A DNA stretch of 64,000 bases from Devosia sp. LC5. Its GTDB lineage: Bacteria > Pseudomonadota > Alphaproteobacteria > Rhizobiales > Devosiaceae. The notes under the pieces are model-generated. The model saw only the letters and a program-made list of their open reading frames with translations, ran no database searches and was not told where the DNA came from. Shown piece after piece: positions 1-64,000 of this stretch (position 1 is the first letter of the stretch; each line of letters starts with the position of its first letter). Made by a program: the position numbers and the translations under genes. The stretch is from NCBI RefSeq assembly GCF_000735585.1, contig NZ_JNNO01000044.1, positions 62,001-126,000 on the forward strand, written 5' to 3'.

Positions 1-942
1 TGCGCTCACTGGCGTGCCCCATGATGTGCCGGTCGATCTGTCGCTGGTCGCCGATCCCTCCATCACAGCCACACGGCGTCGGTATCGACCAAGTGTCCGA
101 CCAGCCCCATGTGGTCGAGGAGGCCGTCGGCGGCTTCACCAAATCCCTGTTCGAAGCCGTGGTCATCGCGCTCGTGGTGAGCTTTCTTAGCCTGGGTTTG
201 CGGGCGGGGCTCGTCGTCGCCATCTCGATCCCAATTGTGCTCGCGCTGGTCTTTGTGTTCATGGAATTCATGGGCATTTCGCTGCAGCGCGTCTCGCTGG
301 GCGCCCTGATCATCGCCCTGGGCCTTCTTGTCGATGACGCCATGATCACCGTTGAAATGATGGTGTCGCGCCTCGAAGCCGGGGATAGCTTGGGCAAGGC
401 CGCGACCTTCGCCTATACCTCGACGGCCTTCCCCATGCTCACGGGCACCCTTGTTACAGTTGCCGGCTTCCTGCCCATCCTGCTCAATGCCTCGACGGCC
501 GGTGAATATGTCCAGTCCCTGTTCTATGTGATCGCAGCAGCGCTTTTGATTTTCCTGGGTCGTCGCCGTGCTGTTCGCCCCGCTGATCGGGGTGGCGCAA
601 TTGCCCAAGGTCATGCAGGGCCATGCCGACAAAAAGCCCAGCCGCATTTCTGGCTGGTTCCGGCAGTCGCTGGCTATCGCTATGCAGTTCCGCTGGGCCA
701 CCATCGCCTTTACCGTGGCGCTATTTGCCGTAGCGCTGTTCGGGCTGATCTGCGTGGTCGCGGCTCTATTGCCGACGGGAACGCCCCTGGGCTTTGTGGC
801 GCTGCTGGGCGTGCTGGCGCTGGCCGGGATCATCATCCGCAATGCGGCGATCCTGATCGGCCAGATCAACGACAATCTCCGCGACGGCTAAAGTCAGTGG
901 GACGCCGTGCTCCACGCCACCGAACACCGCATGCGGCCCAGG
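1..942 (+). pseudogene. Decayed RND-family efflux permease (fragment)
   Basis: Translated pieces match the inner-membrane permease of AcrB/HAE1-type RND pumps but lie in different frames. The central piece reads VGIDQVSDQPHVVEEAV followed by the membrane segment and the VDDAMITVEMM region typical of TM4. The frame changes near position 80 and again near 555-565, where the reading continues as LFAPLIGVAQLPKV. Soon after, the sequence jumps directly from the TM7 region to the C-terminal LLGVLALAGIIIRNAAILI motif, so roughly the second periplasmic domain and several helices (several hundred residues) are missing. An in-frame TAA at 889-891 interrupts the match, which resumes as QWDAVLHATEHRMRP and then ends near 942. 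Two frameshifts, a large internal deletion and a nonsense codon make function very unlikely. The 5' part lies outside the window. Confidence 0.85.
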
Positions 943-987
943 CATGAGGCCGTGGGGGGGAAATTACCGACCTGTGATGGAGCGTTG

Positions 988-1623
988 CTAGGCCGGCAGG
1001 ACCACCACCTTCGTATTGACTGGTGTCTTGTCATAGAGATCGAGCATGTCCTGGGTGAGCAGGCCAACACAGCCGCTGGAAACGCCTTTGCCGATCGTCT
1101 CAGGCATGATCGTGCTGTAGATCGTATAAAGCGTGTAGGCGCCATTCTGGTAGAGATAGAGTGTTCGTGCGCCGAGTGGATTGTTCAGCCCTGGCGGCAT
1201 GCCGCCGGCATATGGTGCGGCCTCTGGCTGGCGCAGGATCATCTCCCTGGGGGGCGTCCAGATTGGCCATTCCGCCTTGCGGCCAATGTAGGCTTCACCG
1301 CTCCACAAAAAACCGGCACGACCCACATTGGCGCCATAACGAGTGGCGTAGCCGTCGCCTTCGATGCGGTAAACGTAGTAGTGGCCAGGGTCGATAATGA
1401 TCGTGCCTACCGCCTCGGCAGAATCGTAACGCACTCTTCGGCGAAGATATTTCGGATTGATCTTGTTGATATTTACCGCAGGAACCGGGAAGCGCTCGTC
1501 AGGGAGTGGCCCATAGACGCGCTCTGCCTCCGCCAGACTCATCCCGCCTGACGTAGCGCAGCCAGCAAGACCAAGCGAGCCGAGAGCGACGGCAGAGCCG
1601 ACCAGAAACGAGCGGCGGTTCAT
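988..1623 (-). CDS. L,D-transpeptidase (YkuD)-like lipoprotein with altered active site
   Basis: A 211-residue exported protein. The start chosen (ATG at 1623) gives a twin-arginine-like MNRRSFLVG n-region and a lipobox LGLAGC with the lipidation Cys at residue 22, so it is probably anchored in a membrane facing the periplasm. The C-terminal half is a YkuD/ErfK fold, the family that makes 3-3 peptidoglycan cross-links or attaches lipoproteins, and the ETIGKGVSSGC stretch with Cys185 is the nucleophile region. However, the usual upstream His-Gly pair is Tyr169-Ser170 here and the Arg that normally follows the Cys by two is Gly187 (SGCVGLL instead of SGCIRM). The family assignment is firm; activity as a transpeptidase is doubtful. 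It stands alone, converging on the RND remnant. Confidence 0.85.
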   Translation of the reverse strand: MNRRSFLVGSAVALGSLGLAGCATSGGMSLAEAERVYGPLPDERFPVPAVNINKINPKYLRRRVRYDSAEAVGTIIIDPGHYYVYRIEGDGYATRYGANVGRAGFLWSGEAYIGRKAEWPIWTPPREMILRQPEAAPYAGGMPPGLNNPLGARTLYLYQNGAYTLYTIYSTIMPETIGKGVSSGCVGLLTQDMLDLYDKTPVNTKVVVLPA

Positions 1624-1810
1624 CAGATCGGACCGAGTTGCTGCGCCCTCCCCGCCACCGTCGACAATACCATTACTCGCGATCATGCTCGAGAATTCCC
1701 CCGCAGACTGGACCGGCCCAGCACTTTCAACCAAGATTGGTCCTATCAGACCAGATTGGCAAGCTCTGCGAAGACCATTTACTCGCGGCCGGTCCGCGCG
1801 GTGATGTTGT

Positions 1811-2200
1811 TCAGCGGCCCCAGAACGCGTCTTCCTGCTCGGGATCGGCTGAGAACAGCCAGACTTCAACGATCTTGCCATCCGCAATGCGCAGCAGATC
1901 GATACCGGGCTGGTCGAGCGTGATGCCTTCGCGTTGGCCGGCAAACTCGATTTCGATGGCAACCAGATTGCCATTGGCGGTGTACCGATGGGCGTGGGTG
2001 ATGGCGAAAGTGCCGCCGGCGACGTCCATCATCCCGCCCATCATGGCCCCGAATTCGGCAATACCATTCTTGGTGCCCGAGAACTGGTTGTTGCCTGGTT
2101 GATGCCAGATCACCAGAGGGGAAAGCAGTTCGCCAAGCGTGGCCTGATCCCCGGTCTGGACGGCTTTGATGTAGCTCTTTGCGATATCGATATTGCTCAT
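1811..2200 (-). CDS. SnoaL-like / NTF2-fold protein
   Basis: A 129-residue cytoplasmic protein of the SnoaL-like ketosteroid-isomerase superfamily: an N-terminal helix (IAKSYIKAVQTGD), a central region with WHQPGNNQFSG, and the C-terminal strand pattern DGKIVEVWLFSADP that is typical of the fold. Such proteins are small cone-shaped hydrolase/isomerase or binding proteins and the substrate cannot be read from sequence. I chose the ATG at 2200 because GAGAGAT lies just upstream; an in-frame ATG at 2212 has no comparable ribosome-binding site. The gene is divergent from the AraC-type regulator about 100 bp away, which suggests that regulator may control it. Confidence 0.8.
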   Translation of the reverse strand: MSNIDIAKSYIKAVQTGDQATLGELLSPLVIWHQPGNNQFSGTKNGIAEFGAMMGGMMDVAGGTFAITHAHRYTANGNLVAIEIEFAGQREGITLDQPGIDLLRIADGKIVEVWLFSADPEQEDAFWGR

Positions 2201-2301
2201 TTGATCTCTCATTTGCGGTCGCGGTGAGGTGTTTTTCGCGGTTTATGGAGCGGTAATAATGGGAAAATCTCCATTCTGTCGTGGTTCAGAGGTGTCAAAA
2301 T

Positions 2302-3267
2302 ATGATAATTATCGGACAAATGGTCGGAATTGGCGGAACGCAAATAGCAAAGAGCAGAACAAAGCTGGATCAGCTCAACTACCGTCCGAGCGGACGCGAT
2401 CTGGATGTCGAGATTTTCCACTTTTCGGATTTGCGGCGCCGCGTGAGTTCCGAGCAAATCCTGGCGCTGTATCGTTATTCCTTTCACACCCTGATTTGCG
2501 TCACCGAGGGGGCGGTGACCCAGGTGGTGGACTTTCAGCCGGTTAGTTGTTCGGCTGGGTCCCTCCTCGTTTTGCGGCCCGGGCAGGTTCATAGTTTTGG
2601 CAGCGACGAAGGCTGGGACGGCTGGATGGTTCTCTTCCGCGCCGAATTCCTGCCCTCGGAAACGCAGGCCACCGCTGACCTGCTGCCAGTACTTGGCCTG
2701 GATCGGCTGCCAGATCATCTCTCCCTGTCCACCGCGGATTTCGCTGCGGTCAACGAGGCGATCGCGCGAATGCAACAGGACGCGACGAGCGCCGCGCCGT
2801 CCAAGGACCTGCACGCCCTGCTGCGTTACGAGCTTTGTGTGCTGCTGCTGCGCCTTGCCATTCTGCAGGATCAGCATTTGGACGTCGACGTCACCAGAAG
2901 CCCGCGCTTGCAGCGCTATGGCAGGTTTCGCCGGCTGCTCGAGCAGAACTATGCCGGCTGGCATCAGGTATCGGATTATGCGGCCGCGCTGGGCTGTACC
3001 GAGAAAAGCCTGACGCGGGCCGCGCTGGAGGCGACTGGCCAAAGCGCCAAGAGCGTCATTGCCGCCCGCATCGCGCTCGAGGCCAAGCGGCTCCTGGTCC
3101 ACACCGACCGGCCTATTTACCTGATCGCCGAGGGTCTGGGCTTCGAGGAGGCAACCAATTTCGCCAAGTTCTTCAAACGCGAGGCGCAACTTACGCCGAT
3201 TGCGTTTCGCCGGCGGTCAAAATTTGACCTCGGCGGGTTGTTGAAGAGATCGGCGGTTTGTGCGTGA
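2302..3267 (+). CDS. AraC family transcriptional regulator
   Basis: A 321-residue regulator. The N-terminal half is a cupin-like sensor domain (YRYSFHTLICVTEGAVTQ, then SLLVLRPGQVHSFG, a typical AraC_binding pattern). The C-terminal ~100 residues form the double helix-turn-helix, ending with the recognisable stretch IYLIAEGLGFEEATNFAKFFKR. The start ATG at 2302 follows AGAGG by 9 nt; a GTG at 2281 in frame is less likely. It is divergent from the SnoaL-like gene, and the shared intergenic space is the natural place for its operator. The ligand is unknown; cupin-domain AraC proteins mostly sense sugars or small aromatic and amine metabolites. Confidence 0.9.
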   Translation: MIIIGQMVGIGGTQIAKSRTKLDQLNYRPSGRDLDVEIFHFSDLRRRVSSEQILALYRYSFHTLICVTEGAVTQVVDFQPVSCSAGSLLVLRPGQVHSFGSDEGWDGWMVLFRAEFLPSETQATADLLPVLGLDRLPDHLSLSTADFAAVNEAIARMQQDATSAAPSKDLHALLRYELCVLLLRLAILQDQHLDVDVTRSPRLQRYGRFRRLLEQNYAGWHQVSDYAAALGCTEKSLTRAALEATGQSAKSVIAARIALEAKRLLVHTDRPIYLIAEGLGFEEATNFAKFFKREAQLTPIAFRRRSKFDLGGLLKRSAVCA

Positions 3268-3566
3268 GCTTCAGCTTGCCCCTGGCGCGTTAATCTGGGA
3301 GCAGTGAGCCCGCCGCGCCGGTCGGGAGGTCTTCCAGCAGGCGGGTGGCATGAGGCCGGAACTGCAGGTGATGCCTTGAAATCGGGGCGTTCAGGGGCCA
3401 TATTACAGCTGGCTGGCTTAGCCTTGCAGGCTGCTGATCTTGCCGGGATTGATTGCCCGGCCATCTCAAATTTGCGAACGGTTTGCGCCCGGCCGCGTCA
3501 TCGCGGCTGGAAGTATTGCCTGCGGTGCCGTGGCATGGCGCTGAACTCAATCCAGAAGGAATGACC
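3268..3566. other. Intergenic stretch without recognised gene
   Basis: About 300 bases between the AraC regulator and the small gene downstream. The short open frames on both strands have Arg/Pro/Gly-rich compositions without domain signals or good ribosome-binding sites, and no convincing hairpin or repeat was seen. The promoter of the small downstream gene must lie in the last part. Confidence 0.5.
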
Positions 3567-3857
3567 ATGTCCGGTTTTGACTATTCCGCTGCCGCCGAAC
3601 TCTATCCGAGCAAGGGCCGCAATGAATCTCCCAAGGCGCGCTACCGCCGCTTTGCGACCGCGGCAGAGGCGGTGCAATATGCTGTGGAGGAGATGCCGCA
3701 GGCATTGCTGCGGGGCTCGTTTCTCGAAGTAGACGAGCAGCGCTTTGATGGCGCGCAGATACTTGATCTCTACAGCGCCGAAACCTACCCGCTGGCGCGC
3801 GCCGCCACCACTGTCCCACCCGCGCCGCGCCTCATCCGAATGCCTGTTTCACGGTGA
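3567..3857 (+). CDS. Small conserved hypothetical protein
   Basis: A 96-residue soluble protein. The body (FDYSAAAELYPSKGR, then YRRFATAAEAVQYAVEEMP, then RGSFLEVDEQRFDGAQI and SAETYPLARA) looks like a short conserved protein found widely in Hyphomicrobiales; its function is not known to me. A strong AGAAGGA lies 6 nt before the ATG at 3567 and directly abuts an alternative ATG at 3561, so 3567 is the better start. The last ~15 residues after PLARA look like an extension beyond the conserved part. No partner gene is obvious. Confidence 0.75.
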   Translation: MSGFDYSAAAELYPSKGRNESPKARYRRFATAAEAVQYAVEEMPQALLRGSFLEVDEQRFDGAQILDLYSAETYPLARAATTVPPAPRLIRMPVSR

Positions 3858-3919
3858 TTGTTGCCTGCGATGGCCTTGGCGCAGTAAGTGCGTAGAGGCC
3901 AACGCCGGAGAGTCGCGCC

Positions 3920-4525
3920 GTGAATTTACTCCGAGAATTGAGCATGGGGGAGATCGTGTCGCGCATTGCGGCAGTGCTCCTTTATGCGGCGATCCAGGGC
4001 TTCGCCCTGGCAGGATTTGCGCGCCTGCTCGGCGACAAGCGGCCGCAATATGAGGGCCGGCTGACGGCCAATCCCTTTGCCCATATCTCGGTATGGGGCA
4101 CGGTGATGGCGGCGCTGTTCGCCATGAGCTGGGTACGGGCGGTGCGGCTTGACCCCGCGCAAAACCGGTTGGGGCACTGGGGGCTGATCTTGGTCGCCCT
4201 GCTGGCGCTGGGCGTGATCGTGGCGTTGGTGCCACTCATCGATCTGTTGCGGCCGCTCGCCCTGCTACTGCCCCGGACCGGGGGCTATGCGATGCTCTAC
4301 GTGGCGGGACAGTTACAGATCGTGGCTATCGCCTCGGTGGCGCTCAATCTGCTGCCAATCCCGGGATTGATTGGCGGGGTACTCTGGCAGGCCATCTGGC
4401 CGGGCGAGGAGCGGCGCCTGTTGCGGCTCGAGCCCTTCGGGCTGGCCATGGTGATCGTGGCGATCGTGGCCGGCTGGTTGCCGAACCTGGCAAATGTGCT
4501 GTTGCCGCTGGTGCAGCTTCGATAG
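3920..4525 (+). CDS. M50 (site-2 protease)-like membrane protein lacking catalytic residues
   Basis: A 201-residue polytopic membrane protein. The stretch LLGD..PQYEGRLTANPFAHISVWGT matches the block that follows the zinc motif in YwhC-type M50 peptidases (GD....GRLTLNP..HID..GT), and NLLPIPGLIGG matches their NLLPIPPLDG. The HExxH motif is replaced by QGFAL (residues 26-30) and the distal Asp ligand by Ile151, so all zinc ligands and the general base are lost. The protein probably retains the fold with a non-proteolytic role. The GTG start has GGAGAG 7 nt upstream; an ATG at 3944 is an alternative. It is followed by a strong hairpin. Confidence 0.75.
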   Translation: MNLLRELSMGEIVSRIAAVLLYAAIQGFALAGFARLLGDKRPQYEGRLTANPFAHISVWGTVMAALFAMSWVRAVRLDPAQNRLGHWGLILVALLALGVIVALVPLIDLLRPLALLLPRTGGYAMLYVAGQLQIVAIASVALNLLPIPGLIGGVLWQAIWPGEERRLLRLEPFGLAMVIVAIVAGWLPNLANVLLPLVQLR

Positions 4526-4530
4526 GGAAC

Positions 4531-4555
4531 GCGCCTCTCCGCAAGGGAGAGGCGC
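4531..4555. terminator. Hairpin between convergent genes
   Basis: A perfect 10-bp stem GCGCCTCTCC / GGAGAGGCGC with a 5-nt loop lies between the ends of the M50-like gene and the binding-protein gene that converge here. There is no clear T-run on either side, so it may be a weak or Rho-assisted bidirectional terminator. Confidence 0.55.
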
Positions 4556-4579
4556 CCAATTGAAGAACGGTCCGTCAGA

Positions 4580-5521
4580 CTACTCGGCCGCGTTAACCGC
4601 AGTGATGAGCTTGGTGGGCACATAAGTCACACGCTGCTTGAGCTCTTCGCCGGCAAGAACCCGCATAACAGCATCGGCAGTAGCGGCGCCGATACCGGCG
4701 AAATCCTGGGCGACACTGGCTTCGAAATTGCCGCCGATAGCGATGGCTTCACGTGCCTGGGGATTGGCGTCGATGCCGGTGATGACGATGCCTTCGCCCT
4801 CGCGGCCGGCCGCTTCGATGGCCTGGAGGGCACCCAGCGCGGGTTGGTCCCAGGCGGCCCAGACGGCCTTGATGCTGCCCGGCTCGGGGTTGGCGGCGAG
4901 GATGGCTTCCATCTTGGCGCGGGAATCGGCAATGCCGCCATCGGAGACGTCGGGGGTGACGCGGTCGAGCACGTTGATATCGGGGAAATTGCCGAAGACT
5001 GCATCAGCTACGACGCCACGCACCTGGACGGGTGGGAAGGCTTCGAAGATGAACATTACCACATTGCCCTCGCCACCCATACGGTCGGCCACATAGGTCG
5101 CGGTCTCTGCCGCCATGGCATAGCCATTGGAGGTGACATTGGTGGCCAGCAGCGGATCGCTACCGGCATCCATGCCAATCACCGGAATGCCGGCATCGGC
5201 GGCGACCTGCAGACCCGCGGCGACCTGGCTGGGATCGACATTGATGACGATGGCATCGACATTCTGGGTGACCATGTCTTCGATGCGGCTGATCACGGCG
5301 GCGACGTCACCGGCGGTATCGATGACATTGACGTCCCAATCCTTGCCTTCAGCTGCAGCCTGGAAAGACTCGACATAGAATTGGGTACCGGGCTGGGCCA
5401 GATAGGGCGTGATGATGGCGATCTTGGACTGGGCCATGGCCCCGCTCGCGCCCAGAGTGGCAGCGAGCAGGCTCGCGCCAGCCAGCAGGCCGCGGGTGAA
5501 ATGAATGGTCTTGAAAGTCAT
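4580..5521 (-). CDS. Sugar ABC transporter substrate-binding protein (RbsB type)
   Basis: A 313-residue periplasmic binding protein of the ribose/galactose-binding (Peripla_BP_4) class. A Sec signal peptide ends near residue 30 (ASGAMAQ). The mature part begins KIAIITPYLAQPG and carries the class pattern VDAIVINVDPSQVAAGLQ, AADAGIPVIGMDAG and ITGIDANPQAREAI. It would deliver a sugar or polyol to a CUT2-type importer, but no permease or ATPase gene is next to it. It is divergent from an FGGY kinase across 116 bp, so binding protein and kinase may serve the same substrate. The ligand cannot be deduced from sequence. Confidence 0.9.
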   Translation of the reverse strand: MTFKTIHFTRGLLAGASLLAATLGASGAMAQSKIAIITPYLAQPGTQFYVESFQAAAEGKDWDVNVIDTAGDVAAVISRIEDMVTQNVDAIVINVDPSQVAAGLQVAADAGIPVIGMDAGSDPLLATNVTSNGYAMAAETATYVADRMGGEGNVVMFIFEAFPPVQVRGVVADAVFGNFPDINVLDRVTPDVSDGGIADSRAKMEAILAANPEPGSIKAVWAAWDQPALGALQAIEAAGREGEGIVITGIDANPQAREAIAIGGNFEASVAQDFAGIGAATADAVMRVLAGEELKQRVTYVPTKLITAVNAAE

Positions 5522-5552
5522 GTGTATGTTCCCCTGGATGCGAATGCCACCT

Positions 5553-5592
5553 GGTGCCTTGCCGGGATGGTTCCCTTTCGCCGGCAGGCACC
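5553..5592. promoter_or_regulatory. Inverted repeat in divergent promoter region
   Basis: GGTGCCTTGCCGG (5553-5565) pairs with CCGGCAGGCACC (5581-5592), a 12-bp inverted repeat with a single bulge and a 15-nt loop, in the short space between the binding-protein and kinase genes. It could be an operator shared by both or a 5' UTR hairpin of the binding-protein mRNA. Confidence 0.4.
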
Positions 5593-5637
5593 ATATGGGA
5601 GAGGCTTGAGGGCGGCTAGGTAATTTGGGGACGTAAC

Positions 5638-7092
5638 GTGGCGAAAATCACGCTGATCGGCTTGGATGTGGGCACGACCGCCACCAAGGCGGTGCTGATC
5701 GACGAGGCAGGGGAGCGATTGGCGGCGTTTGCGCATCCGCATGCAACCACGCGACCGCAGGAAGGGCATGCCGAGCAGGACCCGCGCGACTGGATGGCGG
5801 GAGTGCTGGGTGCGCTGGATACCTTTGCACAGGAGTATGATCTCAGCGGTCTCAAGGCGATCGGGATTTGCAGCCAGGTCAATAGCCATGTGTTCGTGGA
5901 CGAGGCGGGCACGCCGCTGCTACCGGCGATCATCTGGCAGGATGGGCGCTCGGCGCCCGATGCCGCAGCGCTGGATGCGCAGGTGAGCGCCGAGCAGAAA
6001 ATCGGCTGGTTCGGCACGCCGATGCCGATCGATGCGAGCCACGCCTTGTCGCGGATGGCGCATGTGCGGCGGGTGCATCCCGAGATTTATGAGCGCACGC
6101 GGCATGTACTGGCGCCCAAGGATTTTTGCATTTTGCAGCTGACCGGGGTGGTCGTGAGCGACCCGATTGCGGCGGTGGGGCTGGTGGACGCGGGGGGCGA
6201 TTATGTCGCCGACTTGCTGGCCCTGGTGCCGCGGGCGGCCGAGCTTTTGCCGCCGCTGGCGAGCTTTACCACGGTAGCCGGTGTCGTGCGGGCGGGTCTG
6301 CCCTGTGCCGGAATGCCGGTTGTTGTCGGGGCGATGGATGCCTGGGGCGGCATGTTTGGGGTGGGCGTGGTGGCCGATGGGGACGCCATGTATCAGAGCG
6401 GCACCAGCGACGGGCCGGGGATTGTGTCGAGCACTATCGTGCCCACGCCGGGCGTGATCCTGTTTCCGCCCTATGAGGGCGTGGTGATGCATGCCGCGCC
6501 GACGCAATCGGGCGGGGCGGCGCTGGGGTGGATTGCCGGGGTCTTGGGGCGCTCCCCCGCCGAGGCGGCAGCCTTGGGCGCAAGCGCTGTGCCGGGGCGG
6601 TCGGTGCCGCTGTTTTTGCCGCATTTGCAGGGGGAGCGGGCGCCGCTGTGGGATAGTGCCTCGCGCGGGGTGTTTGCGCGGCTTGATCCCGGGTCGGGAG
6701 CAGCGGAGATGGCGCGGGCGGTAATGGAGGGCGTGGCCTATGCCGGTCGCTGGGCGTTCGAGGCGCTGTACCGGTCGGCGGCGGTCGATCCGGGTGTGAT
6801 CAATATCGGCGGCGGCGGGTCGCAGTCCGACGCTTGGTGCCAGGTCCGCGCCGACGTGTTGGGCAAGCCTCTGCGGCGCTGTGTGGCGCCGGAATCTGCG
6901 GCGCTCGGGGCGGCGATCTTGGCGGGGCAGGCGAGCGGGATTGGCGGGACACTGGCGGAGGCGGTGCGGCAACTGGTCCAGTATGACCGAGTATTCGAGC
7001 CGGATGGCGCGACGGCGGGCTACCATGCCGACCGGTTTGGCCACTTTCAGGCGCTGTACGCGGATTTGCGGGGCTTTAATGCGCGGTTTTAG
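5638..7092 (+). CDS. FGGY-family carbohydrate kinase (xylulokinase-like)
   Basis: A 484-residue cytoplasmic sugar kinase. The N-terminal ATPase-fold half starts ITLIGLDVGTTATKAVLID, the phosphate-1 motif of FGGY kinases, with AIIWQDGRS in the substrate-binding loop. The C-terminal half has GTSDGPGIVSS and the adenosine motif INIGGGGSQSDAWCQVRADV. Length matches xylulokinases (about 480-500). It phosphorylates a pentose, pentulose or polyol with ATP; the exact substrate is not determinable. GTG start at 5638. It is likely co-regulated with the divergent binding protein. Confidence 0.9.
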   Translation: MAKITLIGLDVGTTATKAVLIDEAGERLAAFAHPHATTRPQEGHAEQDPRDWMAGVLGALDTFAQEYDLSGLKAIGICSQVNSHVFVDEAGTPLLPAIIWQDGRSAPDAAALDAQVSAEQKIGWFGTPMPIDASHALSRMAHVRRVHPEIYERTRHVLAPKDFCILQLTGVVVSDPIAAVGLVDAGGDYVADLLALVPRAAELLPPLASFTTVAGVVRAGLPCAGMPVVVGAMDAWGGMFGVGVVADGDAMYQSGTSDGPGIVSSTIVPTPGVILFPPYEGVVMHAAPTQSGGAALGWIAGVLGRSPAEAAALGASAVPGRSVPLFLPHLQGERAPLWDSASRGVFARLDPGSGAAEMARAVMEGVAYAGRWAFEALYRSAAVDPGVINIGGGGSQSDAWCQVRADVLGKPLRRCVAPESAALGAAILAGQASGIGGTLAEAVRQLVQYDRVFEPDGATAGYHADRFGHFQALYADLRGFNARF

Positions 7093-7445
7093 GCTGTGAG
7101 ATTGGGGCATCCCTCCACCCTCCCTTCCCTCCCCATCAAGGGGAGGGTGACATCGAGTTTTGGGAAACATCGGAGCACGCCCTGACGTTTTATGGATGTG
7201 TGATTGGGGCGCCATTTTGCCTAGCCCACTGGGTTCACCCTCCCCTTGATGGGGAGGGGTGATGGGAGCCCGGATGCTGGTAAGGGAACGGAGGTTCCAG
7301 CTTTCGCGGGAATGACATTGTGGGGGGAATGGGCATTGAAGCGATGGGCGGGTGCAGAACCCCTCACCCTGTAATTTCTGCCGGACGCAGAAATTACTGT
7401 CCCTCTCCCGCAAGGGGCGAGGGTGGGCCCGGTGGCCGTTCGGGC
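7093..7445. repeat. Intergenic palindromic repeats (family A pair plus a hairpin)
   Basis: A gene-free 353-bp space between convergent genes. It holds a perfect 23-bp inverted pair at 7127-7149 and 7236-7258 (arms CCCTCCCCATCAAGGGGAGG... ), each arm being itself a hairpin CCCTCCCC-ATCAA-GGGGAGGG. A separate perfect 10-bp stem TAATTTCTGC / GCAGAAATTA lies at 7372-7396, and another CCCTCTCCCGCAAGGGG-type palindrome follows near 7402-7430. The left arm continues into GACATCGAGTTT, as does a copy upstream of the DUF559 gene near 12.8 kb. These look like REP/BIME-type elements that could also end transcription of the two converging genes. Confidence 0.75.
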
Positions 7446-9062
7446 TTAGCGATCCGTTCCGATCATTTCCGCGGCCTTCGACCCGATTGCCATCGCCGGA
7501 GCGTTGGTGTTGCCGGAGACGATGGCGGGCATGATGGAGCAGTCGATGATGCGCAGGCCGTCGATCCCCCGCAGGCGCAGGCGTTCGTCGACGACGGCCA
7601 TGGGGTCACTGTCGGGGCCCATGCGGGCGGTGCCGACGGGGTGGTAATTGGTTTTGACCGTTTGGCCGGCGAAGCGGGCGAGGTCTGCCTCGGCAGTGAT
7701 GGCCGGGCCGGGCAGCAACTCCTCGGCAATCTTGGATTTGAATGGCTCGGTGGCGAGCAATTGGCGGGCTACGGCAAGCGAGGCCAGGGTCAGGCGCAGA
7801 TCGTCGGCGTGGCCGAAGAAATTGCAGTCGACCAGCGGCTTATCCTCGGGATTGGCCGAGCGCAGCTTGACGCTGCCGCGCGCCTTGGGGCGGAGCAGGC
7901 AGGAGGTGAAAGTGACCCCATAGGTGGGCTTGGCCGAGGAGACGTCACGGTCCAGATAGACGATAGGAGCGCAATAGAGCTGGATGGTGGGGCGGTCGCC
8001 GCCATCGGGATCGTAGAACAGGCACGCCTCGATGCCGGTGGTGGTGACGGGGCCCGAGTTGAACAGCAGATATTGCAATCCATTGCGGAGCATGGGCCAG
8101 CCCTTGTCCTGGCCGAAATAGCCGGACTTTTTCCGGGTAGTGGCGATGACGGGGACTTCGTGATGGTCCTGCAGGTTGGCGCCGACGCCAGGCAGATCGG
8201 CCACGACGGCTATGCCGTGTTCGCGCAGGTGATCGGCGGGGCCGATGCCGGAGAGCATCAGCAGCTTGGCCGTGTTGTAGGTGCCGGCGCCGATCAGCAC
8301 TTCGTGGTCGGCATGGACGGTGTGGGTACTGCCATCCTTGGAATAGGCGAGGCCGATAGCGCGGTTGTTTTCGATGATGATGCGGTCGACGCGGGCGCCG
8401 GTGATGATGGTGAGGCGCCCGTCTTTGCGCAGGGGATCGAGGAAGGCCTTCTTGGCGTCGGAGCGGGCCTTGTGGTGGTTCCACAGGCCATAGGTGTGCT
8501 GCATGATGCCGACGCCGTTCTGCCGGACGCCGTTGAAATCGGGATTATAGGGATGGCCCAAGCCTTGGGCGGCAAGCAGGAAATCCTCGGTGGTGTCGCA
8601 AATCTGGCCGGGTTCGGAGACGCGCAGATTGCCCGCAATGCCGTGATAGACATTGTTGAAGCGGGCATTGGCTTCGAGGTTTTTGAAATGGGGGAGCAGG
8701 TCCGTATAAGACCAGGCGCCGGTATTGCCCAGGCTCGCCGCCCAGCCGTCATAATCCTCGCGCTGGCCGCGCATATAGACCATGGCATTGACCGCGCTGC
8801 CGCCGCCCAGGGCTTTGGCGACGGGCACGATGGGGCCGCGCCCGCCGAGCTGGGGTTGCGGCACCGTGTTGTGCATTTCGAGGAAGTCCTCGCGCGCGAG
8901 ATATTTCATATAGCCGGCTGGGAAATCCATGAGGCGGGCGGTCTTGGCGGGGCCGCGCTCGAGAATGAGCACGGAGCGGCCGAAATCGCGGACGAGGCGC
9001 ATGGCCGCGACCGAAGCCGCCGAGCCGCCGCCGGCAATGATGAAATCGTAGCTGGATGCCAA
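7446..9062 (-). CDS. GMC-family FAD-dependent oxidoreductase (choline dehydrogenase-like)
   Basis: A 538-residue flavoenzyme of the glucose-methanol-choline family. The FAD-binding motif YDFIIAGGGSAASVAAMRL is at the N-terminus, followed by the GMC signature around KALGGGSAVNAMVYMRG and GAGTYNTAKLLMLSGIGP, and the C-terminal catalytic His/Asn region YHPVGTARMG...GNTNAPAMAIG. These enzymes oxidise primary alcohols of choline, polyols or sugars to aldehydes; the substrate here is uncertain, and no betB or betI homologue is adjacent. A TTG start at 9062 is preceded by GGAGGGG with 8-nt spacing; a GTG at 9107 would add 15 residues. It is divergent from pccB. Confidence 0.9.
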   Translation of the reverse strand: MASSYDFIIAGGGSAASVAAMRLVRDFGRSVLILERGPAKTARLMDFPAGYMKYLAREDFLEMHNTVPQPQLGGRGPIVPVAKALGGGSAVNAMVYMRGQREDYDGWAASLGNTGAWSYTDLLPHFKNLEANARFNNVYHGIAGNLRVSEPGQICDTTEDFLLAAQGLGHPYNPDFNGVRQNGVGIMQHTYGLWNHHKARSDAKKAFLDPLRKDGRLTIITGARVDRIIIENNRAIGLAYSKDGSTHTVHADHEVLIGAGTYNTAKLLMLSGIGPADHLREHGIAVVADLPGVGANLQDHHEVPVIATTRKKSGYFGQDKGWPMLRNGLQYLLFNSGPVTTTGIEACLFYDPDGGDRPTIQLYCAPIVYLDRDVSSAKPTYGVTFTSCLLRPKARGSVKLRSANPEDKPLVDCNFFGHADDLRLTLASLAVARQLLATEPFKSKIAEELLPGPAITAEADLARFAGQTVKTNYHPVGTARMGPDSDPMAVVDERLRLRGIDGLRIIDCSIMPAIVSGNTNAPAMAIGSKAAEMIGTDR

Positions 9063-9204
9063 GGCCAGGTCCCCTCCGCCGGATTGTTCCCGGGCTTTGG
9101 CGCACACTATTGCAGAGCGGGGAAACGGGGGCTAGCGCGGAGTTTTCGCTTTCGACAGGCTGGTTTGTCGGGCTAGTCTCCCGCCAAAGACGGGGGAACC
9201 GCCG

Positions 9205-10737
9205 ATGCAGAAGATTATCGCCGAACTCGAGGATAAACGCGCGCAGGCGCGGCTCGGCGGGGGACAGAGGCGGATCGATGCGCAGCATGGCAAGGGGAAA
9301 CTGACGGCGCGGGAGCGGCTCGATGTGCTGCTCGATGCGGGCAGTTTTGAAGAATACGACATGTTCGTCACCCATCGGGCAACCGATTTCGGCATGGCCG
9401 AGACGATCATTCCGGGGGACGGGGTGGTGACCGGCTGGGGCACGATCGAGGGGCGGCTGGTCTATGTGTTCAGCCAGGATTTTACCGTGTTCGGCGGCTC
9501 GCTAAGCGAGACCCATGCCAAAAAGATCTGCAAGATCATGGATCTGGCTATGCAGAACGGGGCGCCGGTGATCGGGCTCAATGATTCTGGCGGGGCGCGC
9601 ATTCAGGAGGGCGTAGCTTCGCTGGGCGGCTATGCCGATGTGTTCTGGCGCAATGCGCAGGCCTCGGGCGCGGTGCCGCAGATTTCGGTGATCATGGGGC
9701 CATGCGCGGGCGGAGCGGTCTATTCGCCGGCGATGACCGACTTCATCTATATGGTCAAGGACACCAGCTACATGTTCGTCACTGGGCCGGACGTGGTCAA
9801 GACGGTGACCAATGAGAGCGTGACGCAGGAGGAATTGGGCGGGGCTTCGACCCACACCAGGATTTCCTCGGTGGCGGATGCCGCCTTCGACAATGATATC
9901 GAAACGCTGCTCGAAGTGCGGCGGCTGTTCGGGTTCCTGCCGCTGGCCTATGGGCAGAAGCCGCCGCGCGTGGCGACGGAGGATCCGATCGATCGGGGCG
10001 ATATGAGCCTTGATATGATCATCCCCGACAGCGCCAACAAGCCCTATGACATGCGCGAAGTGATCGAAAAGGTCGCCGATGAGGGGGACTTTCTGGAACT
10101 GCAGAAAGAGCATGCCGGCAATATTCTGGTCGGTTTTATCCGGCTCGATGGCGAAACGGCGGGCGTGGTGGCCAATCAGCCGCTGGTGCTGGCGGGGTGC
10201 CTGGATATCAACGCCAGCAAGAAAGCGGCGCGGTTCATTCGATTCTGCGACAGCTTTGACATTCCCATCCTGACCTTTGTCGATGTGCCCGGATTTTTGC
10301 CGGGCGTGGCGCAGGAATATGGCGGGATCATCAAGCACGGTGCCAAGCTGCTCTTTGCCTATTCGGAGGCGAGCGTACCGCTGGTGACGGTGATCACCCG
10401 CAAGGCCTATGGCGGCGCCTATGACGTGATGGCGTCCAAGCACATCAAGGCGGACGTGAACTACGCCTGGCCCTCAGCCGAAATCGCGGTGATGGGAGCC
10501 AAGGGCGCAACGGAAATCCTCTATCGCTCAGAGCTGAGCGACAAGGACAAGATTGCCAAGCGCACAGCGGAGTATGAGGCGCGGTTTGCCAATCCGTTTG
10601 TAGCAGCCGAGCGCGGCTTCATCGACGATGTGATCATGCCGCACGGCACAAGACGGCGGGTGATCCGGGCGCTCTCGACGCTAAGGCATAAGCGCAGCGA
10701 GGGGCCAAAGAAGAAGCATGGGAATATTCCGCTGTGA
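9205..10737 (+). CDS. pccB: Propionyl-CoA carboxylase beta subunit
   Basis: A 510-residue carboxyltransferase subunit that transfers CO2 from biotin to propionyl-CoA, giving (S)-methylmalonyl-CoA. Two crotonase-type halves are visible: the N-terminal one with [19 protein letters not shown] and [16 protein letters not shown], the C-terminal one with [20 protein letters not shown] and [14 protein letters not shown]. These motifs and the length fit PccB-type rather than AccD-type subunits. The stop codon overlaps the start of pccA, which implies translational coupling. It heads the propionate operon, with the GMC gene divergent upstream. Confidence 0.95.
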
Positions 10738-12752
10738 TGATCACCAAACTCCTCATTGCCAACCGCGGTGAAATCGCCTGCCGGGTCATCAAGACTGCCA
10801 AGCGGATGGGGATCGCGACTGTCGCGGTCTATTCCGATGCTGACCGAGAAGCGCTGCATGTTCGGACGGCGGATGAGGCGGTGCATATCGGGGCTTCACC
10901 GGCCAAGGACAGCTATCTCCAGATCGACAAGATCATTGCGGCTTGCCGGGAGACTGGCGCGGAGGCGGTGCATCCGGGCTATGGGTTTTTGAGCGAGAAT
11001 CCCAAATTTGCCGAGGCGCTGGCGGCGGCGGGGATTATTTTTGTCGGGCCGCCGGTGAAGGCCATCGAGGCGATGGGAGACAAGATCACCTCCAAAAAGA
11101 TCGCGGCGGAGGCCGGGGTTTCGACTGTGCCGGGGCATATGGGGCTGATCGCCGATGCGGCCGAAGCGGTGTCGATTGCCCAGCAGATCGGCTATCCGGT
11201 GATGATCAAGGCCTCGGCCGGTGGCGGCGGAAAGGGTATGCGGATTGCCTGGAACGATGCGGAAGCGCGGGAGGGTTTTGAGCGGAGCAAGTCGGAGGCG
11301 GCGAGCTCGTTCGGGGATGACCGGATTTTCATCGAGAAATTCGTCACCGATCCGCGCCATATCGAAATCCAGCTGATCGGGGATGGTCACGGCAACGTAC
11401 TCTATCTCAACGAGCGGGAATGCTCGATCCAGCGGCGTAATCAGAAGGTAATCGAGGAGGCGCCGAGCCCGTTTCTGGATGCAGAGACGCGTAAGGCGAT
11501 GGGCGAGCAGGCGGTGGCTTTGGCCAAGGCCGTCGGCTACCAGAGCGCGGGGACGGTGGAATTCATCGTCGATAGCGAGCGCAATTTCTATTTCCTCGAG
11601 ATGAATACGCGGCTGCAGGTGGAGCATCCGGTGACCGAGCTGATCACCGGACTTGATCTGGTGGAGCTGATGCTGCGCGTGGCCAATGGGGAGGCGCTGC
11701 CGCTGAGCCAGGACGAGGTGAAGCTGGATGGCTGGGCCATTGAGAGCCGGCTTTATGCTGAAGACCCCTATCGGAATTTTCTGCCATCCACCGGGCGGCT
11801 GACGCGGTATCGGCCGCCGGTGGAGAGTAGCGATGCGGGGCTCGTGGTGCGTAACGATACCGGGGTGTTCGAGGGCGGGGAGATTTCGACCTTTTACGAT
11901 CCGATGATTGCCAAGCTGTGCACCTGGGCGCCGAGCCGGATCGAGGCGATCGACGCCATGGCGACGGCGCTGGACAGTTTTGAAGTCGATGGGGTGGGGA
12001 ACAATTTGCCATTCCTCTCGACCGTGATGGACCAGGAGCGGTTCCGCGAGGGGCGGCTGACCACGGGCTATATTGCCGAGGAATTTCCCGAAGGCTTTAC
12101 CGGGGCGGTACTGCCGCGTGGTCGGGTGTTTGAAGTCGCGGCGGTGGCGGCGATGATGCAATTAGTGCTGGAGGAACGCAAAGGGCAGGTCACCCGTACG
12201 CCACTGGGCCATTCCACCGAGGTCTATGGCGAATGGGTGGTGGTGATCGAGGGCGAGCAGGTGCCGCTCAAACTGCATCGGCTGGACCCGGACGGGAGCT
12301 GGGAGCTGAACCTGTTCGACCAGGCGGCCATGGCCGAGCGGTTCGACTGGGCGCCGGGCCGGACCATTGCGCGGATCGAGTGGGCGGGTGGCGCGGCCAG
12401 TGTCGTCAAGGTCAACCGGACCACGTCGGGCTTCCGCATCCGGTATTGCGGGGCGGATTTGAAGGTGATGGTGGTGCGGCCGCATGTGGCGCGGCTGTTG
12501 TCGCTGATGCCGGTCAAAGTGCCGCCGGATATGAGCAAGTTCCTGCTGTGCCCGATGCCGGGACAGGTGGTGCGGATCGATGTGGCGGTAGGCGATGTCG
12601 TCGAGGACGGGCAGACGTTGGCCATTGTCGAGGCGATGAAGATGGAAAACGTGCTCAAGGCGCAGAAGCGAGCGCGGGTCAGCAAGGTGCATGTGACGCC
12701 GGGGGCCGTGCTGGCGGTGGATCAGGTGATGATCGAGTTTGAGGGAGTGTGA
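10737..12752 (+). CDS. pccA: Propionyl-CoA carboxylase alpha subunit (biotin carboxylase + BCCP)
   Basis: A 671-residue biotin-dependent subunit. Order of domains: biotin carboxylase N-domain (KLLIANRGEIACRVIKTAKR), ATP-grasp with KASAGGGGKGMRIAW and EMNTRLQVEHPVTE, biotin carboxylase C-domain, a PCC-type BT linker domain, and a C-terminal biotinyl domain with AMKM around Lys635. It carboxylates its own biotin using ATP and bicarbonate and works with PccB. The ATG at 10737 shares a base with the pccB stop; GTG at 10734 is possible. The size and linker fit propionyl- or acyl-CoA carboxylases, and the neighbouring mutase supports propionyl-CoA as substrate. Confidence 0.95.
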   Translation: MITKLLIANRGEIACRVIKTAKRMGIATVAVYSDADREALHVRTADEAVHIGASPAKDSYLQIDKIIAACRETGAEAVHPGYGFLSENPKFAEALAAAGIIFVGPPVKAIEAMGDKITSKKIAAEAGVSTVPGHMGLIADAAEAVSIAQQIGYPVMIKASAGGGGKGMRIAWNDAEAREGFERSKSEAASSFGDDRIFIEKFVTDPRHIEIQLIGDGHGNVLYLNERECSIQRRNQKVIEEAPSPFLDAETRKAMGEQAVALAKAVGYQSAGTVEFIVDSERNFYFLEMNTRLQVEHPVTELITGLDLVELMLRVANGEALPLSQDEVKLDGWAIESRLYAEDPYRNFLPSTGRLTRYRPPVESSDAGLVVRNDTGVFEGGEISTFYDPMIAKLCTWAPSRIEAIDAMATALDSFEVDGVGNNLPFLSTVMDQERFREGRLTTGYIAEEFPEGFTGAVLPRGRVFEVAAVAAMMQLVLEERKGQVTRTPLGHSTEVYGEWVVVIEGEQVPLKLHRLDPDGSWELNLFDQAAMAERFDWAPGRTIARIEWAGGAASVVKVNRTTSGFRIRYCGADLKVMVVRPHVARLLSLMPVKVPPDMSKFLLCPMPGQVVRIDVAVGDVVEDGQTLAIVEAMKMENVLKAQKRARVSKVHVTPGAVLAVDQVMIEFEGV

Positions 12753-12779
12753 CTATGCGTTCCGTGTGTGCGGGAAGAC

Positions 12780-12892
12780 ACCCCCTCCCTGGCCCTCCCC
12801 ACAAGGGGGAGGGTGAACCCTGTTGGGCGGCAGAACGGTGCCACAAACTCGATGTCACCCTCCCCCTTGTGGGGAGGGAAGGGAGGGGGTAG
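12780..12892. repeat. Palindromic repeat pair (family A)
   Basis: Between pccA and the DUF559 gene lies a perfect 23-bp inverted pair (12793-12815 and 12856-12878), extendable to about 35 bp with a two-base mismatch, separated by 40 bp. Each arm is a hairpin CCCTCCCC-ACAA-GGGGGAGGG type. The arm plus the adjacent GACATCGAGTTT stretch also occurs near 7.15 kb. Confidence 0.8.
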
Positions 12893-12895
12893 CGG

Positions 12896-13246
12896 ATGCC
12901 GACGCGCGCACAACGCCTTCGCAAGAACCCGACCGCGCCCGAGATACGTTTCTGGCGCTTAATCGCGCCGCTGCGGACCGGCGAATATCACTTTCGCAAG
13001 CAGGCGCCGGTCGGGCCTTATGTGGCTGACTTTGCCTGCCACCATGCCAAGCTGATTGTCGAGATTGATGGTGAAACGCATTTTATCGGGGCGGGGCCGC
13101 AAAAAGACGCGGTGCGCACGGCTTTCCTCCTGCGCGAAGGTTACACGGTGCTTCGCTTCACCAACCATGACGTGATGACCAATCCCGACGGCGTCTATGT
13201 CACTGTTCTAGCTGCCTTGGCGAAGGAGCCATCCGATGCCCACTAA
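12896..13246 (+). CDS. DUF559 domain protein (restriction-endonuclease-like fold)
   Basis: A 116-residue protein of the DUF559 family, related to very-short-patch-repair (Vsr) endonucleases. The family pattern is intact: [19 protein letters not shown], then [29 protein letters not shown] with the D-(x)n-E-x-D nuclease core, and [17 protein letters not shown] nuclease function is inferred from the fold only. The gene sits between the repeat pair and the mutase gene and overlaps the mutase start by 11 bp, so it is embedded in the propionate operon although nothing links it to that pathway. Such genes scatter through Hyphomicrobiales genomes next to palindromic repeats. Confidence 0.85.
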
Positions 13247-15350
13247 TTTCGCCCATTGGGCCGCTCTCGCCCAAAAGGAATTGCGCGATACCCCGCTCTC
13301 CTCGCTCGACCGCGATTATGGCGGCATCCCGGTAAAACCCGTCTATTTCGGCGAAGGTTCGGAAATTCCAGGTGTCGAGCCGTTCACGCGCGGCGTTCGG
13401 GCTACGATGTATGCCAACCGCCCCTGGACCATTCGGCAATATGCGGGTTTTTCCACTGCGCGGGAGAGCAATGCGTTTTATCGGCAGGCGCTGGAAAAGG
13501 GGCAGAAGGGGCTGTCCGTTGCCTTCGATCTGGCGACGCACCGGGGCTATGACAGTGACCATCCGCGCGTCATTGGCGATGTCGGCAAGGCCGGGGTAGC
13601 GATCGACAGTGTCGAGGATATGAAGCAACTGTTCGACGGGATTCCGCTTGATCAGATGAGCGTGTCCATGACCATGAATGGCGCGGTAATCCCGGTTCTG
13701 GCCATGTTCATCGTGGCGGCGGAAGAACAGGGCGTGCCGCAGGCCAAGCTTGAGGGGACGATCCAGAACGACATCCTCAAGGAGTTCATGGTTCGCAATA
13801 CCTACATCTATCCGCCGGAGCCTTCGATGCGGATTGTAGGCGATATCATTGCGCATACGGCGCGCAGCATGCCCAAATTCAATTCGATTTCGATCTCCGG
13901 CTATCACATGCATGAGGCGGGGGCGACCGCTGTGCAGGAGCTTGCCTATACGCTGGCCGATGGCATGGAATATGTGCGGGCGGCGCAGGCGCGGGGACTG
14001 GATATCGATGCCTTTGCCGGGCGGCTGAGCTTCTTTTTCGGCATTGGCATGAACTTCTTTCTGGAGGTGGCCAAGCTCCGTGCGGCGCGGCAGCTATGGA
14101 GCGAAATCACGACCGGGCTGGGGGCGAAGGACCCGCGCAGCAAGATGCTGCGCACCCATTGCCAGACTTCGGGCGTGTCGCTGACCGAGCAGGATCCGCA
14201 TAATAATGTGATCCGCACCACCATCGAGGCGCTGGCGGCGGTGTTGGGGGGCACGCAGAGCCTGCACACCAATTCGTTTGATGAGGCGATTGCACTGCCG
14301 ACCGAATTTTCGAGCCGGCTGGCCCGCAATACGCAGCTGATCCTGCAGCATGAAAGCCGGGTAACCGATGTGGTCGATCCGTTGGGCGGGTCCTATTATG
14401 TCGAGGCGCTAACGGCGGAATTGGTGAGCGGGGCCAAGCTCTTGATCGGGGAAGCTGAAATGGCTGGCGGGATGACGCAGGCGGTGCAGGCCGGTGGGCC
14501 GAAACTGGCCATCGAGACGGCGGCGGCGCTGCGGCAGGCACGGGTGGATCGGGGCGAGGATGTGATTGTCGGGGTCAATCGCTATCGGCTCGACACCGAG
14601 GACGTGATCGAAGTGCGCGAAATCGACAATGCCAAGGTGCGGGCCGAGCAGATTGCGCAATTGGAGCGGGTGCGGGCGAGCCGGGATGAGGTCAAGTGCC
14701 AGCAGATGCTGGCGGGCCTGCGCGAATTTGCTGCCAAGGATGAGGGCAATCTGCTGGAAGCGGCGGTAGAGGCGGCGCGGGCGCGGGCGACGCTGGGCGA
14801 GATCAGCCAGGCCATGGAGGATGTATTCGGGCGGCACGCGGCGGTGACGCGGGTGATTTCGGGGGTTTATGGCGCCAGCTACGGTGATGATCCGGAATTC
14901 TCGGCCATTCTCGGGCGGATTGATGCGTTCAAGGCGGCGCGGGGGCGGGCACCTTCGATCTTTATCGCCAAGATGGGGCAGGATGGGCATGACCGGGGGG
15001 CGAAGGTGATCGCCTCGGCCTTCGCCGATCTGGGCTTTGTCGTGCATATGGGTGAGCTGTTCGAGACGGCGCTCGAAGTTGCGGCGCATGCCGATGAGCT
15101 GAGTGTGGACGCGGTGGGGGTGTCATCGCTGGCGGCGGGGCACAAGACGCTGGTGCCCGAGCTGATGGCGGCGCTGAGGGATCGTGAGTTGCGCGATGTG
15201 ACGGTGATCGTGGGCGGGGTCATTCCCGAGCAGGATTATGATTTCCTGTTCGACGCCGGGGTGGCCGAGATTTTTGGACCGGGCACTAACGTACTGTCAG
15301 CCGCTTTTTCGGTGTTGAGCCAGATCGAGGGAAGGCTGAGCAATAGATGA
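13236..15350 (+). CDS. scpA: Methylmalonyl-CoA mutase
   Basis: A 704-residue single-chain adenosylcobalamin-dependent mutase converting (R)-methylmalonyl-CoA to succinyl-CoA. The N-terminal TIM barrel contains the substrate-binding block [20 protein letters not shown] and [19 protein letters not shown]; the central part has [19 protein letters not shown] and [16 protein letters not shown]. The C-terminal ~135 residues are a B12-binding domain with DGHDRG at 583-588, whose His585 ligates cobalt. Its start lies inside the DUF559 gene and its end overlaps the epimerase gene by 4 bp, indicating one transcript. No meaB chaperone gene is visible nearby. Confidence 0.97.
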
Positions 15351-15745
15351 TCGGGCGGCTCAACCATATCGCGATTGCCGTGCCGGATTTGGCGGCGGCG
15401 GCGGCGAAATATCGCGATATGCTCGGTGCGCAGGTAGGGGCGGCGCAAGTGCTGCTCGAGCATGGCGTCAGCGTAGTGTTCATCGATACCGGCAACACCA
15501 AGGTGGAATTGCTGGAGCCACTGGGCGATGGCTCGCCCATTGCCGGGTTTCTGGACAGAAATCCCGGCGGGGGGATGCACCATATGTGCTTCGAGGTGCC
15601 CGATTTGGCCGCAGCAGTGGAGACGCTGACCGCTGGCGGCGCTCGCGTATTGGGCGAACCCAGGATCGGCGCCCATGGCAGGCCAGTCGTATTTCTGCAT
15701 CCCAAGGATTTTGATGGGACGCTGATCGAGCTGGAGGAGGTTTAG
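15347..15745 (+). CDS. mce: Methylmalonyl-CoA epimerase
   Basis: A 132-residue VOC-superfamily enzyme that interconverts (S)- and (R)-methylmalonyl-CoA, joining the carboxylase and the mutase. Two beta-alpha-beta-beta-beta modules are visible. Metal-binding residues fit the family: His in [11 protein letters not shown], Glu in KVELLEPLG, His in [11 protein letters not shown], and Glu near the C-terminal LIELEEV. The ATG overlaps the mutase stop (ATGA). It is the last gene of the operon and converges on the LysR gene a few bases downstream. Confidence 0.95.
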
Positions 15746-15749
15746 GGGC

Positions 15750-16628
15750 TCAAGCGAAAATCCCCCGATCCTTCGCAACGATCTCCGCCAGAAACTCCGC
15801 CACGATACCAACCCTTCGCAGGGAGCGCAGGTCTTCGTGCACCACCGTCCAATAGGCGCGGGTGAGATTGTGGGCAGGCAGGACCGGAACCAGGTTCGGA
15901 TCGCCCTCTGCCATGAAGCCGTGCAGGATGCCGATGCCGGCGCCGGCGCGGACGGCTTCGGTCTGGCCCATGGCGGTGGAGACCGAAAGGGTCGAGCGCC
16001 AATCGGGGAGGAAGGCGCTGGTATAGTCGAGCGAGGCCGAGAAGAGCAGGTCATCGACATAGCCCACAAGGTGGTGGCTGGCGAGATCGGCCAACGTTTG
16101 CGGCGTGCCGTGGCGGGCGAGGTACGATTTGGCAGCGTAGAGGCCCAGGCGATAATCGGTGAGTTTGCGGGCGACCAGGCGCCCCTCGCGGGGGCGCTCC
16201 AGCGTGACGGCGATATCAGCCTCGCGGCGGGACAGCGAAAAGGCGCGGGGGACCGGAACAAGTTCGATGCGTAGGCCCTTGTGCCGCTCGGTGAGCTGGC
16301 CGATGCGCGGGGCAAGGAAGGCGACGCCGAAACCGTCGGGCGCGCCAACCCGGACAATGCCTTCGATAGCGCTATCGGCCCCGGCCGTCTGGTTCGCGGC
16401 GAGCATGGCGCTTTCCATGGCTTCGGCATGGCTGAGGAAGCGCTCCCCGGCGCCGGACAGATCGGAGCCATTGGTCTTGCGGGTGAACAGCGTGCTGCCC
16501 AGTGCGGCTTCGAGCGCAGTGAGGCGGCGGGCGACGGTGGCGTGGTTGAGGCCCAGGCTGCGGGCGGCGCCCAGGATTTGGCCGTGGCGGGCGACGGCGA
16601 GGAAGATGCGGACGTCGTCCCAATTCAT
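15750..16628 (-). CDS. LysR family transcriptional regulator
   Basis: A 292-residue regulator. The N-terminal winged helix-turn-helix reads WDDVRIFLAVARHGQILGAA, then LNHATVARRLTALEAALGST, the usual LysR dimer of helices; the rest is a periplasmic-binding-protein-like effector domain. I chose ATG at 16628, since MNWDDVRIF is the normal LysR N-terminus; an upstream in-frame ATG adds seven residues. It is divergent from methylmalonate-semialdehyde dehydrogenase with a 95-bp shared promoter region, the classic arrangement of a LysR regulator and its target. Confidence 0.93.
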   Translation of the reverse strand: MNWDDVRIFLAVARHGQILGAARSLGLNHATVARRLTALEAALGSTLFTRKTNGSDLSGAGERFLSHAEAMESAMLAANQTAGADSAIEGIVRVGAPDGFGVAFLAPRIGQLTERHKGLRIELVPVPRAFSLSRREADIAVTLERPREGRLVARKLTDYRLGLYAAKSYLARHGTPQTLADLASHHLVGYVDDLLFSASLDYTSAFLPDWRSTLSVSTAMGQTEAVRAGAGIGILHGFMAEGDPNLVPVLPAHNLTRAYWTVVHEDLRSLRRVGIVAEFLAEIVAKDRGIFA

Positions 16629-16723
16629 GGCGCTATAATCCTTGCACAACAGATGCTAAATCTATCGTCTTGAGTTGCAAAAAATATAGCGCGAAGACTG
16701 CTCTCACAACAAGGGAGAGCCTT

Positions 16724-18220
16724 ATGCGCATTATCGGCCATTTCATTGACGGCGTCGAAACCTCGGGCGAGAGCCAGCAGTTTCAGGATGTGTTCAACCC
16801 GGCGACAGGCGATGTGCAGGCGCAGGTCGCATTGGCGAGCGCGGCTGATCTTGATGCGGCGGTGGCATCGGCGGCGGCGGCGCAGCCCAAATGGGCGGCG
16901 ACCAATCCGCAGCGGCGTGCGCGGGTGTTTTTCAATTTCGTGGCGCTGATCAATCGCGACATGGACGAATTGGCGATCCTGCTCAGCTCCGAGCATGGTA
17001 AGACGGTGGACGACGCCAAGGGCGATATCCTGCGCGGGCTGGAAGTGGCTGAGTTCGTCGCTGGGGCGCCCCATCTGCTCAAGGGTGAATTCACCGAAGG
17101 GGCTGGGCCGGGGATCGATATGTATTCGATGCGCCAGCCGGTGGGGATCGGGGCAGGCATTACCCCGTTCAATTTCCCGGCGATGATTCCGCTCTGGATG
17201 CTGTCGCCTGCCATTGCGGCGGGCAATGCGTTTATCCTCAAGCCCTCCGAGCGCGATCCTTCGGTGCCGGTGCGGTTGGCGCAACTGGCGCTCGAGGCAG
17301 GGTTGCCCAAGGGCATCCTGAACGTGGTGCATGGCGGCAAGTCGGTGGTCGATGGGATCCTAGACCATGACGATATCGCCGCCGTGTCCTTTGTCGGCTC
17401 GACCCCGATTGCCCGTTATGTCTATGGTACCGCGGCAGCAAACGGGAAGCGCGTACAGGCTTTTGGCGGCGCCAAGAACCACATGATCATCATGCCGGAT
17501 GCCGATATCGAAAAGGCCGCCGATGCGCTGATGGGGGCCGGTTTTGGCTCGGCGGGCGAGCGCTGCATGGCCGTGTCGGTAGCGGTGCCGGTGGGCGAAG
17601 CAACGGCAGACCGGATCGTTGCGGCGCTCAAGCCGCGCATCGAAAAGCTCAAGGTTGGCCCGGCGACGGACAAGGCCAGCGAAATGGGTCCGGTGATCAC
17701 CAAGGCGGCCAAGGAGCGCATTCTGGGGCTGGTGGAAAAGGGCGTGGAGCAGGGGGCGACGCTGGCCGTGGATGGCCGGGGTTTCAGCCTTCAGGGTTAT
17801 GAAGACGGCTATTTCGTTGGGCCGACGCTGTTCGACAATGTCACGGCCGAGATGGATATCTACAGGGAAGAGATTTTCGGGCCGGTGCTGAGCGTAGTGC
17901 GCTCCAAGACCTACGAGGAGGCGCTCAAGCTGACCATGGATAATCCCTATGGCAATGGCACCGCGATCTTCACGCAAAATGGCGATGCGGCGCGCGATTT
18001 CGCGGCCCGAGTCAATGTGGGCATGGTGGGCATTAATGTGCCGGTGCCGGTGCCGCTGGCCTATCACAGCTTTGGCGGCTGGAAGGCGAGCGCATTTGGC
18101 GATTTGAACCAGCATGGCACGGATTCGATCAAGTTCTGGACCCGTACCAAGACCGTGACAAGCCGCTGGCCGTCGGGGATCAAGGACGGGGCAGAGTTTC
18201 AGATGCCGACCATGAAGTAG
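16724..18220 (+). CDS. mmsA: Methylmalonate-semialdehyde dehydrogenase (CoA-acylating)
   Basis: A 498-residue aldehyde dehydrogenase that converts methylmalonate semialdehyde, NAD+ and CoA into propionyl-CoA and CO2 (valine, thymine and inositol breakdown). Family marks: HFIDGVETSGES at the start, PFNFPAMIPLWMLSPAIAAG, FVGSTPIARYVY, the catalytic Cys in GSAGERCMAVS, and the C-terminal FTRTKTVTSRWP-like ending (here FWTRTKTVTSRWP). The ATG at 16724 is preceded by AAGGGAGAG. Its product is the substrate of the pccAB-scpA-mce products encoded 1 kb away, so the two loci form one route to succinyl-CoA. Probably controlled by the divergent LysR gene. Confidence 0.95.
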   Translation: MRIIGHFIDGVETSGESQQFQDVFNPATGDVQAQVALASAADLDAAVASAAAAQPKWAATNPQRRARVFFNFVALINRDMDELAILLSSEHGKTVDDAKGDILRGLEVAEFVAGAPHLLKGEFTEGAGPGIDMYSMRQPVGIGAGITPFNFPAMIPLWMLSPAIAAGNAFILKPSERDPSVPVRLAQLALEAGLPKGILNVVHGGKSVVDGILDHDDIAAVSFVGSTPIARYVYGTAAANGKRVQAFGGAKNHMIIMPDADIEKAADALMGAGFGSAGERCMAVSVAVPVGEATADRIVAALKPRIEKLKVGPATDKASEMGPVITKAAKERILGLVEKGVEQGATLAVDGRGFSLQGYEDGYFVGPTLFDNVTAEMDIYREEIFGPVLSVVRSKTYEEALKLTMDNPYGNGTAIFTQNGDAARDFAARVNVGMVGINVPVPVPLAYHSFGGWKASAFGDLNQHGTDSIKFWTRTKTVTSRWPSGIKDGAEFQMPTMK

Positions 18221-18293
18221 GGTCACGATAGGACAACCATCACGGTGTCATTCCGGCTTGTGCCGAGATGACGCCGTGGGTGGGATGAACCGG

Positions 18294-19967
18294 CTACATA
18301 TTCCCGTATATCGGGCCTTCGCCACCCTGGGGCGGCACCCAGGTGATGTTCCGGTTGGGGTCCTTGATGTCGCAGGTTTTGCAGTGGACGCAATTGGCGG
18401 CGTTGATCTGGAAGCGGGGGCCGGTGGGTTCCTCGATCCATTCATAGACGCCGGCAGGGCAGTAGCGCGCCGAGGGTCCGGCATAGATATCGTGTTCGGA
18501 TGATTTGTGCAGCGCGGGATCGGCGACCAGCAAATGGCTGGGCTGGTCCTCGCTGTGATTGGTATTGGAGATGAAGACCGAGGCCAGGCGGTCGAAGGTC
18601 AGCACGCCATCGGGCTTGGGATAGGCGATGGGCTGGTGGGCGCTGGCGGGGTCGAGCGTGGAGGAATCTGGCTTGCCATGGCCCAGCGTCCCGAAGGGGG
18701 ACCAGCCGTTGAGCAAGGTGGTCAGCCACATATCCACGCCGGCCAGCGCTATGCCGGCGATGGTGCCGAAGCGGGACCAGAGCGGCTTGACGTTGCGCAC
18801 GGGGTTGAGGTCGCGGCCGATGGGCCCACGGCGCCAGTTGTTTTCATATTCAGCCAGTTCATCGCCCGAGCGGCCGGCGCTGAGGGCCGCGAGGGCTGCG
18901 TCGGCAGCCTCGATGCCCGAGAGCACGGCATTATGGCTGCCCTTGATGCGCGGCAGATTGGTGAAGCCGGCGGCGCAGCCGAGTAGCGCTCCGCCGGGGA
19001 AGGTCAGCTTGGGGACGGATTGATAGCCGCCCTCGGTGATGGCGCGGGCGCCATAGCTTACCCTTGTGGCGCCAGCGAAGGTTTTGGCGATGGCCGGATG
19101 CGTCTTGAAGCGCTGGAATTCTTCGTAGGGCGAGAGGTACGGATTGGCGTAATCGAGATGGACGACGAGGCCCACCGCGACCTTGTTGCTATCGAAATGA
19201 TAGAGGAAACTGCCGCCGCCGGTGCTGTTATCGAGCGGCCAGCCGAAGCTGTGCTGGACGAGGCCCTTCTGGTGGTTTTCCGGCGCGACTTCCCAGATTT
19301 CCTTGAGCCCGATGCCAAATTTGGGCGGCTCGTGACCCTGATCGAGCCCGAAACGCGCAATGGCCAGCTTGCTGAGCGAGCCGCGCGCGCCTTCGGCCAG
19401 CAGCACATATTTGCCGAGCAGGGCCATGCCGCGAGCGAAATTGGGGCTGGGCGTGCCGTCACGTTCCAGCCCCATATCACCGGTGGCGACGCCAATGACG
19501 GCGCCCTTGTCATAGAGTAGTTCGGCGGCGGCGAAGCCGGGATAGATTTCGACGCCCAGCGCCATGGCCTTGCCAGCCAGCCAGCGGCAGACTTCGCCCA
19601 GCGAAACGACGAAATTGCCATGGTTGTGCATCAGCGGCGGCATCAGCCGCATCAGCCAGGCGGGGATGGCGATGGCGCTTTGCTTGCCCAGAAACAGGAA
19701 GCGATCCTGGGCAACAGGCGTGCGAAAGGGGTGGTCAGGTTCGTCGCGCCACCCGGGTAGTAGAGCATCGATGCCAACCGGATCGACCACCGCGCCAGAA
19801 ATAATATGGGCGCCAACTTCAGCGCCTTTTTCCAGCACGACGACGGCAAGCTCGGGATTGTTCTGTTTGAGGCGAATGGCAGCGGCAAGGCCAGCGGGGC
19901 CGGCGCCGACAATGACGACATCGAATGCCATGCTTTCGCGTTCACCCAGACCGTCCGTGTCAGCCAT
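18294..19967 (-). CDS. Electron transfer flavoprotein-ubiquinone oxidoreductase
   Basis: A 557-residue inner-membrane-associated flavoprotein passing electrons from ETF to ubiquinone. The N-terminal FAD motif is FDVVIVGAGPAGLAAAIRLK; the C-terminal [4Fe-4S] domain shows CPAGVYEW and NCVHCKTCDIKDPNRNITWV, ending GGEGPIYGNM as is typical. Length fits the family (about 550). It accepts reducing power from acyl-CoA dehydrogenases of fatty-acid and branched-chain amino-acid oxidation, which fits a neighbourhood of propionyl-CoA metabolism. The start gives the usual ERESMAFDVVIVG beginning; an internal ATG at 19931 is the alternative. Confidence 0.95.
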   Translation of the reverse strand: MADTDGLGERESMAFDVVIVGAGPAGLAAAIRLKQNNPELAVVVLEKGAEVGAHIISGAVVDPVGIDALLPGWRDEPDHPFRTPVAQDRFLFLGKQSAIAIPAWLMRLMPPLMHNHGNFVVSLGEVCRWLAGKAMALGVEIYPGFAAAELLYDKGAVIGVATGDMGLERDGTPSPNFARGMALLGKYVLLAEGARGSLSKLAIARFGLDQGHEPPKFGIGLKEIWEVAPENHQKGLVQHSFGWPLDNSTGGGSFLYHFDSNKVAVGLVVHLDYANPYLSPYEEFQRFKTHPAIAKTFAGATRVSYGARAITEGGYQSVPKLTFPGGALLGCAAGFTNLPRIKGSHNAVLSGIEAADAALAALSAGRSGDELAEYENNWRRGPIGRDLNPVRNVKPLWSRFGTIAGIALAGVDMWLTTLLNGWSPFGTLGHGKPDSSTLDPASAHQPIAYPKPDGVLTFDRLASVFISNTNHSEDQPSHLLVADPALHKSSEHDIYAGPSARYCPAGVYEWIEEPTGPRFQINAANCVHCKTCDIKDPNRNITWVPPQGGEGPIYGNM

Positions 19968-20110
19968 CCCCGACCTGTTCCCACATCGTTCTCAACTGCT
20001 GCCCAATTAGCAGCAATGGGAACACTTGGCCCGCTTTTTCTGCGTCCGGGAGGCCTGTAACGCTTCGACAATGGGTACAAGTTGCCGCCAGGGCTTGCAT
20101 TGCTCAAAAA

Positions 20111-20125
20111 ACGCAAATATTGCGT
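20111..20125. promoter_or_regulatory. Palindromic operator candidate upstream of lacI-type gene
   Basis: ACGCAA-ATA-TTGCGT is a perfect 6-bp inverted repeat about 32 bp before the regulator's GTG start. It shares the TTGCG half-site with the operator candidates in front of the lyase operon (21259-21291), which suggests autoregulation. Confidence 0.5.
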
Positions 20126-20157
20126 AGATTGGCAATCTTGCTCATCGGGATCGTGAA

Positions 20158-21162
20158 GTGGCCCTGCAGCGGCGCGCAAATCAGTCAGACATTGCCGAGC
20201 GCTTAGGCGTTTCGGTGAGTACGGTGTCGCGCGCGCTGGCCAACGAAATCGGCATCAGCGATGCGGTGCGACGTGATGTGCAGCGCATGGCGCGCTCGCT
20301 TGGCTATAAAAGCAAGCACAGCACAGGCCAAGTCGCCGGGGACAAGCGTGCCGTGGCGCTGGTGCCATTGGGCAGCGCCACGAGCGGGCTATCGGGCTTT
20401 TATTTCGGTATTCTGGAAGGCATGCGGGCGCAGGCCGCCGAAATGGGCATGGTGCTCGATGTGCGGCTGGTCAATGAAGCGGTGGTGACGCTTGATCTGA
20501 TCAAGAAGCAGATGGCCCAGACCGATGCGGAAGGCGTGCTGCTGGCGGGTATCGATGCCTGGGACGAGCTGGTGCATTGGGCGAACGAGACTGACAGTTC
20601 AGTCGTGCTGGTCAATGGCGCGGATCCCAAGATGCAGGTTAGTGGGGCGGCTCCGGCCAATTTCTACGGCGCCTTCATGGCGACGCAGCGGCTGATCGAT
20701 GCGGGTCATAAGCGCATCCTGCATTACGGGCAGAAAACCCGCGCGACCCTGCTGCAGCGGCAGCGGGGGTTCCAGGCGGCGATCGCGGCAAATCCCGGTG
20801 TCACCGGCAAGATCGTTTATGGTGCCGACTGCCCGACCGCGCAGCTTTTGGCCGACGTGCTCGCTGGCGTACATGAGGTCACGGCGCTGTTCAGTTGGAA
20901 CGATATCGCCGCTGTCGAAATGCTCGAGGGGCTCTATGCCGCCGACAGCCCGCTGGTCGAAGGCTTCTCGATCATCGGCTTTGACGATTTACCGATCGCC
21001 GGCATGGCAACGCCGCGGCTGAGCACGATAAGGGTGGATCGCGAGGCCATTGGGCGTTCGGCTGTGCGGCTTCTGGTGCAGCATATGGATGGCGAGCGGG
21101 CTATTCAGCAGGTGGAAACCGGCCTCAGCATGGTTGTCGGCGAGACCGTGTTCTCGATCTAA
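20158..21162 (+). CDS. LacI family transcriptional regulator
   Basis: A 334-residue regulator. The N-terminal LacI helix-turn-helix and hinge helix read NQSDIAERLGVSVSTVSRAL and RDVQRMARSLGYK, followed by a sugar-binding-protein-like effector domain with EGVLLAGIDAWDE, TQRLIDAGHKRILHYG and IIGFDDLPIAGMATPRLSTI. It most likely represses the lyase/ABC-transporter operon starting 240 bp downstream until an oligosaccharide-derived inducer binds. GTG start at 20158. Palindromic boxes with a common TTGCG half-site lie upstream of both this gene and that operon. Confidence 0.93.
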   Translation: MALQRRANQSDIAERLGVSVSTVSRALANEIGISDAVRRDVQRMARSLGYKSKHSTGQVAGDKRAVALVPLGSATSGLSGFYFGILEGMRAQAAEMGMVLDVRLVNEAVVTLDLIKKQMAQTDAEGVLLAGIDAWDELVHWANETDSSVVLVNGADPKMQVSGAAPANFYGAFMATQRLIDAGHKRILHYGQKTRATLLQRQRGFQAAIAANPGVTGKIVYGADCPTAQLLADVLAGVHEVTALFSWNDIAAVEMLEGLYAADSPLVEGFSIIGFDDLPIAGMATPRLSTIRVDREAIGRSAVRLLVQHMDGERAIQQVETGLSMVVGETVFSI

Positions 21163-21258
21163 ACCGGCCTTCTTTCTTCAACACTCCAGCGATGGGTGAT
21201 ACGGGTTCTACACACCCGCGTCGGCCCATCCCTTTGGTGTTTCGATGAAAAATGAACA

Positions 21259-21291
21259 AATTTGCGTAATTTGCGCGATTTGCGCAAAGCG
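21259..21291 (+). promoter_or_regulatory. LacI-type operator and 9-bp repeats upstream of lyase operon
   Basis: Three tandem 9-mers, AATTTGCGT AATTTGCGC GATTTGCGC (21259-21285), lead into CGATTTGCGCAAAGCG (21276-21291), a 16-bp palindrome with 7 of 8 pairs and a central CG, the hallmark of LacI-family operators. A possible -35 (TTGATT) begins at 21293, so a bound repressor would cover the promoter. Confidence 0.6.
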
Positions 21292-21399
21292 CTTGATTTT
21301 GCAAATTTTGTGAACTAGCGTGGCCCTCATTGAACCGGACAGCAAGAAGATCGCGTTGAGCGACGCGCTGTGCGGCTGCCACATGCGCAGGAGGACGGC

Positions 21400-23220
21400 T
21401 TGGATTTGCGGCGCTGGAACGTCAAACATGTTCGCATGACGCTCGATGGCGCGCCGGCCTTCACCCCGTTTGCGCGCGATGCGGCCGAAGGCCTTTCTGC
21501 GATCCGGACGCAGGTAGGGCAGCAGGCAATCGATAGCTTGCTCGAGCGCGCCCGTGCCGATGTTGGTGTTCCCATTCCCGCGCTGCCGGCCGAACTTTAT
21601 CTCGAATTCCAGCGGACCGGGCGGCGCGAAGGCTATGAGGACGCGCAGCGTGAGCGGCGCAATATGCTCTATCGGCTGACGCTGGCCGAGTGGCTGGAGC
21701 AGAGCGGGGAATTCGTATCGGCGGCCGAGAACCTGCTCTGGGGGCGACTCGAGGAAACCAATTGGGCCTGGCCGGCGCATGCGGGGACTCTTGATTTTCC
21801 AGATCATCCGACATTGGATTTGGCGGCGGCGATGAGCGGGCTCGATCTGGCCGAAACCGATTATCTGCTCGGCGACAAGCTCTCGGCGGAATTGCGCGCC
21901 CGCATTCGCAGCGAGACCAATCGGCGCACGATTGCCCCCTTCCTTGAGCGCAACGACCATTGGTGGCTGCATACGACGCCGGCCAAGCAGGTCAATAATT
22001 GGACCGCGGTGTGCGTTGCCGGTGTGGTCGGGGCGGCGTGTTATTTCGAGACCGATCTGGATCGGCTGGCCGAGATCATCACCCGCGGCCTGCATAGCCT
22101 GGCCGATTATCTGGAAACCTTCGACAGCCAGGGTGGCTCCTCCGAGGGGCCGGATTACTGGTCCTATGGCTTTGGCAATTATGTGGTGCTGGCGCATTTG
22201 CTGGCCCAGCGGACGGGTGGACAGATCGACCTGCTGGCCCTGCCAATCGTGCGCGAAATTGCGCAATTCCCGGTGCGCACGGTGTTGACGCAGGGAGTGT
22301 GGGCGAGCTTTTCGGATTCCGATAGCAATCCCAGTTTTCATCCCGGGCTATTGTCCTATCTGGCCGGGAATCTCGAGCTGCCGGCGCTGACCGAATTGGG
22401 GACGCGCAATGATTTTGGCGTCGAGATTTTCAACCAGTTCGTATGGCCGCTGCGCCAGTACGCCTGGCCGCTGCCCGACAAGGCGATTGCCTTTGGTGGA
22501 ACCCCGCATGATTGGTTCGCCGATATGGGCTGGATGATCTCCCGGCTCGATCCGGCCGATCCCAATTCGCTGCGGCTCGCCATCAAGGGCGGGCACAATG
22601 ACGAGATGCACAACCAGAACGATGTCGGCTCGCTGATCGTCGTGCAGGGCGGCAAGGTGGTGCTGACCGATCCGGGCCGCGGCCGCTATTCCAAGGCCTA
22701 TTTCGGTCCCGAGCGCTACGCCAATATCATGACCTCCTCGCGCGGCCATTCGGTGCCCGTGGTCAATGGCTTCGAGCAGGTGGCTGGCGCAGAGCGCGCC
22801 GCCACGGTTCTGGTCCACAACGCTGGCGCTGACCGGGATGAGTTGGCGCTGGATATGGCTGCGGCCTATCCCGCCGAGGCGGGGCTCAACCAATTGCAGC
22901 GCAGCGTTGCGTTCGATCGCCAGACGCCCGGTGGCCGCATCGCGCTCAGTGACAGTTTCGTTTTTGGCGGGGAGGACGGCGCTTTTCAATCGGTGCTGGT
23001 AACCCCGCTCGCGGTCGATATCGGCGCTGGCGAAGTGCGGATCGGTGGGCCGGACGGCGGGGTCAGGGTCCGGTTCGACGCCAGCCAGGTCGAGGTCAGC
23101 ACCGAGCATCATGCCGGTGTCGAAAAACAATATGCGCCATCGCTCGATCTGACCCGGGTGCTGTTTGCTGCCCGTAAGGCCGGGCAGGGAGAGGTTGCGC
23201 TCGATATTACCCCGATCTGA
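21400..23220 (+). CDS. Heparinase II/III-like polysaccharide lyase
   Basis: A 606-residue protein. The N-terminal half is an alpha/alpha toroid with the lyase signature region TPAKQVNNWTAVC and SQGGSSEGPDYWSYGFGNY; the C-terminal half is the beta-sandwich Hepar_II_III domain with IKGGHNDEMHNQNDVGSLIV (His-containing catalytic motif) and LTDPGRGRYSK. Such enzymes cleave uronic-acid-containing glycans by beta-elimination. No signal peptide is evident, so it probably acts in the cytoplasm on imported oligosaccharides. The TTG at 21400 is preceded by AGGAGG with 5-nt spacing; a GTG at 21370 would add ten residues. First gene of the operon behind the LacI-type operator. The substrate is unknown. 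Confidence 0.85.
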   Translation: MDLRRWNVKHVRMTLDGAPAFTPFARDAAEGLSAIRTQVGQQAIDSLLERARADVGVPIPALPAELYLEFQRTGRREGYEDAQRERRNMLYRLTLAEWLEQSGEFVSAAENLLWGRLEETNWAWPAHAGTLDFPDHPTLDLAAAMSGLDLAETDYLLGDKLSAELRARIRSETNRRTIAPFLERNDHWWLHTTPAKQVNNWTAVCVAGVVGAACYFETDLDRLAEIITRGLHSLADYLETFDSQGGSSEGPDYWSYGFGNYVVLAHLLAQRTGGQIDLLALPIVREIAQFPVRTVLTQGVWASFSDSDSNPSFHPGLLSYLAGNLELPALTELGTRNDFGVEIFNQFVWPLRQYAWPLPDKAIAFGGTPHDWFADMGWMISRLDPADPNSLRLAIKGGHNDEMHNQNDVGSLIVVQGGKVVLTDPGRGRYSKAYFGPERYANIMTSSRGHSVPVVNGFEQVAGAERAATVLVHNAGADRDELALDMAAAYPAEAGLNQLQRSVAFDRQTPGGRIALSDSFVFGGEDGAFQSVLVTPLAVDIGAGEVRIGGPDGGVRVRFDASQVEVSTEHHAGVEKQYAPSLDLTRVLFAARKAGQGEVALDITPI

Positions 23221-23311
23221 GGGGATTTCGAGGCAGTGGAGCGGTGGGTATCGCCGCTCAAAAGTGGAAGGAATGACCCGGCGCAAAAGCTCCGGGCAAG
23301 GGAGGACCACA

Positions 23312-25243
23312 ATGAAACAAGACGTCTTGGTTCGTCGACTTATCAAACGGCCTGGTCGCGGGTTGGCGGGAGCAGTAGCCCTGGCGGCATTGCTCGCGGC
23401 AACCGCTCCGGCGCTGGCTCAGCAACAGTCGCCAGTGCTGGATGCGCTGGTGGAAAGCGGCGACTTGCCGCCGGTGGCGGAACGCCTGCCGGCCAACCCG
23501 CAGGTGGTGGATGGGCCCAGCCCCGGTCGATATGGCGGCACCTGGCGCATGGGCATGCGCGGCGGTGGCGACAATGGCCTTATCGTCAAGACCATCGCCT
23601 ATGAAGGGCTGGTCCGCTATGACCACGAATGGAAAGGGGTGCTGCCCAATCTGGCCGAGTCCTGGGAAGCCAGTGCCGACGCCAAGGAATATACGTTCAA
23701 GCTGCGCGACGGCGTGAAGTGGTCCGATGGCACGCCCTTCACCACCGAAGACATCGCCTTTGCGGTGGAGATGTTCCAGGACCCCGATTACGCAGCGAGC
23801 AGCTGGATCGACAATGTCAACAATCCGGTACAGCTGGAAGTCATCGATCCGCTGACCTTCAAGTTCAAATTCGACAAGCCCAATGGCATGCTGCTCGAAA
23901 CCATGGCCAGTGTGGATGGCGCCCAGATCACTTCGCTGCAGAAGAAATATTGTAGCCAGTTCCACCCGACATATAACGAGAACGCGGCGGCCGAGGCACA
24001 GGCCAAAGGCTTTGCCAGCTGGGCGCTCTATTTGCAGGATCGCTGCGCCTGGGGCTGGGAAACCATCCGTTTCTCCAATCCCGATCTGCCTCTTCTCTAT
24101 CCATGGGTGATCGAGACCCCGCTGACGGCCAATGCCGCCCGCGTGACCTGGAAGCGCAATCCCTATTACTGGAAGGTCGACAGCCAGGGCAATCAGCTGC
24201 CCTATATCGACAATGTCGATATGCGGGTCAGCGAGAGTATTGAAGAGCTGACGCTGCTGGCACTCAATGGCGAAATCGATTTCCAGGAACGCCATATCGC
24301 CACGAATGTGAACAAGCCCCTGTTCTTCGACGGACAGGAGCAGGGTGACTATCACCTGGGCGAAGTCATTCCATCGGCTTCCAACACTTTGGTACTGCAG
24401 CTTAATTTCAACCATGACGACCCGGTCAAGCGCGAGCTTTACCAGAACAGGGATTTCCGCGTCGGCATTTCGCAGGCTCTCGACCGCCAGGAGATCGTGG
24501 ATGTGGTGTTCACCGGCCAGGGCGAACCTTTCCAGGTCGCACCCCGCCCGGAATCTGCATTTTATGACGAGGAATTGGCCAAGCAATATACCGAGTTCAA
24601 TCCGGAAGAAGCCATCAAGCGCTTTGAGGCTGCCGGGCTGACCGAGACCAATGGCGACGGCATTCGCCTGATGAGCAATGGCCAGCCGGTCAAGATCACC
24701 ATCGATGTCATTTCCGCCCTGCGGCCGGAATGGATCGACATTCTGGAAATCATGCAGTTGCAGTTGGCCAGCGTCGGTGTCGCGATCGAGATCAACAATA
24801 TCGACCGTACGCTGTTCTACGAAAAGCGTCCGAGCAATGACTTTGATGCTCAGGTATGGGCCGGCGACGGCGGTATCGAAGCCCTGCAGGAGCCGCGCTA
24901 CTACTTCCCGTACAGCGATGAAAGCGTGTGGGCTTATCGGTGGGCGCAGTGGTTCCAGGGCACGCGTCCGGAAATCGCCGAAGAGCCGGCCGATTGGGCC
25001 AAGCAGCAGATGGACCTCTACAACCAGGTCCGTGCTTCCAGCGATCCCGAGCAGCGCGCCGACCTGTTCCGCCAGATCCTGGCGATCACCAAGGAACAGT
25101 TCCCGGTGATTGGGGTAAGCCTGATGCCGAACTCGTACTCCATCGTTCGGAACAATCTCATGAACGTGCCTGACTCCATGTTCAACGCCTGGCTGTTCCC
25201 GACCCCGGCACCCATGGACCCGGTCACCTGGTACTTCGAGTGA
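23312..25243 (+). CDS. ABC transporter substrate-binding protein, family 5 (Opp/Dpp type)
   Basis: A 643-residue periplasmic binding protein. A Sec signal with a long n-region ends near ATAPALAQ. The mature protein has the SBP_bac_5 pattern: GRYGGTWRMGMRGGG, LAESWEASADAKEYTFKLRD, VKWSDGTPFTTEDIAFAVE, and a C-terminal lobe with ALDRQEIVDVVFTG. Members of about this size with the ERLPANPQVV-type start typically serve oligosaccharides rather than peptides, an association known from sugar-utilisation loci. The ATG at 23312 follows GGGAGGACC. Its position directly behind the lyase gene says it binds the oligosaccharide that the lyase degrades. Confidence 0.9.
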   Translation: MKQDVLVRRLIKRPGRGLAGAVALAALLAATAPALAQQQSPVLDALVESGDLPPVAERLPANPQVVDGPSPGRYGGTWRMGMRGGGDNGLIVKTIAYEGLVRYDHEWKGVLPNLAESWEASADAKEYTFKLRDGVKWSDGTPFTTEDIAFAVEMFQDPDYAASSWIDNVNNPVQLEVIDPLTFKFKFDKPNGMLLETMASVDGAQITSLQKKYCSQFHPTYNENAAAEAQAKGFASWALYLQDRCAWGWETIRFSNPDLPLLYPWVIETPLTANAARVTWKRNPYYWKVDSQGNQLPYIDNVDMRVSESIEELTLLALNGEIDFQERHIATNVNKPLFFDGQEQGDYHLGEVIPSASNTLVLQLNFNHDDPVKRELYQNRDFRVGISQALDRQEIVDVVFTGQGEPFQVAPRPESAFYDEELAKQYTEFNPEEAIKRFEAAGLTETNGDGIRLMSNGQPVKITIDVISALRPEWIDILEIMQLQLASVGVAIEINNIDRTLFYEKRPSNDFDAQVWAGDGGIEALQEPRYYFPYSDESVWAYRWAQWFQGTRPEIAEEPADWAKQQMDLYNQVRASSDPEQRADLFRQILAITKEQFPVIGVSLMPNSYSIVRNNLMNVPDSMFNAWLFPTPAPMDPVTWYFE

Positions 25244-25262
25244 TCCTCTAGCCTGACACCCT

Positions 25263-25283
25263 CGCGGCGCCTGCTGCGCCGCG
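25263..25283 (+). terminator. Intercistronic hairpin after binding-protein gene
   Basis: A perfect 8-bp stem CGCGGCGC / GCGCCGCG with a CTGCT loop lies between the binding-protein and first permease genes. With no T-run it may attenuate downstream transcription or protect the upstream mRNA, the usual way to make more binding protein than permease. Confidence 0.6.
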
Positions 25284-25311
25284 GGGGACCTGAAAACCAA
25301 GGCATTCCATC

Positions 25312-26301
25312 ATGTTGCAATTCATCTCCAAGCGGCTGCTTGCCATGCTGCTGACGATGTTCGCCGTCTCCTTTGTGGCCTTTGCCATCATCCAATTGCC
25401 GCCCGGCGACTTTCTGACCAGCTATATGGCGTCGCTGGCAGCGACGGGCGAGCAGGTCGATCCCAAGGTGATCGAAAACCTGCGTGCGCAATATGGTCTG
25501 GGCGAGCCTTATCTGGTGCAATACTGGAAATGGATCAGCGGCGTTGTGGTGGGCAATTTCGGCCAGAGCTTTGAATGGAAGCGGCCGGTCTGGGAACTGA
25601 TCTGGGGCCGGATTGGCAATTCCCTGCTGCTCGAGGGGCTGGCCGTTGTTGCTATGTGGCTGGTGGCGCTGCCGATCGGTATCTATGCGGCGGTGCGCAA
25701 ATATTCGCTGGGCGATTATCTGGCGACCATTGGCGGGTTCATTGGCCTGGCCATCCCCAATTTCTTCTTTGCGCTGATCCTGATGTATCTGAGCTTCATC
25801 TGGTTCGGAAAAACCATGGGCGGACTGTTTTCGCCCGGCTTTGAGGATGCCCATTGGAGCCTGCCGCGCATCTGGGATTTCCTGTCCCATGCCTGGGCGC
25901 CCATACTTGTGCTGGCGACAGGCGGTACGGCCGAGCTGATCCGCATTCTACGCGCCAATCTGCTCGATGAATTGCAGAAACCCTATGTCACCACGGCGCG
26001 CGCCAAGGGCCTGCCCGAGTGGAAAGTCATTCTCAAATATCCGGTGCGGCTGGCGCTTAATCCGTTGGTTTCGACCATCGGCTGGCTGCTGCCGGCACTG
26101 GTGTCCGGCTCAGTGATCGTCTCGGTGGTGATGAACCTGCCGACGGCCGGGCCGATGCTGCTGCGCTCGCTGACCACCCAAGACATGTATCTGGCCGGCG
26201 CCATCATTCTGCTGCTGAGCATTTTGACGGTGGTGGGCACAATGATTTCGGACGTGCTGCTGGCACTGATCGACCCCCGTATTCGCTATGGAGGCAAGTG
26301 A
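25312..26301 (+). CDS. ABC transporter permease (Opp/DppB type)
   Basis: A 329-residue inner-membrane permease. It has the DppB-like N-terminus LQFISKRLLAMLLTMFAVSF, a periplasmic loop (QYGLGEPYLVQYWKW), and the cytoplasmic EAA-type loop in YVTTARAKGLPEWKVILKYP that docks on the ATPase. The C-terminus ALIDPRIRYGGK is also standard for the family. It forms the translocation channel together with the next gene, whose ATG overlaps its TGA. Confidence 0.93.
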   Translation: MLQFISKRLLAMLLTMFAVSFVAFAIIQLPPGDFLTSYMASLAATGEQVDPKVIENLRAQYGLGEPYLVQYWKWISGVVVGNFGQSFEWKRPVWELIWGRIGNSLLLEGLAVVAMWLVALPIGIYAAVRKYSLGDYLATIGGFIGLAIPNFFFALILMYLSFIWFGKTMGGLFSPGFEDAHWSLPRIWDFLSHAWAPILVLATGGTAELIRILRANLLDELQKPYVTTARAKGLPEWKVILKYPVRLALNPLVSTIGWLLPALVSGSVIVSVVMNLPTAGPMLLRSLTTQDMYLAGAIILLLSILTVVGTMISDVLLALIDPRIRYGGK

Positions 26302-27437
26302 TGGCTTTGGACACGCTTGATCAAATGGCCACGCGGCCAAAGGCGCGGGCTGTGCGCGAAAGCCAGCTCGGATTGATGTGGCGGCGCTTCAAGCGGCACA
26401 AGCTGGCGCTGGTGAGCCTGTGGATCGTGACGGGGTTCTACCTCGTGGCGCTGCTGGCCGAGTTCATCGCGCCGCTGGACCCGTCTGCCTATAACCCGCG
26501 CTATACCTATGCGCCGCCCCAGGGCATCCATTTCGTCTCGACCGATGCGGATGGGCGCTGGAATTTCGGGCCATATGTCTATGGCTACAAGACCGAAATC
26601 GATCCGGTCGCCCTGCGCCGCACCTTCGTCATCGATGAAGAGACCAAGATTCCGGTCCAGTTGTTTGTGGAGTCCAAGCCATACATGCTGGCGGGCGTCA
26701 TCCCAATGTCGGTCAAGCTATTCGGCGTGACCGAGCCACGGGCCCCGCTTTATGTGCTGGGCGCCGACCGGCTGGGGCGGGATCTGTTGAGCCGGCTGAT
26801 CCATGGCACGCGGATTTCGCTGTCAATCGGGCTGGCTGGTGTGACGCTCAGCCTGTTCTTCGGCATCATTATCGGCGGCTTTTCGGGCTATTATGGCGGC
26901 TGGTTCGATAGCGCAGTGATGCGGGTGATCGAGTTCATCCGCTCGATGCCGACCATCCCGCTGTGGCTGGGGCTGGCAGCCGCCATGCCCAAGGACTGGT
27001 CGGCATTGCAGACCTATTTTGCCATTACCCTGATCCTGTCGCTGATCGGCTGGACGGAGCTGGCGCGTGTCGTGCGTGGACGGTTCCTGAGCTTGCGGAC
27101 CGAGGATTTCGTGACGGCGGCGCAGCTCGATGGGGCCAGCGACTGGCGCATCATTACCCGGCACATGGTGCCCAGTTTCATGAGCCATATCATCGCGGCG
27201 GCAACGCTGGCCGTGCCGGGCATGATCCTCGCCGAGACGGCCTTGTCCTTCCTCGGACTTGGCCTTCAGGCTCCTATCGTGAGCTGGGGCACGCTGCTGC
27301 AGGACGCCCAGAATATCCGCACCCTGGCAACCGCGCCGTGGCTTTTGGTGCCCGGCATTTGCGTGGTGATTGTCATTCTTTCCCTCAATTTCTTCGGAGA
27401 TGGATTGCGCGATGCTGCAGACCCCCATGGCCGATAA
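26301..27437 (+). CDS. ABC transporter permease (Opp/DppC type)
   Basis: A 378-residue permease, second channel subunit. The N-terminus QLGLMWRRFKRHKLALVSL is DppC-like; the large periplasmic insertion (roughly residues 65-150, with RYTYAPPQGIHFVSTDADG) is longer than in peptide permeases and common in the sugar-associated branch. The EAA loop reads FVTAAQLDGASDWRIITRHM, and ALSFLGLGLQAPIVSWGTLL is the usual C-terminal block. ATG at 26301 preceded by GGAGG. Its 3' end overlaps the following ATPase gene by 26 bp. Confidence 0.93.
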   Translation: MALDTLDQMATRPKARAVRESQLGLMWRRFKRHKLALVSLWIVTGFYLVALLAEFIAPLDPSAYNPRYTYAPPQGIHFVSTDADGRWNFGPYVYGYKTEIDPVALRRTFVIDEETKIPVQLFVESKPYMLAGVIPMSVKLFGVTEPRAPLYVLGADRLGRDLLSRLIHGTRISLSIGLAGVTLSLFFGIIIGGFSGYYGGWFDSAVMRVIEFIRSMPTIPLWLGLAAAMPKDWSALQTYFAITLILSLIGWTELARVVRGRFLSLRTEDFVTAAQLDGASDWRIITRHMVPSFMSHIIAAATLAVPGMILAETALSFLGLGLQAPIVSWGTLLQDAQNIRTLATAPWLLVPGICVVIVILSLNFFGDGLRDAADPHGR

Positions 27438-28449
27438 GCCACTGCTGAAAATCGAGAATATGTCGATCAGCTTCTCCTCCCCCGACGAGCCCGATATCGA
27501 GGCCGTGCGGCAGGTGGACCTGACGCTGACGCCAGGCAAGACGCTGTGCCTGGTCGGTGAAAGCGGCTGCGGAAAATCGGTGACGGCGCGGGCGATTTTG
27601 CGATTGCTGGACAAGAACGCCAAGATCGGCAGCGGCCGCATTCTCTTTGACGAGCCGGGTGGGGCGCGGGTGGATCTGGCTGCGCTCAAGCCCGATAGCC
27701 TCGCCATGCGGGCGGTGCGCGGCAACCATATCTCGATGATCTTTCAGGAGCCGATGAGCTCGCTCTCGCCGGTGCATACGATTGGCGACCAGATCGATGA
27801 GATGATGGTGATCCATGAGGGGCTCAAGCCCAAGCAGGCGCGCGAGCGCACTGTGGCCCTGCTCGACCAGGTGGGTATTCCGGGCGCGCGGGAGCGGGCG
27901 GATGCTTATCCGTTCCAGCTCTCGGGTGGGCTGCGGCAGCGGGCGATGATTGCCATGGCGCTGGCCTGCACGCCGAACCTGCTGATCGCGGACGAGCCGA
28001 CCACGGCGCTGGATGTGACGACGCAGGCGCAGATTCTGGACCTGTTGCGGCAATTGCAGGCCGATTACGGCATGGCCATGCTGTTCATCACCCACGATCT
28101 GGGCGTGGTGGCCGAGATCGCCGATGAAGTGGCGGTGATGTATCTGGGCGATGTGGTGGAGCAGGGCAGCGTCTATGACGTGTTTGCCGCGCCCCAGCAC
28201 CCCTATACCCAGGCGCTGATGAGCTCCATTCCCAAGATGGCACGCAAGGCCGATCGGGTGCGGCTGGCGCCCATCAAGGGGACCGTGCCCTCGCCCAAGG
28301 ACCGGCCGCAAGGCTGCGCGTTTACCAACCGGTGTCCCTATGCCTTCGAGCCCTGCTCCACCGTGACGCCGGAGCGGACCTCGGTGGGCGCTAGCCATCA
28401 TGCGCGGTGCCACCTATTGACCCGAGCCAAGGCGGAGGTGCCGGCATGA
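27412..28449 (+). CDS. ABC transporter ATP-binding protein (OppD type)
   Basis: A 345-residue ATPase. Walker A is GESGCGKS, the Q-loop is in [12 protein letters not shown], the signature is LSGGLRQR, Walker B is [12 protein letters not shown], and the switch His is in FITHDLG. The C-terminal oligopeptide-transporter extension contains [14 protein letters not shown]. It powers the importer together with the next ATPase. The ATG at 27412 lies inside the upstream permease gene; ATG 27427 is an alternative start. The ATGA overlap with the following gene shows coupling. Confidence 0.93.
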
Positions 28450-29483
28450 GCACACTTCTGAGTGTTGAGAACCTCTCCAAGCACTATACGGTGAAATCGG
28501 GGCTGTTTGCGCCGATGCGGCAGCTCGATGCGCTGACCGATATCAATTTGACCGTCGAGGCGGGGGAGACGCTGGCCATTGTGGGCGAGAGCGGCTGCGG
28601 CAAGACCACGCTGGGGCGATGCATCATCAATGCGCAGCCTTCGAGTGGCGGGCGGGTGGTCTATCACCCCAAAGCCGGCGGCGACGTGGAGCTGACGGCG
28701 CTCAACAAGCGGCAGATCAAGCCGTGGCGGCAGGATATCCGCATGATCTTCCAGGACCCGATGAGCTCGCTCAATCCCAATATGCGAGTGTTCGACATCG
28801 TGGCCGAGCCGCTGCGCATCCATAAGGTGTGCAAGGGACGGGAGCTCGAAGATCGTGTGGTCTCCACGCTCGCCAAGGTCGGTATTCCGGCCGATGCGGT
28901 GGGGCGCTATCCGCATGCCTTTTCGGGCGGGCAGCGGCAGCGCATCGGCATTGCCCGGGCGCTGGTGCTGGACCCCAAGCTGGTGATTGCGGACGAGGCG
29001 GTGTCGGCGCTGGACGTGTCGATCCAGGCGCAGGTGCTGAACCTGCTGGAAGATTTGAAGGCCGAGTTCGGCCTGACCTATATTTTCATCAGCCACGATC
29101 TGGGGGTGGTCAACTATATCGCCGACCGGGTGGTGGTGATGTATCTGGGCCATGTGGTGGAGAATGCGCCCACCGAAATGCTGTTCGAGCGGCCGCGCCA
29201 TCCCTATGCCGAAGTGCTGCTGGAAGCCCTGCCGATTGCCGATCCAACGCGGCGCAAGGGGCGCAAGACCGAAGTGCGCGGGGAAATTCCGTACCTGGGC
29301 AACCGGCCCGTGGGCTGCCCGTTTCACACCCGTTGCAAATATGCCCAGGATCGCTGCCGCACCGAAAAGCCGGCGCTGCGGCCCATCAACGGCACGGCCC
29401 AGGAAGCGGCCTGCCATTTTGCCGAAACATTGGAATTGAAGGGCGCTTACGAAGACGCGCCCGTGACCGGGACTTATGCGTAA
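28446..29483 (+). CDS. ABC transporter ATP-binding protein (OppF type)
   Basis: A 345-residue ATPase, partner of the preceding one. Walker A GESGCGKTTLGRCI, Q-loop MIFQDPMSSLNP, signature FSGGQRQRIGIARAL, Walker B LVIADEAVSALD and FISHDLGVVNYIADRV are all present. The Cys-rich C-terminal domain has GCPFHTRCKYAQDRC. In Walker B the usual P after DE is replaced by Ala (DEAVSALD), which is common in OppF-type subunits. The stop codon is directly followed by the start of the DUF2264 gene. Confidence 0.93.
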   Translation: MSTLLSVENLSKHYTVKSGLFAPMRQLDALTDINLTVEAGETLAIVGESGCGKTTLGRCIINAQPSSGGRVVYHPKAGGDVELTALNKRQIKPWRQDIRMIFQDPMSSLNPNMRVFDIVAEPLRIHKVCKGRELEDRVVSTLAKVGIPADAVGRYPHAFSGGQRQRIGIARALVLDPKLVIADEAVSALDVSIQAQVLNLLEDLKAEFGLTYIFISHDLGVVNYIADRVVVMYLGHVVENAPTEMLFERPRHPYAEVLLEALPIADPTRRKGRKTEVRGEIPYLGNRPVGCPFHTRCKYAQDRCRTEKPALRPINGTAQEAACHFAETLELKGAYEDAPVTGTYA

Positions 29484-31337
29484 ATGACTTATGATCCAGC
29501 CAGTGCCAACCCACTCCATGGCAATCCGCTCAAGACGCGGGCCGATGTCGAAAAGGGACTGCGTGATCTGTTCAATCCGCTGCTGCCCTATTTTTCGGGT
29601 GGCGGAGCCCGGGTGCGGCTCGATGGTGGTGCCGCGCATTTCGACCGGGCGGCGGCGGACCTTGAAGGCTTTGCGCGGCCGCTCTGGGGGCTGACGCCGC
29701 TAGCGGCGGGCGGCGCCGAATTCGACCACTGGGAACTTTACCGGCGCGGGCTGGCCAATGGCACCGATCCGGAGCATCCCGAATATTGGGGGCAGGTTAA
29801 CTCCACCGACCAGCGCATGGTGGAACTGGCGGCGATTGGCTTCACGCTGCGGCTGCTGCCGCATCTGGTGTGGGAGCCGCTGCCGCAAAAGGCCAAGGAC
29901 AATCTGGCGGCCTATCTCAAGCACGCACGGACGTTCGATTACGCCGATAATAACTGGAAATTCTTCCGCATCCTGGTCGATCTGGGGCTGGAGGAATGCG
30001 GGGTCGAGTTCGATCGCTCGCTGACCGAGAAATATCTCGAAGAGCTGGATGGCTTCTATCTCGGGGACGGCTGGTATCGCGACGGCAATGTGCGGCGGAT
30101 CGATCATTACATCCCCTTTGCCATGCATTTTTATGGGCTGATCTACGCCAAGCTCGCCAGGAATGACGACAAGCGCGCCGCGGCCTATCGCGAGCGGGCG
30201 GCTTTGTTCGCCAAGGATATCCGCCACTGGTTCGATGAGGATGGCGGCACGCTGGCTTTCGGGCGGAGCCTGACCTATCGCTTTGCCTGTGGCGGCTTTT
30301 GGGGGGCCTTGGCCTTTGCCGATCTTGAGGCTTTGTCCTGGGGCGAGATCAAGGGGCAGTTCATGCGCCATCTGCGCTGGTGGAGCTCCCAGCCCATCGC
30401 CAATCGCGACGGCGTGCTCTCGGTGGGCTATGGCTATCCCAACCTGATCATGAGCGAGAATTACAATTCGGCGGGGTCGCCCTATTGGGCGCTCAAGGCC
30501 TTTTTGCCGCTCGCTTTGCCGGCCGACCACCCATTCTGGACGGCGGAGGAGGCTCCTGCGGTGACGCCGAGTGAGCCGGTGCCGCTCAAGCATCCAGGCA
30601 TGGTGATGCAGCATACGGCAGGCAATGTGGTGGCCCTGTCGAGCGGGCAGCAGAACTGGCAGATGCGCTGGGGCGCCGAGAAATATGCCAAATTCGTCTA
30701 TTCCTCGCGCTACGGCTTTTCGGTCGAAAGCGACGAGCGGGCCTATAATGCCGCCGCCTTCGACGGCATGCTGGGGCTGAGCGATGACGGCCGGCATTAC
30801 CGGGTGCGCGAAAGCAATGAAGTGGCCCAGATTGCTGGCGACACGCTGTTTGCGGTGTGGAAGCCGTGGAGCGATGTGAGTGTCGAAACCTGGTTGATCC
30901 CACAGGGAGATTGGCATGTGCGGGTGCATCGCATTACCACGCCACGCACACTGCATGGCACCGAAGGCGGTTTTGCTATCGGCCGGGCCGATCTGAATGC
31001 CGATAAGTTGAGCGAGGGAACCGGGCGGGCGGTGGCGCGCAGCCAGAGCGATATCAGTGCGATTGTCGATCTCGGCGGTCAGCGCGAGGGGCGTGTGCAA
31101 AAGGCTCTGCCCAATACCAATCTCATCGTCGCCAAGACCCTGGTGCCGCAATTGCGAGCCGAGATCCCGGCAGGCACCACTGTGCTAATCACGGCGGCCC
31201 TGGCCCTGCCGGCGGGTGCGGCAGCAGAGACTGCATTGGACGAGGTGCCGGCAGCGCCAGATCTGGGCGTGCTCGAGGCGCTGATCCGTGAGGAGGGCGT
31301 CGAAGTCAGCGCCATCCAGGTGGCGGAGCGGTTCTGA
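29484..31337 (+). CDS. DUF2264 family protein, probable (alpha/alpha) glycosidase-like enzyme
   Basis: A 617-residue cytoplasmic protein with DUF2264 across residues ~15-400: RPLWGLTPLAAGG, HPEYWGQVNSTDQRMVELAA, NNWKFFRILVDLGLEE, DGWYRDGNVRRIDHYIPFAM and SYRFACGGFWGA-like blocks (here SLTYRFACGGFWGALAF). The C-terminal ~200 residues look like a beta-rich domain. I believe DUF2264 proteins have been connected with a glycoside hydrolase family that includes beta-glucuronidase activity; this should be checked and is not shown by the sequence. Coupled to the OppF-type gene and overlapping the dehydrogenase gene by one base. It would process oligosaccharides next to the lyase. Confidence 0.8.
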   Translation: MTYDPASANPLHGNPLKTRADVEKGLRDLFNPLLPYFSGGGARVRLDGGAAHFDRAAADLEGFARPLWGLTPLAAGGAEFDHWELYRRGLANGTDPEHPEYWGQVNSTDQRMVELAAIGFTLRLLPHLVWEPLPQKAKDNLAAYLKHARTFDYADNNWKFFRILVDLGLEECGVEFDRSLTEKYLEELDGFYLGDGWYRDGNVRRIDHYIPFAMHFYGLIYAKLARNDDKRAAAYRERAALFAKDIRHWFDEDGGTLAFGRSLTYRFACGGFWGALAFADLEALSWGEIKGQFMRHLRWWSSQPIANRDGVLSVGYGYPNLIMSENYNSAGSPYWALKAFLPLALPADHPFWTAEEAPAVTPSEPVPLKHPGMVMQHTAGNVVALSSGQQNWQMRWGAEKYAKFVYSSRYGFSVESDERAYNAAAFDGMLGLSDDGRHYRVRESNEVAQIAGDTLFAVWKPWSDVSVETWLIPQGDWHVRVHRITTPRTLHGTEGGFAIGRADLNADKLSEGTGRAVARSQSDISAIVDLGGQREGRVQKALPNTNLIVAKTLVPQLRAEIPAGTTVLITAALALPAGAAAETALDEVPAAPDLGVLEALIREEGVEVSAIQVAERF

Positions 31338-32344
31338 TGCGCCCAAAACTCGCCTTCGCCCTGGCGGCGGACAAGACAAGATATGTGTTCGATGAGCAGG
31401 CGCTGGCCCGGCTGGCCCAGACCTGCGACATCGTGCGAGCCGAGCCGCTAGAGGAATTTTCCAGCCCCGCGGCGCGGGCCATATTGGGTCAGATCGACAT
31501 TCTGATAACCGGCTGGGGATGTCCCGTGGTAACGGCGGCGGCGGTCGCCGCGGCGCCCAATCTCAAGCTCATCGCCCATGCGGCGGGGACGGTGAAATTC
31601 ACCCTGGACCCGGCTGTCTACGAGGCCGGGATCGTGGTGACGCATGCGGCTGACGCCAATGCGGTGCCGGTGGCCGAGTTCACCCTGGCCTCAATCATCT
31701 ACGCCAATAAGCGCGTCTTCGAGTTGCGCGATCTCTATCGCGCCGATCATAGCCGGCGCTCGACCTATGCGGTGATGGACCAGCCGATCGGCAATTATCA
31801 TCGCACCATCGGGCTGGTCGGCGCCTCGCGCATCGGGCGGCGGGTGGCCAGGTTCCTCGAAGGCTTCGATTTCACCGTGCTGCTGAGTGACCCCTTTGTC
31901 AGTGCCAGCGATCCGATTGCCAACAGCGTGGAACTGGTCGACCTCGACACGCTGATGGGGCGTTCCGACGTGGTGAGCATTCATGCCCCGTCTCTGCCCT
32001 CGACACGGGCGATGATCGGTGCACGACAGCTCAAGCTGATGAAGGATGGCGCGGCCTTCATCAATACGGCGCGGGGCGCCCTGATCGATGAGGCGGCTTT
32101 GATTGCCGAATTGCGCACCGGGCGCATTCATGCGGTGATCGATGTAACGGATCCCGAGATTCCCAGCGACGGCTCCCCGTTCTATGATCTGCCCAATGTG
32201 TTTCTGACCCCGCATGTGGCGGGCGCCGTGGGCACCGAGCGGTTGCGGCTGGGGCAGATGGCAATCGAAGAAATCGAACGCTTCGTTGCCGGTGTGCCGC
32301 TGGAATTCGCAGTGGCGCCGGAGGCGTTGGAGCGCTTGGCCTGA
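31337..32344 (+). CDS. D-isomer-specific 2-hydroxyacid dehydrogenase family protein
   Basis: A 335-residue NAD(P)-dependent dehydrogenase. The nucleotide-binding motif is GLVGASRIGRRVARFL (a Ser/Arg variant of GxGxxG), the catalytic Arg sits in FINTARGALIDEAAL, and the catalytic His in VFLTPHVAGAVG; the acidic relay residue is in VTDPEIPSDGSPFYDLPN. It oxidises or reduces a 2-hydroxy/2-keto acid, such as a sugar-acid intermediate formed after lyase cleavage. The start codon shares a base with the DUF2264 stop. Confidence 0.88.
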   Translation: MRPKLAFALAADKTRYVFDEQALARLAQTCDIVRAEPLEEFSSPAARAILGQIDILITGWGCPVVTAAAVAAAPNLKLIAHAAGTVKFTLDPAVYEAGIVVTHAADANAVPVAEFTLASIIYANKRVFELRDLYRADHSRRSTYAVMDQPIGNYHRTIGLVGASRIGRRVARFLEGFDFTVLLSDPFVSASDPIANSVELVDLDTLMGRSDVVSIHAPSLPSTRAMIGARQLKLMKDGAAFINTARGALIDEAALIAELRTGRIHAVIDVTDPEIPSDGSPFYDLPNVFLTPHVAGAVGTERLRLGQMAIEEIERFVAGVPLEFAVAPEALERLA

Positions 32345-32422
32345 GGTGGCTGGCGTTTCCTTTTCCCCTTGTGGGAGAAGGTGCCGAAGGGCGGATGAAG
32401 ATAGAGATGGCGAGGGGTAGAG
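32345..32422. repeat. Intergenic repeat-like palindrome
   Basis: The only sizeable gap in the second half of the operon. It contains TTCCCCTTGTGGGAGAAGGTGC followed by GAAGGGCGGATGA, a composition typical of dispersed intergenic palindromes in Hyphomicrobiales. The ribosome-binding site GAGGGGTAGAG for the next gene follows it. Confidence 0.4.
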
Positions 32423-34069
32423 ATGTTGAGTGAGGCAAGGCGGGTGGAGATGGACCCGGACCGCGAGGCGCGGTTGCAATTTTTGACCTGGGATCGCACC
32501 CCCGCGGAAATCGATGCGCCCGAGCATCGGGCGCGGCAGGCGCATTGGGCCGAGGTGGCCGGCGCGAGCTTTGCCCCGACCGCCTATGTGGCGGCGGACG
32601 CGGCGATTTTCACCACGCATCTGGTCCTGGGCGAGCATAGCTGGATCGCCGGCCACGCCCTGGTGCGGGGCGATGTGGAATTCGGCGCGCATAGCACGGT
32701 CAATCCCTATGCGATGATTTCGGGCAAGGTGCGCTGCGGCAATGGCGTGCGGATTGCCAGCCATGTCTCGATCGTGGGCTTCAACCACGGGTTCGACGAT
32801 CCCAGCGTGCCGATCTACACGCAAAAGCACGAGACGCTCGGCATCATCATCGAAGACGATGTATGGATCGGTGCCAATGCAGTGGTGCTCGATGGCGTCA
32901 CCATAGGCAAGGGCGCGGTGATCGCGGCGGGCGCGGTGGTCAGCAAGGACGTGCCGCCGATGGCCATTGTCGGCGGCGTGCCGGCCAAGGTCGTGCGCTA
33001 TCGCGGACAGGGCAAGGCCAGTCGCAGTGATGCCGTGGCCATGCTCGGACGACTCGGTGCGGCTGCCAAGGCGCAGTGGCCACAGATTCTGGCGCGGCAT
33101 CGCGAGAATGGCGAATATGTGTCGCGCGAGTCCGATGGGCAGGCGCGGCGCAGTGCCCGCCACCGCAATGACGCCATCGAGATCGCCGCCGGGTTCGGCG
33201 CATTGCCCGAAGGTCTCGACGCGGCGGCAACGCTGGCGGAATTGCAGGCCTTGCAGGACCCAGCGACCGGGCTGTTTCCCGATCCCCACCGGCCGCCGGC
33301 GGCAGGCGTGGCCATGCGCGATGATGGGCTGGCGCTCTATAATGTGCTCTCGGTGGGCTATGCCATCGAAGTGCTGGGCGGCCAGCCGCTGCATCGCATC
33401 GCGGCGGTCGAGGATTTGAGCGCGAGCGAACTCTGCAGCTGGCTTGAAGAGCTAACCTGGCGGGACCGGGCCTGGAGCGCAGGTTCGGCGGTGGATTCCA
33501 TCGGTACGGCGCTTTATTTCAATGCGCGCTACTTCAGCACGGGGCGGAGCCGGGAAACCCTCTTCGGCTGGCTCGCCCTGCATCAGGATCGCGGCACGGG
33601 ACTATGGGGCTCGCCCACGGCAGCCGAGGGTTTTCTGCAGCCGGTCAACGGCTTCTACCGGCTGACCCGCGGCACCTATGCGCAATTCGGCCTGCCAGTG
33701 CCGCAGGTGGAGCGCGCCATCGATTCCGTGCTGCTGAATTACCGCAACTACGACGGATTTTCGGGGCCGACCTATACCGCGTGCAACCTGCTCGACACCA
33801 TCCATCCGCTGCTGCTGTGTCTCCGGCAGACCGATCATCGCCGGCCCGAAGCCGAGGCCATCGCGCGCGCGGTGATCGAGCGGGCCGAGCAGCGCTGGGT
33901 GGCCGGCGAGGGCTTTGCCTTTGCCGATGGGCAGCAGCCGGGCCTGCAGGGCACCGAGATGTGGCTATCGGTAGTGCATCTGGCAGCCGACCTGCTGGGT
34001 ATTGCCGATAGCTTTGCCTTCGTGCCCAAGGGCGTGCATCGCACCAAGGCCGTGGGGCTGGGACTGTGA
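32423..34069 (+). CDS. Left-handed beta-helix acyltransferase fused to a helical toroid-like domain
   Basis: A 548-residue two-domain protein. Residues ~45-200 are a hexapeptide-repeat O-acyltransferase: [51 protein letters not shown] (with the likely catalytic His), [20 protein letters not shown] and GGVPAKVVR. After a linker, residues ~260-545 form an all-helical region with repeated Gly/Trp-rich turns ([41 protein letters not shown]), like the alpha/alpha toroids of terpenoid cyclases or sugar hydrolases. I do not recognise this combination. Its operon position suggests acetylation or deacetylation-linked handling of oligosaccharides, but this is inference. Overlaps the ThuA gene by 4 bp. 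Confidence 0.75.
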
Positions 34070-34713
34070 CGAGCAAAAAAGCACTCGTCGTCTGGGGCGG
34101 CATGGAATTGCACACGCCCGAACGCGGTGCGCATGTGGTGCGCGATTTGCTGGAGGCCGAAGGCTTTTCCGTAACGGTGACGCACGATTACGAGGCGCTG
34201 GGCGCCGCCGATGTCAGCGAAAACGACCTAGTCGTCCCGGTCATCACCGATGGGCAATTGCCGCGCGAGAAGATGGCCCATCTCGTCACCGCAATCCGAG
34301 CGGGGACGGGGCTGGCGGGCTATCATATGGGGCTGGCCACGAGCTTTCGCGACAGCGTGGCGTTCCGCTATGCAGCCAGCTGCTATTGGGTGGCGCATCC
34401 GGGCAATATCATCACCTATCGCGTCGATGTGAGCCGCAGCGACCACCCCATCATGGCGGGGATCGACAGCTTCGAACACACATCCGAACAATATTATCTC
34501 AACTACGATCCGGCCGTTGAAGTGCTGGCCACCACTACCTTCTCCGGAGAGTTCGATCCCTGGCGCAAGGGCGTGGTGATGCCGGTCGTATTCACCACCA
34601 ATCACGGTGCGGGTCGGGTGTTTTATTCCTCGCTGGGGCATACCGCGGACGAACTGGACATCCCGCAGGTGCGGACCATCCTCAAGCGCGGCCTGCTCTG
34701 GGCGGCGCGCTAG
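34066..34713 (+). CDS. ThuA domain-containing protein
   Basis: A 215-residue protein of the ThuA-like class I glutamine-amidotransferase fold: [20 protein letters not shown] at the start, [15 protein letters not shown] in the nucleophile-elbow region without an evident Cys nucleophile, [18 protein letters not shown], and [19 protein letters not shown] at the end. ThuA proteins occur in sugar-utilisation operons (trehalose, sucrose and others); their chemistry has been linked to keto-sugar handling but is not settled. GTG start overlapping the upstream stop. Last gene of the operon, converging on the methyltransferase gene. Confidence 0.88.
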
Positions 34714-35433
34714 CTATTGCTGGGCCTGTTGCGCCTGCCGCCGCAGCACCTCGGATTCGGGCAGCGCATTGGCGTATTTGAGTTCGCGATTGGCGCGGTT
34801 CCAGAAGGCCGGATGGACCATGTCGAGTGAACCAGCATCGTCTGGCGTGAGCGCAAGCCGCTCGGTGGTTTCGGCATCCAGATAAAGCACGGCATTCTGC
34901 CGATACCAGGCGGGAATGGCCTCGTCGGTCCAGATTTGCGGCCGAAGCACGTCAAATGGCTGATAGCCATGAGCCGTAAAGAGGCCGGCCCAATAGCTTG
35001 GCCATTGCTCATTGCTATGCCCGACACCGCCTTGGCCGGGGATGGCGGCGCTGAACAGGATTGCCGGGGCTAGCGCGACGAGATCGGCGACAAAGCCGGC
35101 GGCGCGGGCAGGGCTCAGATGCTCGGCGACTTCAAGTGACATCGCCAGATCAACGCGCGGGCCGGTGAAGCTCTGTTCCAGGTCCTGCGCCGCAAAGACG
35201 ATGCGCGGATCATCCAGCATATCCGCGGCGACCCAATTGCCCTCGATGCCGAATGCCTCCACCGCGCCATCGGCCAGGGCCGCGGCGAGAAAGGTGCCGG
35301 TGCCGCAGCCGATATCGGCAACCGAGCGGCGTGCCAGGCCCTTGGGCAGTGCGGCGAGCAGCCTTGCAGCGGCGTGGGCGGTATGGGCGCGGCGATTGTC
35401 ATAGAAATCGGCCGGGTAGATCGAGGCAGTCAT
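34714..35433 (-). CDS. Class I SAM-dependent methyltransferase
   Basis: A 239-residue enzyme with a Rossmann-type SAM domain: motif I SVADIGCGTGTFLAAALADG, acidic residue GIEGN, motif II FAAQDLEQSF and VDLAMSLEVAEHL. After the core the sequence HSNEQWPSYWAGLFTAHGY resembles methyltransferases acting in glycan or lipid biosynthesis clusters. The acceptor is unknown. The ATG at 35433 begins directly with a plausible N-terminus (TASIYPADFYDN); the upstream extension is low-complexity. It ends one base from the ThuA gene. Confidence 0.85.
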   Translation of the reverse strand: MTASIYPADFYDNRRAHTAHAAARLLAALPKGLARRSVADIGCGTGTFLAAALADGAVEAFGIEGNWVAADMLDDPRIVFAAQDLEQSFTGPRVDLAMSLEVAEHLSPARAAGFVADLVALAPAILFSAAIPGQGGVGHSNEQWPSYWAGLFTAHGYQPFDVLRPQIWTDEAIPAWYRQNAVLYLDAETTERLALTPDDAGSLDMVHPAFWNRANRELKYANALPESEVLRRQAQQAQQ

Positions 35434-35595
35434 CGAAGCGGCTCGGCGGTTGGAAAGGCCGATCGATAATAAGCGGCGGTTGGCCGGCAGGCCAGCGATC
35501 AAATGTTTTTGCGCGGCGCGAAAGGGGGAACCTCGGCCCCGCCCGCCCGTTGCCGACCTGCGTTCCCATCAATGGGGCGCATTGCGGCGGGCATC

Positions 35596-35817
35596 ATGCA
35601 TAAGAACACGGCTCTGGCCGAGACGGTCAGGCGAACCGCATATTTCCTGTGGGAGAATGACGGGCAACCGCCAGGGCGGAGTTTTGACTATTGGCTGCGG
35701 GCTAAGGACATGCATCTGCGCCAGCTGGCCTATGACAAATGGCTGGCCGACGGCACGCCGCCCAATCGGGCCGAGACCCATTGGTATCAGGCCGCCCGCG
35801 AGCTGGGCGACAAATGA
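35596..35817 (+). CDS. DUF2934 domain-containing small protein
   Basis: A 73-residue protein. The stretch VRRTAYFLWENDGQPPGRS followed by DYWLRAKDMH matches the DUF2934 pattern (iR..AY.lWe..G.p.G...dHW..A), and a second, weaker half-copy (LAYDKWLADGTPPNRAETHW) follows, so the protein looks like a tandem of the motif. Function unknown. The ribosome-binding site is weak and starts further upstream (35572 or 35503) remain possible. It converges on efp. Confidence 0.7.
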   Translation: MHKNTALAETVRRTAYFLWENDGQPPGRSFDYWLRAKDMHLRQLAYDKWLADGTPPNRAETHWYQAARELGDK

Positions 35818-35838
35818 AAACGGGCCCCGCAGGGCCCG
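35811..35838 (-). terminator. Rho-independent terminator of efp
   Basis: On the minus strand a perfect 7-bp stem CGGGCCC / GGGCCCG with a TGCG loop is followed by TTTTCATTTG. It lies 23 bp after the efp stop codon and overlaps the end of the convergent DUF2934 gene. Confidence 0.8.
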
Positions 35839-35861
35839 CTGATATTGCCTGTCCGCCAGGA

Positions 35862-36431
35862 TCAGTCCTTGGCGCGCTCGACATAGGAATTGTCGTCGGT
35901 GAGGATGACGATGCGGGTGCCGACGCCGATATGGGGCGGGACCATGACCTTGAGGCCATTGTTGAGCACGGCGGGCTTGTAGGATGACGACGCCGTCTGG
36001 CCCTTGACCACGGGCTCGGTCTCGACGATCTCGAACGTCAGGCGCTGCGGCAATTCCATCGACAGGGCCGTGCCCTCGAAGGTCTTGAGGTGGACCTTCA
36101 TGCCATCAACCAGATAGGCCCGCTGGTCCCCGATCACATCGTCGGCGACTGTGATCTGCTCATAGGTGGCGGGCTCCATGAAGTGGTGACCTTCGCCGTC
36201 CGAATAGAGATAATCATATTCACGATCATCGACATCGGCCTTTTCGACCATTTCAACGGTGCGCCAGCGGCCGACGACCTTCACGCCATCGGAAATGCGG
36301 CGCATATTGACGTTGGTGATGGAGTTGCCCTTGCCGGGGTGGACGTTTTCCGCCGTCAGGATGACGTGCAGATTACCATCCTGTTCGACGACATTGCCCT
36401 TGCGGAGCGATGAGGCGATGACCTTGACCAT
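35862..36431 (-). CDS. efp: Translation elongation factor P
   Basis: A 189-residue ribosome factor that relieves stalling at polyproline stretches. The KOW-like N-domain carries the modification loop NVHPGKGNS with Lys34, the residue that EpmA beta-lysylates; then the OB domains with [19 protein letters not shown] and the C-terminal signature region [20 protein letters not shown]. The ATG at 36431 has AAGGAAG upstream. It is divergent from epmA-epmB, so substrate and modifying enzymes share one promoter region. Confidence 0.97.
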
Positions 36432-36576
36432 CAATTCTTCCTTGTTCAAGCGGTGGCGGCGGCCTAGAGGAGCGGCAATGGAGCCGGGCCGGGCGCGCTG
36501 ATATTTTTCTTTGGTGCTGCCCGATACAATAATTCCGGCCAAACCGCCAGACCCGAGCCGAGAAAGAGCCGATCGA

Positions 36577-37638
36577 TTGTCTTCCGCCCCGTTTTCTCCC
36601 CCGGCTTCGCCCTGGTGGACGCCCCAGGTTCATGCCGACCGGCGGCCGCTGCTGCTGGGCCGCAATCGCATCGATGCGGCATTGCGGGGGTATCTGGCCG
36701 AAAATGACTTCATCATGGTGGATCCGCCGGGGCTGCAGCGCTCGCCGGGCAACGAGACCCATCTGCATGCCTTTGCCACCACGGCCATCGGCAATGACGG
36801 TGTCGGGGAGACGCTCTATCTCCACACCTCGCCCGAATTCACCATGAAAAAGCTGCTGGCGGCGGGGGAGAGGCGCATAGCCAGCCTGGGTCATGTCTGG
36901 CGCAACCGGGAGCGCAGCGCGCTGCACCATCCCGAGTTCACCATGCTCGAATGGTATCGAGCGGGGGAAGAGTATGGGGCTGTCATCGCCGATTGCCTCA
37001 ATATGCTGCAATTGGCGGCCACGGCGGTAGGCAGCAAAATGCTCCGCTACAAAGGCCACGAATGCGATCCCTTTGTTGAGGCGGAACGCCTAAGCGTCGT
37101 GCAGGCCTTCGAACGCTATGCGGGTATCGACCTGCTCGCGACTATGGACACGGCGGGCAATACCGATGGCGAGGCGCTGGCATCAGCGATGCTGGCCGTA
37201 GGCCTCGATGTGCCCGAAGATCGCAGCTGGAGTTATCTGTTCAGCCGGGTGCTGGTGGAAAAGGTCGAGCCCAATCTGGGGCTGGGCCGAGTGACGGTGC
37301 TGGATCGCTACCCGGCCGCTGAGGCGGCGCTGGCGCGGCGGGCAGCGGATGACATGCGGGTCAGCGAGCGGTTCGAGCTTTATGCTTGCGGGGTGGAATT
37401 GGCCAATGGCTTTGGCGAATTGACCGATGCGGGCGAGCAACGCCGCAGATTTGCCGCCGAGATGGATGAAAAGCAGCGGATCTATGGGGAGCGCTACCCA
37501 CTCGACGAGGATTTCCTCAAGGCGCTAGACCTGATGCCCGAGGCGAGCGGCGTCGCGCTGGGATTTGATCGCGTCGTGATGTTGGCGACGGGCGCGCCAC
37601 GGATCGATATGGTGCTATGGGCGCCGGTGGTGGAATGA
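36577..37638 (+). CDS. epmA: EF-P--(R)-beta-lysine ligase
   Basis: A 353-residue class II lysyl-tRNA-synthetase-like enzyme without an anticodon-binding domain. It activates (R)-beta-lysine and attaches it to EF-P Lys34. Motif 2 is [20 protein letters not shown], motif 3 is [15 protein letters not shown], and [15 protein letters not shown] is typical of EpmA. I prefer the TTG at 36577, giving a family-like length; a GTG at 36511 would add 22 residues. Ten bases separate it from epmB. Confidence 0.95.
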
Positions 37639-37648
37639 GAGATTTTTG

Positions 37649-38707
37649 ATGGGCGCCGGCAAGGCCAGTTTAAAAAGTGCGGACGATCTGGTGGCGGCCG
37701 GACTGGCTCCGCTCGAGCAGCGCGACGCGCTGGCCGCAGTCGCCGAGCGCTATGCCATTGCGCTGACGCCAGCCGTGGTCGGTTTGATCGACCGGAGCGA
37801 TCCCGCCGACCCGATGGCGCGCCAATTCGTGCCGCAGGTAGCTGAACTGGTAACAACCCCGGATGAAAGGGCCGACCCGATCGGGGACTTGGCCCATTCG
37901 CCGGTGGAAGGAATAGTGCATCGCTATCCCGACCGCGTGCTGCTCAAGGCCGTGCATGTCTGCCCGGTCTATTGCCGGTTCTGTTTCCGCCGCGAAATGG
38001 TGGGGCCGCAAGGGCTGGGCACATTGACGCCCGAAGCCATGGACGCGGCCATCACCTATATCGCCGATCATCCCGAAATCTGGGAAGTGATCCTGACCGG
38101 GGGCGACCCCCTCGTGCTCTCGGCACGGCGGTTGCGCGAGATGATGGCGCGGCTCAAGGGGATCGATCACGTCAAGATCGTGCGCTTTCACACCCGCGTG
38201 CCAGTGGTCGAGCCCGAGCGGGTCGACGACGCGCTGATCGAGGCTCTCAAGGCCAGCGGCAAGACGACCTATCTGGCCGTCCATGCCAATCACCCGCGCG
38301 AATTTTCTGAGACCGCGCGGGCGGCGATTGCGCGCCTGGCCGATAGCGGCGTGGTGCTGATCAGCCAATCGGTGCTACTCAAGGGCGTCAATGACGACGT
38401 GCCGACGCTGGCGGCACTGATGCGCGGCTTCGTCGAAAACCGCATCAAGCCCTATTACCTGCACCACCCCGATCTGGCGCCCGGCACCAGCCATTTCCGC
38501 GTATCGATCGAAGACGGCCAAAAACTCGTCGCCGCCTTGCGCGGCACGATTTCAGGATTGTGCCAGCCCACCTACATCCTCGATATCCCCGGCGGCTATG
38601 GCAAAGCCGATATCGGCGCCAGCAGTATCAGTGGCACCGACGGTTGTTTCACCATACGCGATTTCCGCGGCGGGGAGCATCGCTATCCGCCGGATACGGT
38701 TTGGTAG
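37649..38707 (+). CDS. epmB: EF-P beta-lysylation protein (lysine 2,3-aminomutase)
   Basis: A 352-residue radical-SAM, PLP-dependent aminomutase converting (S)-alpha-lysine to (R)-beta-lysine for EpmA. The radical-SAM cluster motif CPVYCRFCFRRE is present, followed by ILTGGDPLVLSARRLREM and RFHTRVPVVEPERV; the PLP Lys is expected near the C-terminal GKADIGASS region. The short length is that of EpmB rather than catabolic KamA. ATG at 37649 preceded by GAGAG. No EpmC hydroxylase gene is seen. Confidence 0.95.
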   Translation: MGAGKASLKSADDLVAAGLAPLEQRDALAAVAERYAIALTPAVVGLIDRSDPADPMARQFVPQVAELVTTPDERADPIGDLAHSPVEGIVHRYPDRVLLKAVHVCPVYCRFCFRREMVGPQGLGTLTPEAMDAAITYIADHPEIWEVILTGGDPLVLSARRLREMMARLKGIDHVKIVRFHTRVPVVEPERVDDALIEALKASGKTTYLAVHANHPREFSETARAAIARLADSGVVLISQSVLLKGVNDDVPTLAALMRGFVENRIKPYYLHHPDLAPGTSHFRVSIEDGQKLVAALRGTISGLCQPTYILDIPGGYGKADIGASSISGTDGCFTIRDFRGGEHRYPPDTVW

Positions 38708-38775
38708 GGCGCCTCCTGACACCTGTTGTCAGCTGTAGCGCTAGACTGCCGGACGCTCGAAATGGGAGGCTGGCA

Positions 38776-39150
38776 ATGACCCCTGATGACTTCATGCGCC
38801 GATATGAGGCCGCGACGAATGCCCATGACCTGGCGGGCACGCTTGAGCTGATTGCCGAGGACGCTGTTTATCTGTTTAGCGATCGAACCAGCCATATCGG
38901 CAAGCCGGCGATCAAGAATGCCCTTGCGGCAAATTTTGCGAGCATCAGGAACGAGACCTATGCGATCTCCGGGTTACGATGGCTTGCGGCTTCGGAGGCC
39001 GTGGCCGTCTGCATCTATGAGTTCCGCTGGTCAGGTGAAATCAATGGAGAAGCCGCATCAGGAAGCGGCCGGGGTACGTCCGTGTTGCGGCGCGACGACG
39101 GGCATTGGCTCGTGGCGCATGAACACCTGAGCTCGGGCGGGCTGGAATAG
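38776..39150 (+). CDS. SnoaL-like / DUF4440-type NTF2-fold protein
   Basis: A 124-residue protein with the NTF2-fold pattern: FMRRYEAATNAHDLAGTLEL, IAEDAVYLFSDRTSHIGKPA, and the terminal strands GRGTSVLRRDDGHWLVAHEHLS. This layout is that of calcium/calmodulin kinase-association or ketosteroid-isomerase-like proteins. Ligand unknown. ATG at 38776 is preceded by GGGAGG. It stands alone 68 bp after epmB. Confidence 0.82.
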   Translation: MTPDDFMRRYEAATNAHDLAGTLELIAEDAVYLFSDRTSHIGKPAIKNALAANFASIRNETYAISGLRWLAASEAVAVCIYEFRWSGEINGEAASGSGRGTSVLRRDDGHWLVAHEHLSSGGLE

Positions 39151-39317
39151 GCGCCCGATTTCGCTCGGTGTCTTCGCCCAGCGTCGTTGGACCGGTGTTC
39201 GGCGCGGGGCCCCGCCGCTGGGCGCGGCGGGGATTGCCGGCTCGATATTTGCGTTTTGCCACCGGCATGTTCGTGACGCCCAAACGTATTGTGGGCAGAG
39301 CGTCCTAGCACTGCCCC

Positions 39318-40304
39318 TTACAGCCAACCGCGCTTCTTGAAATACAGATAAGGCAGCACCGCCGACAGGATCATCAGGCCAATGGCGAACGGATAGCCGA
39401 ATTCCCATTTCAGCTCGGGCATGATGTCGTAGTTCATGCCGTAGATGGAGGCGACCAGCGTCGGCGGCAGGAAGACCACGGCCGCGACCGAGAAGATCTT
39501 GATGATCTGGTTCTGCTCCAGATTGATCAGGCCCAGCGTCGCGTCGAGCAGGAAATTGATCTTGCTGGAGAGTGTGCGCGCATGTTCGCCCAGCGAAACG
39601 GCGTCGCGCTGGATCAGCTTGACCAATTGGCGGGCGTCCCGCCCGGCCCGCGTGGTGTCGCCATTGGGCGCGATATGGAAGGCCATCAGCCGCGAAATGC
39701 TGACCAGGCTTTCCTGCACCATGGTGAGCAATTCCGCCTTGGCGCCGATCCGCTCTATGATGGAGCGCAAATCCTGCTGCAGCTGCTTGGCGGTGCTGCT
39801 TTTCTTGCCGAATACGTCGCGCGAGATCTGGTCGATTTCGTTGCCGACGCGTTCCAGCGCATCGGCAGTGCGATCGATCATGGCTTCGAGCAGGCCCAGA
39901 AACACCTGTTCGCCCGAGCTGCAAGCAATGCTCTTGGATTTCTGCGCGCGCAGGGTAAAAGCCAGGAACGGCTTGGGTTCGGCATAGCGCACGGTGACCA
40001 GCGTTTCGCCCTTGAGGATGAAGGTGATCGGGGTCTTGGAGGGCTCCTCGCTATCGAGCTTGTGCAGGCCCGTCATGGTCATGAATTCGGCGCCATCCTC
40101 GCTATAGAGGCGGGCGGAAAGCTCGATTTCCTCCATCTCGGCCTGGCTGGGGATGTCGATGCCCAGCAATTGCTCGACGAGGCGATCTTCCTCGGCGGTG
40201 GGTTGCAAAAGATCGAGCCAGACCAGGCCGGCAACACCGGCGGGATCGAGCGGAAGGGTGCTTTGCACGAGCCGTGCGGCTTCGTTGTGATATGCGCGCA
40301 GCAT
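39318..40304 (-). CDS. corA: Magnesium/cobalt transport protein CorA
   Basis: A 328-residue CorA-type divalent-cation channel. A long cytoplasmic alpha/beta and helical funnel domain is followed by the stalk helix (SSKINFLLDATLGLINLEQN), TM1 (IFSVAAVVFLPPTLVASI), the selectivity motif YGMNYD, and TM2 ending in a basic tail (FKKRGWL). The ribosome-binding site TTAGGAG precedes the ATG. An imperfect 22-bp palindrome lies just upstream. Probably carries Mg2+, possibly Co2+ or Ni2+. Confidence 0.95.
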   Translation of the reverse strand: MLRAYHNEAARLVQSTLPLDPAGVAGLVWLDLLQPTAEEDRLVEQLLGIDIPSQAEMEEIELSARLYSEDGAEFMTMTGLHKLDSEEPSKTPITFILKGETLVTVRYAEPKPFLAFTLRAQKSKSIACSSGEQVFLGLLEAMIDRTADALERVGNEIDQISRDVFGKKSSTAKQLQQDLRSIIERIGAKAELLTMVQESLVSISRLMAFHIAPNGDTTRAGRDARQLVKLIQRDAVSLGEHARTLSSKINFLLDATLGLINLEQNQIIKIFSVAAVVFLPPTLVASIYGMNYDIMPELKWEFGYPFAIGLMILSAVLPYLYFKKRGWL

Positions 40305-40320
40305 TTTGGCAGGCTCCTAA

Positions 40321-40342
40321 GGTAGACCGCGCGCGGACTACC
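40321..40342. promoter_or_regulatory. 22-bp palindrome in corA leader
   Basis: GGTAGACCGCG / CGCGGACTACC pair as an inverted repeat with one mismatch, directly before the ribosome-binding site of corA. It could be an operator or a leader hairpin. Confidence 0.4.
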
Positions 40343-40506
40343 GAGCCGACAATATCGTCAGGTCGAGAAGGCCGTGCGCGGGGTCGAAGATCGACTTCGA
40401 CTGTCGGGGTTCATCTGGTTTCTCGCGTGTGAAAATGGCTGGGCCATCGACAGATCGTGCATGCGCCCGGATTCAAATTCTGTCAATTGGGGCATATGGA
40501 AAAGAG

Positions 40507-41169
40507 CTATGCGCCCGGCGAAGCCTGTTCCAGTGCCCGCCCGGCGGGGAAGATGCCGGACATCACGACGAAGCCCGGAATACGGCGGACGCGGTCGGTC
40601 CAGCGGCGCAGAGCCGGATAATCCTGCCGGGAAATGCCGCCTTCTTCGCTCAGCATCACATAGGGGAAGCACGCGATGTCGGCGGTGGTGGGGTGGCTGG
40701 GTGCGCAGAGCCAGTCGCGGCCCTCGCGCTCGCCGAACCAGAGATGCTCATCCATGATGCGGAAGATGCGGTGGGCAGACTTCTGGGCTTTTTCGATGTC
40801 GAAATCATAATCGAAACCGAGTGCGAGGCGGGCGGCGGAGGCGGTGGCTGTGATGTCGTCGCCCACGGCATGCCAGCGCAGCACTTCGGCGGTGATCGCC
40901 GGATCATCGGGGAACCAGCGGCCGCTCTCGTCATATTTCTTGGCGAGATAGGCGAGAATGGCGCCCGAATCCGACAGGGTCAGCTCGCCGTCCTTAAGCA
41001 CGGGAAGCTGGCCGAAGGGGTTGAGCTTTAAAAACCAGTCGGCCTTGTGCTGGCGGCCGGGGAAGAAATCGACCGGGATGATGTCATAGCGCAGCTTCAA
41101 AATGCTCATCAGCAGCCGCAGCTTGTAGCAATTGCCCGAGAGTTCGAAGTCGTAAAGGGTGATGGTCAT
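40507..41169 (-). CDS. GST-like protein, NdmE-type component
   Basis: A 220-residue glutathione-S-transferase-fold protein. The thioredoxin-like N-domain begins ITLYDFELSGNCYKLRLLMS, with the cis-Pro in NPFGQLPVLKDG and SDSGAILAYLAKKY; the helical C-domain contains APSHPTTADIACFPYVML. In the methylxanthine N7-demethylase, NdmE is a GST homologue with a structural role between the Rieske-less oxygenase NdmC and the reductase NdmD. Here the gene follows counterparts of both in order on the minus strand. Alone it would be an ordinary GST; its operon makes the structural role plausible. ATG at 41169 chosen because GAGAGACAA precedes it. Confidence 0.8.
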   Translation of the reverse strand: MTITLYDFELSGNCYKLRLLMSILKLRYDIIPVDFFPGRQHKADWFLKLNPFGQLPVLKDGELTLSDSGAILAYLAKKYDESGRWFPDDPAITAEVLRWHAVGDDITATASAARLALGFDYDFDIEKAQKSAHRIFRIMDEHLWFGEREGRDWLCAPSHPTTADIACFPYVMLSEEGGISRQDYPALRRWTDRVRRIPGFVVMSGIFPAGRALEQASPGA

Positions 41170-41192
41170 TTGTCTCTCATTGTTCCCCATGA

Positions 41193-41278
41193 GACCTCAT
41201 GGTGAGCTTGTCGAACCACGAGGTCGGCAACACCGATCTCGCCACGACCTCGTCCTTCGACAGGCTCAGGATGAGGTC
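41193..41278. repeat. Palindromic intergenic element
   Basis: An imperfect inverted repeat of about 33 bp per arm (41193-41227 and 41246-41278): GACCTCATGGTGAGCTTGTC... against ...GACAGGCTCAGGATGAGGTC. It contains the TGTCGAA / TTCGACA core common to dispersed alphaproteobacterial palindromes and lies between the reductase and GST-like genes. Confidence 0.75.
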
Positions 41279-41290
41279 TACAGATGGGGC

Positions 41291-42976
41291 CTAGATATCG
41301 AGTACCAACCTGGCTGACCTGGCCCGGCTGACGCAGGTCATCATGCAGCTATTGGAAGCCTTCTCGCTGTCGTTGAGATAGACGTCCTGATGGTCCACCT
41401 CGCCCTCCATGACCGCAGTGAGGCAGGTGCCACAGGCGCCTTGCTCGCAGGAGGAGGGGACGGTGAGGCCGGCATCGCGCATCACTGCGAGAATAGTGCG
41501 GCCCGAAGGAACATGCAGCGTCATGGCAGAACGGGCGAGCTCGATTTCAAAGCTCGAGCTGTCGTCGATGATCTTGTCGTTCTTGAAATATTCGAAGTGG
41601 ATGGCTTCGTCGGGCCAGCCTTGTTCGGCCGCGGTTTCGCGGACGGATTCGAGCATGGCCGAAGGGCCGCAGACATAGACATGTTGGGCGCGGGACCAGG
41701 GGCCAAGCGTCGCGGCAATGATCGTGCCGATTTCGGCGCGGGGCAGGCCCTGGTGGATGATCACCTTGCCACCGAGCGCTTCGAGCCGGTCGCGGAAAGC
41801 GGCCTGTTCGCCGCTGCGGACGAAATAATGCAGCTCATAGGGCAGGCTCGACTTGTCGAGAAAACGAGCCATGGAGAGCAGCGGCGTGATGCCGATGCCG
41901 CCAGCGATCAGTACGGTGCGGGTAGCGTCGCGGCGCAGCGGGAAATTGTTGCGCGGTTCGGAAATGGCGAGCACGTCGCCTTCACGCACACTATCGATCA
42001 GCACTTGCGAGCCGCCCTTGCTGGCGCTTTCGGCCTTGACGCCGATGACATAGCTCATCAATTCGCCAGGGCCGTTGGTGATCGAATATTGGCGGATCAG
42101 GCCATTGGGCAGGTGCAGATCGATATGGGCGCCGGGCTGGAAGGTGGGCAGGTGCCCGTCGCGGGCAGCCAGTTCGAAGCCGGTAACGCCATCGGCAGAT
42201 TGCCATTTGCGCTTGACCACGACCGGCATGGTATTGCCGCGCGGAATGGCGATTTCGGGCATGGTGGCGAGATCCGCCGAGACCTTTTCGAATACCGGCT
42301 GCAACGGTTCGGGCGCCGGCTTGCGGGTCGCTGCGCGCTCGAGACGGTCACGGAGCCTTGTCAGGACCTCATTGTGCTGGCGCAGGATGGCGAGATCAGG
42401 TTGGCCCGCAACGAGGCCGCGGATGACGGCGCGATTGGCATCGACCGGCTGGACGAACCAGATCGTATCGCCGGTACGGATGGAGAGGCCCGGCAGGCGC
42501 TCGGCGTCCGGGGTGGAGAGTGCATCGAGTACGTCTTCAGGCGCGGCGTTGACGGGCATGGGGCGCAGGACAGACCAGTCGCCGGTTTCGGCTCCGGGGA
42601 AGGGTGTGAAGGGAAGCTCCTCATTGGCGGCGGACCAGACCAGGCCATAGGCCTCGCGCACCGGATAGGTGCGGTTCTGGATGCGGCGGGCGGGGGCGTC
42701 GGCGGGGTGGGCCGGAATATAGGTGCAGCCGGCGGAGCGATTTGCATAGCGCCAGCCATGATACTGGCATTTGAGCTCGCCGCCCTCGTTGATGCCGATG
42801 GACAGGCGCACCCCGCGATGCAGGCACCGGTTTTCCCAGACATTCACATTGCCATCGTCAGCCCGCCACACGGCGAGTTCGCGGCCGAGCAGCTGGCCTT
42901 GATAGACGTGGCGGAACGGCAGGTCCTCGCTCGAGGCGATGGGATACCAGGTGGGATCGGCAAGGGAGAGCGTCAT
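41291..42976 (-). CDS. Rieske-containing oxygenase reductase, NdmD-type (Rieske + FMN/NADH reductase + ferredoxin)
   Basis: A 561-residue three-part redox protein. Residues 1-110 form a Rieske [2Fe-2S] domain with Cys51-x-His53 (CLHRG) and Cys70-x2-His73 (CQYHGW). Residues ~110-230 resemble a shrunken oxygenase C-terminal segment (IRTGDTIWFVQPVDANRAVI). Residues ~250-460 are a phthalate-dioxygenase-reductase-like FMN/NAD(P)H module (RQYSITNGPGE, IAGGIGITPLLSMARFL, VYVCGPSAML). The C-terminal plant-type [2Fe-2S] domain has CEQGACGTC and a distal Cys in SCMMTC. Ordinary reductases lack the first domain; NdmD of caffeine metabolism has it. It would pass NADH electrons through its own Rieske centre to the neighbouring oxygenase. 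Confidence 0.92.
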   Translation of the reverse strand: MTLSLADPTWYPIASSEDLPFRHVYQGQLLGRELAVWRADDGNVNVWENRCLHRGVRLSIGINEGGELKCQYHGWRYANRSAGCTYIPAHPADAPARRIQNRTYPVREAYGLVWSAANEELPFTPFPGAETGDWSVLRPMPVNAAPEDVLDALSTPDAERLPGLSIRTGDTIWFVQPVDANRAVIRGLVAGQPDLAILRQHNEVLTRLRDRLERAATRKPAPEPLQPVFEKVSADLATMPEIAIPRGNTMPVVVKRKWQSADGVTGFELAARDGHLPTFQPGAHIDLHLPNGLIRQYSITNGPGELMSYVIGVKAESASKGGSQVLIDSVREGDVLAISEPRNNFPLRRDATRTVLIAGGIGITPLLSMARFLDKSSLPYELHYFVRSGEQAAFRDRLEALGGKVIIHQGLPRAEIGTIIAATLGPWSRAQHVYVCGPSAMLESVRETAAEQGWPDEAIHFEYFKNDKIIDDSSSFEIELARSAMTLHVPSGRTILAVMRDAGLTVPSSCEQGACGTCLTAVMEGEVDHQDVYLNDSEKASNSCMMTCVSRARSARLVLDI

Positions 42977-43063
42977 GACGTCATCCGAAGAGATTGGGAT
43001 CGCGCCACGATCGGATGAGGTCGAAGTCGGCGGGCCTTGGCGTACGAGGTCCGCTCCATGGCG

Positions 43064-43957
43064 TCAGCTCGCTGCCGGGATCACGCCATAGGTAATGCCC
43101 TTCTGGCTGAGCCAGCGGCGGTAGGCGATAGCGGATTTGTCGGCGCGGATGGGGGTTTCCGAGCGCGGATCGAGCGGCAGGCGCTTGGGGAACTGGTTTT
43201 CGAGGATGGGCTTGTCCTGGCCGAAAATGGTCTGCTGGAAGCGGCGCAGGTCGGTAATGGTCGAGGTGGAGTCGATCATCGATTGCAGCAGGTGGGCGCG
43301 GCAACGTTCCTCGGTCATGGGCTGCAGGAAAATGGCGATGACGTCGCGGCGGCTATCGTCCTCGGGGCAGGATTTGTAGAGCACCGAGCAGAAGGGATGC
43401 GGCACCCGGTAGACATATTCAACTTCCTGGCCCTCGGTGGCCGACAGTGCCGCGCGAGGCTGGAAGAAGCGGCAGCGCGTGGCCAGCACTTCGTCGCGCT
43501 CCTCGGAGACTTCGACGTCGTATTCCTTGACCTCGGTATGGGGTTCGGCGCCCAGAATGTCGGTATGGACATAAGGGAAATGGCCCATGTCGAGAAAGTT
43601 CTCGACGGCGCGGGGGGCCGAAACGTGAATGCCGATGGAGCCGCAGCTCATATTGACGCGATCGGGCTCGGCATATTCGGGGATCGGAAAGAGTTCGGCC
43701 GGCGGATTGCCGAAACTGGTCCAGATATAGCCATAGCCGGTGATGACAGGGAGGCGATCGGTGATGGTGGCGGGATCGATCTCGTCGCCCTGTTCCTCAT
43801 CACTGCGGCGCCAGACCACGGGGGCGCCGTCATGGTCGCGCGTGATGGCGATCTTGGTATCGAGCAGCAGCGTGGTTTCGACCAGGCCGGGGGTGATCTC
43901 GTTGTTCGCGGCCACGACCTGCCAGAGGTCGCGGGTCAGGGAGTCGATATTGGGCAT
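43064..43957 (-). CDS. Rieske-less ring-hydroxylating oxygenase catalytic subunit, NdmC-type
   Basis: A 297-residue mononuclear-iron oxygenase subunit. The iron site follows the Rieske-oxygenase pattern N120-x2-D123-x2-H126-x4-H131 (ENFLDMGHFPYVH), with a likely carboxylate in FGQDKPILENQFPKRLPLD and the C-terminal YRRWL element. Ahead of it, residues ~10-85 keep the frame of a Rieske domain (LWQVVAANNEITPG, YGYIWTSFGNP) but the two Cys-x-His loops are gone. This is how NdmC differs from NdmA/NdmB. Electrons must come from the Rieske domain on the adjacent reductase. An N- or O-demethylase role is likely; the substrate is unknown. ATG at 43957. Confidence 0.9.
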   Translation of the reverse strand: MPNIDSLTRDLWQVVAANNEITPGLVETTLLLDTKIAITRDHDGAPVVWRRSDEEQGDEIDPATITDRLPVITGYGYIWTSFGNPPAELFPIPEYAEPDRVNMSCGSIGIHVSAPRAVENFLDMGHFPYVHTDILGAEPHTEVKEYDVEVSEERDEVLATRCRFFQPRAALSATEGQEVEYVYRVPHPFCSVLYKSCPEDDSRRDVIAIFLQPMTEERCRAHLLQSMIDSTSTITDLRRFQQTIFGQDKPILENQFPKRLPLDPRSETPIRADKSAIAYRRWLSQKGITYGVIPAAS

Positions 43958-44031
43958 GAGGCATCCGTGGCTTGCTGGGAGCAGCATAGGGCGGCTGGGG
44001 CTTGCGGGGCAAGGGGGTGGGCGGCAGGGCG

Positions 44032-44805
44032 CTACCCCCGATAAATATCGAAATTCCCGAACGCCTGCGTCGTCGCCATCACCTGCAACCGATTGACGTT
44101 GACATGCTGAGGCAGGAGCGTGGACCAGACGATGGTTTCGGCAATGTCCTCGGCATTCATCGCCTTGGTGTTCTCATAGGGCTTGCTCGCCTTGCCCTCG
44201 TCGCCCTTGAAGCGGACCAGGGAGAATTCGGTTTCGGTCAGGCCCGGCTCGATATTGGTAACGCGGATATTTTTGCCCTGCACGTCCGAGCGGATATTGA
44301 GAGCGAATTGCTTCACGAAGGCCTTGGTGGCGCCATAGACCGAACCGCCCGGATAGGGGTAGTCGCCGGCCACCGAACCCAGCGTCACCACGTGGCCGCC
44401 GCCACGCGCGATCATGCCGGGCAGCAGAGCGCGCACGGTATAGACGAGACCCGTGATATTGGTCGCGATCATGGTTTCCCAGTCGGCGACATCGGCCTCG
44501 GCGGCCGGCTGCAGGCCCAGCGCCAGGCCGGCATTGGCGAGCACGATATTGATCTTGTCGAAGGGCGAGGGCAGGGAAGCGATCGCGGCGTCGATGGCTT
44601 TGCGGTCCTGTACATCGAGTTCGATGATGTGGCAGTTTTCGGCGCCCAGCTCGGCCTGCAATTCCTTCAGACGGTCGCCGCGGCGGCCGGTCGCGATCAC
44701 CTTGCCGCCGGCCTCGACATAGCGGCGGGCCGCCGCGGCGCCAAAGCCGGAGGTGGCGCCGGTGATGAAGACGACGAAGCTCTTGGGATCAAGCAGCTGA
44801 TACAT
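44032..44805 (-). CDS. SDR family oxidoreductase (YdfG-like)
   Basis: A 257-residue NADP-type short-chain dehydrogenase. The cofactor motif is ITGATSGFGAAAARRYVEAG with an ATGRR Arg pair that favours NADPH; NAG is in VLANAGLAL, the catalytic Ser in TLGSVAGDYPYPGG and Tyr/Lys in YGATKAFVKQF. The C-terminal SPLLPQHVNVNRL-like segment (STLLPQHVNVNRLQVMAT) is typical of YdfG (3-hydroxy acid / serine dehydrogenase, malonic semialdehyde reductase). ATG at 44805 chosen by family alignment. It lies upstream of the Ndm-like genes on the same strand, 74 bp before them, so could be cotranscribed. Confidence 0.9.
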   Translation of the reverse strand: MYQLLDPKSFVVFITGATSGFGAAAARRYVEAGGKVIATGRRGDRLKELQAELGAENCHIIELDVQDRKAIDAAIASLPSPFDKINIVLANAGLALGLQPAAEADVADWETMIATNITGLVYTVRALLPGMIARGGGHVVTLGSVAGDYPYPGGSVYGATKAFVKQFALNIRSDVQGKNIRVTNIEPGLTETEFSLVRFKGDEGKASKPYENTKAMNAEDIAETIVWSTLLPQHVNVNRLQVMATTQAFGNFDIYRG

Positions 44806-44967
44806 GGCGATGTCCTGAAGATTAGTCGGGGAGGTCGGGTCAGGGTGGACCGGGGAGGGGTCGGGCGTCAACCGGGCCACCTTTCCAAATCTTAACCCGG
44901 CTTACCGAGAGCTAACGTGCTGGCGCGGCGGCGGCAGGATATGGTCGCTCATACAATCTGGGGATGC

Positions 44968-46173
44968 ATGGGTTTGAAGACCGTCACGAAAATAGTTCTG
45001 ACTCTGGTAGTGATAGCAGGCGCAGGCGCTGCCGGGTGGTGGTTCTTTGCCGCACCCAAGGCGGCGACCGTGCCCAATACGGTGACGGTGGGCCGCGCCG
45101 ATATCGAGCAGACCGTCTTGGCGTCAGGGGTGTTGCAGGCCAATTCGCTGGTCAGCATTGGCGCCGAGGTGTCCGGCCGGATCGATGCCGTGCATGTCAA
45201 GCTCGGGCAGGACGTCAAGAAGGGCGACCTGATCGCCGAGATCGACTCGCTCAATCAGGAAAACGCGGTCAAGACCGCCCAGGCCGCGCTGATGGCCATC
45301 GAGGCGCAGAAGCGGGCGCAGCAGGCGACATTGGTGCAGGCGCAGGCGGCCTTGGTGCGCAATACCTCGCTGAGCGGCAGCAATCTCGTCTCCAAGACCG
45401 ATCTCGATGCCGCCCAGGCGGCGGTGGATTCATCCCTGGCGCAGATCGATCAACTCGACGCACAGATCGCGCAGGCGGAATTGAGCGTGGAATCGGCCAA
45501 GCTCAATCTGTCGCGCACGCAGATCGTGGCGCCCAATGACGGGACGGTGGTGGCGGTGCTGGTCGAGGCCGGGCAGACCGTCAACGCCAACCAGACCACG
45601 CCCACCATCGTCAAGATCGCCGATCTCGACACCATGGTGATCAAGGCCGAAATCTCGGAGGCCGATGTGGTGCGTGTGGCAGCCGGGCAGCGGGTCTATT
45701 TCACCATTCTGGGTGAACCCGACAAGCAGATCGACGCCACCCTGCGCGAGATCGAACCGGCGCCGACCTCGATCAGCGAAGACAGCACGTCGACCGATAC
45801 GGCGATCTATTACAATGGCCTCTTCGACGTGCCCAATCCCGATCACAAGCTGCGCATTTCGATGACAGCGCAGGTGACCATCGTGCTCGACGAGGTTGAA
45901 AATGCGCTGGTGTTGTCCTCGGGCCTGGTGACCCGGCGCGGGCCCGATGGCAATGCCATGGTGATGGTCTATGACCCGGCGACCGAGCAGAGCGAGCCGC
46001 GGCGGGTCGAAGTGGGCCTCAACAACAATGTCATGGCCGAGATCAAGAGCGGGCTGAACGAGGGCGACGAAGTCGTGGCCTCGGGCGCCAGCGGTGTGCG
46101 CGTTCCCACGGGCGGGCAGGGTGCGCGCATGGGTGGCGGCGGCATGGTGATGATGGGCGGCCCGCGGCCATGA
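44968..46173 (+). CDS. macA: MacA-type periplasmic adaptor (HlyD family)
   Basis: A 401-residue membrane-fusion protein. An N-terminal anchor helix ([20 protein letters not shown]) is followed by a lipoyl half ([20 protein letters not shown]), a long Ala/Gln-rich coiled-coil hairpin ([19 protein letters not shown]-like), the second lipoyl half ([20 protein letters not shown]) and beta-barrel domains. It links the MacB transporter to an outer-membrane channel, which is not encoded here. ATG at 44968 fits the anchor; ATG at 44941 is an alternative. Overlaps macB by 4 bp. Confidence 0.9.
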
Positions 46174-48128
46174 CCGACACCAAAACCCCGATCATCTCGT
46201 TGCGCGGGCTCAACCGGGTCTTCGCAACCGGGGGCGAGGCCGTGACCGTGCTGCGGGATATCGATCTCGATATCCACCAGGGCGAGTTGGTGGCCATCAT
46301 CGGTCAGTCCGGCTCAGGCAAATCGACGCTGATGAATATTCTGGGGTGCCTCGATAAGGCGACCACCGGCAAATACACCTTTGGCGGCAAGGATGTCGGC
46401 CGGCTTGGACCCGACGCCCTGGCCGAGCTGCGGCGCGAGCATTTCGGCTTCATTTTCCAGCGTTATCAATTGCTGCCGGATCTCGACGCGGTGGAGAATG
46501 TCGAAATCCCCGCCATCTATGCCGGGGTCGACGCCAATGCGCGGCGGCAGCGCGCCGTCGATCTGTTGACCCGGCTGGGGTTGGGCGAGCGGCTGAGCCA
46601 TCGGCCCAATGCGCTATCGGGCGGGCAGCAGCAGCGCGTCAGCGTGGCGCGGGCGCTGATGAATGGCGGCGAAGTGATCCTCGCCGACGAGCCCACCGGA
46701 GCGCTGGACAGTCATAGCGGCAAGGAATTGCTGGCGCTTTTGCATGAGTTGCATGGCGAGGGCCACACCATCATCATCGTGACCCATGATGCCTCCATTG
46801 CCGCGCAGGCCGAGCGGGTGATCGAGATTTCCGACGGGGTCATCATCGCCGATCGGCGCAATGGCGAAGAGACCCGCAACGACCGCACCAAGCAAAATAT
46901 CCGCCGCATCGCGCGCTGGCGCGAGGGGCTGGACCGGGCCGGCGAGGCGTTTCGCATGGCGCTGCGGGCCATGGTGGCGCATAAGCTGCGCACGTTCCTG
47001 ACCATGCTGGGCATCATCATCGGCATTGCTTCGGTGGTGAGCGTGGTGGCCCTGGGGCAGGGCAGCCAGCAGACCGTGCTCAACAATATCGCCTCGATCG
47101 GCACCAATACGATCAATATCTATCCCGGCAGCGGCTTTGGCGACCGGCGCTCGGCGCGCATTGAAACCCTGGTCCCCTCCGATGCGGCAGCGCTCGAAGA
47201 ACAGCCCTTTGCCGATAGCGTCTCCCCGCAGGTCAGCTCCAACGCCACGGTGCTGTTCCGCGCTACTTCGTCCAATGCGACGGTGACCGGCGTGGGCGCG
47301 GGCTATTTCCAGGTCAATGGCCGCACCTTTACCGATGGGGTGGCCTTCACCTCGGCCAGCGTCGATCAGATGACGCAGGAAGCCGTTATCGACAAAAACG
47401 CCAGCGACGCCTTCTTCGTCAATGGCGAGGACCCGGTGGGGCAAGTGATCATGCTCGACAATGTGCCGGTGCGGGTGATCGGGGTGGTGGCCAATGTCAC
47501 CGGCTTCGGCCCCGGCGGCAACTCAGCCAATGTCTATGTGCCCTATACCACCGCAATGCGCCGGATCCTGGGGCAGAGCTACCTCAGCTCCGTCGCGGTG
47601 CGCGTAGCCGACAGCTATGACATGAGCCAGGCCGAGGCCGACATCACCGAGCTGTTGACGCGGCTGCATAGCGGCAAGACCGACTTTTTCCTGCAGAACA
47701 CGGCGACCATCCGCGAGACCATCGAATCCACCTCGCAGACCCTGACGCTGCTGATCTCGACCATTGCGGTGATTTCACTGGTGGTCGGCGGCATCGGGGT
47801 GATGAACATCATGCTGGTCAGCGTCTCCGAGCGGACCAAGGAGATCGGCATCCGCATGGCGGTGGGCGCGCGGCGGGGCGATATCCTGCGCCAATTCCTG
47901 ATCGAGGCAGTTCTGGTGTGCTTTGTCGGCGGCGCCGCCGGGGTGGCGCTGAGCTTCGGGCTGGGCAGCGCGCTCACCGCGCTCGTGCAGGGCGCGACGG
48001 TGCGCTATTCCGCCGAGTCGATCGTCTTGGCGATCCTGTCGTCGAGTTTGATCGGCGTGGTATTCGGCTTCATGCCGGCGCGGTCAGCGGCAAGGCTGGA
48101 CCCGGTGGAGGCACTGGCGCGGGAGTAG
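46170..48128 (+). CDS. macB: MacB-type ABC exporter (ATPase-permease fusion)
   Basis: A 652-residue protein. The N-terminal ATPase has Walker [10 protein letters not shown], the signature [15 protein letters not shown] and Walker [13 protein letters not shown]. After a linker comes TM1 ([20 protein letters not shown]), a large periplasmic MacB_PCD domain, and the C-terminal FtsX domain with three helices ([20 protein letters not shown] region). It works as a mechanotransmitting exporter of macrolides, peptides or siderophore-like compounds with the adjacent adaptor. It converges on tamB with 13 bp between. Confidence 0.95.
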
Positions 48129-48141
48129 AAGGGATATCCCC

Positions 48142-51100
48142 TCAATAATCCTTCTCGTAGAACACGCCCATGCTGGTATTGCCATCCTGCCCGGCAGCGC
48201 CGGTGACCTTCAGATCATTGGTGACATCGAGATTGATCGTCACCTTGCTCTGCCCATTCGCGCCGGCCTGCACGCCCAGATAGACATTGTCCTGGATATA
48301 GGTGCCGGCCTGCACCGCCACATTGCCCGCGTCATCGGTGACGATGTCGAGGTCGTCCAGCCCCGCCGCGCTGCGCAGGCTATCGACCAGCCCATTGCCG
48401 CCACCACCCATCAGGGAGGCTGCTGCGGCGGCCAGCTTGGCAAGTTGCAGCGGCGACAATTCGCTCATGGAGCGCTTGAAGATCAATTGGCTCAGCACTT
48501 CATCCTGCGGCAGCATGGGGGTCGAGGTGAAGCTGACCGCAATATCGGAGGCCCGGCCGGAGACGGTGACATAGACAGTGATGCCCTCGCCCTCGGTCTC
48601 GGCGACGAAATTGAGGAAGGGGTCCAGATCCCCCACCAGGGTCACTTCCCCGCTCTGGAAGGTGACGCGCTGGCCCAGAATGGCCAGACGCCCGCGATTG
48701 AGCGAGAAGCCGCCGACCGGCTGGATATCGGTGAGCGGGCCGGTGAGTCGCACCGAGCCACCCACTTCGGCATCGAGCCCGCGGCCGCGGATGAAGATCT
48801 GGTTGGGCGCGTTGACATTGACGTCGAGCACCACGCCGCTGGGGCGGGTCTGGGGCACGGGCGCGCCGCGTTCGTCTACCTTGGCGCGGACCAGGGTCTG
48901 TTCGACCGGCGGCGGGGTATGGACATGTTTTACATCGATCAGTTCGGCGCCGCCGCCAAAGCTGTCCGGCACGGTGATATTGGCTTCCTCGACCAGCACA
49001 TCGCCCGAGAGCAGCGGCGAGCCGGTGAGATTGCCAGTCAGCGCGAGCTGTCCCGATGCGGTGGCGACGAAGAGATTGCCATCGGCATAGCGGGCTGAAT
49101 TGAGCGCAATGCGCAGATCGGCCGGGAAGTTTGCGCCCAGGCCAACGGAGCCGGAAGCGGAGACGGAGCCGCCGGTCGACAGATTAGCCGAGAAATTGTT
49201 GATGACGGCGCGTTCGCCCGACAGTGTCGCCGAGCCGGTGACGCCCTCGAGCCGTGCATTGAGTTCGGGGTCGACATAGCCGCCATTGCTGATCGTGGCG
49301 GTGCCGCCGAACCGGGGCGCCGAGATCGAGCCGCTGACCCGGGCATCGAGATTGGCCGTGCCGCTGAGCTGGCCGCCGCGATCGGCCACGAATTGGTTGG
49401 CGAGCGCCAGCGGCGCCGAACCAGTGATGGCGAGATTGAGTCCGTTGCCTGCCAGCGGAATCGTGCCCGAGCCGGTCAGGGTCAGGCCGCCCGAGCCATT
49501 GGCGCTGAGCGCGGCCAGGGTGACGGTGTTGTTGGCGAAGCGGCCATTGGTGGTGAGGCTGAGCGGGGCAATGCCGAATTCGCTGATGGCGGCGGCATTG
49601 ATGCCCTGGCCACGAGCCTCGAAGCTGACGCGGGGATCGCTGCCGGTGCCGCCGATATTGGCGCGGCCATTGAGCGTACCGGCCAGCCTCAGATCGGGCA
49701 TGATGGCATTGGCGATGGAAAGCGGCAGCGCGTTGATATCGACGACGAGGTCGAGCGCTTCGCCGGCTGTGCCATTGGCCGTGATGCTGCCCGAGCCAAC
49801 ATTGAAGCGCACCGCATTGAGCGCAACATTGGAGCCGCTGACAGCCAGAACCGTGGGTTGCGCGAGCGCCGCCGCGAGCTGGCCCTGCCGAAGCTGCGCG
49901 CGGTCGAGCGCCAGCCGGTAACCCTCGGCGATCGGGGTGAGCGAACCGGCCACATCCACATTGGTACCGGTGGCGAGTGCTGCCTGTGCATCGAACGACG
50001 TCGTCCCGGCGCTCTGGGTCGCATCTGCGGTCAATGTCTCGACATGCGTGCCCGCGGCAACCACATCGGTCGCGCGGATCGTTCCCGTGATTGCCGGTAC
50101 GCCGAACAAATCCTGCGCGGCCCCTTCGATATCGGCCGATCCAATAGTGATGTCGTTGACTTCAAGCTCCCGCGCGGCGCCCCTTATCGAGGCCAACTGC
50201 CGCCCGTCCGCGCTGCTCAGCCCAATCTCGGCATTCACCGCGCCCTTGGCCTCGAGTAAAGCCAGCGCGGCGGCCACCGACACGTCAGGCGCCACGACGC
50301 TCAGCCCGCCATCGAGCAGGCTGGTTTCGGCATTGCGAGTGACCCCGCCAGTGATGCGCGTACCGGCAGCCTGGAAATCGAGATTGGCGAGGGATTGCTC
50401 GGTTTCGGTGACCGCGATGTCACCGGCAAGGCTCGTGCGGAAGCCATCGAGTTCGGCCGCGCCGCTCAACTGGCCATCGAGCCGGTCGACATTGTAGCGG
50501 CCGGCAAAGCCGATCCTGGCATCGCGCAGGTTGCGATCGACCAGGCTGCCGCTGGCGACCGTCGCATCGAGGTTGAGATCGATGACGTCTTCTTGGCCCT
50601 TGGCCGTGCCCACCACCTTGAGCGGGCCGCTGGCGGCGTCGGACAGCAGGCTCAGATCGCTCAGGTCAAGATTGAAGGTGAAATCGGCCAGGGCATTGGA
50701 ATAGGTGCCATCGGCCAGCATCTGCACTTGATTGTTGGCGATGCGGAAATTCTCGGCGGTAAGGCCTGCCTCAGTGCGGGCCACCCGGCCCGACAGCGCC
50801 ACCGTGCCTGCCAGCAGGCGGTCGGCGGTTTCGTCATCGATGGCAAGATTAGTACCCGAACCATCCAGCGTCAGATCGAAGCCGCCGGTGAGCGGGGTAA
50901 GCGTGCCATTGGCCTTCAAATCCAGCGCGCCGTCGAGTTCGCGTCCGGCCAGACCCGAAAAGGGCGAAATGCTGGACGTCTGCAGCCCGATATCGCCATT
51001 GAAGTCGAGGCCATCGAGCTGGCCTTGCAGCGCCGCCGTCAGTGCCTTGCCGACCACCCGGAACTCGGCCAATTGCACGGGCTGCCCGGCGTTCCACAAG

Positions 51101-52473
51101 CCAGCGATCCCCAGGCCAATGCTGTCGCCCAAAGCCGCTTCGATTTCCTGGCTGCCGGCAATACCAGACAGCGCACCATCGCCATTGAAGGTCAGCCGGC
51201 GCGTGGCAGGATCGGACAGATTGGCCGCAACGCCGCCCAGCGTGAGAGCCAGCGTGTCAGCGGCAAAGCCTGGGCTCTGGAAGCCGCCAACGGCGAGGTT
51301 CGAGCTCCACTCCTCTGAATTGCCGGCGCCGAAATCAATGTTGAACTGGGCCGATTGTACGTTGGTGGCACTGCCGGGCACGGGAAGCGTCACCGGGCCA
51401 CCAGCGGGATCGGCCACGCTCGCATTGAGCACGAGCTGGCGCAGGAAATTGTCCGGCGTAGTCTCCGCCGAGGCTTCGAGTGCCAATTGGCCGCCGGTGA
51501 GCTTGAGCCCGGAAATCGACAGCCCGCCGGCCGAACGCACCAGTGCATTGGCGGTCAGCGCGGTCTCGGCCCCGAAGAAGGGCCGATAGGGCTCGGCCAT
51601 CAGCGTCGATAGCGGGCCGCGCAGATCGGCAGCAATGGCAAAGCCCTCGGGCTGCTGCGTGATCGTAGCAACGCCCGATAGCGCGGTCTGCTGGTTGGCC
51701 TGCAGCACCAGCTCAGTGCGCAGATCGGCCACCGGGCCGCTGCCGGTGAGCGACAGGTTCACCGCCGGGCGGTCCTCGATATTGAGCAGGTTGGCGATCA
51801 CCCCATCGGCGGGTTCGACCAGAGCCAGGCCCAGATCGATGCTGTTCTCGGCCTTCTTGTAATCGACATCGAGATCGAGCGTGCCGCCCGGACCATCAAG
51901 CCGCACGATATCGAGATTGGTGGTGAGATTGCCGCCCTCGAGTGTAAAGGCGCCATTGAGCGAGATTTCCGAACCCAGCCCGAACACGCCCTCCCCGAAC
52001 GTGACTTTGGGAATGGCCAGTTCCTCCAGGATCACCGCAACGGGGAATTCGGGGATCTGCAGCGAGCCGGCTTCGGCCGGAGGCAGGTCAGCGCCTTCGG
52101 CGGGCACGGCATTGCGCAGATAATCGATGGAATCGGCCTTGAGCGACTGCACTTCAAGCCGCCCGAGGAACAAGGCGGCCTGGCTCCAGGTGAGGGTGGC
52201 ATTGTTGACGCGCAGCCACACGCCCTGGGCGTCGGAAATGGTGATTTCGCGCACCGAAACATTGGAGCCCAGCACACCATCGATATTGGAGAGGCTGATC
52301 TGGCGTTCGGGCGTCGAAAGGCGATCCTGCACGAAGCTGGTCAGCCAATCCTTCTGCTGCTCATTGTTCATCGTCATCACGTCCTGCGCGACGATGACAG
52401 CGGGCACACAGAGCCCGCACAGCACAAGGCCGGTGGCAAGCAGGCGCCGGTTGTGAGCGGAGAGCCGAGTCAT
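48142..52473 (-). CDS. tamB: Translocation and assembly module inner-membrane component TamB
   Basis: A 1443-residue AsmA-like bridge protein. One N-terminal anchor helix (LLATGLVLCGLCVPAVIVAQ) is followed by a very long beta-taco region of degenerate repeats rich in Gly, Ala, Ser and Asp (e.g. NGRANIGGTGSDPRVSFEAR, SGTANLDARVSGSISAPRFG), and the C-terminal DUF490/TamB domain with GGFSLNRGRLAILGQRVTF and LPQDEVLSQLIFKRSMSELS. With TamA it supports outer-membrane protein insertion and probably phospholipid transport across the periplasm. Its start abuts the tamA stop, so both are translated from one mRNA. Confidence 0.95.
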   Translation of the reverse strand: MTRLSAHNRRLLATGLVLCGLCVPAVIVAQDVMTMNNEQQKDWLTSFVQDRLSTPERQISLSNIDGVLGSNVSVREITISDAQGVWLRVNNATLTWSQAALFLGRLEVQSLKADSIDYLRNAVPAEGADLPPAEAGSLQIPEFPVAVILEELAIPKVTFGEGVFGLGSEISLNGAFTLEGGNLTTNLDIVRLDGPGGTLDLDVDYKKAENSIDLGLALVEPADGVIANLLNIEDRPAVNLSLTGSGPVADLRTELVLQANQQTALSGVATITQQPEGFAIAADLRGPLSTLMAEPYRPFFGAETALTANALVRSAGGLSISGLKLTGGQLALEASAETTPDNFLRQLVLNASVADPAGGPVTLPVPGSATNVQSAQFNIDFGAGNSEEWSSNLAVGGFQSPGFAADTLALTLGGVAANLSDPATRRLTFNGDGALSGIAGSQEIEAALGDSIGLGIAGLWNAGQPVQLAEFRVVGKALTAALQGQLDGLDFNGDIGLQTSSISPFSGLAGRELDGALDLKANGTLTPLTGGFDLTLDGSGTNLAIDDETADRLLAGTVALSGRVARTEAGLTAENFRIANNQVQMLADGTYSNALADFTFNLDLSDLSLLSDAASGPLKVVGTAKGQEDVIDLNLDATVASGSLVDRNLRDARIGFAGRYNVDRLDGQLSGAAELDGFRTSLAGDIAVTETEQSLANLDFQAAGTRITGGVTRNAETSLLDGGLSVVAPDVSVAAALALLEAKGAVNAEIGLSSADGRQLASIRGAARELEVNDITIGSADIEGAAQDLFGVPAITGTIRATDVVAAGTHVETLTADATQSAGTTSFDAQAALATGTNVDVAGSLTPIAEGYRLALDRAQLRQGQLAAALAQPTVLAVSGSNVALNAVRFNVGSGSITANGTAGEALDLVVDINALPLSIANAIMPDLRLAGTLNGRANIGGTGSDPRVSFEARGQGINAAAISEFGIAPLSLTTNGRFANNTVTLAALSANGSGGLTLTGSGTIPLAGNGLNLAITGSAPLALANQFVADRGGQLSGTANLDARVSGSISAPRFGGTATISNGGYVDPELNARLEGVTGSATLSGERAVINNFSANLSTGGSVSASGSVGLGANFPADLRIALNSARYADGNLFVATASGQLALTGNLTGSPLLSGDVLVEEANITVPDSFGGGAELIDVKHVHTPPPVEQTLVRAKVDERGAPVPQTRPSGVVLDVNVNAPNQIFIRGRGLDAEVGGSVRLTGPLTDIQPVGGFSLNRGRLAILGQRVTFQSGEVTLVGDLDPFLNFVAETEGEGITVYVTVSGRASDIAVSFTSTPMLPQDEVLSQLIFKRSMSELSPLQLAKLAAAAASLMGGGGNGLVDSLRSAAGLDDLDIVTDDAGNVAVQAGTYIQDNVYLGVQAGANGQSKVTINLDVTNDLKVTGAAGQDGNTSMGVFYEKDY

Positions 52474-54353
52474 CAGAAGGACTGCCCTATGCCGACATAG
52501 ATAGCGTAGTCGGGGTCGCCCGCATGCTTGTTGAGCGGAATGGCGACGTCGAGCCGAAGCGGCCCCAGGCCGGTATAATAGCGCACCCCGACGCCGGCGC
52601 CCAGGCGCAGGTCATCGAGTTCGGGGAAGGTGTCGGCGGCGACATAGCCGCCATCGAGAAACCCGACCACGCCGATATCGCTCGTGACCTTGGCGCGGGC
52701 CTCCAGCGAGGCTTCCAGCAGATAGCGCCCGCCGGTGACATTGCCCATGCCGTCATCGACGCCGATGGATTTATAGGCATAGCCGCGCACCGAGCCGCCG
52801 CCGCCGGCAAAGAACAGCTTGTCGGGCGGGACTTCGCTCAGGTCCGGCCCGACCAGCGCCCCGGCCTTGAAGCGGGCTGCCAGCACGAAGGGGTCTTCCT
52901 CGCCGAAGCCGAAATAGGTGCGGCCTTCCACCGTGATCTGGGCGGCGGGATTTTCATAGTTGAATTCGTAGAAGGGCTCGAGATTGGCCTCGAGATACCA
53001 GCCGCTGGTGGCATCCACCTTGTCGTCGCGGAAATCCAGTGTCGCGCCGGCATAGATGCCTGCGGTCGCGAAATCGCGGGTGCCGAATACATCGTCCTCG
53101 AACTGGCTGCGCTCCAGCATGGCGCCGCCTTCAAAGGTGATCTGGTCGGAGAAGAAATGGGTCAGCCCCAGCCGCGCATTGGCCGAGGTTTCCATATAGG
53201 TGGGATAAATAGTGCGTTCGGCCGAAATGGCGGCGACCAGGTCGGTATCGGGCGTCAGGAAGCCCGGCTTGGTGAAGGTACCGCCAAACATATAGTCGAA
53301 TTCTTCGGTATCGAGCGGCCAGGCAATGCTGGCGACGCGCGCATCGAGCCGCAGCCGCTCGGCCTGGCCGAACAGATTGCGCCAGAGATGATGGCCTTCC
53401 ACGCCCAGCCCATCGATGGTGGAATAGGTGGCGCCGACGCCAAAGCGGCGCCCGGCCGATTCCTGCACGAACAGGCTATAGGGCAGCAGCCCATCGGCGC
53501 CGATGGATTGCGCGGCTTCGAGCCGTGCGGCCTGGAACACTTCGAGCCGGTCGAGGCGTTTTTGCGCGCGCGCCAACTCGTCGGGATCATATTCCTCGCC
53601 CACTTCCAGCCCGGTCTGGCGGCGGACGAATTCGGGGTCCATCCGTTCGGTGCCCGACACGGTGACCTCGCCAAAGGCGGCTTTCATGCCCGGATTGACG
53701 GTGATGGTAACGTCCACACTGCTGCTGGCGTGATCGGCCACCACATCGCGGGTGACCACGGCGGCCTTGGCATAGCCCTGCTGCCGCCAGGCTTCGAGTG
53801 CCAGCTGTTCGGCCTGGAGGATGACGCTGGATTTGGCAATCTGGCCGCTGCCGAAGCCGCGGGTGGAGGGCAGGTCCACATGGTCGAACGGGTCGGCGGT
53901 GGGCGGCGCCTGATTGATGATATTGACGCTGTTGAAGCGGAACAGCGGTCCGGGCGTCACCAGAATGGCGACATCGACCGGCTTGGGCAATTTGGTGTCG
54001 GGCGCCAGATTGGCAGCTTCCGCGCCGCCGACGCGGATGCTCACCGTGCCGCCGTAATAGCCCTCATTGTACAGCGCGGCGATGATGCGCTTGTAATCGC
54101 CCCGCGCCTTGGCCAGCAGGCCCGCGGCGCCCGAAGCCGGCTCATTCTGGTCGGCGACGAGGGCCGAGGCATTGCGCACGGCATTTTCCGGCACGCCGGT
54201 CTCGGTGACGGAGAGATTGACCTTATAGGGCTGGGGGTCGGCAATCACCGCCTCGGCATCGGTCTGGCTCTGGTCTTCGAACAGCTTGATGCCGAAAATC
54301 TCGAATGCAGAAACCGGCGCCACCGCAAGGCCCATTCCGGTCGCAGCAAGCAA
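52473..54353 (-). CDS. tamA: Outer-membrane assembly protein TamA (Omp85 family)
   Basis: A 626-residue Omp85 barrel protein. POTRA domains cover the first ~270 residues (e.g. ALYNEGYYGGTVSIRV, YAKAAVVTRDVVADHASSSV, FGEVTVSGTERMDPEFVRRQ), then a 16-strand barrel containing FFAGGGGSVRGYAY, the Omp85 RGY motif in loop 6, and a C-terminal strand ending GIGQSF. The TTG start gives a signal peptide without its basic n-region; in the same frame a CTG at 54392 (or ATT just before) would add HIARLVTSFSAI, which looks like the missing n-region. No ATG or GTG exists between the upstream in-frame stop and 54353. Confidence 0.92.
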   Translation of the reverse strand: MLAATGMGLAVAPVSAFEIFGIKLFEDQSQTDAEAVIADPQPYKVNLSVTETGVPENAVRNASALVADQNEPASGAAGLLAKARGDYKRIIAALYNEGYYGGTVSIRVGGAEAANLAPDTKLPKPVDVAILVTPGPLFRFNSVNIINQAPPTADPFDHVDLPSTRGFGSGQIAKSSVILQAEQLALEAWRQQGYAKAAVVTRDVVADHASSSVDVTITVNPGMKAAFGEVTVSGTERMDPEFVRRQTGLEVGEEYDPDELARAQKRLDRLEVFQAARLEAAQSIGADGLLPYSLFVQESAGRRFGVGATYSTIDGLGVEGHHLWRNLFGQAERLRLDARVASIAWPLDTEEFDYMFGGTFTKPGFLTPDTDLVAAISAERTIYPTYMETSANARLGLTHFFSDQITFEGGAMLERSQFEDDVFGTRDFATAGIYAGATLDFRDDKVDATSGWYLEANLEPFYEFNYENPAAQITVEGRTYFGFGEEDPFVLAARFKAGALVGPDLSEVPPDKLFFAGGGGSVRGYAYKSIGVDDGMGNVTGGRYLLEASLEARAKVTSDIGVVGFLDGGYVAADTFPELDDLRLGAGVGVRYYTGLGPLRLDVAIPLNKHAGDPDYAIYVGIGQSF

Positions 54354-54392
54354 GATGGCGCTAAAACTCGTTACCAGACGCGCGATATGCAG

Positions 54393-54830
54393 TGGACCAA
54401 TTCCCGTCCGTTACGCTTCTACCAAGAAGGACAGAAGCCGATATTGCCCTCAGGGACCACAAGATTCGGTTAAGCGCGATCCCGGCCCCACCCTCCGACG
54501 CTGCAGGCGGTCATTTCGTGGCCAGTTTAGGGCGGTACCAAGGCATCGGGCAAGGTTTAGGGAAAATTGTTCTCAATTCCGTGGGCGAGCGTGGCCGATG
54601 GGCAACGGGTGGCGACACTCTGGGGGAACGGTTGGGAAGTACTCAGATGGGGCAACGGGGGCGGGGATGATCGCACCATGCTTCCCCAACCACCGCTCTC
54701 CCTCGGGCTTGACCCGAGGGCCACTCGCCGCTTGCACGAAAAATAGTGGCTAACCCCAACGGCCCTCGGGTCAAGCCCGAGGGAGATGCGGCGGATGTGA
54801 CGAGAACAAGTAACGAAAAACGAGAACGGG
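54393..54830. repeat. Intergenic region with palindromic repeat pair (family B)
   Basis: A gene-free space between tamA and yejA, both on the minus strand. It holds a perfect 25-bp inverted pair at 54698-54722 and 54761-54785; each arm is a hairpin CCCTCGGG-CTTGA-CCCGAGGG. The same element recurs near 63.2 kb with related internal sequence (GGCCACTCG[C/T]CGCTTG). Nothing else was recognised; the tamA promoter should lie in the upper part. Confidence 0.8.
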
Positions 54831-56675
54831 CTACTGTCCCACCTTCGCCGCCTTGGCTTCGTCATACCACCAGATGGTAGGGAAGCCGATGCTGTATTCG
54901 GGCAGCGGGTCGGGATGGCTGAAGCGATCCCAACGGGCCACGCGGGCGGTGCGCAGCGTATAGCCGGGGATGACGAAATTGTTGGCCAGCAATACCCGAT
55001 CGAGCGCCGCCGTTGCGGCCTCGAGGGTCGGGCGATCCTTGGCGTAGATGATCTTGTCGATCAGCGCATCGACGCCCGGATCGGCAATGCCGGCATAGTT
55101 TTGCGAGCCTTCTTCATTGGCTGAGGCCGAGCCAAAGAAATAGCGCTGTTCATTGCCGGGCGAAAAGGATTGCGCCCAGGCATAATAGAGCATGTCGTAG
55201 TCGAACGAGCGCACCCGGTTGATATATTGCGGACTATCGACCACGCGGATGGTGGCGGCGATGCCGATCCGGGCAAGATTGGTGACCAGGTTAGTGGTCA
55301 TGGGCTCATGCACCGGGCCGTTGAGCAGGATTTCAAAGCTGAGTTGCTCGCCATTGGCGTCAAGCAGGCGATCGCCCTGGAGCGTATAGCCAGCCTCGGT
55401 CAGCAGATCCAACGCCGCGCGCAGATTGGCGCGCAGGGCTTGCGGATTGCCGGCAACCGGATTGACATAGGGCTCGGTAAAGACAGAGGGGGGAACCAGG
55501 TCCTTCACGGAATTGAGGATATCGAGTTCCTGACCCTCAGGCCTGCCCTTGGAGGCGAAGGGCAGGCCGAAGAAGAAGCTGTCGATGCGGCTATATTGGT
55601 CGAAAAACAGCGTGTGGTTGAGCTCTTCAAAATCATAGGCGAGGTTGATCGCCTTGCGGACGCGGATGTCTTGGAATTTGGGTTTGCGCAGGTTTGGGAT
55701 GAACCCCCAAAGCAGCCCCGCGCTATTATAGGTTTGAGGGAACAGTTCCTTGACGACGCGGCCCTGCTGCACGGTGGGGAAATCATAGCCGGTGGCCCAC
55801 CGGCGGGCCGCGATTTCGATCCACCAGTCGAATTGGTCTCCCTTGAAGGCCTCAAACCGGACGGTGTCGTCGCGGAAATATTCGATGCGATACTCGTCGA
55901 AATTATTAGTACCCACCTCGGTGGGGTGATCCTTGGCCCAATAATTCTCCACGCGCTTATAGGTGACCGTGCGTCCGGCATCGAAACTGGCCAGTTCGTA
56001 AGGCCCGGATCCCATCGGCGGTTCAAGCGTCGAGGCGCCAATGTCGCGTTGGCGGCTCTGGGCGTCCTTGCCCTCCCACCAATGCTGGGGCAGCACCAGT
56101 AATTGTCCCAAAATGCTGGGCAATTCACGATTGCCAGTCTGATCGAAGGTGAAGGTTACTTCGCCGGGCGCGGTTTCTTCGGCACCTATGACGTTGTGAT
56201 AATATTGGGCCTGGTCGGGGCTGAGTTCGATCGCCTTGTTGAATGACCAGACAACGTCCTGAGCAGTGACGGGTTCGCCGTCGTGCCATTTGGCGGCGGG
56301 GTTGAGGCGGAAGGTAACCGAGGAGTAATCGGCGGGAAACTTCATGGCTTCGGCCAGCAGCCCGTAGCTAGTGAGTACCTCATCCATCGAGGGTGTCATC
56401 AGCGTCTGGTAGACCAGGCCGAGGCCGCTGGCCGGCTCACCCTTGGGCAGCAGGGGATTGAAGGTATCGAACCCGCCAGAAGCGCTCATCCGCACCGTGC
56501 CGCCCTTGGGCGCATCGACATTGACATAGTCGAAATGGGTGAAGCCCTCGGGATATTTCGGCTCGCCAATGGCAGAACTTGCATGCAGCCAGGTGTCGGG
56601 CTTGTCGGCCTGGGCGAAAGCCGAGAGGGTGGAGACCAGGACGAGGCCGGCGGCAAGGATTGAGGTGAGCTTCAT
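54831..56675 (-). CDS. yejA: Oligopeptide ABC transporter substrate-binding protein (YejA type)
   Basis: A 614-residue periplasmic protein of SBP family 5. A Sec signal peptide ends near STLSAFAQ. The YejA-specific start reads WLHASSAIGEPKYPEGFTHF and VNVDAPKGGTVRMSASGGFD, followed by FRLNPAAKWHDGEPVTAQDV and GSGPYELASFDAGRTVTYKR. YejA-type proteins take up oligopeptides and, in enterobacteria, microcin C. It is the last gene of the yejBEFA cluster, 75 bp behind yejF. Confidence 0.93.
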   Translation of the reverse strand: MKLTSILAAGLVLVSTLSAFAQADKPDTWLHASSAIGEPKYPEGFTHFDYVNVDAPKGGTVRMSASGGFDTFNPLLPKGEPASGLGLVYQTLMTPSMDEVLTSYGLLAEAMKFPADYSSVTFRLNPAAKWHDGEPVTAQDVVWSFNKAIELSPDQAQYYHNVIGAEETAPGEVTFTFDQTGNRELPSILGQLLVLPQHWWEGKDAQSRQRDIGASTLEPPMGSGPYELASFDAGRTVTYKRVENYWAKDHPTEVGTNNFDEYRIEYFRDDTVRFEAFKGDQFDWWIEIAARRWATGYDFPTVQQGRVVKELFPQTYNSAGLLWGFIPNLRKPKFQDIRVRKAINLAYDFEELNHTLFFDQYSRIDSFFFGLPFASKGRPEGQELDILNSVKDLVPPSVFTEPYVNPVAGNPQALRANLRAALDLLTEAGYTLQGDRLLDANGEQLSFEILLNGPVHEPMTTNLVTNLARIGIAATIRVVDSPQYINRVRSFDYDMLYYAWAQSFSPGNEQRYFFGSASANEEGSQNYAGIADPGVDALIDKIIYAKDRPTLEAATAALDRVLLANNFVIPGYTLRTARVARWDRFSHPDPLPEYSIGFPTIWWYDEAKAAKVGQ

Positions 56676-56750
56676 CGGGCGGCTCCAGGCTATTTGCAGA
56701 TTTGTGTCAAGACTAGGCGGATTGGGCCGGGCGCGACAGGGGGCGCGGCA

Positions 56751-58361
56751 TCAAGATTTTGCGGGCGCAGGGGCAGGCACATCCCGCTCGAACGCCGCAG
56801 CCAGCAGGGCCTTGGTATAGGCGTCTTGCGGCCTAGCGAAGATTTCGGCCGCCGGACCCTGTTCCACCACGCGCCCATTGCGCAGCACGATGATGGTATT
56901 GGCGAGGGCGCGCACTACTTTGAGGTCGTGGCTGATGAACAGATAAGTCAGCCCGTGCCGTGTCTGCAGATCGCGCAGCAGATCGACCACCTGGGCCTGG
57001 ATGGAGACGTCGAGCGCCGAGGTCGGCTCGTCCAGCACGACGAATTTCGGATTGAGCACCATGGCGCGGGCAATGGCGATGCGCTGGCGCTGGCCGCCGG
57101 AAAATTCATGCGGATAGCGCAGGCCCGCCTCGTTGGGCAGCCCCACCTCGTCCAGCGCTTTGGCCACGCGGGCATCGCGCTCCGCAGCCGAGAGGCGGGG
57201 CGCATGCACCTTGAGGCCTTCCCCGATAATGCCGGCGACCGACATGCGCGGGCTGAGCGAGCCGAAGGGGTCCTGAAAGACGATCTGCATATCGGCCCGC
57301 AGCGGCCGCATGGCCTTCCACGAGCGCGAGGAAATCTCATTGCCGAGCACGACAATGCGCCCCTCCGAGGAGATGAGGCGCAGGATGGCATTGCCCAGCG
57401 TCGATTTGCCCGAGCCGCTTTCGCCGACAATGCCAAGGGTTTCGCCCTGGCGGATGGCGAGGTCGACCCCGTCCACGGCTTTGACATGGCCGACAGTGCG
57501 GCGCAGCAGCCCGCGCTTGACGGGAAACCAGACCTTGAGATCATTGGCCTCCACAATATTGGGAGCGTTCGGATCGGCCAGCGGCGGCGTGCCACGCGGC
57601 TGGGCGGCCAGCAGATGCCTGGTATAGGCGTGCTGCGGATTGTCGAATACCGAGGCGACCGGCCCGGTTTCGACAATCTCGCCCTTGGTCATGACGCAGA
57701 CGCGGTCGGCAATGCGGCGGACAATGCCCAGATCGTGGGTGATGAACAGCATGGCCATGCCCAGCCGCTGCTGCAACTCCTTGAGCAGGGTGAGAATCTG
57801 CGCCTGCACGGTCACGTCGAGCGCCGTGGTCGGCTCGTCGGCCACCAGCAGGTCCGGCTCATTGGCCAGCGCCATGGCGATCATGACGCGCTGGCGCTGC
57901 CCGCCTGAAAGCTGGTGCGGGAACGCCGCGAGCCGGCTTTTCGGATCGGGGATACCCACGGCATCAAGCAATTCCAGCGTGCGGGCGCGGGCGGCATTGG
58001 TGCGCAGGCCCCGATGGAGGGCCAGAACCTCCCCGATCTGGCGCTCGATCGTATGCACCGGATTAAGGCTGGTCATCGGCTCCTGAAAGATCATCGAAAT
58101 GTCGTTGCCGCGCACTGCCCGCAGCTCATTCGGCCTGGCCGTAACTAGGTTTCGGCCCTTGAACAGGATGTCGCCGGAAAGGGTCGCAGTGGGCGGCAAC
58201 AGCTTGAGCACCGAAAGCGCCGTCACCGACTTGCCTGAACCGCTCTCGCCCACCAAAGCCACGGTTTCGCCCGGCGCGATATCAAGGCTGACATTGCGCG
58301 CGGCGGGAGTGGCGCCGAAGGCCACGCTCAGATTGCGGATGGAGAGGAGGGGGGCGGTCAT
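56751..58361 (-). CDS. yejF: Peptide ABC transporter dual ATP-binding protein (YejF type)
   Basis: A 536-residue fusion of two ATPase domains. Domain 1: [62 protein letters not shown]. Domain 2 starts near residue 280: [59 protein letters not shown]. The double ATPase in one chain is typical of YejF and GsiA. Its start overlaps the yejE stop (ATGA). Confidence 0.95.
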   Translation of the reverse strand: MTAPLLSIRNLSVAFGATPAARNVSLDIAPGETVALVGESGSGKSVTALSVLKLLPPTATLSGDILFKGRNLVTARPNELRAVRGNDISMIFQEPMTSLNPVHTIERQIGEVLALHRGLRTNAARARTLELLDAVGIPDPKSRLAAFPHQLSGGQRQRVMIAMALANEPDLLVADEPTTALDVTVQAQILTLLKELQQRLGMAMLFITHDLGIVRRIADRVCVMTKGEIVETGPVASVFDNPQHAYTRHLLAAQPRGTPPLADPNAPNIVEANDLKVWFPVKRGLLRRTVGHVKAVDGVDLAIRQGETLGIVGESGSGKSTLGNAILRLISSEGRIVVLGNEISSRSWKAMRPLRADMQIVFQDPFGSLSPRMSVAGIIGEGLKVHAPRLSAAERDARVAKALDEVGLPNEAGLRYPHEFSGGQRQRIAIARAMVLNPKFVVLDEPTSALDVSIQAQVVDLLRDLQTRHGLTYLFISHDLKVVRALANTIIVLRNGRVVEQGPAAEIFARPQDAYTKALLAAAFERDVPAPAPAKS

Positions 58362-59482
58362 GCCAGCGTCTTTCGCGGATCGAAGGCGTCGCGCACCGCT
58401 TCGCCGATGAAGACCAGCAGCGTCATCATGATGGCGATGGTGAAAAAGCCGGTAAGGCCGAGCCAGGGGGCTTGGAGGTTATCCTTGCCCTGGGCCAGCA
58501 ATTCGCCCAGCGAGGGGGAGCCGGGGGGCAGGCCGAAGCCGAGGAAATCGAGCGAGGTGAGGGTGGCAACCGACCCCGAGAGGATGAAGGGCATGAAGGT
58601 GAGCGTCGCCACCATGGCGTTGGGCAGCAGATGCCGCCAGATGATGGTGAGGTTGGAGACGCCCAGCGCGCGGGCGGCGGCGACATATTCAAAATTGCGG
58701 GCGCGCAGGAATTCGGCGCGGACAATGCCGACCAAAGCGACCCAGGAAAACAGCAGCAATATGCCCAGCAGCACCCAGAAGCTGGGGGTGATGACGCTCG
58801 AAATGATCAGCAGCAGATAGAGCGCGGGAATGGCCGTCCAGATTTCGATGAAGCGCTGGAACAACAGGTCGGTCCAGCCGCCGAAATAGCCCTGCACCGC
58901 GCCGGCAGCGACGCCGATGAGTGAGGAGGCGATGGTCAGCGCCAGCCCGAACAGGATCGAGATGCGGAAGCCATAGATGAGCCGCGCCAGCACATCGCGC
59001 CCGCGATCGTCGGTACCCAGCCAATGCAGATTGCCCCAATGGCAATTGGGGTCGGCGGCCAGGGCGGGATAGCCCGCGCAGTTTTCCGCCTGGCTCATGG
59101 TCCAGGCCGGGGCGACGGCGCCGGAATAGGGCAGGAAGCCATCGACGGTCTGGTAGTTGAAGCGGATCGGCGGCCAGATCGCCCAGCCATTGGCGGCGAT
59201 TTCCTCGGCGATGAAATCGTCGCGATAATTGGTGACAGCGAGGAAGCCGCCGAATTTGGGCTCGGGATAGTCGACCAGCGCCGGCACCAGCAATTCGCCC
59301 CTGTAGGAGACCAGGATCGGCCGGTCATTGGCGATGAACTCGGCGCCAAGCGTCACGACAAACAGCACGAGGAAAATCCACAGCGACCAGAAGCCGCGGT
59401 GATTGGCGCGGAAATTGACCAGCCGCCGGCGATTGATCGGCGAGAGCCGGGCGCGCATGGGAGCAGCCGCGATCTCGCTCAT
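58358..59482 (-). CDS. yejE: Peptide ABC transporter permease (YejE type)
   Basis: A 374-residue permease. The N-terminus SPINRRRLVNFRANHRGFWS and the periplasmic insertion with PILVSYRGELLVPALVDYPE and HWGNLHWLGTDDRGRDVLAR are YejE-specific; the EAA-type loop is YVAAARALGVSNLTIIWRHL and LDFLGFGLPPGSPSLGELL closes the channel domain. ATG at 59482 overlaps the yejB stop; an open frame continues upstream into yejB but is only an overlapping read. Confidence 0.95.
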   Translation of the reverse strand: MSEIAAAPMRARLSPINRRRLVNFRANHRGFWSLWIFLVLFVVTLGAEFIANDRPILVSYRGELLVPALVDYPEPKFGGFLAVTNYRDDFIAEEIAANGWAIWPPIRFNYQTVDGFLPYSGAVAPAWTMSQAENCAGYPALAADPNCHWGNLHWLGTDDRGRDVLARLIYGFRISILFGLALTIASSLIGVAAGAVQGYFGGWTDLLFQRFIEIWTAIPALYLLLIISSVITPSFWVLLGILLLFSWVALVGIVRAEFLRARNFEYVAAARALGVSNLTIIWRHLLPNAMVATLTFMPFILSGSVATLTSLDFLGFGLPPGSPSLGELLAQGKDNLQAPWLGLTGFFTIAIMMTLLVFIGEAVRDAFDPRKTLA

Positions 59483-60573
59483 AGCTCGCGGCTTTCGAAA
59501 TCGATGCGCGGATCGACCCACATATAGGCGAGGTCCGAAATCAGCGCGATGACCAGGCCAAGCAGGGAGAAGATGTAGAGCGTGGCAAACACCACCGGAT
59601 AGTCGCGATTGGCGACCGAGGTGAAGCCGAGCAGGCCCAGCCCATCGAGCGAGAAAATGGTTTCGATCAGCAGCGAGCCGCCGAAAAACGCCCCGACAAA
59701 GGCGCCGGGGAAGCTGGCGATGATCAGCATCATGGCGTTGCGGAAGACGTGGCGATAGAGCACCTGGCCTTCGGTGAGCCCCTTGGCGCGGGCGGTGGTG
59801 ACATATTGCTTGCCGATCTCGTCGAGAAACGAGTTCTTGGTCAAAAGCGTCGTGGTGGCGAAGGCGCCGAGCGCCATGGCGGTGATGGGCAGCACCAGAT
59901 GCCAGAGATAATCCAGCACCTGCCGCCACAGCGGAAAGCTGTCAAAGCCGGGCGAGGTCAGCCCCCGCAGCGGGAAGAATGACCAGAAACTGCCGCCGGC
60001 AAACAGCACGACGAGCGCGATGGCGACGAGGAAGCCCGGGACCGCATAGCCCACGATGATCACTGTGGAGGTCCACACGTCAAAGCGTGACCCATCGGAA
60101 ACGGCCTTGCGGATGCCCAGCGGAATGGAGATGCCATAGGAAATCAGCGTCATCCAGAGCCCGAGCGAGATGGAAACCGGCATCTTTTCCTTGATCAGGT
60201 CGATGACCGAGATGTCGCGATAATAGCTCTCGCCGAAATCGAAGCGCAGATAATTCCATAGCATCATGCCGAAGCGTTCGAGCGGCGGCTTGTCGAAGCC
60301 GAACTGCTTTTCGATACGCTCGACCAATTCGGGCGAGAGCCCCCGCGAGCCGCGATAGGTCGTTCCCTGGCCCTGCTGGGGCGGAGGCGCTGCCATGTCG
60401 CCGCCCCCGCCGGTGACGCGTTCGGTGAGCGAGGCGTTCTGCCCCGAAATATTGGCAAGCGCCTGTTCGACCGGGCCGCCGGGGGCAAACTGGGTGATGA
60501 GAAAGGAAACCGCCATGATGCCGAACACGGTCGGGATCATCAGCAACAGGCGGCGGAGTATATAGGCGCCCAT
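59479..60573 (-). CDS. yejB: Peptide ABC transporter permease (YejB type)
   Basis: A 364-residue permease and first gene of the cluster. It begins MGAYILRRLLLMIPTVFGIM and carries the YejB-type periplasmic loop FAPGGPVEQALANISGQ with a Gly/Pro-rich spacer before GLSPELVERIEKQFGFDKPP. The docking loop is YVTTARAKGLTEGQVLYRHV. The 205 bp upstream, shared with the divergent DUF2007 gene, should contain the promoter. Confidence 0.95.
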   Translation of the reverse strand: MGAYILRRLLLMIPTVFGIMAVSFLITQFAPGGPVEQALANISGQNASLTERVTGGGGDMAAPPPQQGQGTTYRGSRGLSPELVERIEKQFGFDKPPLERFGMMLWNYLRFDFGESYYRDISVIDLIKEKMPVSISLGLWMTLISYGISIPLGIRKAVSDGSRFDVWTSTVIIVGYAVPGFLVAIALVVLFAGGSFWSFFPLRGLTSPGFDSFPLWRQVLDYLWHLVLPITAMALGAFATTTLLTKNSFLDEIGKQYVTTARAKGLTEGQVLYRHVFRNAMMLIIASFPGAFVGAFFGGSLLIETIFSLDGLGLLGFTSVANRDYPVVFATLYIFSLLGLVIALISDLAYMWVDPRIDFESREL

Positions 60574-60778
60574 TCGGTCTCCGGGATATCCGGGCAGGTC
60601 TGCCCGGAGCCTTGCTCATGCAAAACTAGATGCTGGTAGGCCCCTTCGGGCAAATCACCAAGCGGTGAAGCGGCTTGGCGGCTAATGCAACATTTTGGCG
60701 ACGGCTTGGCAAGCGCGCCCGGGCTTGCCAAGCGCGTGCTTTGCCCATCAGATCAGCCCAACCAGATCGGGGAGCCTC

Positions 60779-61012
60779 ATGGCGTTTCAGACTATCGTGG
60801 AAATCGAAGATCCCTCGCAGGCCCGCGTGCTTGTGGTGGCGCTCAAGGCGCATGGCTTTCATCCGCTCGAAGGCGGGGAGGGCGGATTGCCGGGCGTGCG
60901 TGGGCTGTTCGGCCCCAAGGGCGTGCCGGTGCAGGTGCCCGATGAGGAGGCCGAGGATGCAAAAGTTTTGGCGCTCGATCTGTTGAAGCAAATGCAATCG
61001 GATGCGGATTAG
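60779..61012 (+). CDS. DUF2007-like small protein
   Basis: A 77-residue soluble protein: an initial ferredoxin-like half (FQTIVEIEDPSQARVLVVAL, KAHGFHPLEGGEGG) and a terminal helix (EDAKVLALDLLKQMQ). The layout, a helix for switching between copies of a short segment followed by a residue pair LPG, resembles DUF2007 (putative signal-transducing) proteins. Function unknown. ATG at 60779 is preceded by GGGGAG. Divergent from yejB. Confidence 0.7.
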   Translation: MAFQTIVEIEDPSQARVLVVALKAHGFHPLEGGEGGLPGVRGLFGPKGVPVQVPDEEAEDAKVLALDLLKQMQSDAD

Positions 61013-61200
61013 TGCCAAGTCCTTGCGAGGACGGTGGATTTGTCGGAAAACAGGTGGCGCGCTTTGTCGCGGCGCTCTAAATCGGCCACATTGATGCGGA
61101 CTGGTCCGAATACGGGCGGGCTGTTGAACACAATTGCTGGTTTGGGTATAAGCCAGCCAAGCTGTTAACCTTTATTAAGCCCTTGGGCAGGAGCGAACCG

Positions 61201-61830
61201 ATGATGGTTTGGAAGCGTGGATCGTTCACCGCCGCGGGAGTCGCGGCAATGGCGCTGCTGGTCGCGGGCTGCACTACTGGCGGCTCCAATACAGCCAATC
61301 TCAATACGATCGGCGCGCCCCAGCAATTGCAGCCGGTGCAGAATTCGACGGTGTCCCAGGGCACGCTGCCCGCCATCGGCGCGACCGGTACCCCGGCGCC
61401 GGGCCTGTCCGGCCAGCCCGTACTGGGCGGCGTTCCCGCACAAACCGCTTCGGCCACACCGGGGCTGGGCATGCCGGGCATGACAGCACCTGCCGCGCCG
61501 GGCGGCTCGATCGTTTCGCTCGATCCACTGGCCCAGCCCGGCGCCAGCGGCATGAGTGCGGGCCCCGAGGGCGCCTGGACCGTGGTGGCCGGCTCGACCC
61601 AGTGTCAGCTCAATCTGCCGCTCACCGCCAAGACCGGCACCAATTACTATCGCGCCTCGGCTCCCGGTTGCAGCCTGCCCGCTTTGGCCTCGGTCGGCGG
61701 CTGGCAGCAGGTGGGCAGCCAGCTCCAGCTTTACGATGAGAACGGCAATATCGCCGCCTTCCTCGCCCCCAATGGCGGCCGCTATATCGGGACCATGGGC
61801 GGCGGTCAGCCCATCGCCCTCCAGCGCTGA
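61201..61830 (+). CDS. Lipoprotein with Inh (metalloprotease-inhibitor-like) domain
   Basis: A 209-residue exported lipoprotein with lipobox ALLVAGC near residue 25. A ~95-residue Gly/Pro/Ala-rich, low-complexity linker follows. The C-terminal ~85 residues match the AprI/Inh beta-barrel as found in brucella Omp19-type proteins: GAWTVVAGSTQCQLNLPL, SAPGCSLPALASVGGWQ with the paired Cys, and LQLYDENGNIAAFLAPNGG. Such proteins can inhibit proteases in the envelope. AGGAG lies 7 nt before the ATG at 61201. Confidence 0.85.
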   Translation: MMVWKRGSFTAAGVAAMALLVAGCTTGGSNTANLNTIGAPQQLQPVQNSTVSQGTLPAIGATGTPAPGLSGQPVLGGVPAQTASATPGLGMPGMTAPAAPGGSIVSLDPLAQPGASGMSAGPEGAWTVVAGSTQCQLNLPLTAKTGTNYYRASAPGCSLPALASVGGWQQVGSQLQLYDENGNIAAFLAPNGGRYIGTMGGGQPIALQR

Positions 61831-61857
61831 TTCTTTGGGTGATGCCGGTCTGCAAGC

Positions 61858-61924
61858 GGTGTTTCTCTGCGCTTCCGGCGCTCACGTACTGAGGTACGTT
61901 CCGCTCCGGTTCTCGAGAAACACC
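61858..61924. repeat. Long nested hairpin between inh-type lipoprotein gene and zapE
   Basis: GGTGTTTCTC (61858-61867) pairs with GAGAAACACC (61915-61924), and inside the loop ACGTAC (61884-61889) pairs with GTACGT (61894-61899) across a TGAG tetraloop; smaller CCGG-type pairings lie between. It could be a dispersed repeat or a transcription terminator. Confidence 0.6.
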
Positions 61925-61949
61925 CCTTTCGACTCGGCCTGACCCAAAT

Positions 61950-63128
61950 ATGCCCAAACCCATAGCGTCGAATTTGCCCAAAGCCCGCAAGATTTCAGCT
62001 CTCCAAGGCCCCGTCAGTGCTGCCTATGCAGATCTGACGGGGCGGGGGGCGTTGAGCGCTGATCCAGCGCAGCTGGAGGCCGCGGCGCTGCTCGACGGGG
62101 TGGCGGCGGGGCTCATGGCGGAAAAGCCCAAGCGGCTATTGGGACGGCTGTTCGACAAGCCGGAGCCGGTCAAGGGGCTCTATCTTTATGGCGAGGTGGG
62201 CCGGGGCAAGACCATGCTGATGGATCTGTTCTTTGCCGCCGTGCCGATCAAGCAGAAGCGGCGGGTGCATTTCCATGAATTCATGGATGAGATCCATGCC
62301 GGGATCGCTGCCTTCCGCAAGTCGCCGAAAAGCAAAAGCGATGATGCCGATCCGGTCGAAGCGGTGGTCAAGCCGATCGTCAAATCCGGGCTGCGGCTGC
62401 TGTGCCTCGATGAATTCCACGTGCATGACATTACCAATGCCATGCTGCTCTACCGCCTGTTCGATAAGCTCTTTGCCAATGGCGTGACGCTGGTGGCCAC
62501 CTCTAACGTGGCCCCCGACGAGCTTTACAAGGACGGCCTCAACCGGCAGCTGTTTTTGCCCTTTATCGACTTGCTCAAGCGGCAGGTCACAGTAGCGGCT
62601 TTGCCGGCAGCGCGTGATTACCGGCGGCTCAAATTCGCCGGCCAGCATGTCTATGCCTTCGGCACGGGGCCACAGGCAAAGGCGGCGATGGACCAGCTCT
62701 GGCTGCGTATCACCGGTGGCGTCGTGGGCGAGCCGGGCATAGTAGAAAGTATCGGGCGGGAAATCCCCGTGCCGCTCACGGCCATGGGCGCGGCGCGGTT
62801 CGGCTTTGCCGACCTCTGCGAAAAGCCGCTGGGCTCGCGCGATTTCGTGCGCATTGCCCATCACTTCGATTCCATCATCATCGATGACGTGCCGCAGATG
62901 GACCGCACCAAATCCAGCGCCGCCAAGCGCTTTATCCTGTTGATCGACAATCTCTACGACCGCGGCGTCAAGCTGGGCGCCAGCTTCGCCGTGCCGCTCG
63001 AGCAATTGGGCAAGGACGACAAGACTGCGTTCGAGTTCCAGCGCACAATATCGCGGCTCGATGAGATGCAGTCGGAAGAGTATTTAGGCAAGGCACTGCG
63101 GGGCGTGGAGCCGGCCAGCGCGGGGTGA
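61950..63128 (+). CDS. zapE: Cell division ATPase ZapE (AFG1 family)
   Basis: A 392-residue P-loop ATPase. Walker A is in YLYGEVGRGKTMLMDLFF, Walker B in LRLLCLDEFHVHDITNAML, and the sensor region in LVATSNVAPDELYKDGLNRQ with the arginine finger region GLNRQLFLPFI. The C-terminal FVRIAHHFDSIIIDDVPQMD block is typical. ZapE associates with the Z-ring in gammaproteobacteria; related mitochondrial AFG1 proteins act in protein quality control. It lies upstream of mdh, a neighbourhood common in alphaproteobacteria. Confidence 0.95.
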   Translation: MPKPIASNLPKARKISALQGPVSAAYADLTGRGALSADPAQLEAAALLDGVAAGLMAEKPKRLLGRLFDKPEPVKGLYLYGEVGRGKTMLMDLFFAAVPIKQKRRVHFHEFMDEIHAGIAAFRKSPKSKSDDADPVEAVVKPIVKSGLRLLCLDEFHVHDITNAMLLYRLFDKLFANGVTLVATSNVAPDELYKDGLNRQLFLPFIDLLKRQVTVAALPAARDYRRLKFAGQHVYAFGTGPQAKAAMDQLWLRITGGVVGEPGIVESIGREIPVPLTAMGAARFGFADLCEKPLGSRDFVRIAHHFDSIIIDDVPQMDRTKSSAAKRFILLIDNLYDRGVKLGASFAVPLEQLGKDDKTAFEFQRTISRLDEMQSEEYLGKALRGVEPASAG

Positions 63129-63161
63129 TCGCGCTTCCCACGATGTTATCCCCCACCGGTT

Positions 63162-63238
63162 CTCCCTCGGGCCTGACCCGAGGGCCTCCCTCAACCCGGC
63201 ACAAGCGACGAGTGGCCCTCGGGTCAAGCCCGAGGGAG
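63162..63238. repeat. Palindromic repeat pair (family B)
   Basis: A 25-bp inverted pair (63162-63186 and 63214-63238, one mismatch) whose arms are hairpins CCCTCGGG-NNTGA-CCCGAGGG type, in the 280-bp gap between zapE and mdh. The right arm and its flank match the element near 54.7 kb in inverted orientation. Confidence 0.8.
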
Positions 63239-63403
63239 AGCCGTGGCTGACACGCATCCCTCACACCAAATCCTTCCTTGCCCATCCGGCACGACCCCAT
63301 CACCCATGAGCAAGGCTGAAATCGGGGTTTAGACGAAGGGTTCACTTGCCCCCCACAGCCCAGGGGGTTAAGAGGTGCGCCAATTCAACGCAGTCTGGGA
63401 TGA

Positions 63404-64000
<597 letters not shown>

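Follow-up and report, generated by a model that had tools for sequence, protein, structure and literature searches.

What do three adjoining genes of Devosia sp. LC5 build together, when the one that resembles an oxygenase has no Rieske ligands and the one that resembles a reductase carries an additional Rieske domain? They lie in a window of 64,000 nucleotides (the whole stretch of DNA analysed), in which all three ORFs were recovered, consecutive on the minus strand and in the order given by an earlier note (Table 1); the nearest named relatives of the set are from Devosia. A likeness had been drawn to NdmCDE of Pseudomonas putida, a large complex responsible for the N7-demethylation of 7-methylxanthine, according to PMC4408171. 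By the same account, homologues, then of unknown function, were noted in 2013 in Sinorhizobium and Mesorhizobium. The Devosia genes probably encode a split Rieske monooxygenase of this kind, made up of three proteins and dependent on NAD(P)H, which would demethylate a methylated purine.

Table 1. Features of the three-gene set in the window
Feature	Position	Strand	Basis
Oxygenase component, NdmC-like, predicted mononuclear Fe site, without Rieske cluster ligands, 297 aa from M11	43064..43957	-	VanA_C domain, alignment, model
Predicted degenerate Rieske fold of oxygenase, residues ~15-95, cluster-binding loops lost	43703..43945	-	Profile, HMM, model
Iron-site motif D133-x2-H136-x4-H141 of oxygenase	43565..43591	-	Alignment
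Iron-site D258 of oxygenase	43214-43216	-	Alignment
Rieske-containing NAD(P)H reductase, NdmD-like, 561 aa	41291..42976	-	Domain and homology searches
Rieske [2Fe-2S] domain of reductase, residues 9-92; C51, H53, C70, H73	42701..42952	-	Rieske domain, E 1e-18
Predicted shrunken pseudo-catalytic domain of reductase, residues ~116-222, iron ligands lost	42311..42631	-	hhalign, structure alignment
Phthalate-dioxygenase-reductase-type flavin and NAD(P)H domains, reductase residues 256-466	41579..42211	-	2pia_A match
Plant-type [2Fe-2S] ferredoxin domain, reductase residues 476-561	41294..41551	-	Fer2; 41% identity to that of NdmD
GST-fold partner, NdmE-like; true start perhaps 41169	40507..41190	-	GST domains, NdmE homology

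The end of the oxygenase gene at 43957 corresponds to a start at M11, close to the starts of its relatives in the alignment (the ORF list starts it at 43987). Domain search returned VanA_C (PF19112, E 3e-22) and, weakly, KshA_C; a Rieske domain was not among the hits, and no family was matched in NCBIfam; together with the motif counts given below, this bears out the claim that the Rieske ligands are absent. D133, H136, H141 and D258 are invariant in an alignment of 12 sequences. The AlphaFold model (pLDDT 84.2, with a weak stretch at about residues 121-140, pLDDT 48-57) aligns from residue 1 onwards with chain residues 2-334 of SxtT (6wn3), at Z 30.2. A profile comparison detects a remnant of the Rieske fold (A2 against A3, probability 95.6%, E 1.1e-8), and columns 11-76 of the oxygenase HMM match the reductase of the same genome (E 1.1e-4). 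The oxygenase is, from these profiles and the model, predicted to retain a Rieske fold stripped of its cluster ligands.

In the reductase, the four ligands previously assigned to the Rieske cluster proved to be in place, NAD-binding and Fer2 domains were found, and residues 256-561 match 2pia_A (E 3e-67). Aligned with the split oxygenases by hhalign, the pseudo-catalytic part between the Rieske and flavin domains scores 40.5, with a match of 56 columns in the latter half, above all 100 of 100 column shuffles (best score 21.2), and residues ~1-222 align structurally with whole oxygenase subunits at Z 17.9. Residues 1-222 are thereby predicted to adopt the complete alpha-subunit fold of a Rieske oxygenase, with a catalytic half that is reduced in size and has lost its iron ligands. 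The earlier description of a Rieske domain moved to the reductase is right in that the extra domain sits there, but understates the case, as an entire degenerate subunit appears to have come with it.

The losses are complementary. Across partly redundant loci, the Rieske motif occurs in 0/165 split oxygenases and 104/104 Rieske proteins, and the iron motif in 163/165 split oxygenases and 0/104 remnants; the pattern holds in all examined rows except two, and one split oxygenase, that of L102, has lost one iron His. Some relatives encode the Rieske protein in a free gene, not fused to a reductase. By sequence and models, the metal centres that a normal Rieske subunit unites are shared out between two proteins, each with the whole subunit fold in a degenerate form complementary to the other: the oxygenase keeps only the mononuclear iron, and its partner only the Rieske cluster, fused to a phthalate-dioxygenase-type reductase.

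The third product has GST domains. The usual glutathione-contacting Ser of GSTs corresponds to S74 here, where 10 of 14 displayed rows (95 aligned) have Ala. Actinobacteria mostly do not contain glutathione, and the partner is also present in nine actinobacterial loci. A role as a glutathione enzyme is weakened by both the Ser mostly being Ala and the actinobacterial occurrence.

In a search of the genus (75 genomes, that of the set included), the oxygenase was found in 59 at E 1e-30 and the GST-fold protein in 57 at E 1e-60; both are present in 57 and neither in 16, the two genomes with the oxygenase only being G035 (partial match) and G081 (530 contigs). As it is present in most of these genomes, the set is not a chance assembly. 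Neighbourhood tables were built by tblastn and stop-to-stop ORFs for 80 loci, the best among 517 confirmed candidates, so that their counts lean to near relatives; they comprise 16 Devosia-group loci (L041-L056, 15 from Devosia and L046 placed only as Alphaproteobacteria) and 64 others. Among the loci with at least 3.6 kb downstream, the three genes come in order in all 14 of the Devosia group and in 41 of the 49 others, one or more partners being missing nearby in the remaining 8/49, so the GST-like partner is conserved among relatives. An SDR gene (44032-44805) lies upstream of the set in all 16 Devosia-group loci of this sample; it was rejected as a member of the unit, as it adjoins the oxygenase only in L043, L053 and the window. 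Among the matches listed, the split family occurs at least in Alpha-, Beta- and Gammaproteobacteria and in Actinomycetota. A single scan for viral carriage, with the L030 oxygenase, found none.

The relation to NdmCDE could be measured on ndm clusters, of which L152 was identified by its neighbours, 92% and 94% identical to NdmA and NdmB over the PDB stretches compared; its reductase is 88% identical to the ferredoxin domain of NdmD, likewise over the PDB stretch. Over nearly full length, the Devosia oxygenase is 44-46% identical to NdmC, the reductase 36-39% to NdmD and the GST-fold protein 52-56% to NdmE of such clusters. With the domains and gene order, these identities uphold the proposed architecture and homology, and the closest relatives among the matches listed are split oxygenases, not full-length Rieske enzymes.

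Two trees were made by a quick method: the first with 131 of the 180 oxygenases found plus that of the window (18 omitted because they were Devosia-group or short, 31 for reasons of size), the second, unrooted, with 67 hand-picked rows. The clade of the window excludes NdmC in both, with support of 91 (not starred) in the first and 98* in the second, where it has 13 rows. Judged by sequence, the oxygenase is a cousin of NdmC in a separate clade, not its orthologue, and the phrase 'new branch' is fair, although homologues had already been noted in 2013. Oxygenases with a free Rieske protein group with NdmC in the 131-oxygenase tree (80) and with the window's clade in the 67-row tree (86). In the latter, one branch each separates the split oxygenases (98*), the Rieske proteins (100*) and the full-length enzymes (91) from all other rows. 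In this analysis, the ndm type is one small clade of a wider family with two architectures, the Rieske protein being free or fused.

As had been remarked for xanthine genes, purine genes are absent nearby; they lie elsewhere in the genome, where xdhB, a Bmp gene and guaD occur within 11 kb of contig C46. Because the Devosia loci have no purine-type neighbours, the substrate has to be inferred from kin. Among the 64 non-Devosia loci of the best 80, a BMP-type ABC transporter gene is near the set in 41, frmA/fghA in 14 and deaminase-type genes in 12, and none of these occurs in the DNA around the set in the 16 Devosia-group loci; frmA, fghA and guanine deaminase exceed NCBIfam cut-offs in the members tested. 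The formaldehyde-detoxifying frmA/fghA are also carried by ndm clusters. Tandem oxygenases mark 11 of the 12 frmA/fghA loci counted, and the Devosia-group loci have no such pair. Control by a xanthine riboswitch was set aside, as none was matched in the 8 sources scanned (of 14) or at 36000-48000 of the window, where three weak hits fell under their gathering scores. The neighbourhoods of kin favour N-demethylation of a methylated purine over that of another N- or O-methyl compound.

The same split machine might instead hydroxylate the purine ring, converting hypoxanthine or xanthine to urate like the molybdenum-independent HpxDE. HpxD is a distant full-length relative, the Pantoea HpxD (L037) and L151 form a group with full-length genes of L097 and L118 (support 87 in the 131-oxygenase tree and 95 in the 67-row tree, on long branches), and relatives' loci have purine transporters and deaminases. 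This reading is nevertheless unlikely. The molybdenum xanthine dehydrogenase TIGR02965 is matched in 73 of 75 genus genomes, over its cut-off in 70, so that no replacement is needed, and a molybdenum-free substitute was rejected as the main role since the enzyme is already near-universal in the genus. L097, L118 and L151 also carry HpxD-type genes in one stretch with the set, a hint that the set has a different job; frmA/fghA indicate formaldehyde, and the characterised relative NdmC demethylates, as described in PMC4408171.

It is equally improbable that the Devosia set was recruited to a new, non-purine substrate and oxidatively demethylates or hydroxylates some other N- or O-methyl compound. 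The Devosia-group loci have no purine genes around the set, and VanA_C-type oxygenases act on many different substrates. Against this stand the purine neighbourhoods of the kin clade and Q251/F255, which we take to be the two positions of the QL mutant of NdmA: the window's clade has mostly Gln/Phe there and NdmC 4/4, though the pair is not diagnostic (among full-length rows, 8/15 have Gln and 6/15 Phe). The hint at a non-purine substrate in the earlier note is not supported, given the many purine-type neighbourhoods and the purine genes elsewhere in the genome. A plain NdmCDE orthologue for caffeine-derived 7-methylxanthine is very hard to credit despite the same architecture and the identity to NdmC, as NdmC lies apart from the clade of the window, linkage to an ndmA/ndmB-type gene is lacking (of six Rieske matches in the genome, only that of the reductase is on the window's contig C44), a P0001 search of its own genome matches only itself, and the set keeps its place, one and the same SDR gene lying upstream of it in 16 of 16 Devosia-group loci.

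In the preferred reading, that of a split purine demethylase, oxygenase and Rieske reductase would join as unlike neighbours in an oxygenase ring, the assembly being held together by the GST-fold protein. Electrons would pass from NAD(P)H through flavin and plant-type ferredoxin to the Rieske cluster, and would then cross from one subunit to the other to reach the iron, the site of O2 activation. Less surely, the substrate may be a methylated purine, with 7-methylxanthine and 7-methylguanine as leading candidates; its N-demethylation might release formaldehyde, and the purine product might enter the guanine deaminase and xanthine dehydrogenase route encoded elsewhere in the genome. Counting against this reading are the Devosia-group loci free of purine-type neighbours, the near confinement of frmA/fghA to tandem loci, the eight relatives short of a partner, the place of the oxygenase outside the NdmC clade and the His lost in L102.

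A tentative proposal, possible rather than probable, concerns origin: a whole subunit was doubled, and complementary loss then produced obligate mixed rings, with an active site only between unlike neighbours. The natural and widespread job would be the salvage of methylated purines from RNA/DNA turnover (e.g., 7-methylguanine), caffeine breakdown being a late specialisation. If true, salvage would explain the conserved place of the set in 59/75 genus genomes. If what looks like an additional Rieske domain is a decayed oxygenase subunit, this would explain how electrons still cross between subunits and would give a testable assembly model; nature would then offer a check on the rule by which each Rieske cluster serves the iron of the neighbouring subunit. 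The set also hints at a step in the catabolism or salvage of methylated purines, and no paper on such a step was found in the open-access literature.

Among known systems, phthalate dioxygenase reductase (2pia) resembles the C-terminal 306 residues of the reductase and differs by having no Rieske part. SxtT and GxtA (SxtDIOX) are the closest solved sequences (E 2e-27) and structures (Z 30) to the oxygenase, but are full-length tailoring Rieske oxygenases with an unrelated substrate. HpxDE, the molybdenum-independent xanthine hydroxylase of Klebsiella, likewise sets a purine-acting Rieske oxygenase beside a PDR-type reductase gene; HpxD, however, is a full-length enzyme that carries a Rieske motif of its own, which the Devosia oxygenase lacks, and no GST gene is annotated in stretch L037. 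From NdmCDE of P. putida CBB5, the Devosia set differs by its 36-56% identity, separate clade, other neighbours and the lack of linked ndmA/ndmB, but it shares three genes in the same order, a Rieske-less oxygenase, a reductase with an extra Rieske domain, a GST-like partner and Gln/Phe at both compared positions.

The three consecutive genes described in an earlier note made from the sequence alone are borne out by Pfam, which detects no Rieske domain in oxygenase P0001 and assigns the domains listed below to the three products. The oxygenase and reductase genes are separated by 87 bases, and the reductase and GST genes by 100 bases. The REP-like element has a 22-base core with 22 genomic copies (control, 0).

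Genes and repeat element of the oxygenase locus (window positions)
Feature	Position	Strand	Basis or location
Oxygenase P0001	43064-43957	minus	ORF; VanA_C by Pfam
Reductase P0002	41291-42976	minus	ORF; Rieske, NAD-binding and Fer2 by Pfam
GST-fold protein P0003	40507-41190	minus	ORF; GST domains by Pfam
REP-like inverted-repeat element	41248-41276		within the reductase/GST gap

The most interesting feature of this system is a pair of complementary decayed subunits. The split oxygenases (those without Rieske ligands) have lost these ligands within a region that still matches the Rieske proteins (95.6%, E 1.1e-8), and N-terminal columns 11-76 of the oxygenase HMM match the system's own reductase (E 1.1e-4). 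Behind its Rieske domain, the reductase carries a remnant, a degenerate catalytic half. The alignment of this remnant with the catalytic domain spans 130 columns and includes a large gap (96%, P 2.8e-9), and part of the score comes from the conserved Rieske-domain end. When this end is left out, the remnant still reaches 40.5 against split oxygenases, in a match of 56 columns in its latter half (best of 100 column shuffles, 21.2; reversed profile, 9.5), and 21.1 against full-length oxygenases (shuffles, at most 16.5). AlphaFold modelled residues 1-254 of the reductase with a pLDDT of 82.8, and of 59-77 in the cluster region (residues 51-100). In this model, residues 1 to about 222 align with complete oxygenase subunits, spanning both the Rieske and the catalytic domain, which makes the earlier description of a Rieske domain moved to the reductase too simple. 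This model matches dicamba monooxygenase 3gke (Z 17.9, 210 residues, 3.1 angstroms, chain residues 2-307), and its top Foldseek match is GxtA (E 3e-12). For the oxygenase, the model (pLDDT 84.2, falling to 48-57 around residues 121-140) matches SxtT residues 2-334 (Z 30.2, 282 residues, 2.3 angstroms). Both halves may stem from a single duplication.

The motif counts are complementary between the two proteins. The Rieske motif is present in 0/165 split oxygenases, 104/104 Rieske proteins, and 15/15 full-length enzymes, and the iron motif in 163/165, 0/104 remnants, and 15/15, respectively, for loci that partly overlap, Rieske proteins chosen by similarity to that of the window, and remnants cut relative to the Rieske motif. 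The two exceptions are L102, where Arg replaces one His, and L113, whose partial row resembles a piece of a full-length enzyme. Two half-dead subunits of this kind could together form one good active site per unlike interface. In Rieske oxygenases, according to PMC12445004, the distance from the cluster is about 12 angstroms to the iron of the neighbouring subunit and about 45 to that of its own, and an active site at the unlike interface is therefore possible; the same source has the NdmD ferredoxin domain docking at the boundary of the NdmA trimer. A structural role is assumed for NdmE (PMC4408171, PMC8055839).

A second architecture is found as well. A free Rieske gene of about 215 residues lies beside the oxygenase and GST genes in R. 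etli, R. leguminosarum, Shinella, Agrobacterium pusense, and Paracoccus, where the PDR is a separate gene. Komagataeibacter from kombucha (K. nataicola plasmid pKNA08) carries two free-Rieske sets (the oxygenase of one is very diverged), accompanied by NdmA-like (74%) and NdmB-like (56%) genes; methylxanthine breakdown in tea fermentation, by another architecture, is likely here. An acylphosphatase gene occurs near four free-Rieske sets (L032, L034, L035, L039); in Paracoccus L034 it lies on the downstream side of the transporter, and in the other three it is upstream. In Pseudonocardia dioxanivorans CB1190, the reductase frame is apparently broken after the Rieske part, with no PDR or GST match downstream within the stretch examined. 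In L059, L070, L076, L100, and other loci, a second, tandem split oxygenase lies upstream, about 900 bases from the main one; among the 49 non-Devosia loci that extend 3.6 kb or more downstream, within the best 80 of at least 517 candidates, two tandem oxygenases occur in 22, including 11 of the 12 loci with frmA or fghA. Such pairs share one reductase and GST, perhaps for different methyl positions.

The family is large, with at least 517 candidate stretches confirmed. It is not new, since a 2013 study, as described in a review (PMC4408171), already noted ndmCDE homologues of unknown function in 18 organisms, mostly Sinorhizobium and Mesorhizobium; for the Devosia branch, no earlier report was found in the open-access literature searched. 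The nearest named genomes are Devosia (15 so titled among the best 80 of at least 517 stretches; oxygenase identity 79-90%). Of 75 genomes of the genus, the window's own included, 59 carry the oxygenase and 57 the GST (both genes in 57, the oxygenase alone in 2, neither in 16).

Concerning the substrate, the 64 non-Devosia loci among the best 80 of at least 517 candidates include a BMP-type transporter gene in 41, a guanine/8-oxoguanine-deaminase-type gene in 12 (at least 28-30% identity), and frmA or fghA in 14, none of which occurs in the flanking DNA examined of the 16 Devosia-group loci of the same 80. Representatives of frmA, guanine deaminase, and fghA score above NCBIfam cut-offs, and Bmp was identified by Pfam. 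The ndm clusters are likewise accompanied by formaldehyde genes. In the own genome, an 11-kb stretch of contig C46 carries xdhB, Bmp, and guaD, and frmA is on contig C43. Contig C24 of G000 holds, at about 12.7-28 kb, a Bmp gene together with several guanine-deaminase-type matches (one above cut-off), possibly a second purine-type route. At the equivalents of NdmA N282/F286, which we take to be the QL-mutant positions, the window clade has Gln in 61/70 and Phe in 65/70 rows; the pair is present in 17/17 Devosia-group and 4/4 NdmC rows, and upstream tandem copies have Met (28/29, in place of Gln251) and Phe (28/29). The pair agrees with NdmC without being diagnostic, because full-length rows also have Gln (8/15) and Phe (6/15). 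Taken together, the relatives' neighbour genes, the formaldehyde genes, the own-genome purine genes, and the Gln/Phe pair favour a methylated purine, 7-methylxanthine or 7-methylguanine being the first to consider; for the Devosia set, we infer this through kinship.

The comparison with NdmCDE relies on L152, a Pseudomonas putida plasmid stretch serving as yardstick. Compared with PDB fragments, its neighbour genes show 92% identity to NdmA and 94% to NdmB, and its reductase 88% to the ferredoxin domain of NdmD. Against L152, L153 (from the caffeine degrader Paraburkholderia caffeinilytica), and L029 (a Klebsiella pneumoniae plasmid), the window proteins show 44-46% (oxygenase), 36-39% (reductase), and 52-56% (GST) identity, nearly full length; against Mesorhizobium L028, the values are 64%, 59%, and 70%. 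The L029 plasmid, typed as conjugative, has an NdmB-like gene and an NdmCDE-like set, with identical copies of its oxygenase in 4 plasmid records. A 132-row tree, built by a quick method with long-branch warnings, separates the split oxygenases from 15 full-length ones (100*) and puts NdmC and the window in separate subclades (window subclade 91, not starred). In the second tree, of 67 hand-picked rows, the window belongs to a 98* clade of 13 rows, with NdmC outside. Because the identities are nearly full length and both trees place NdmC elsewhere, the window set has the NdmCDE architecture, as the earlier note had proposed, but holds no NdmC orthologue.
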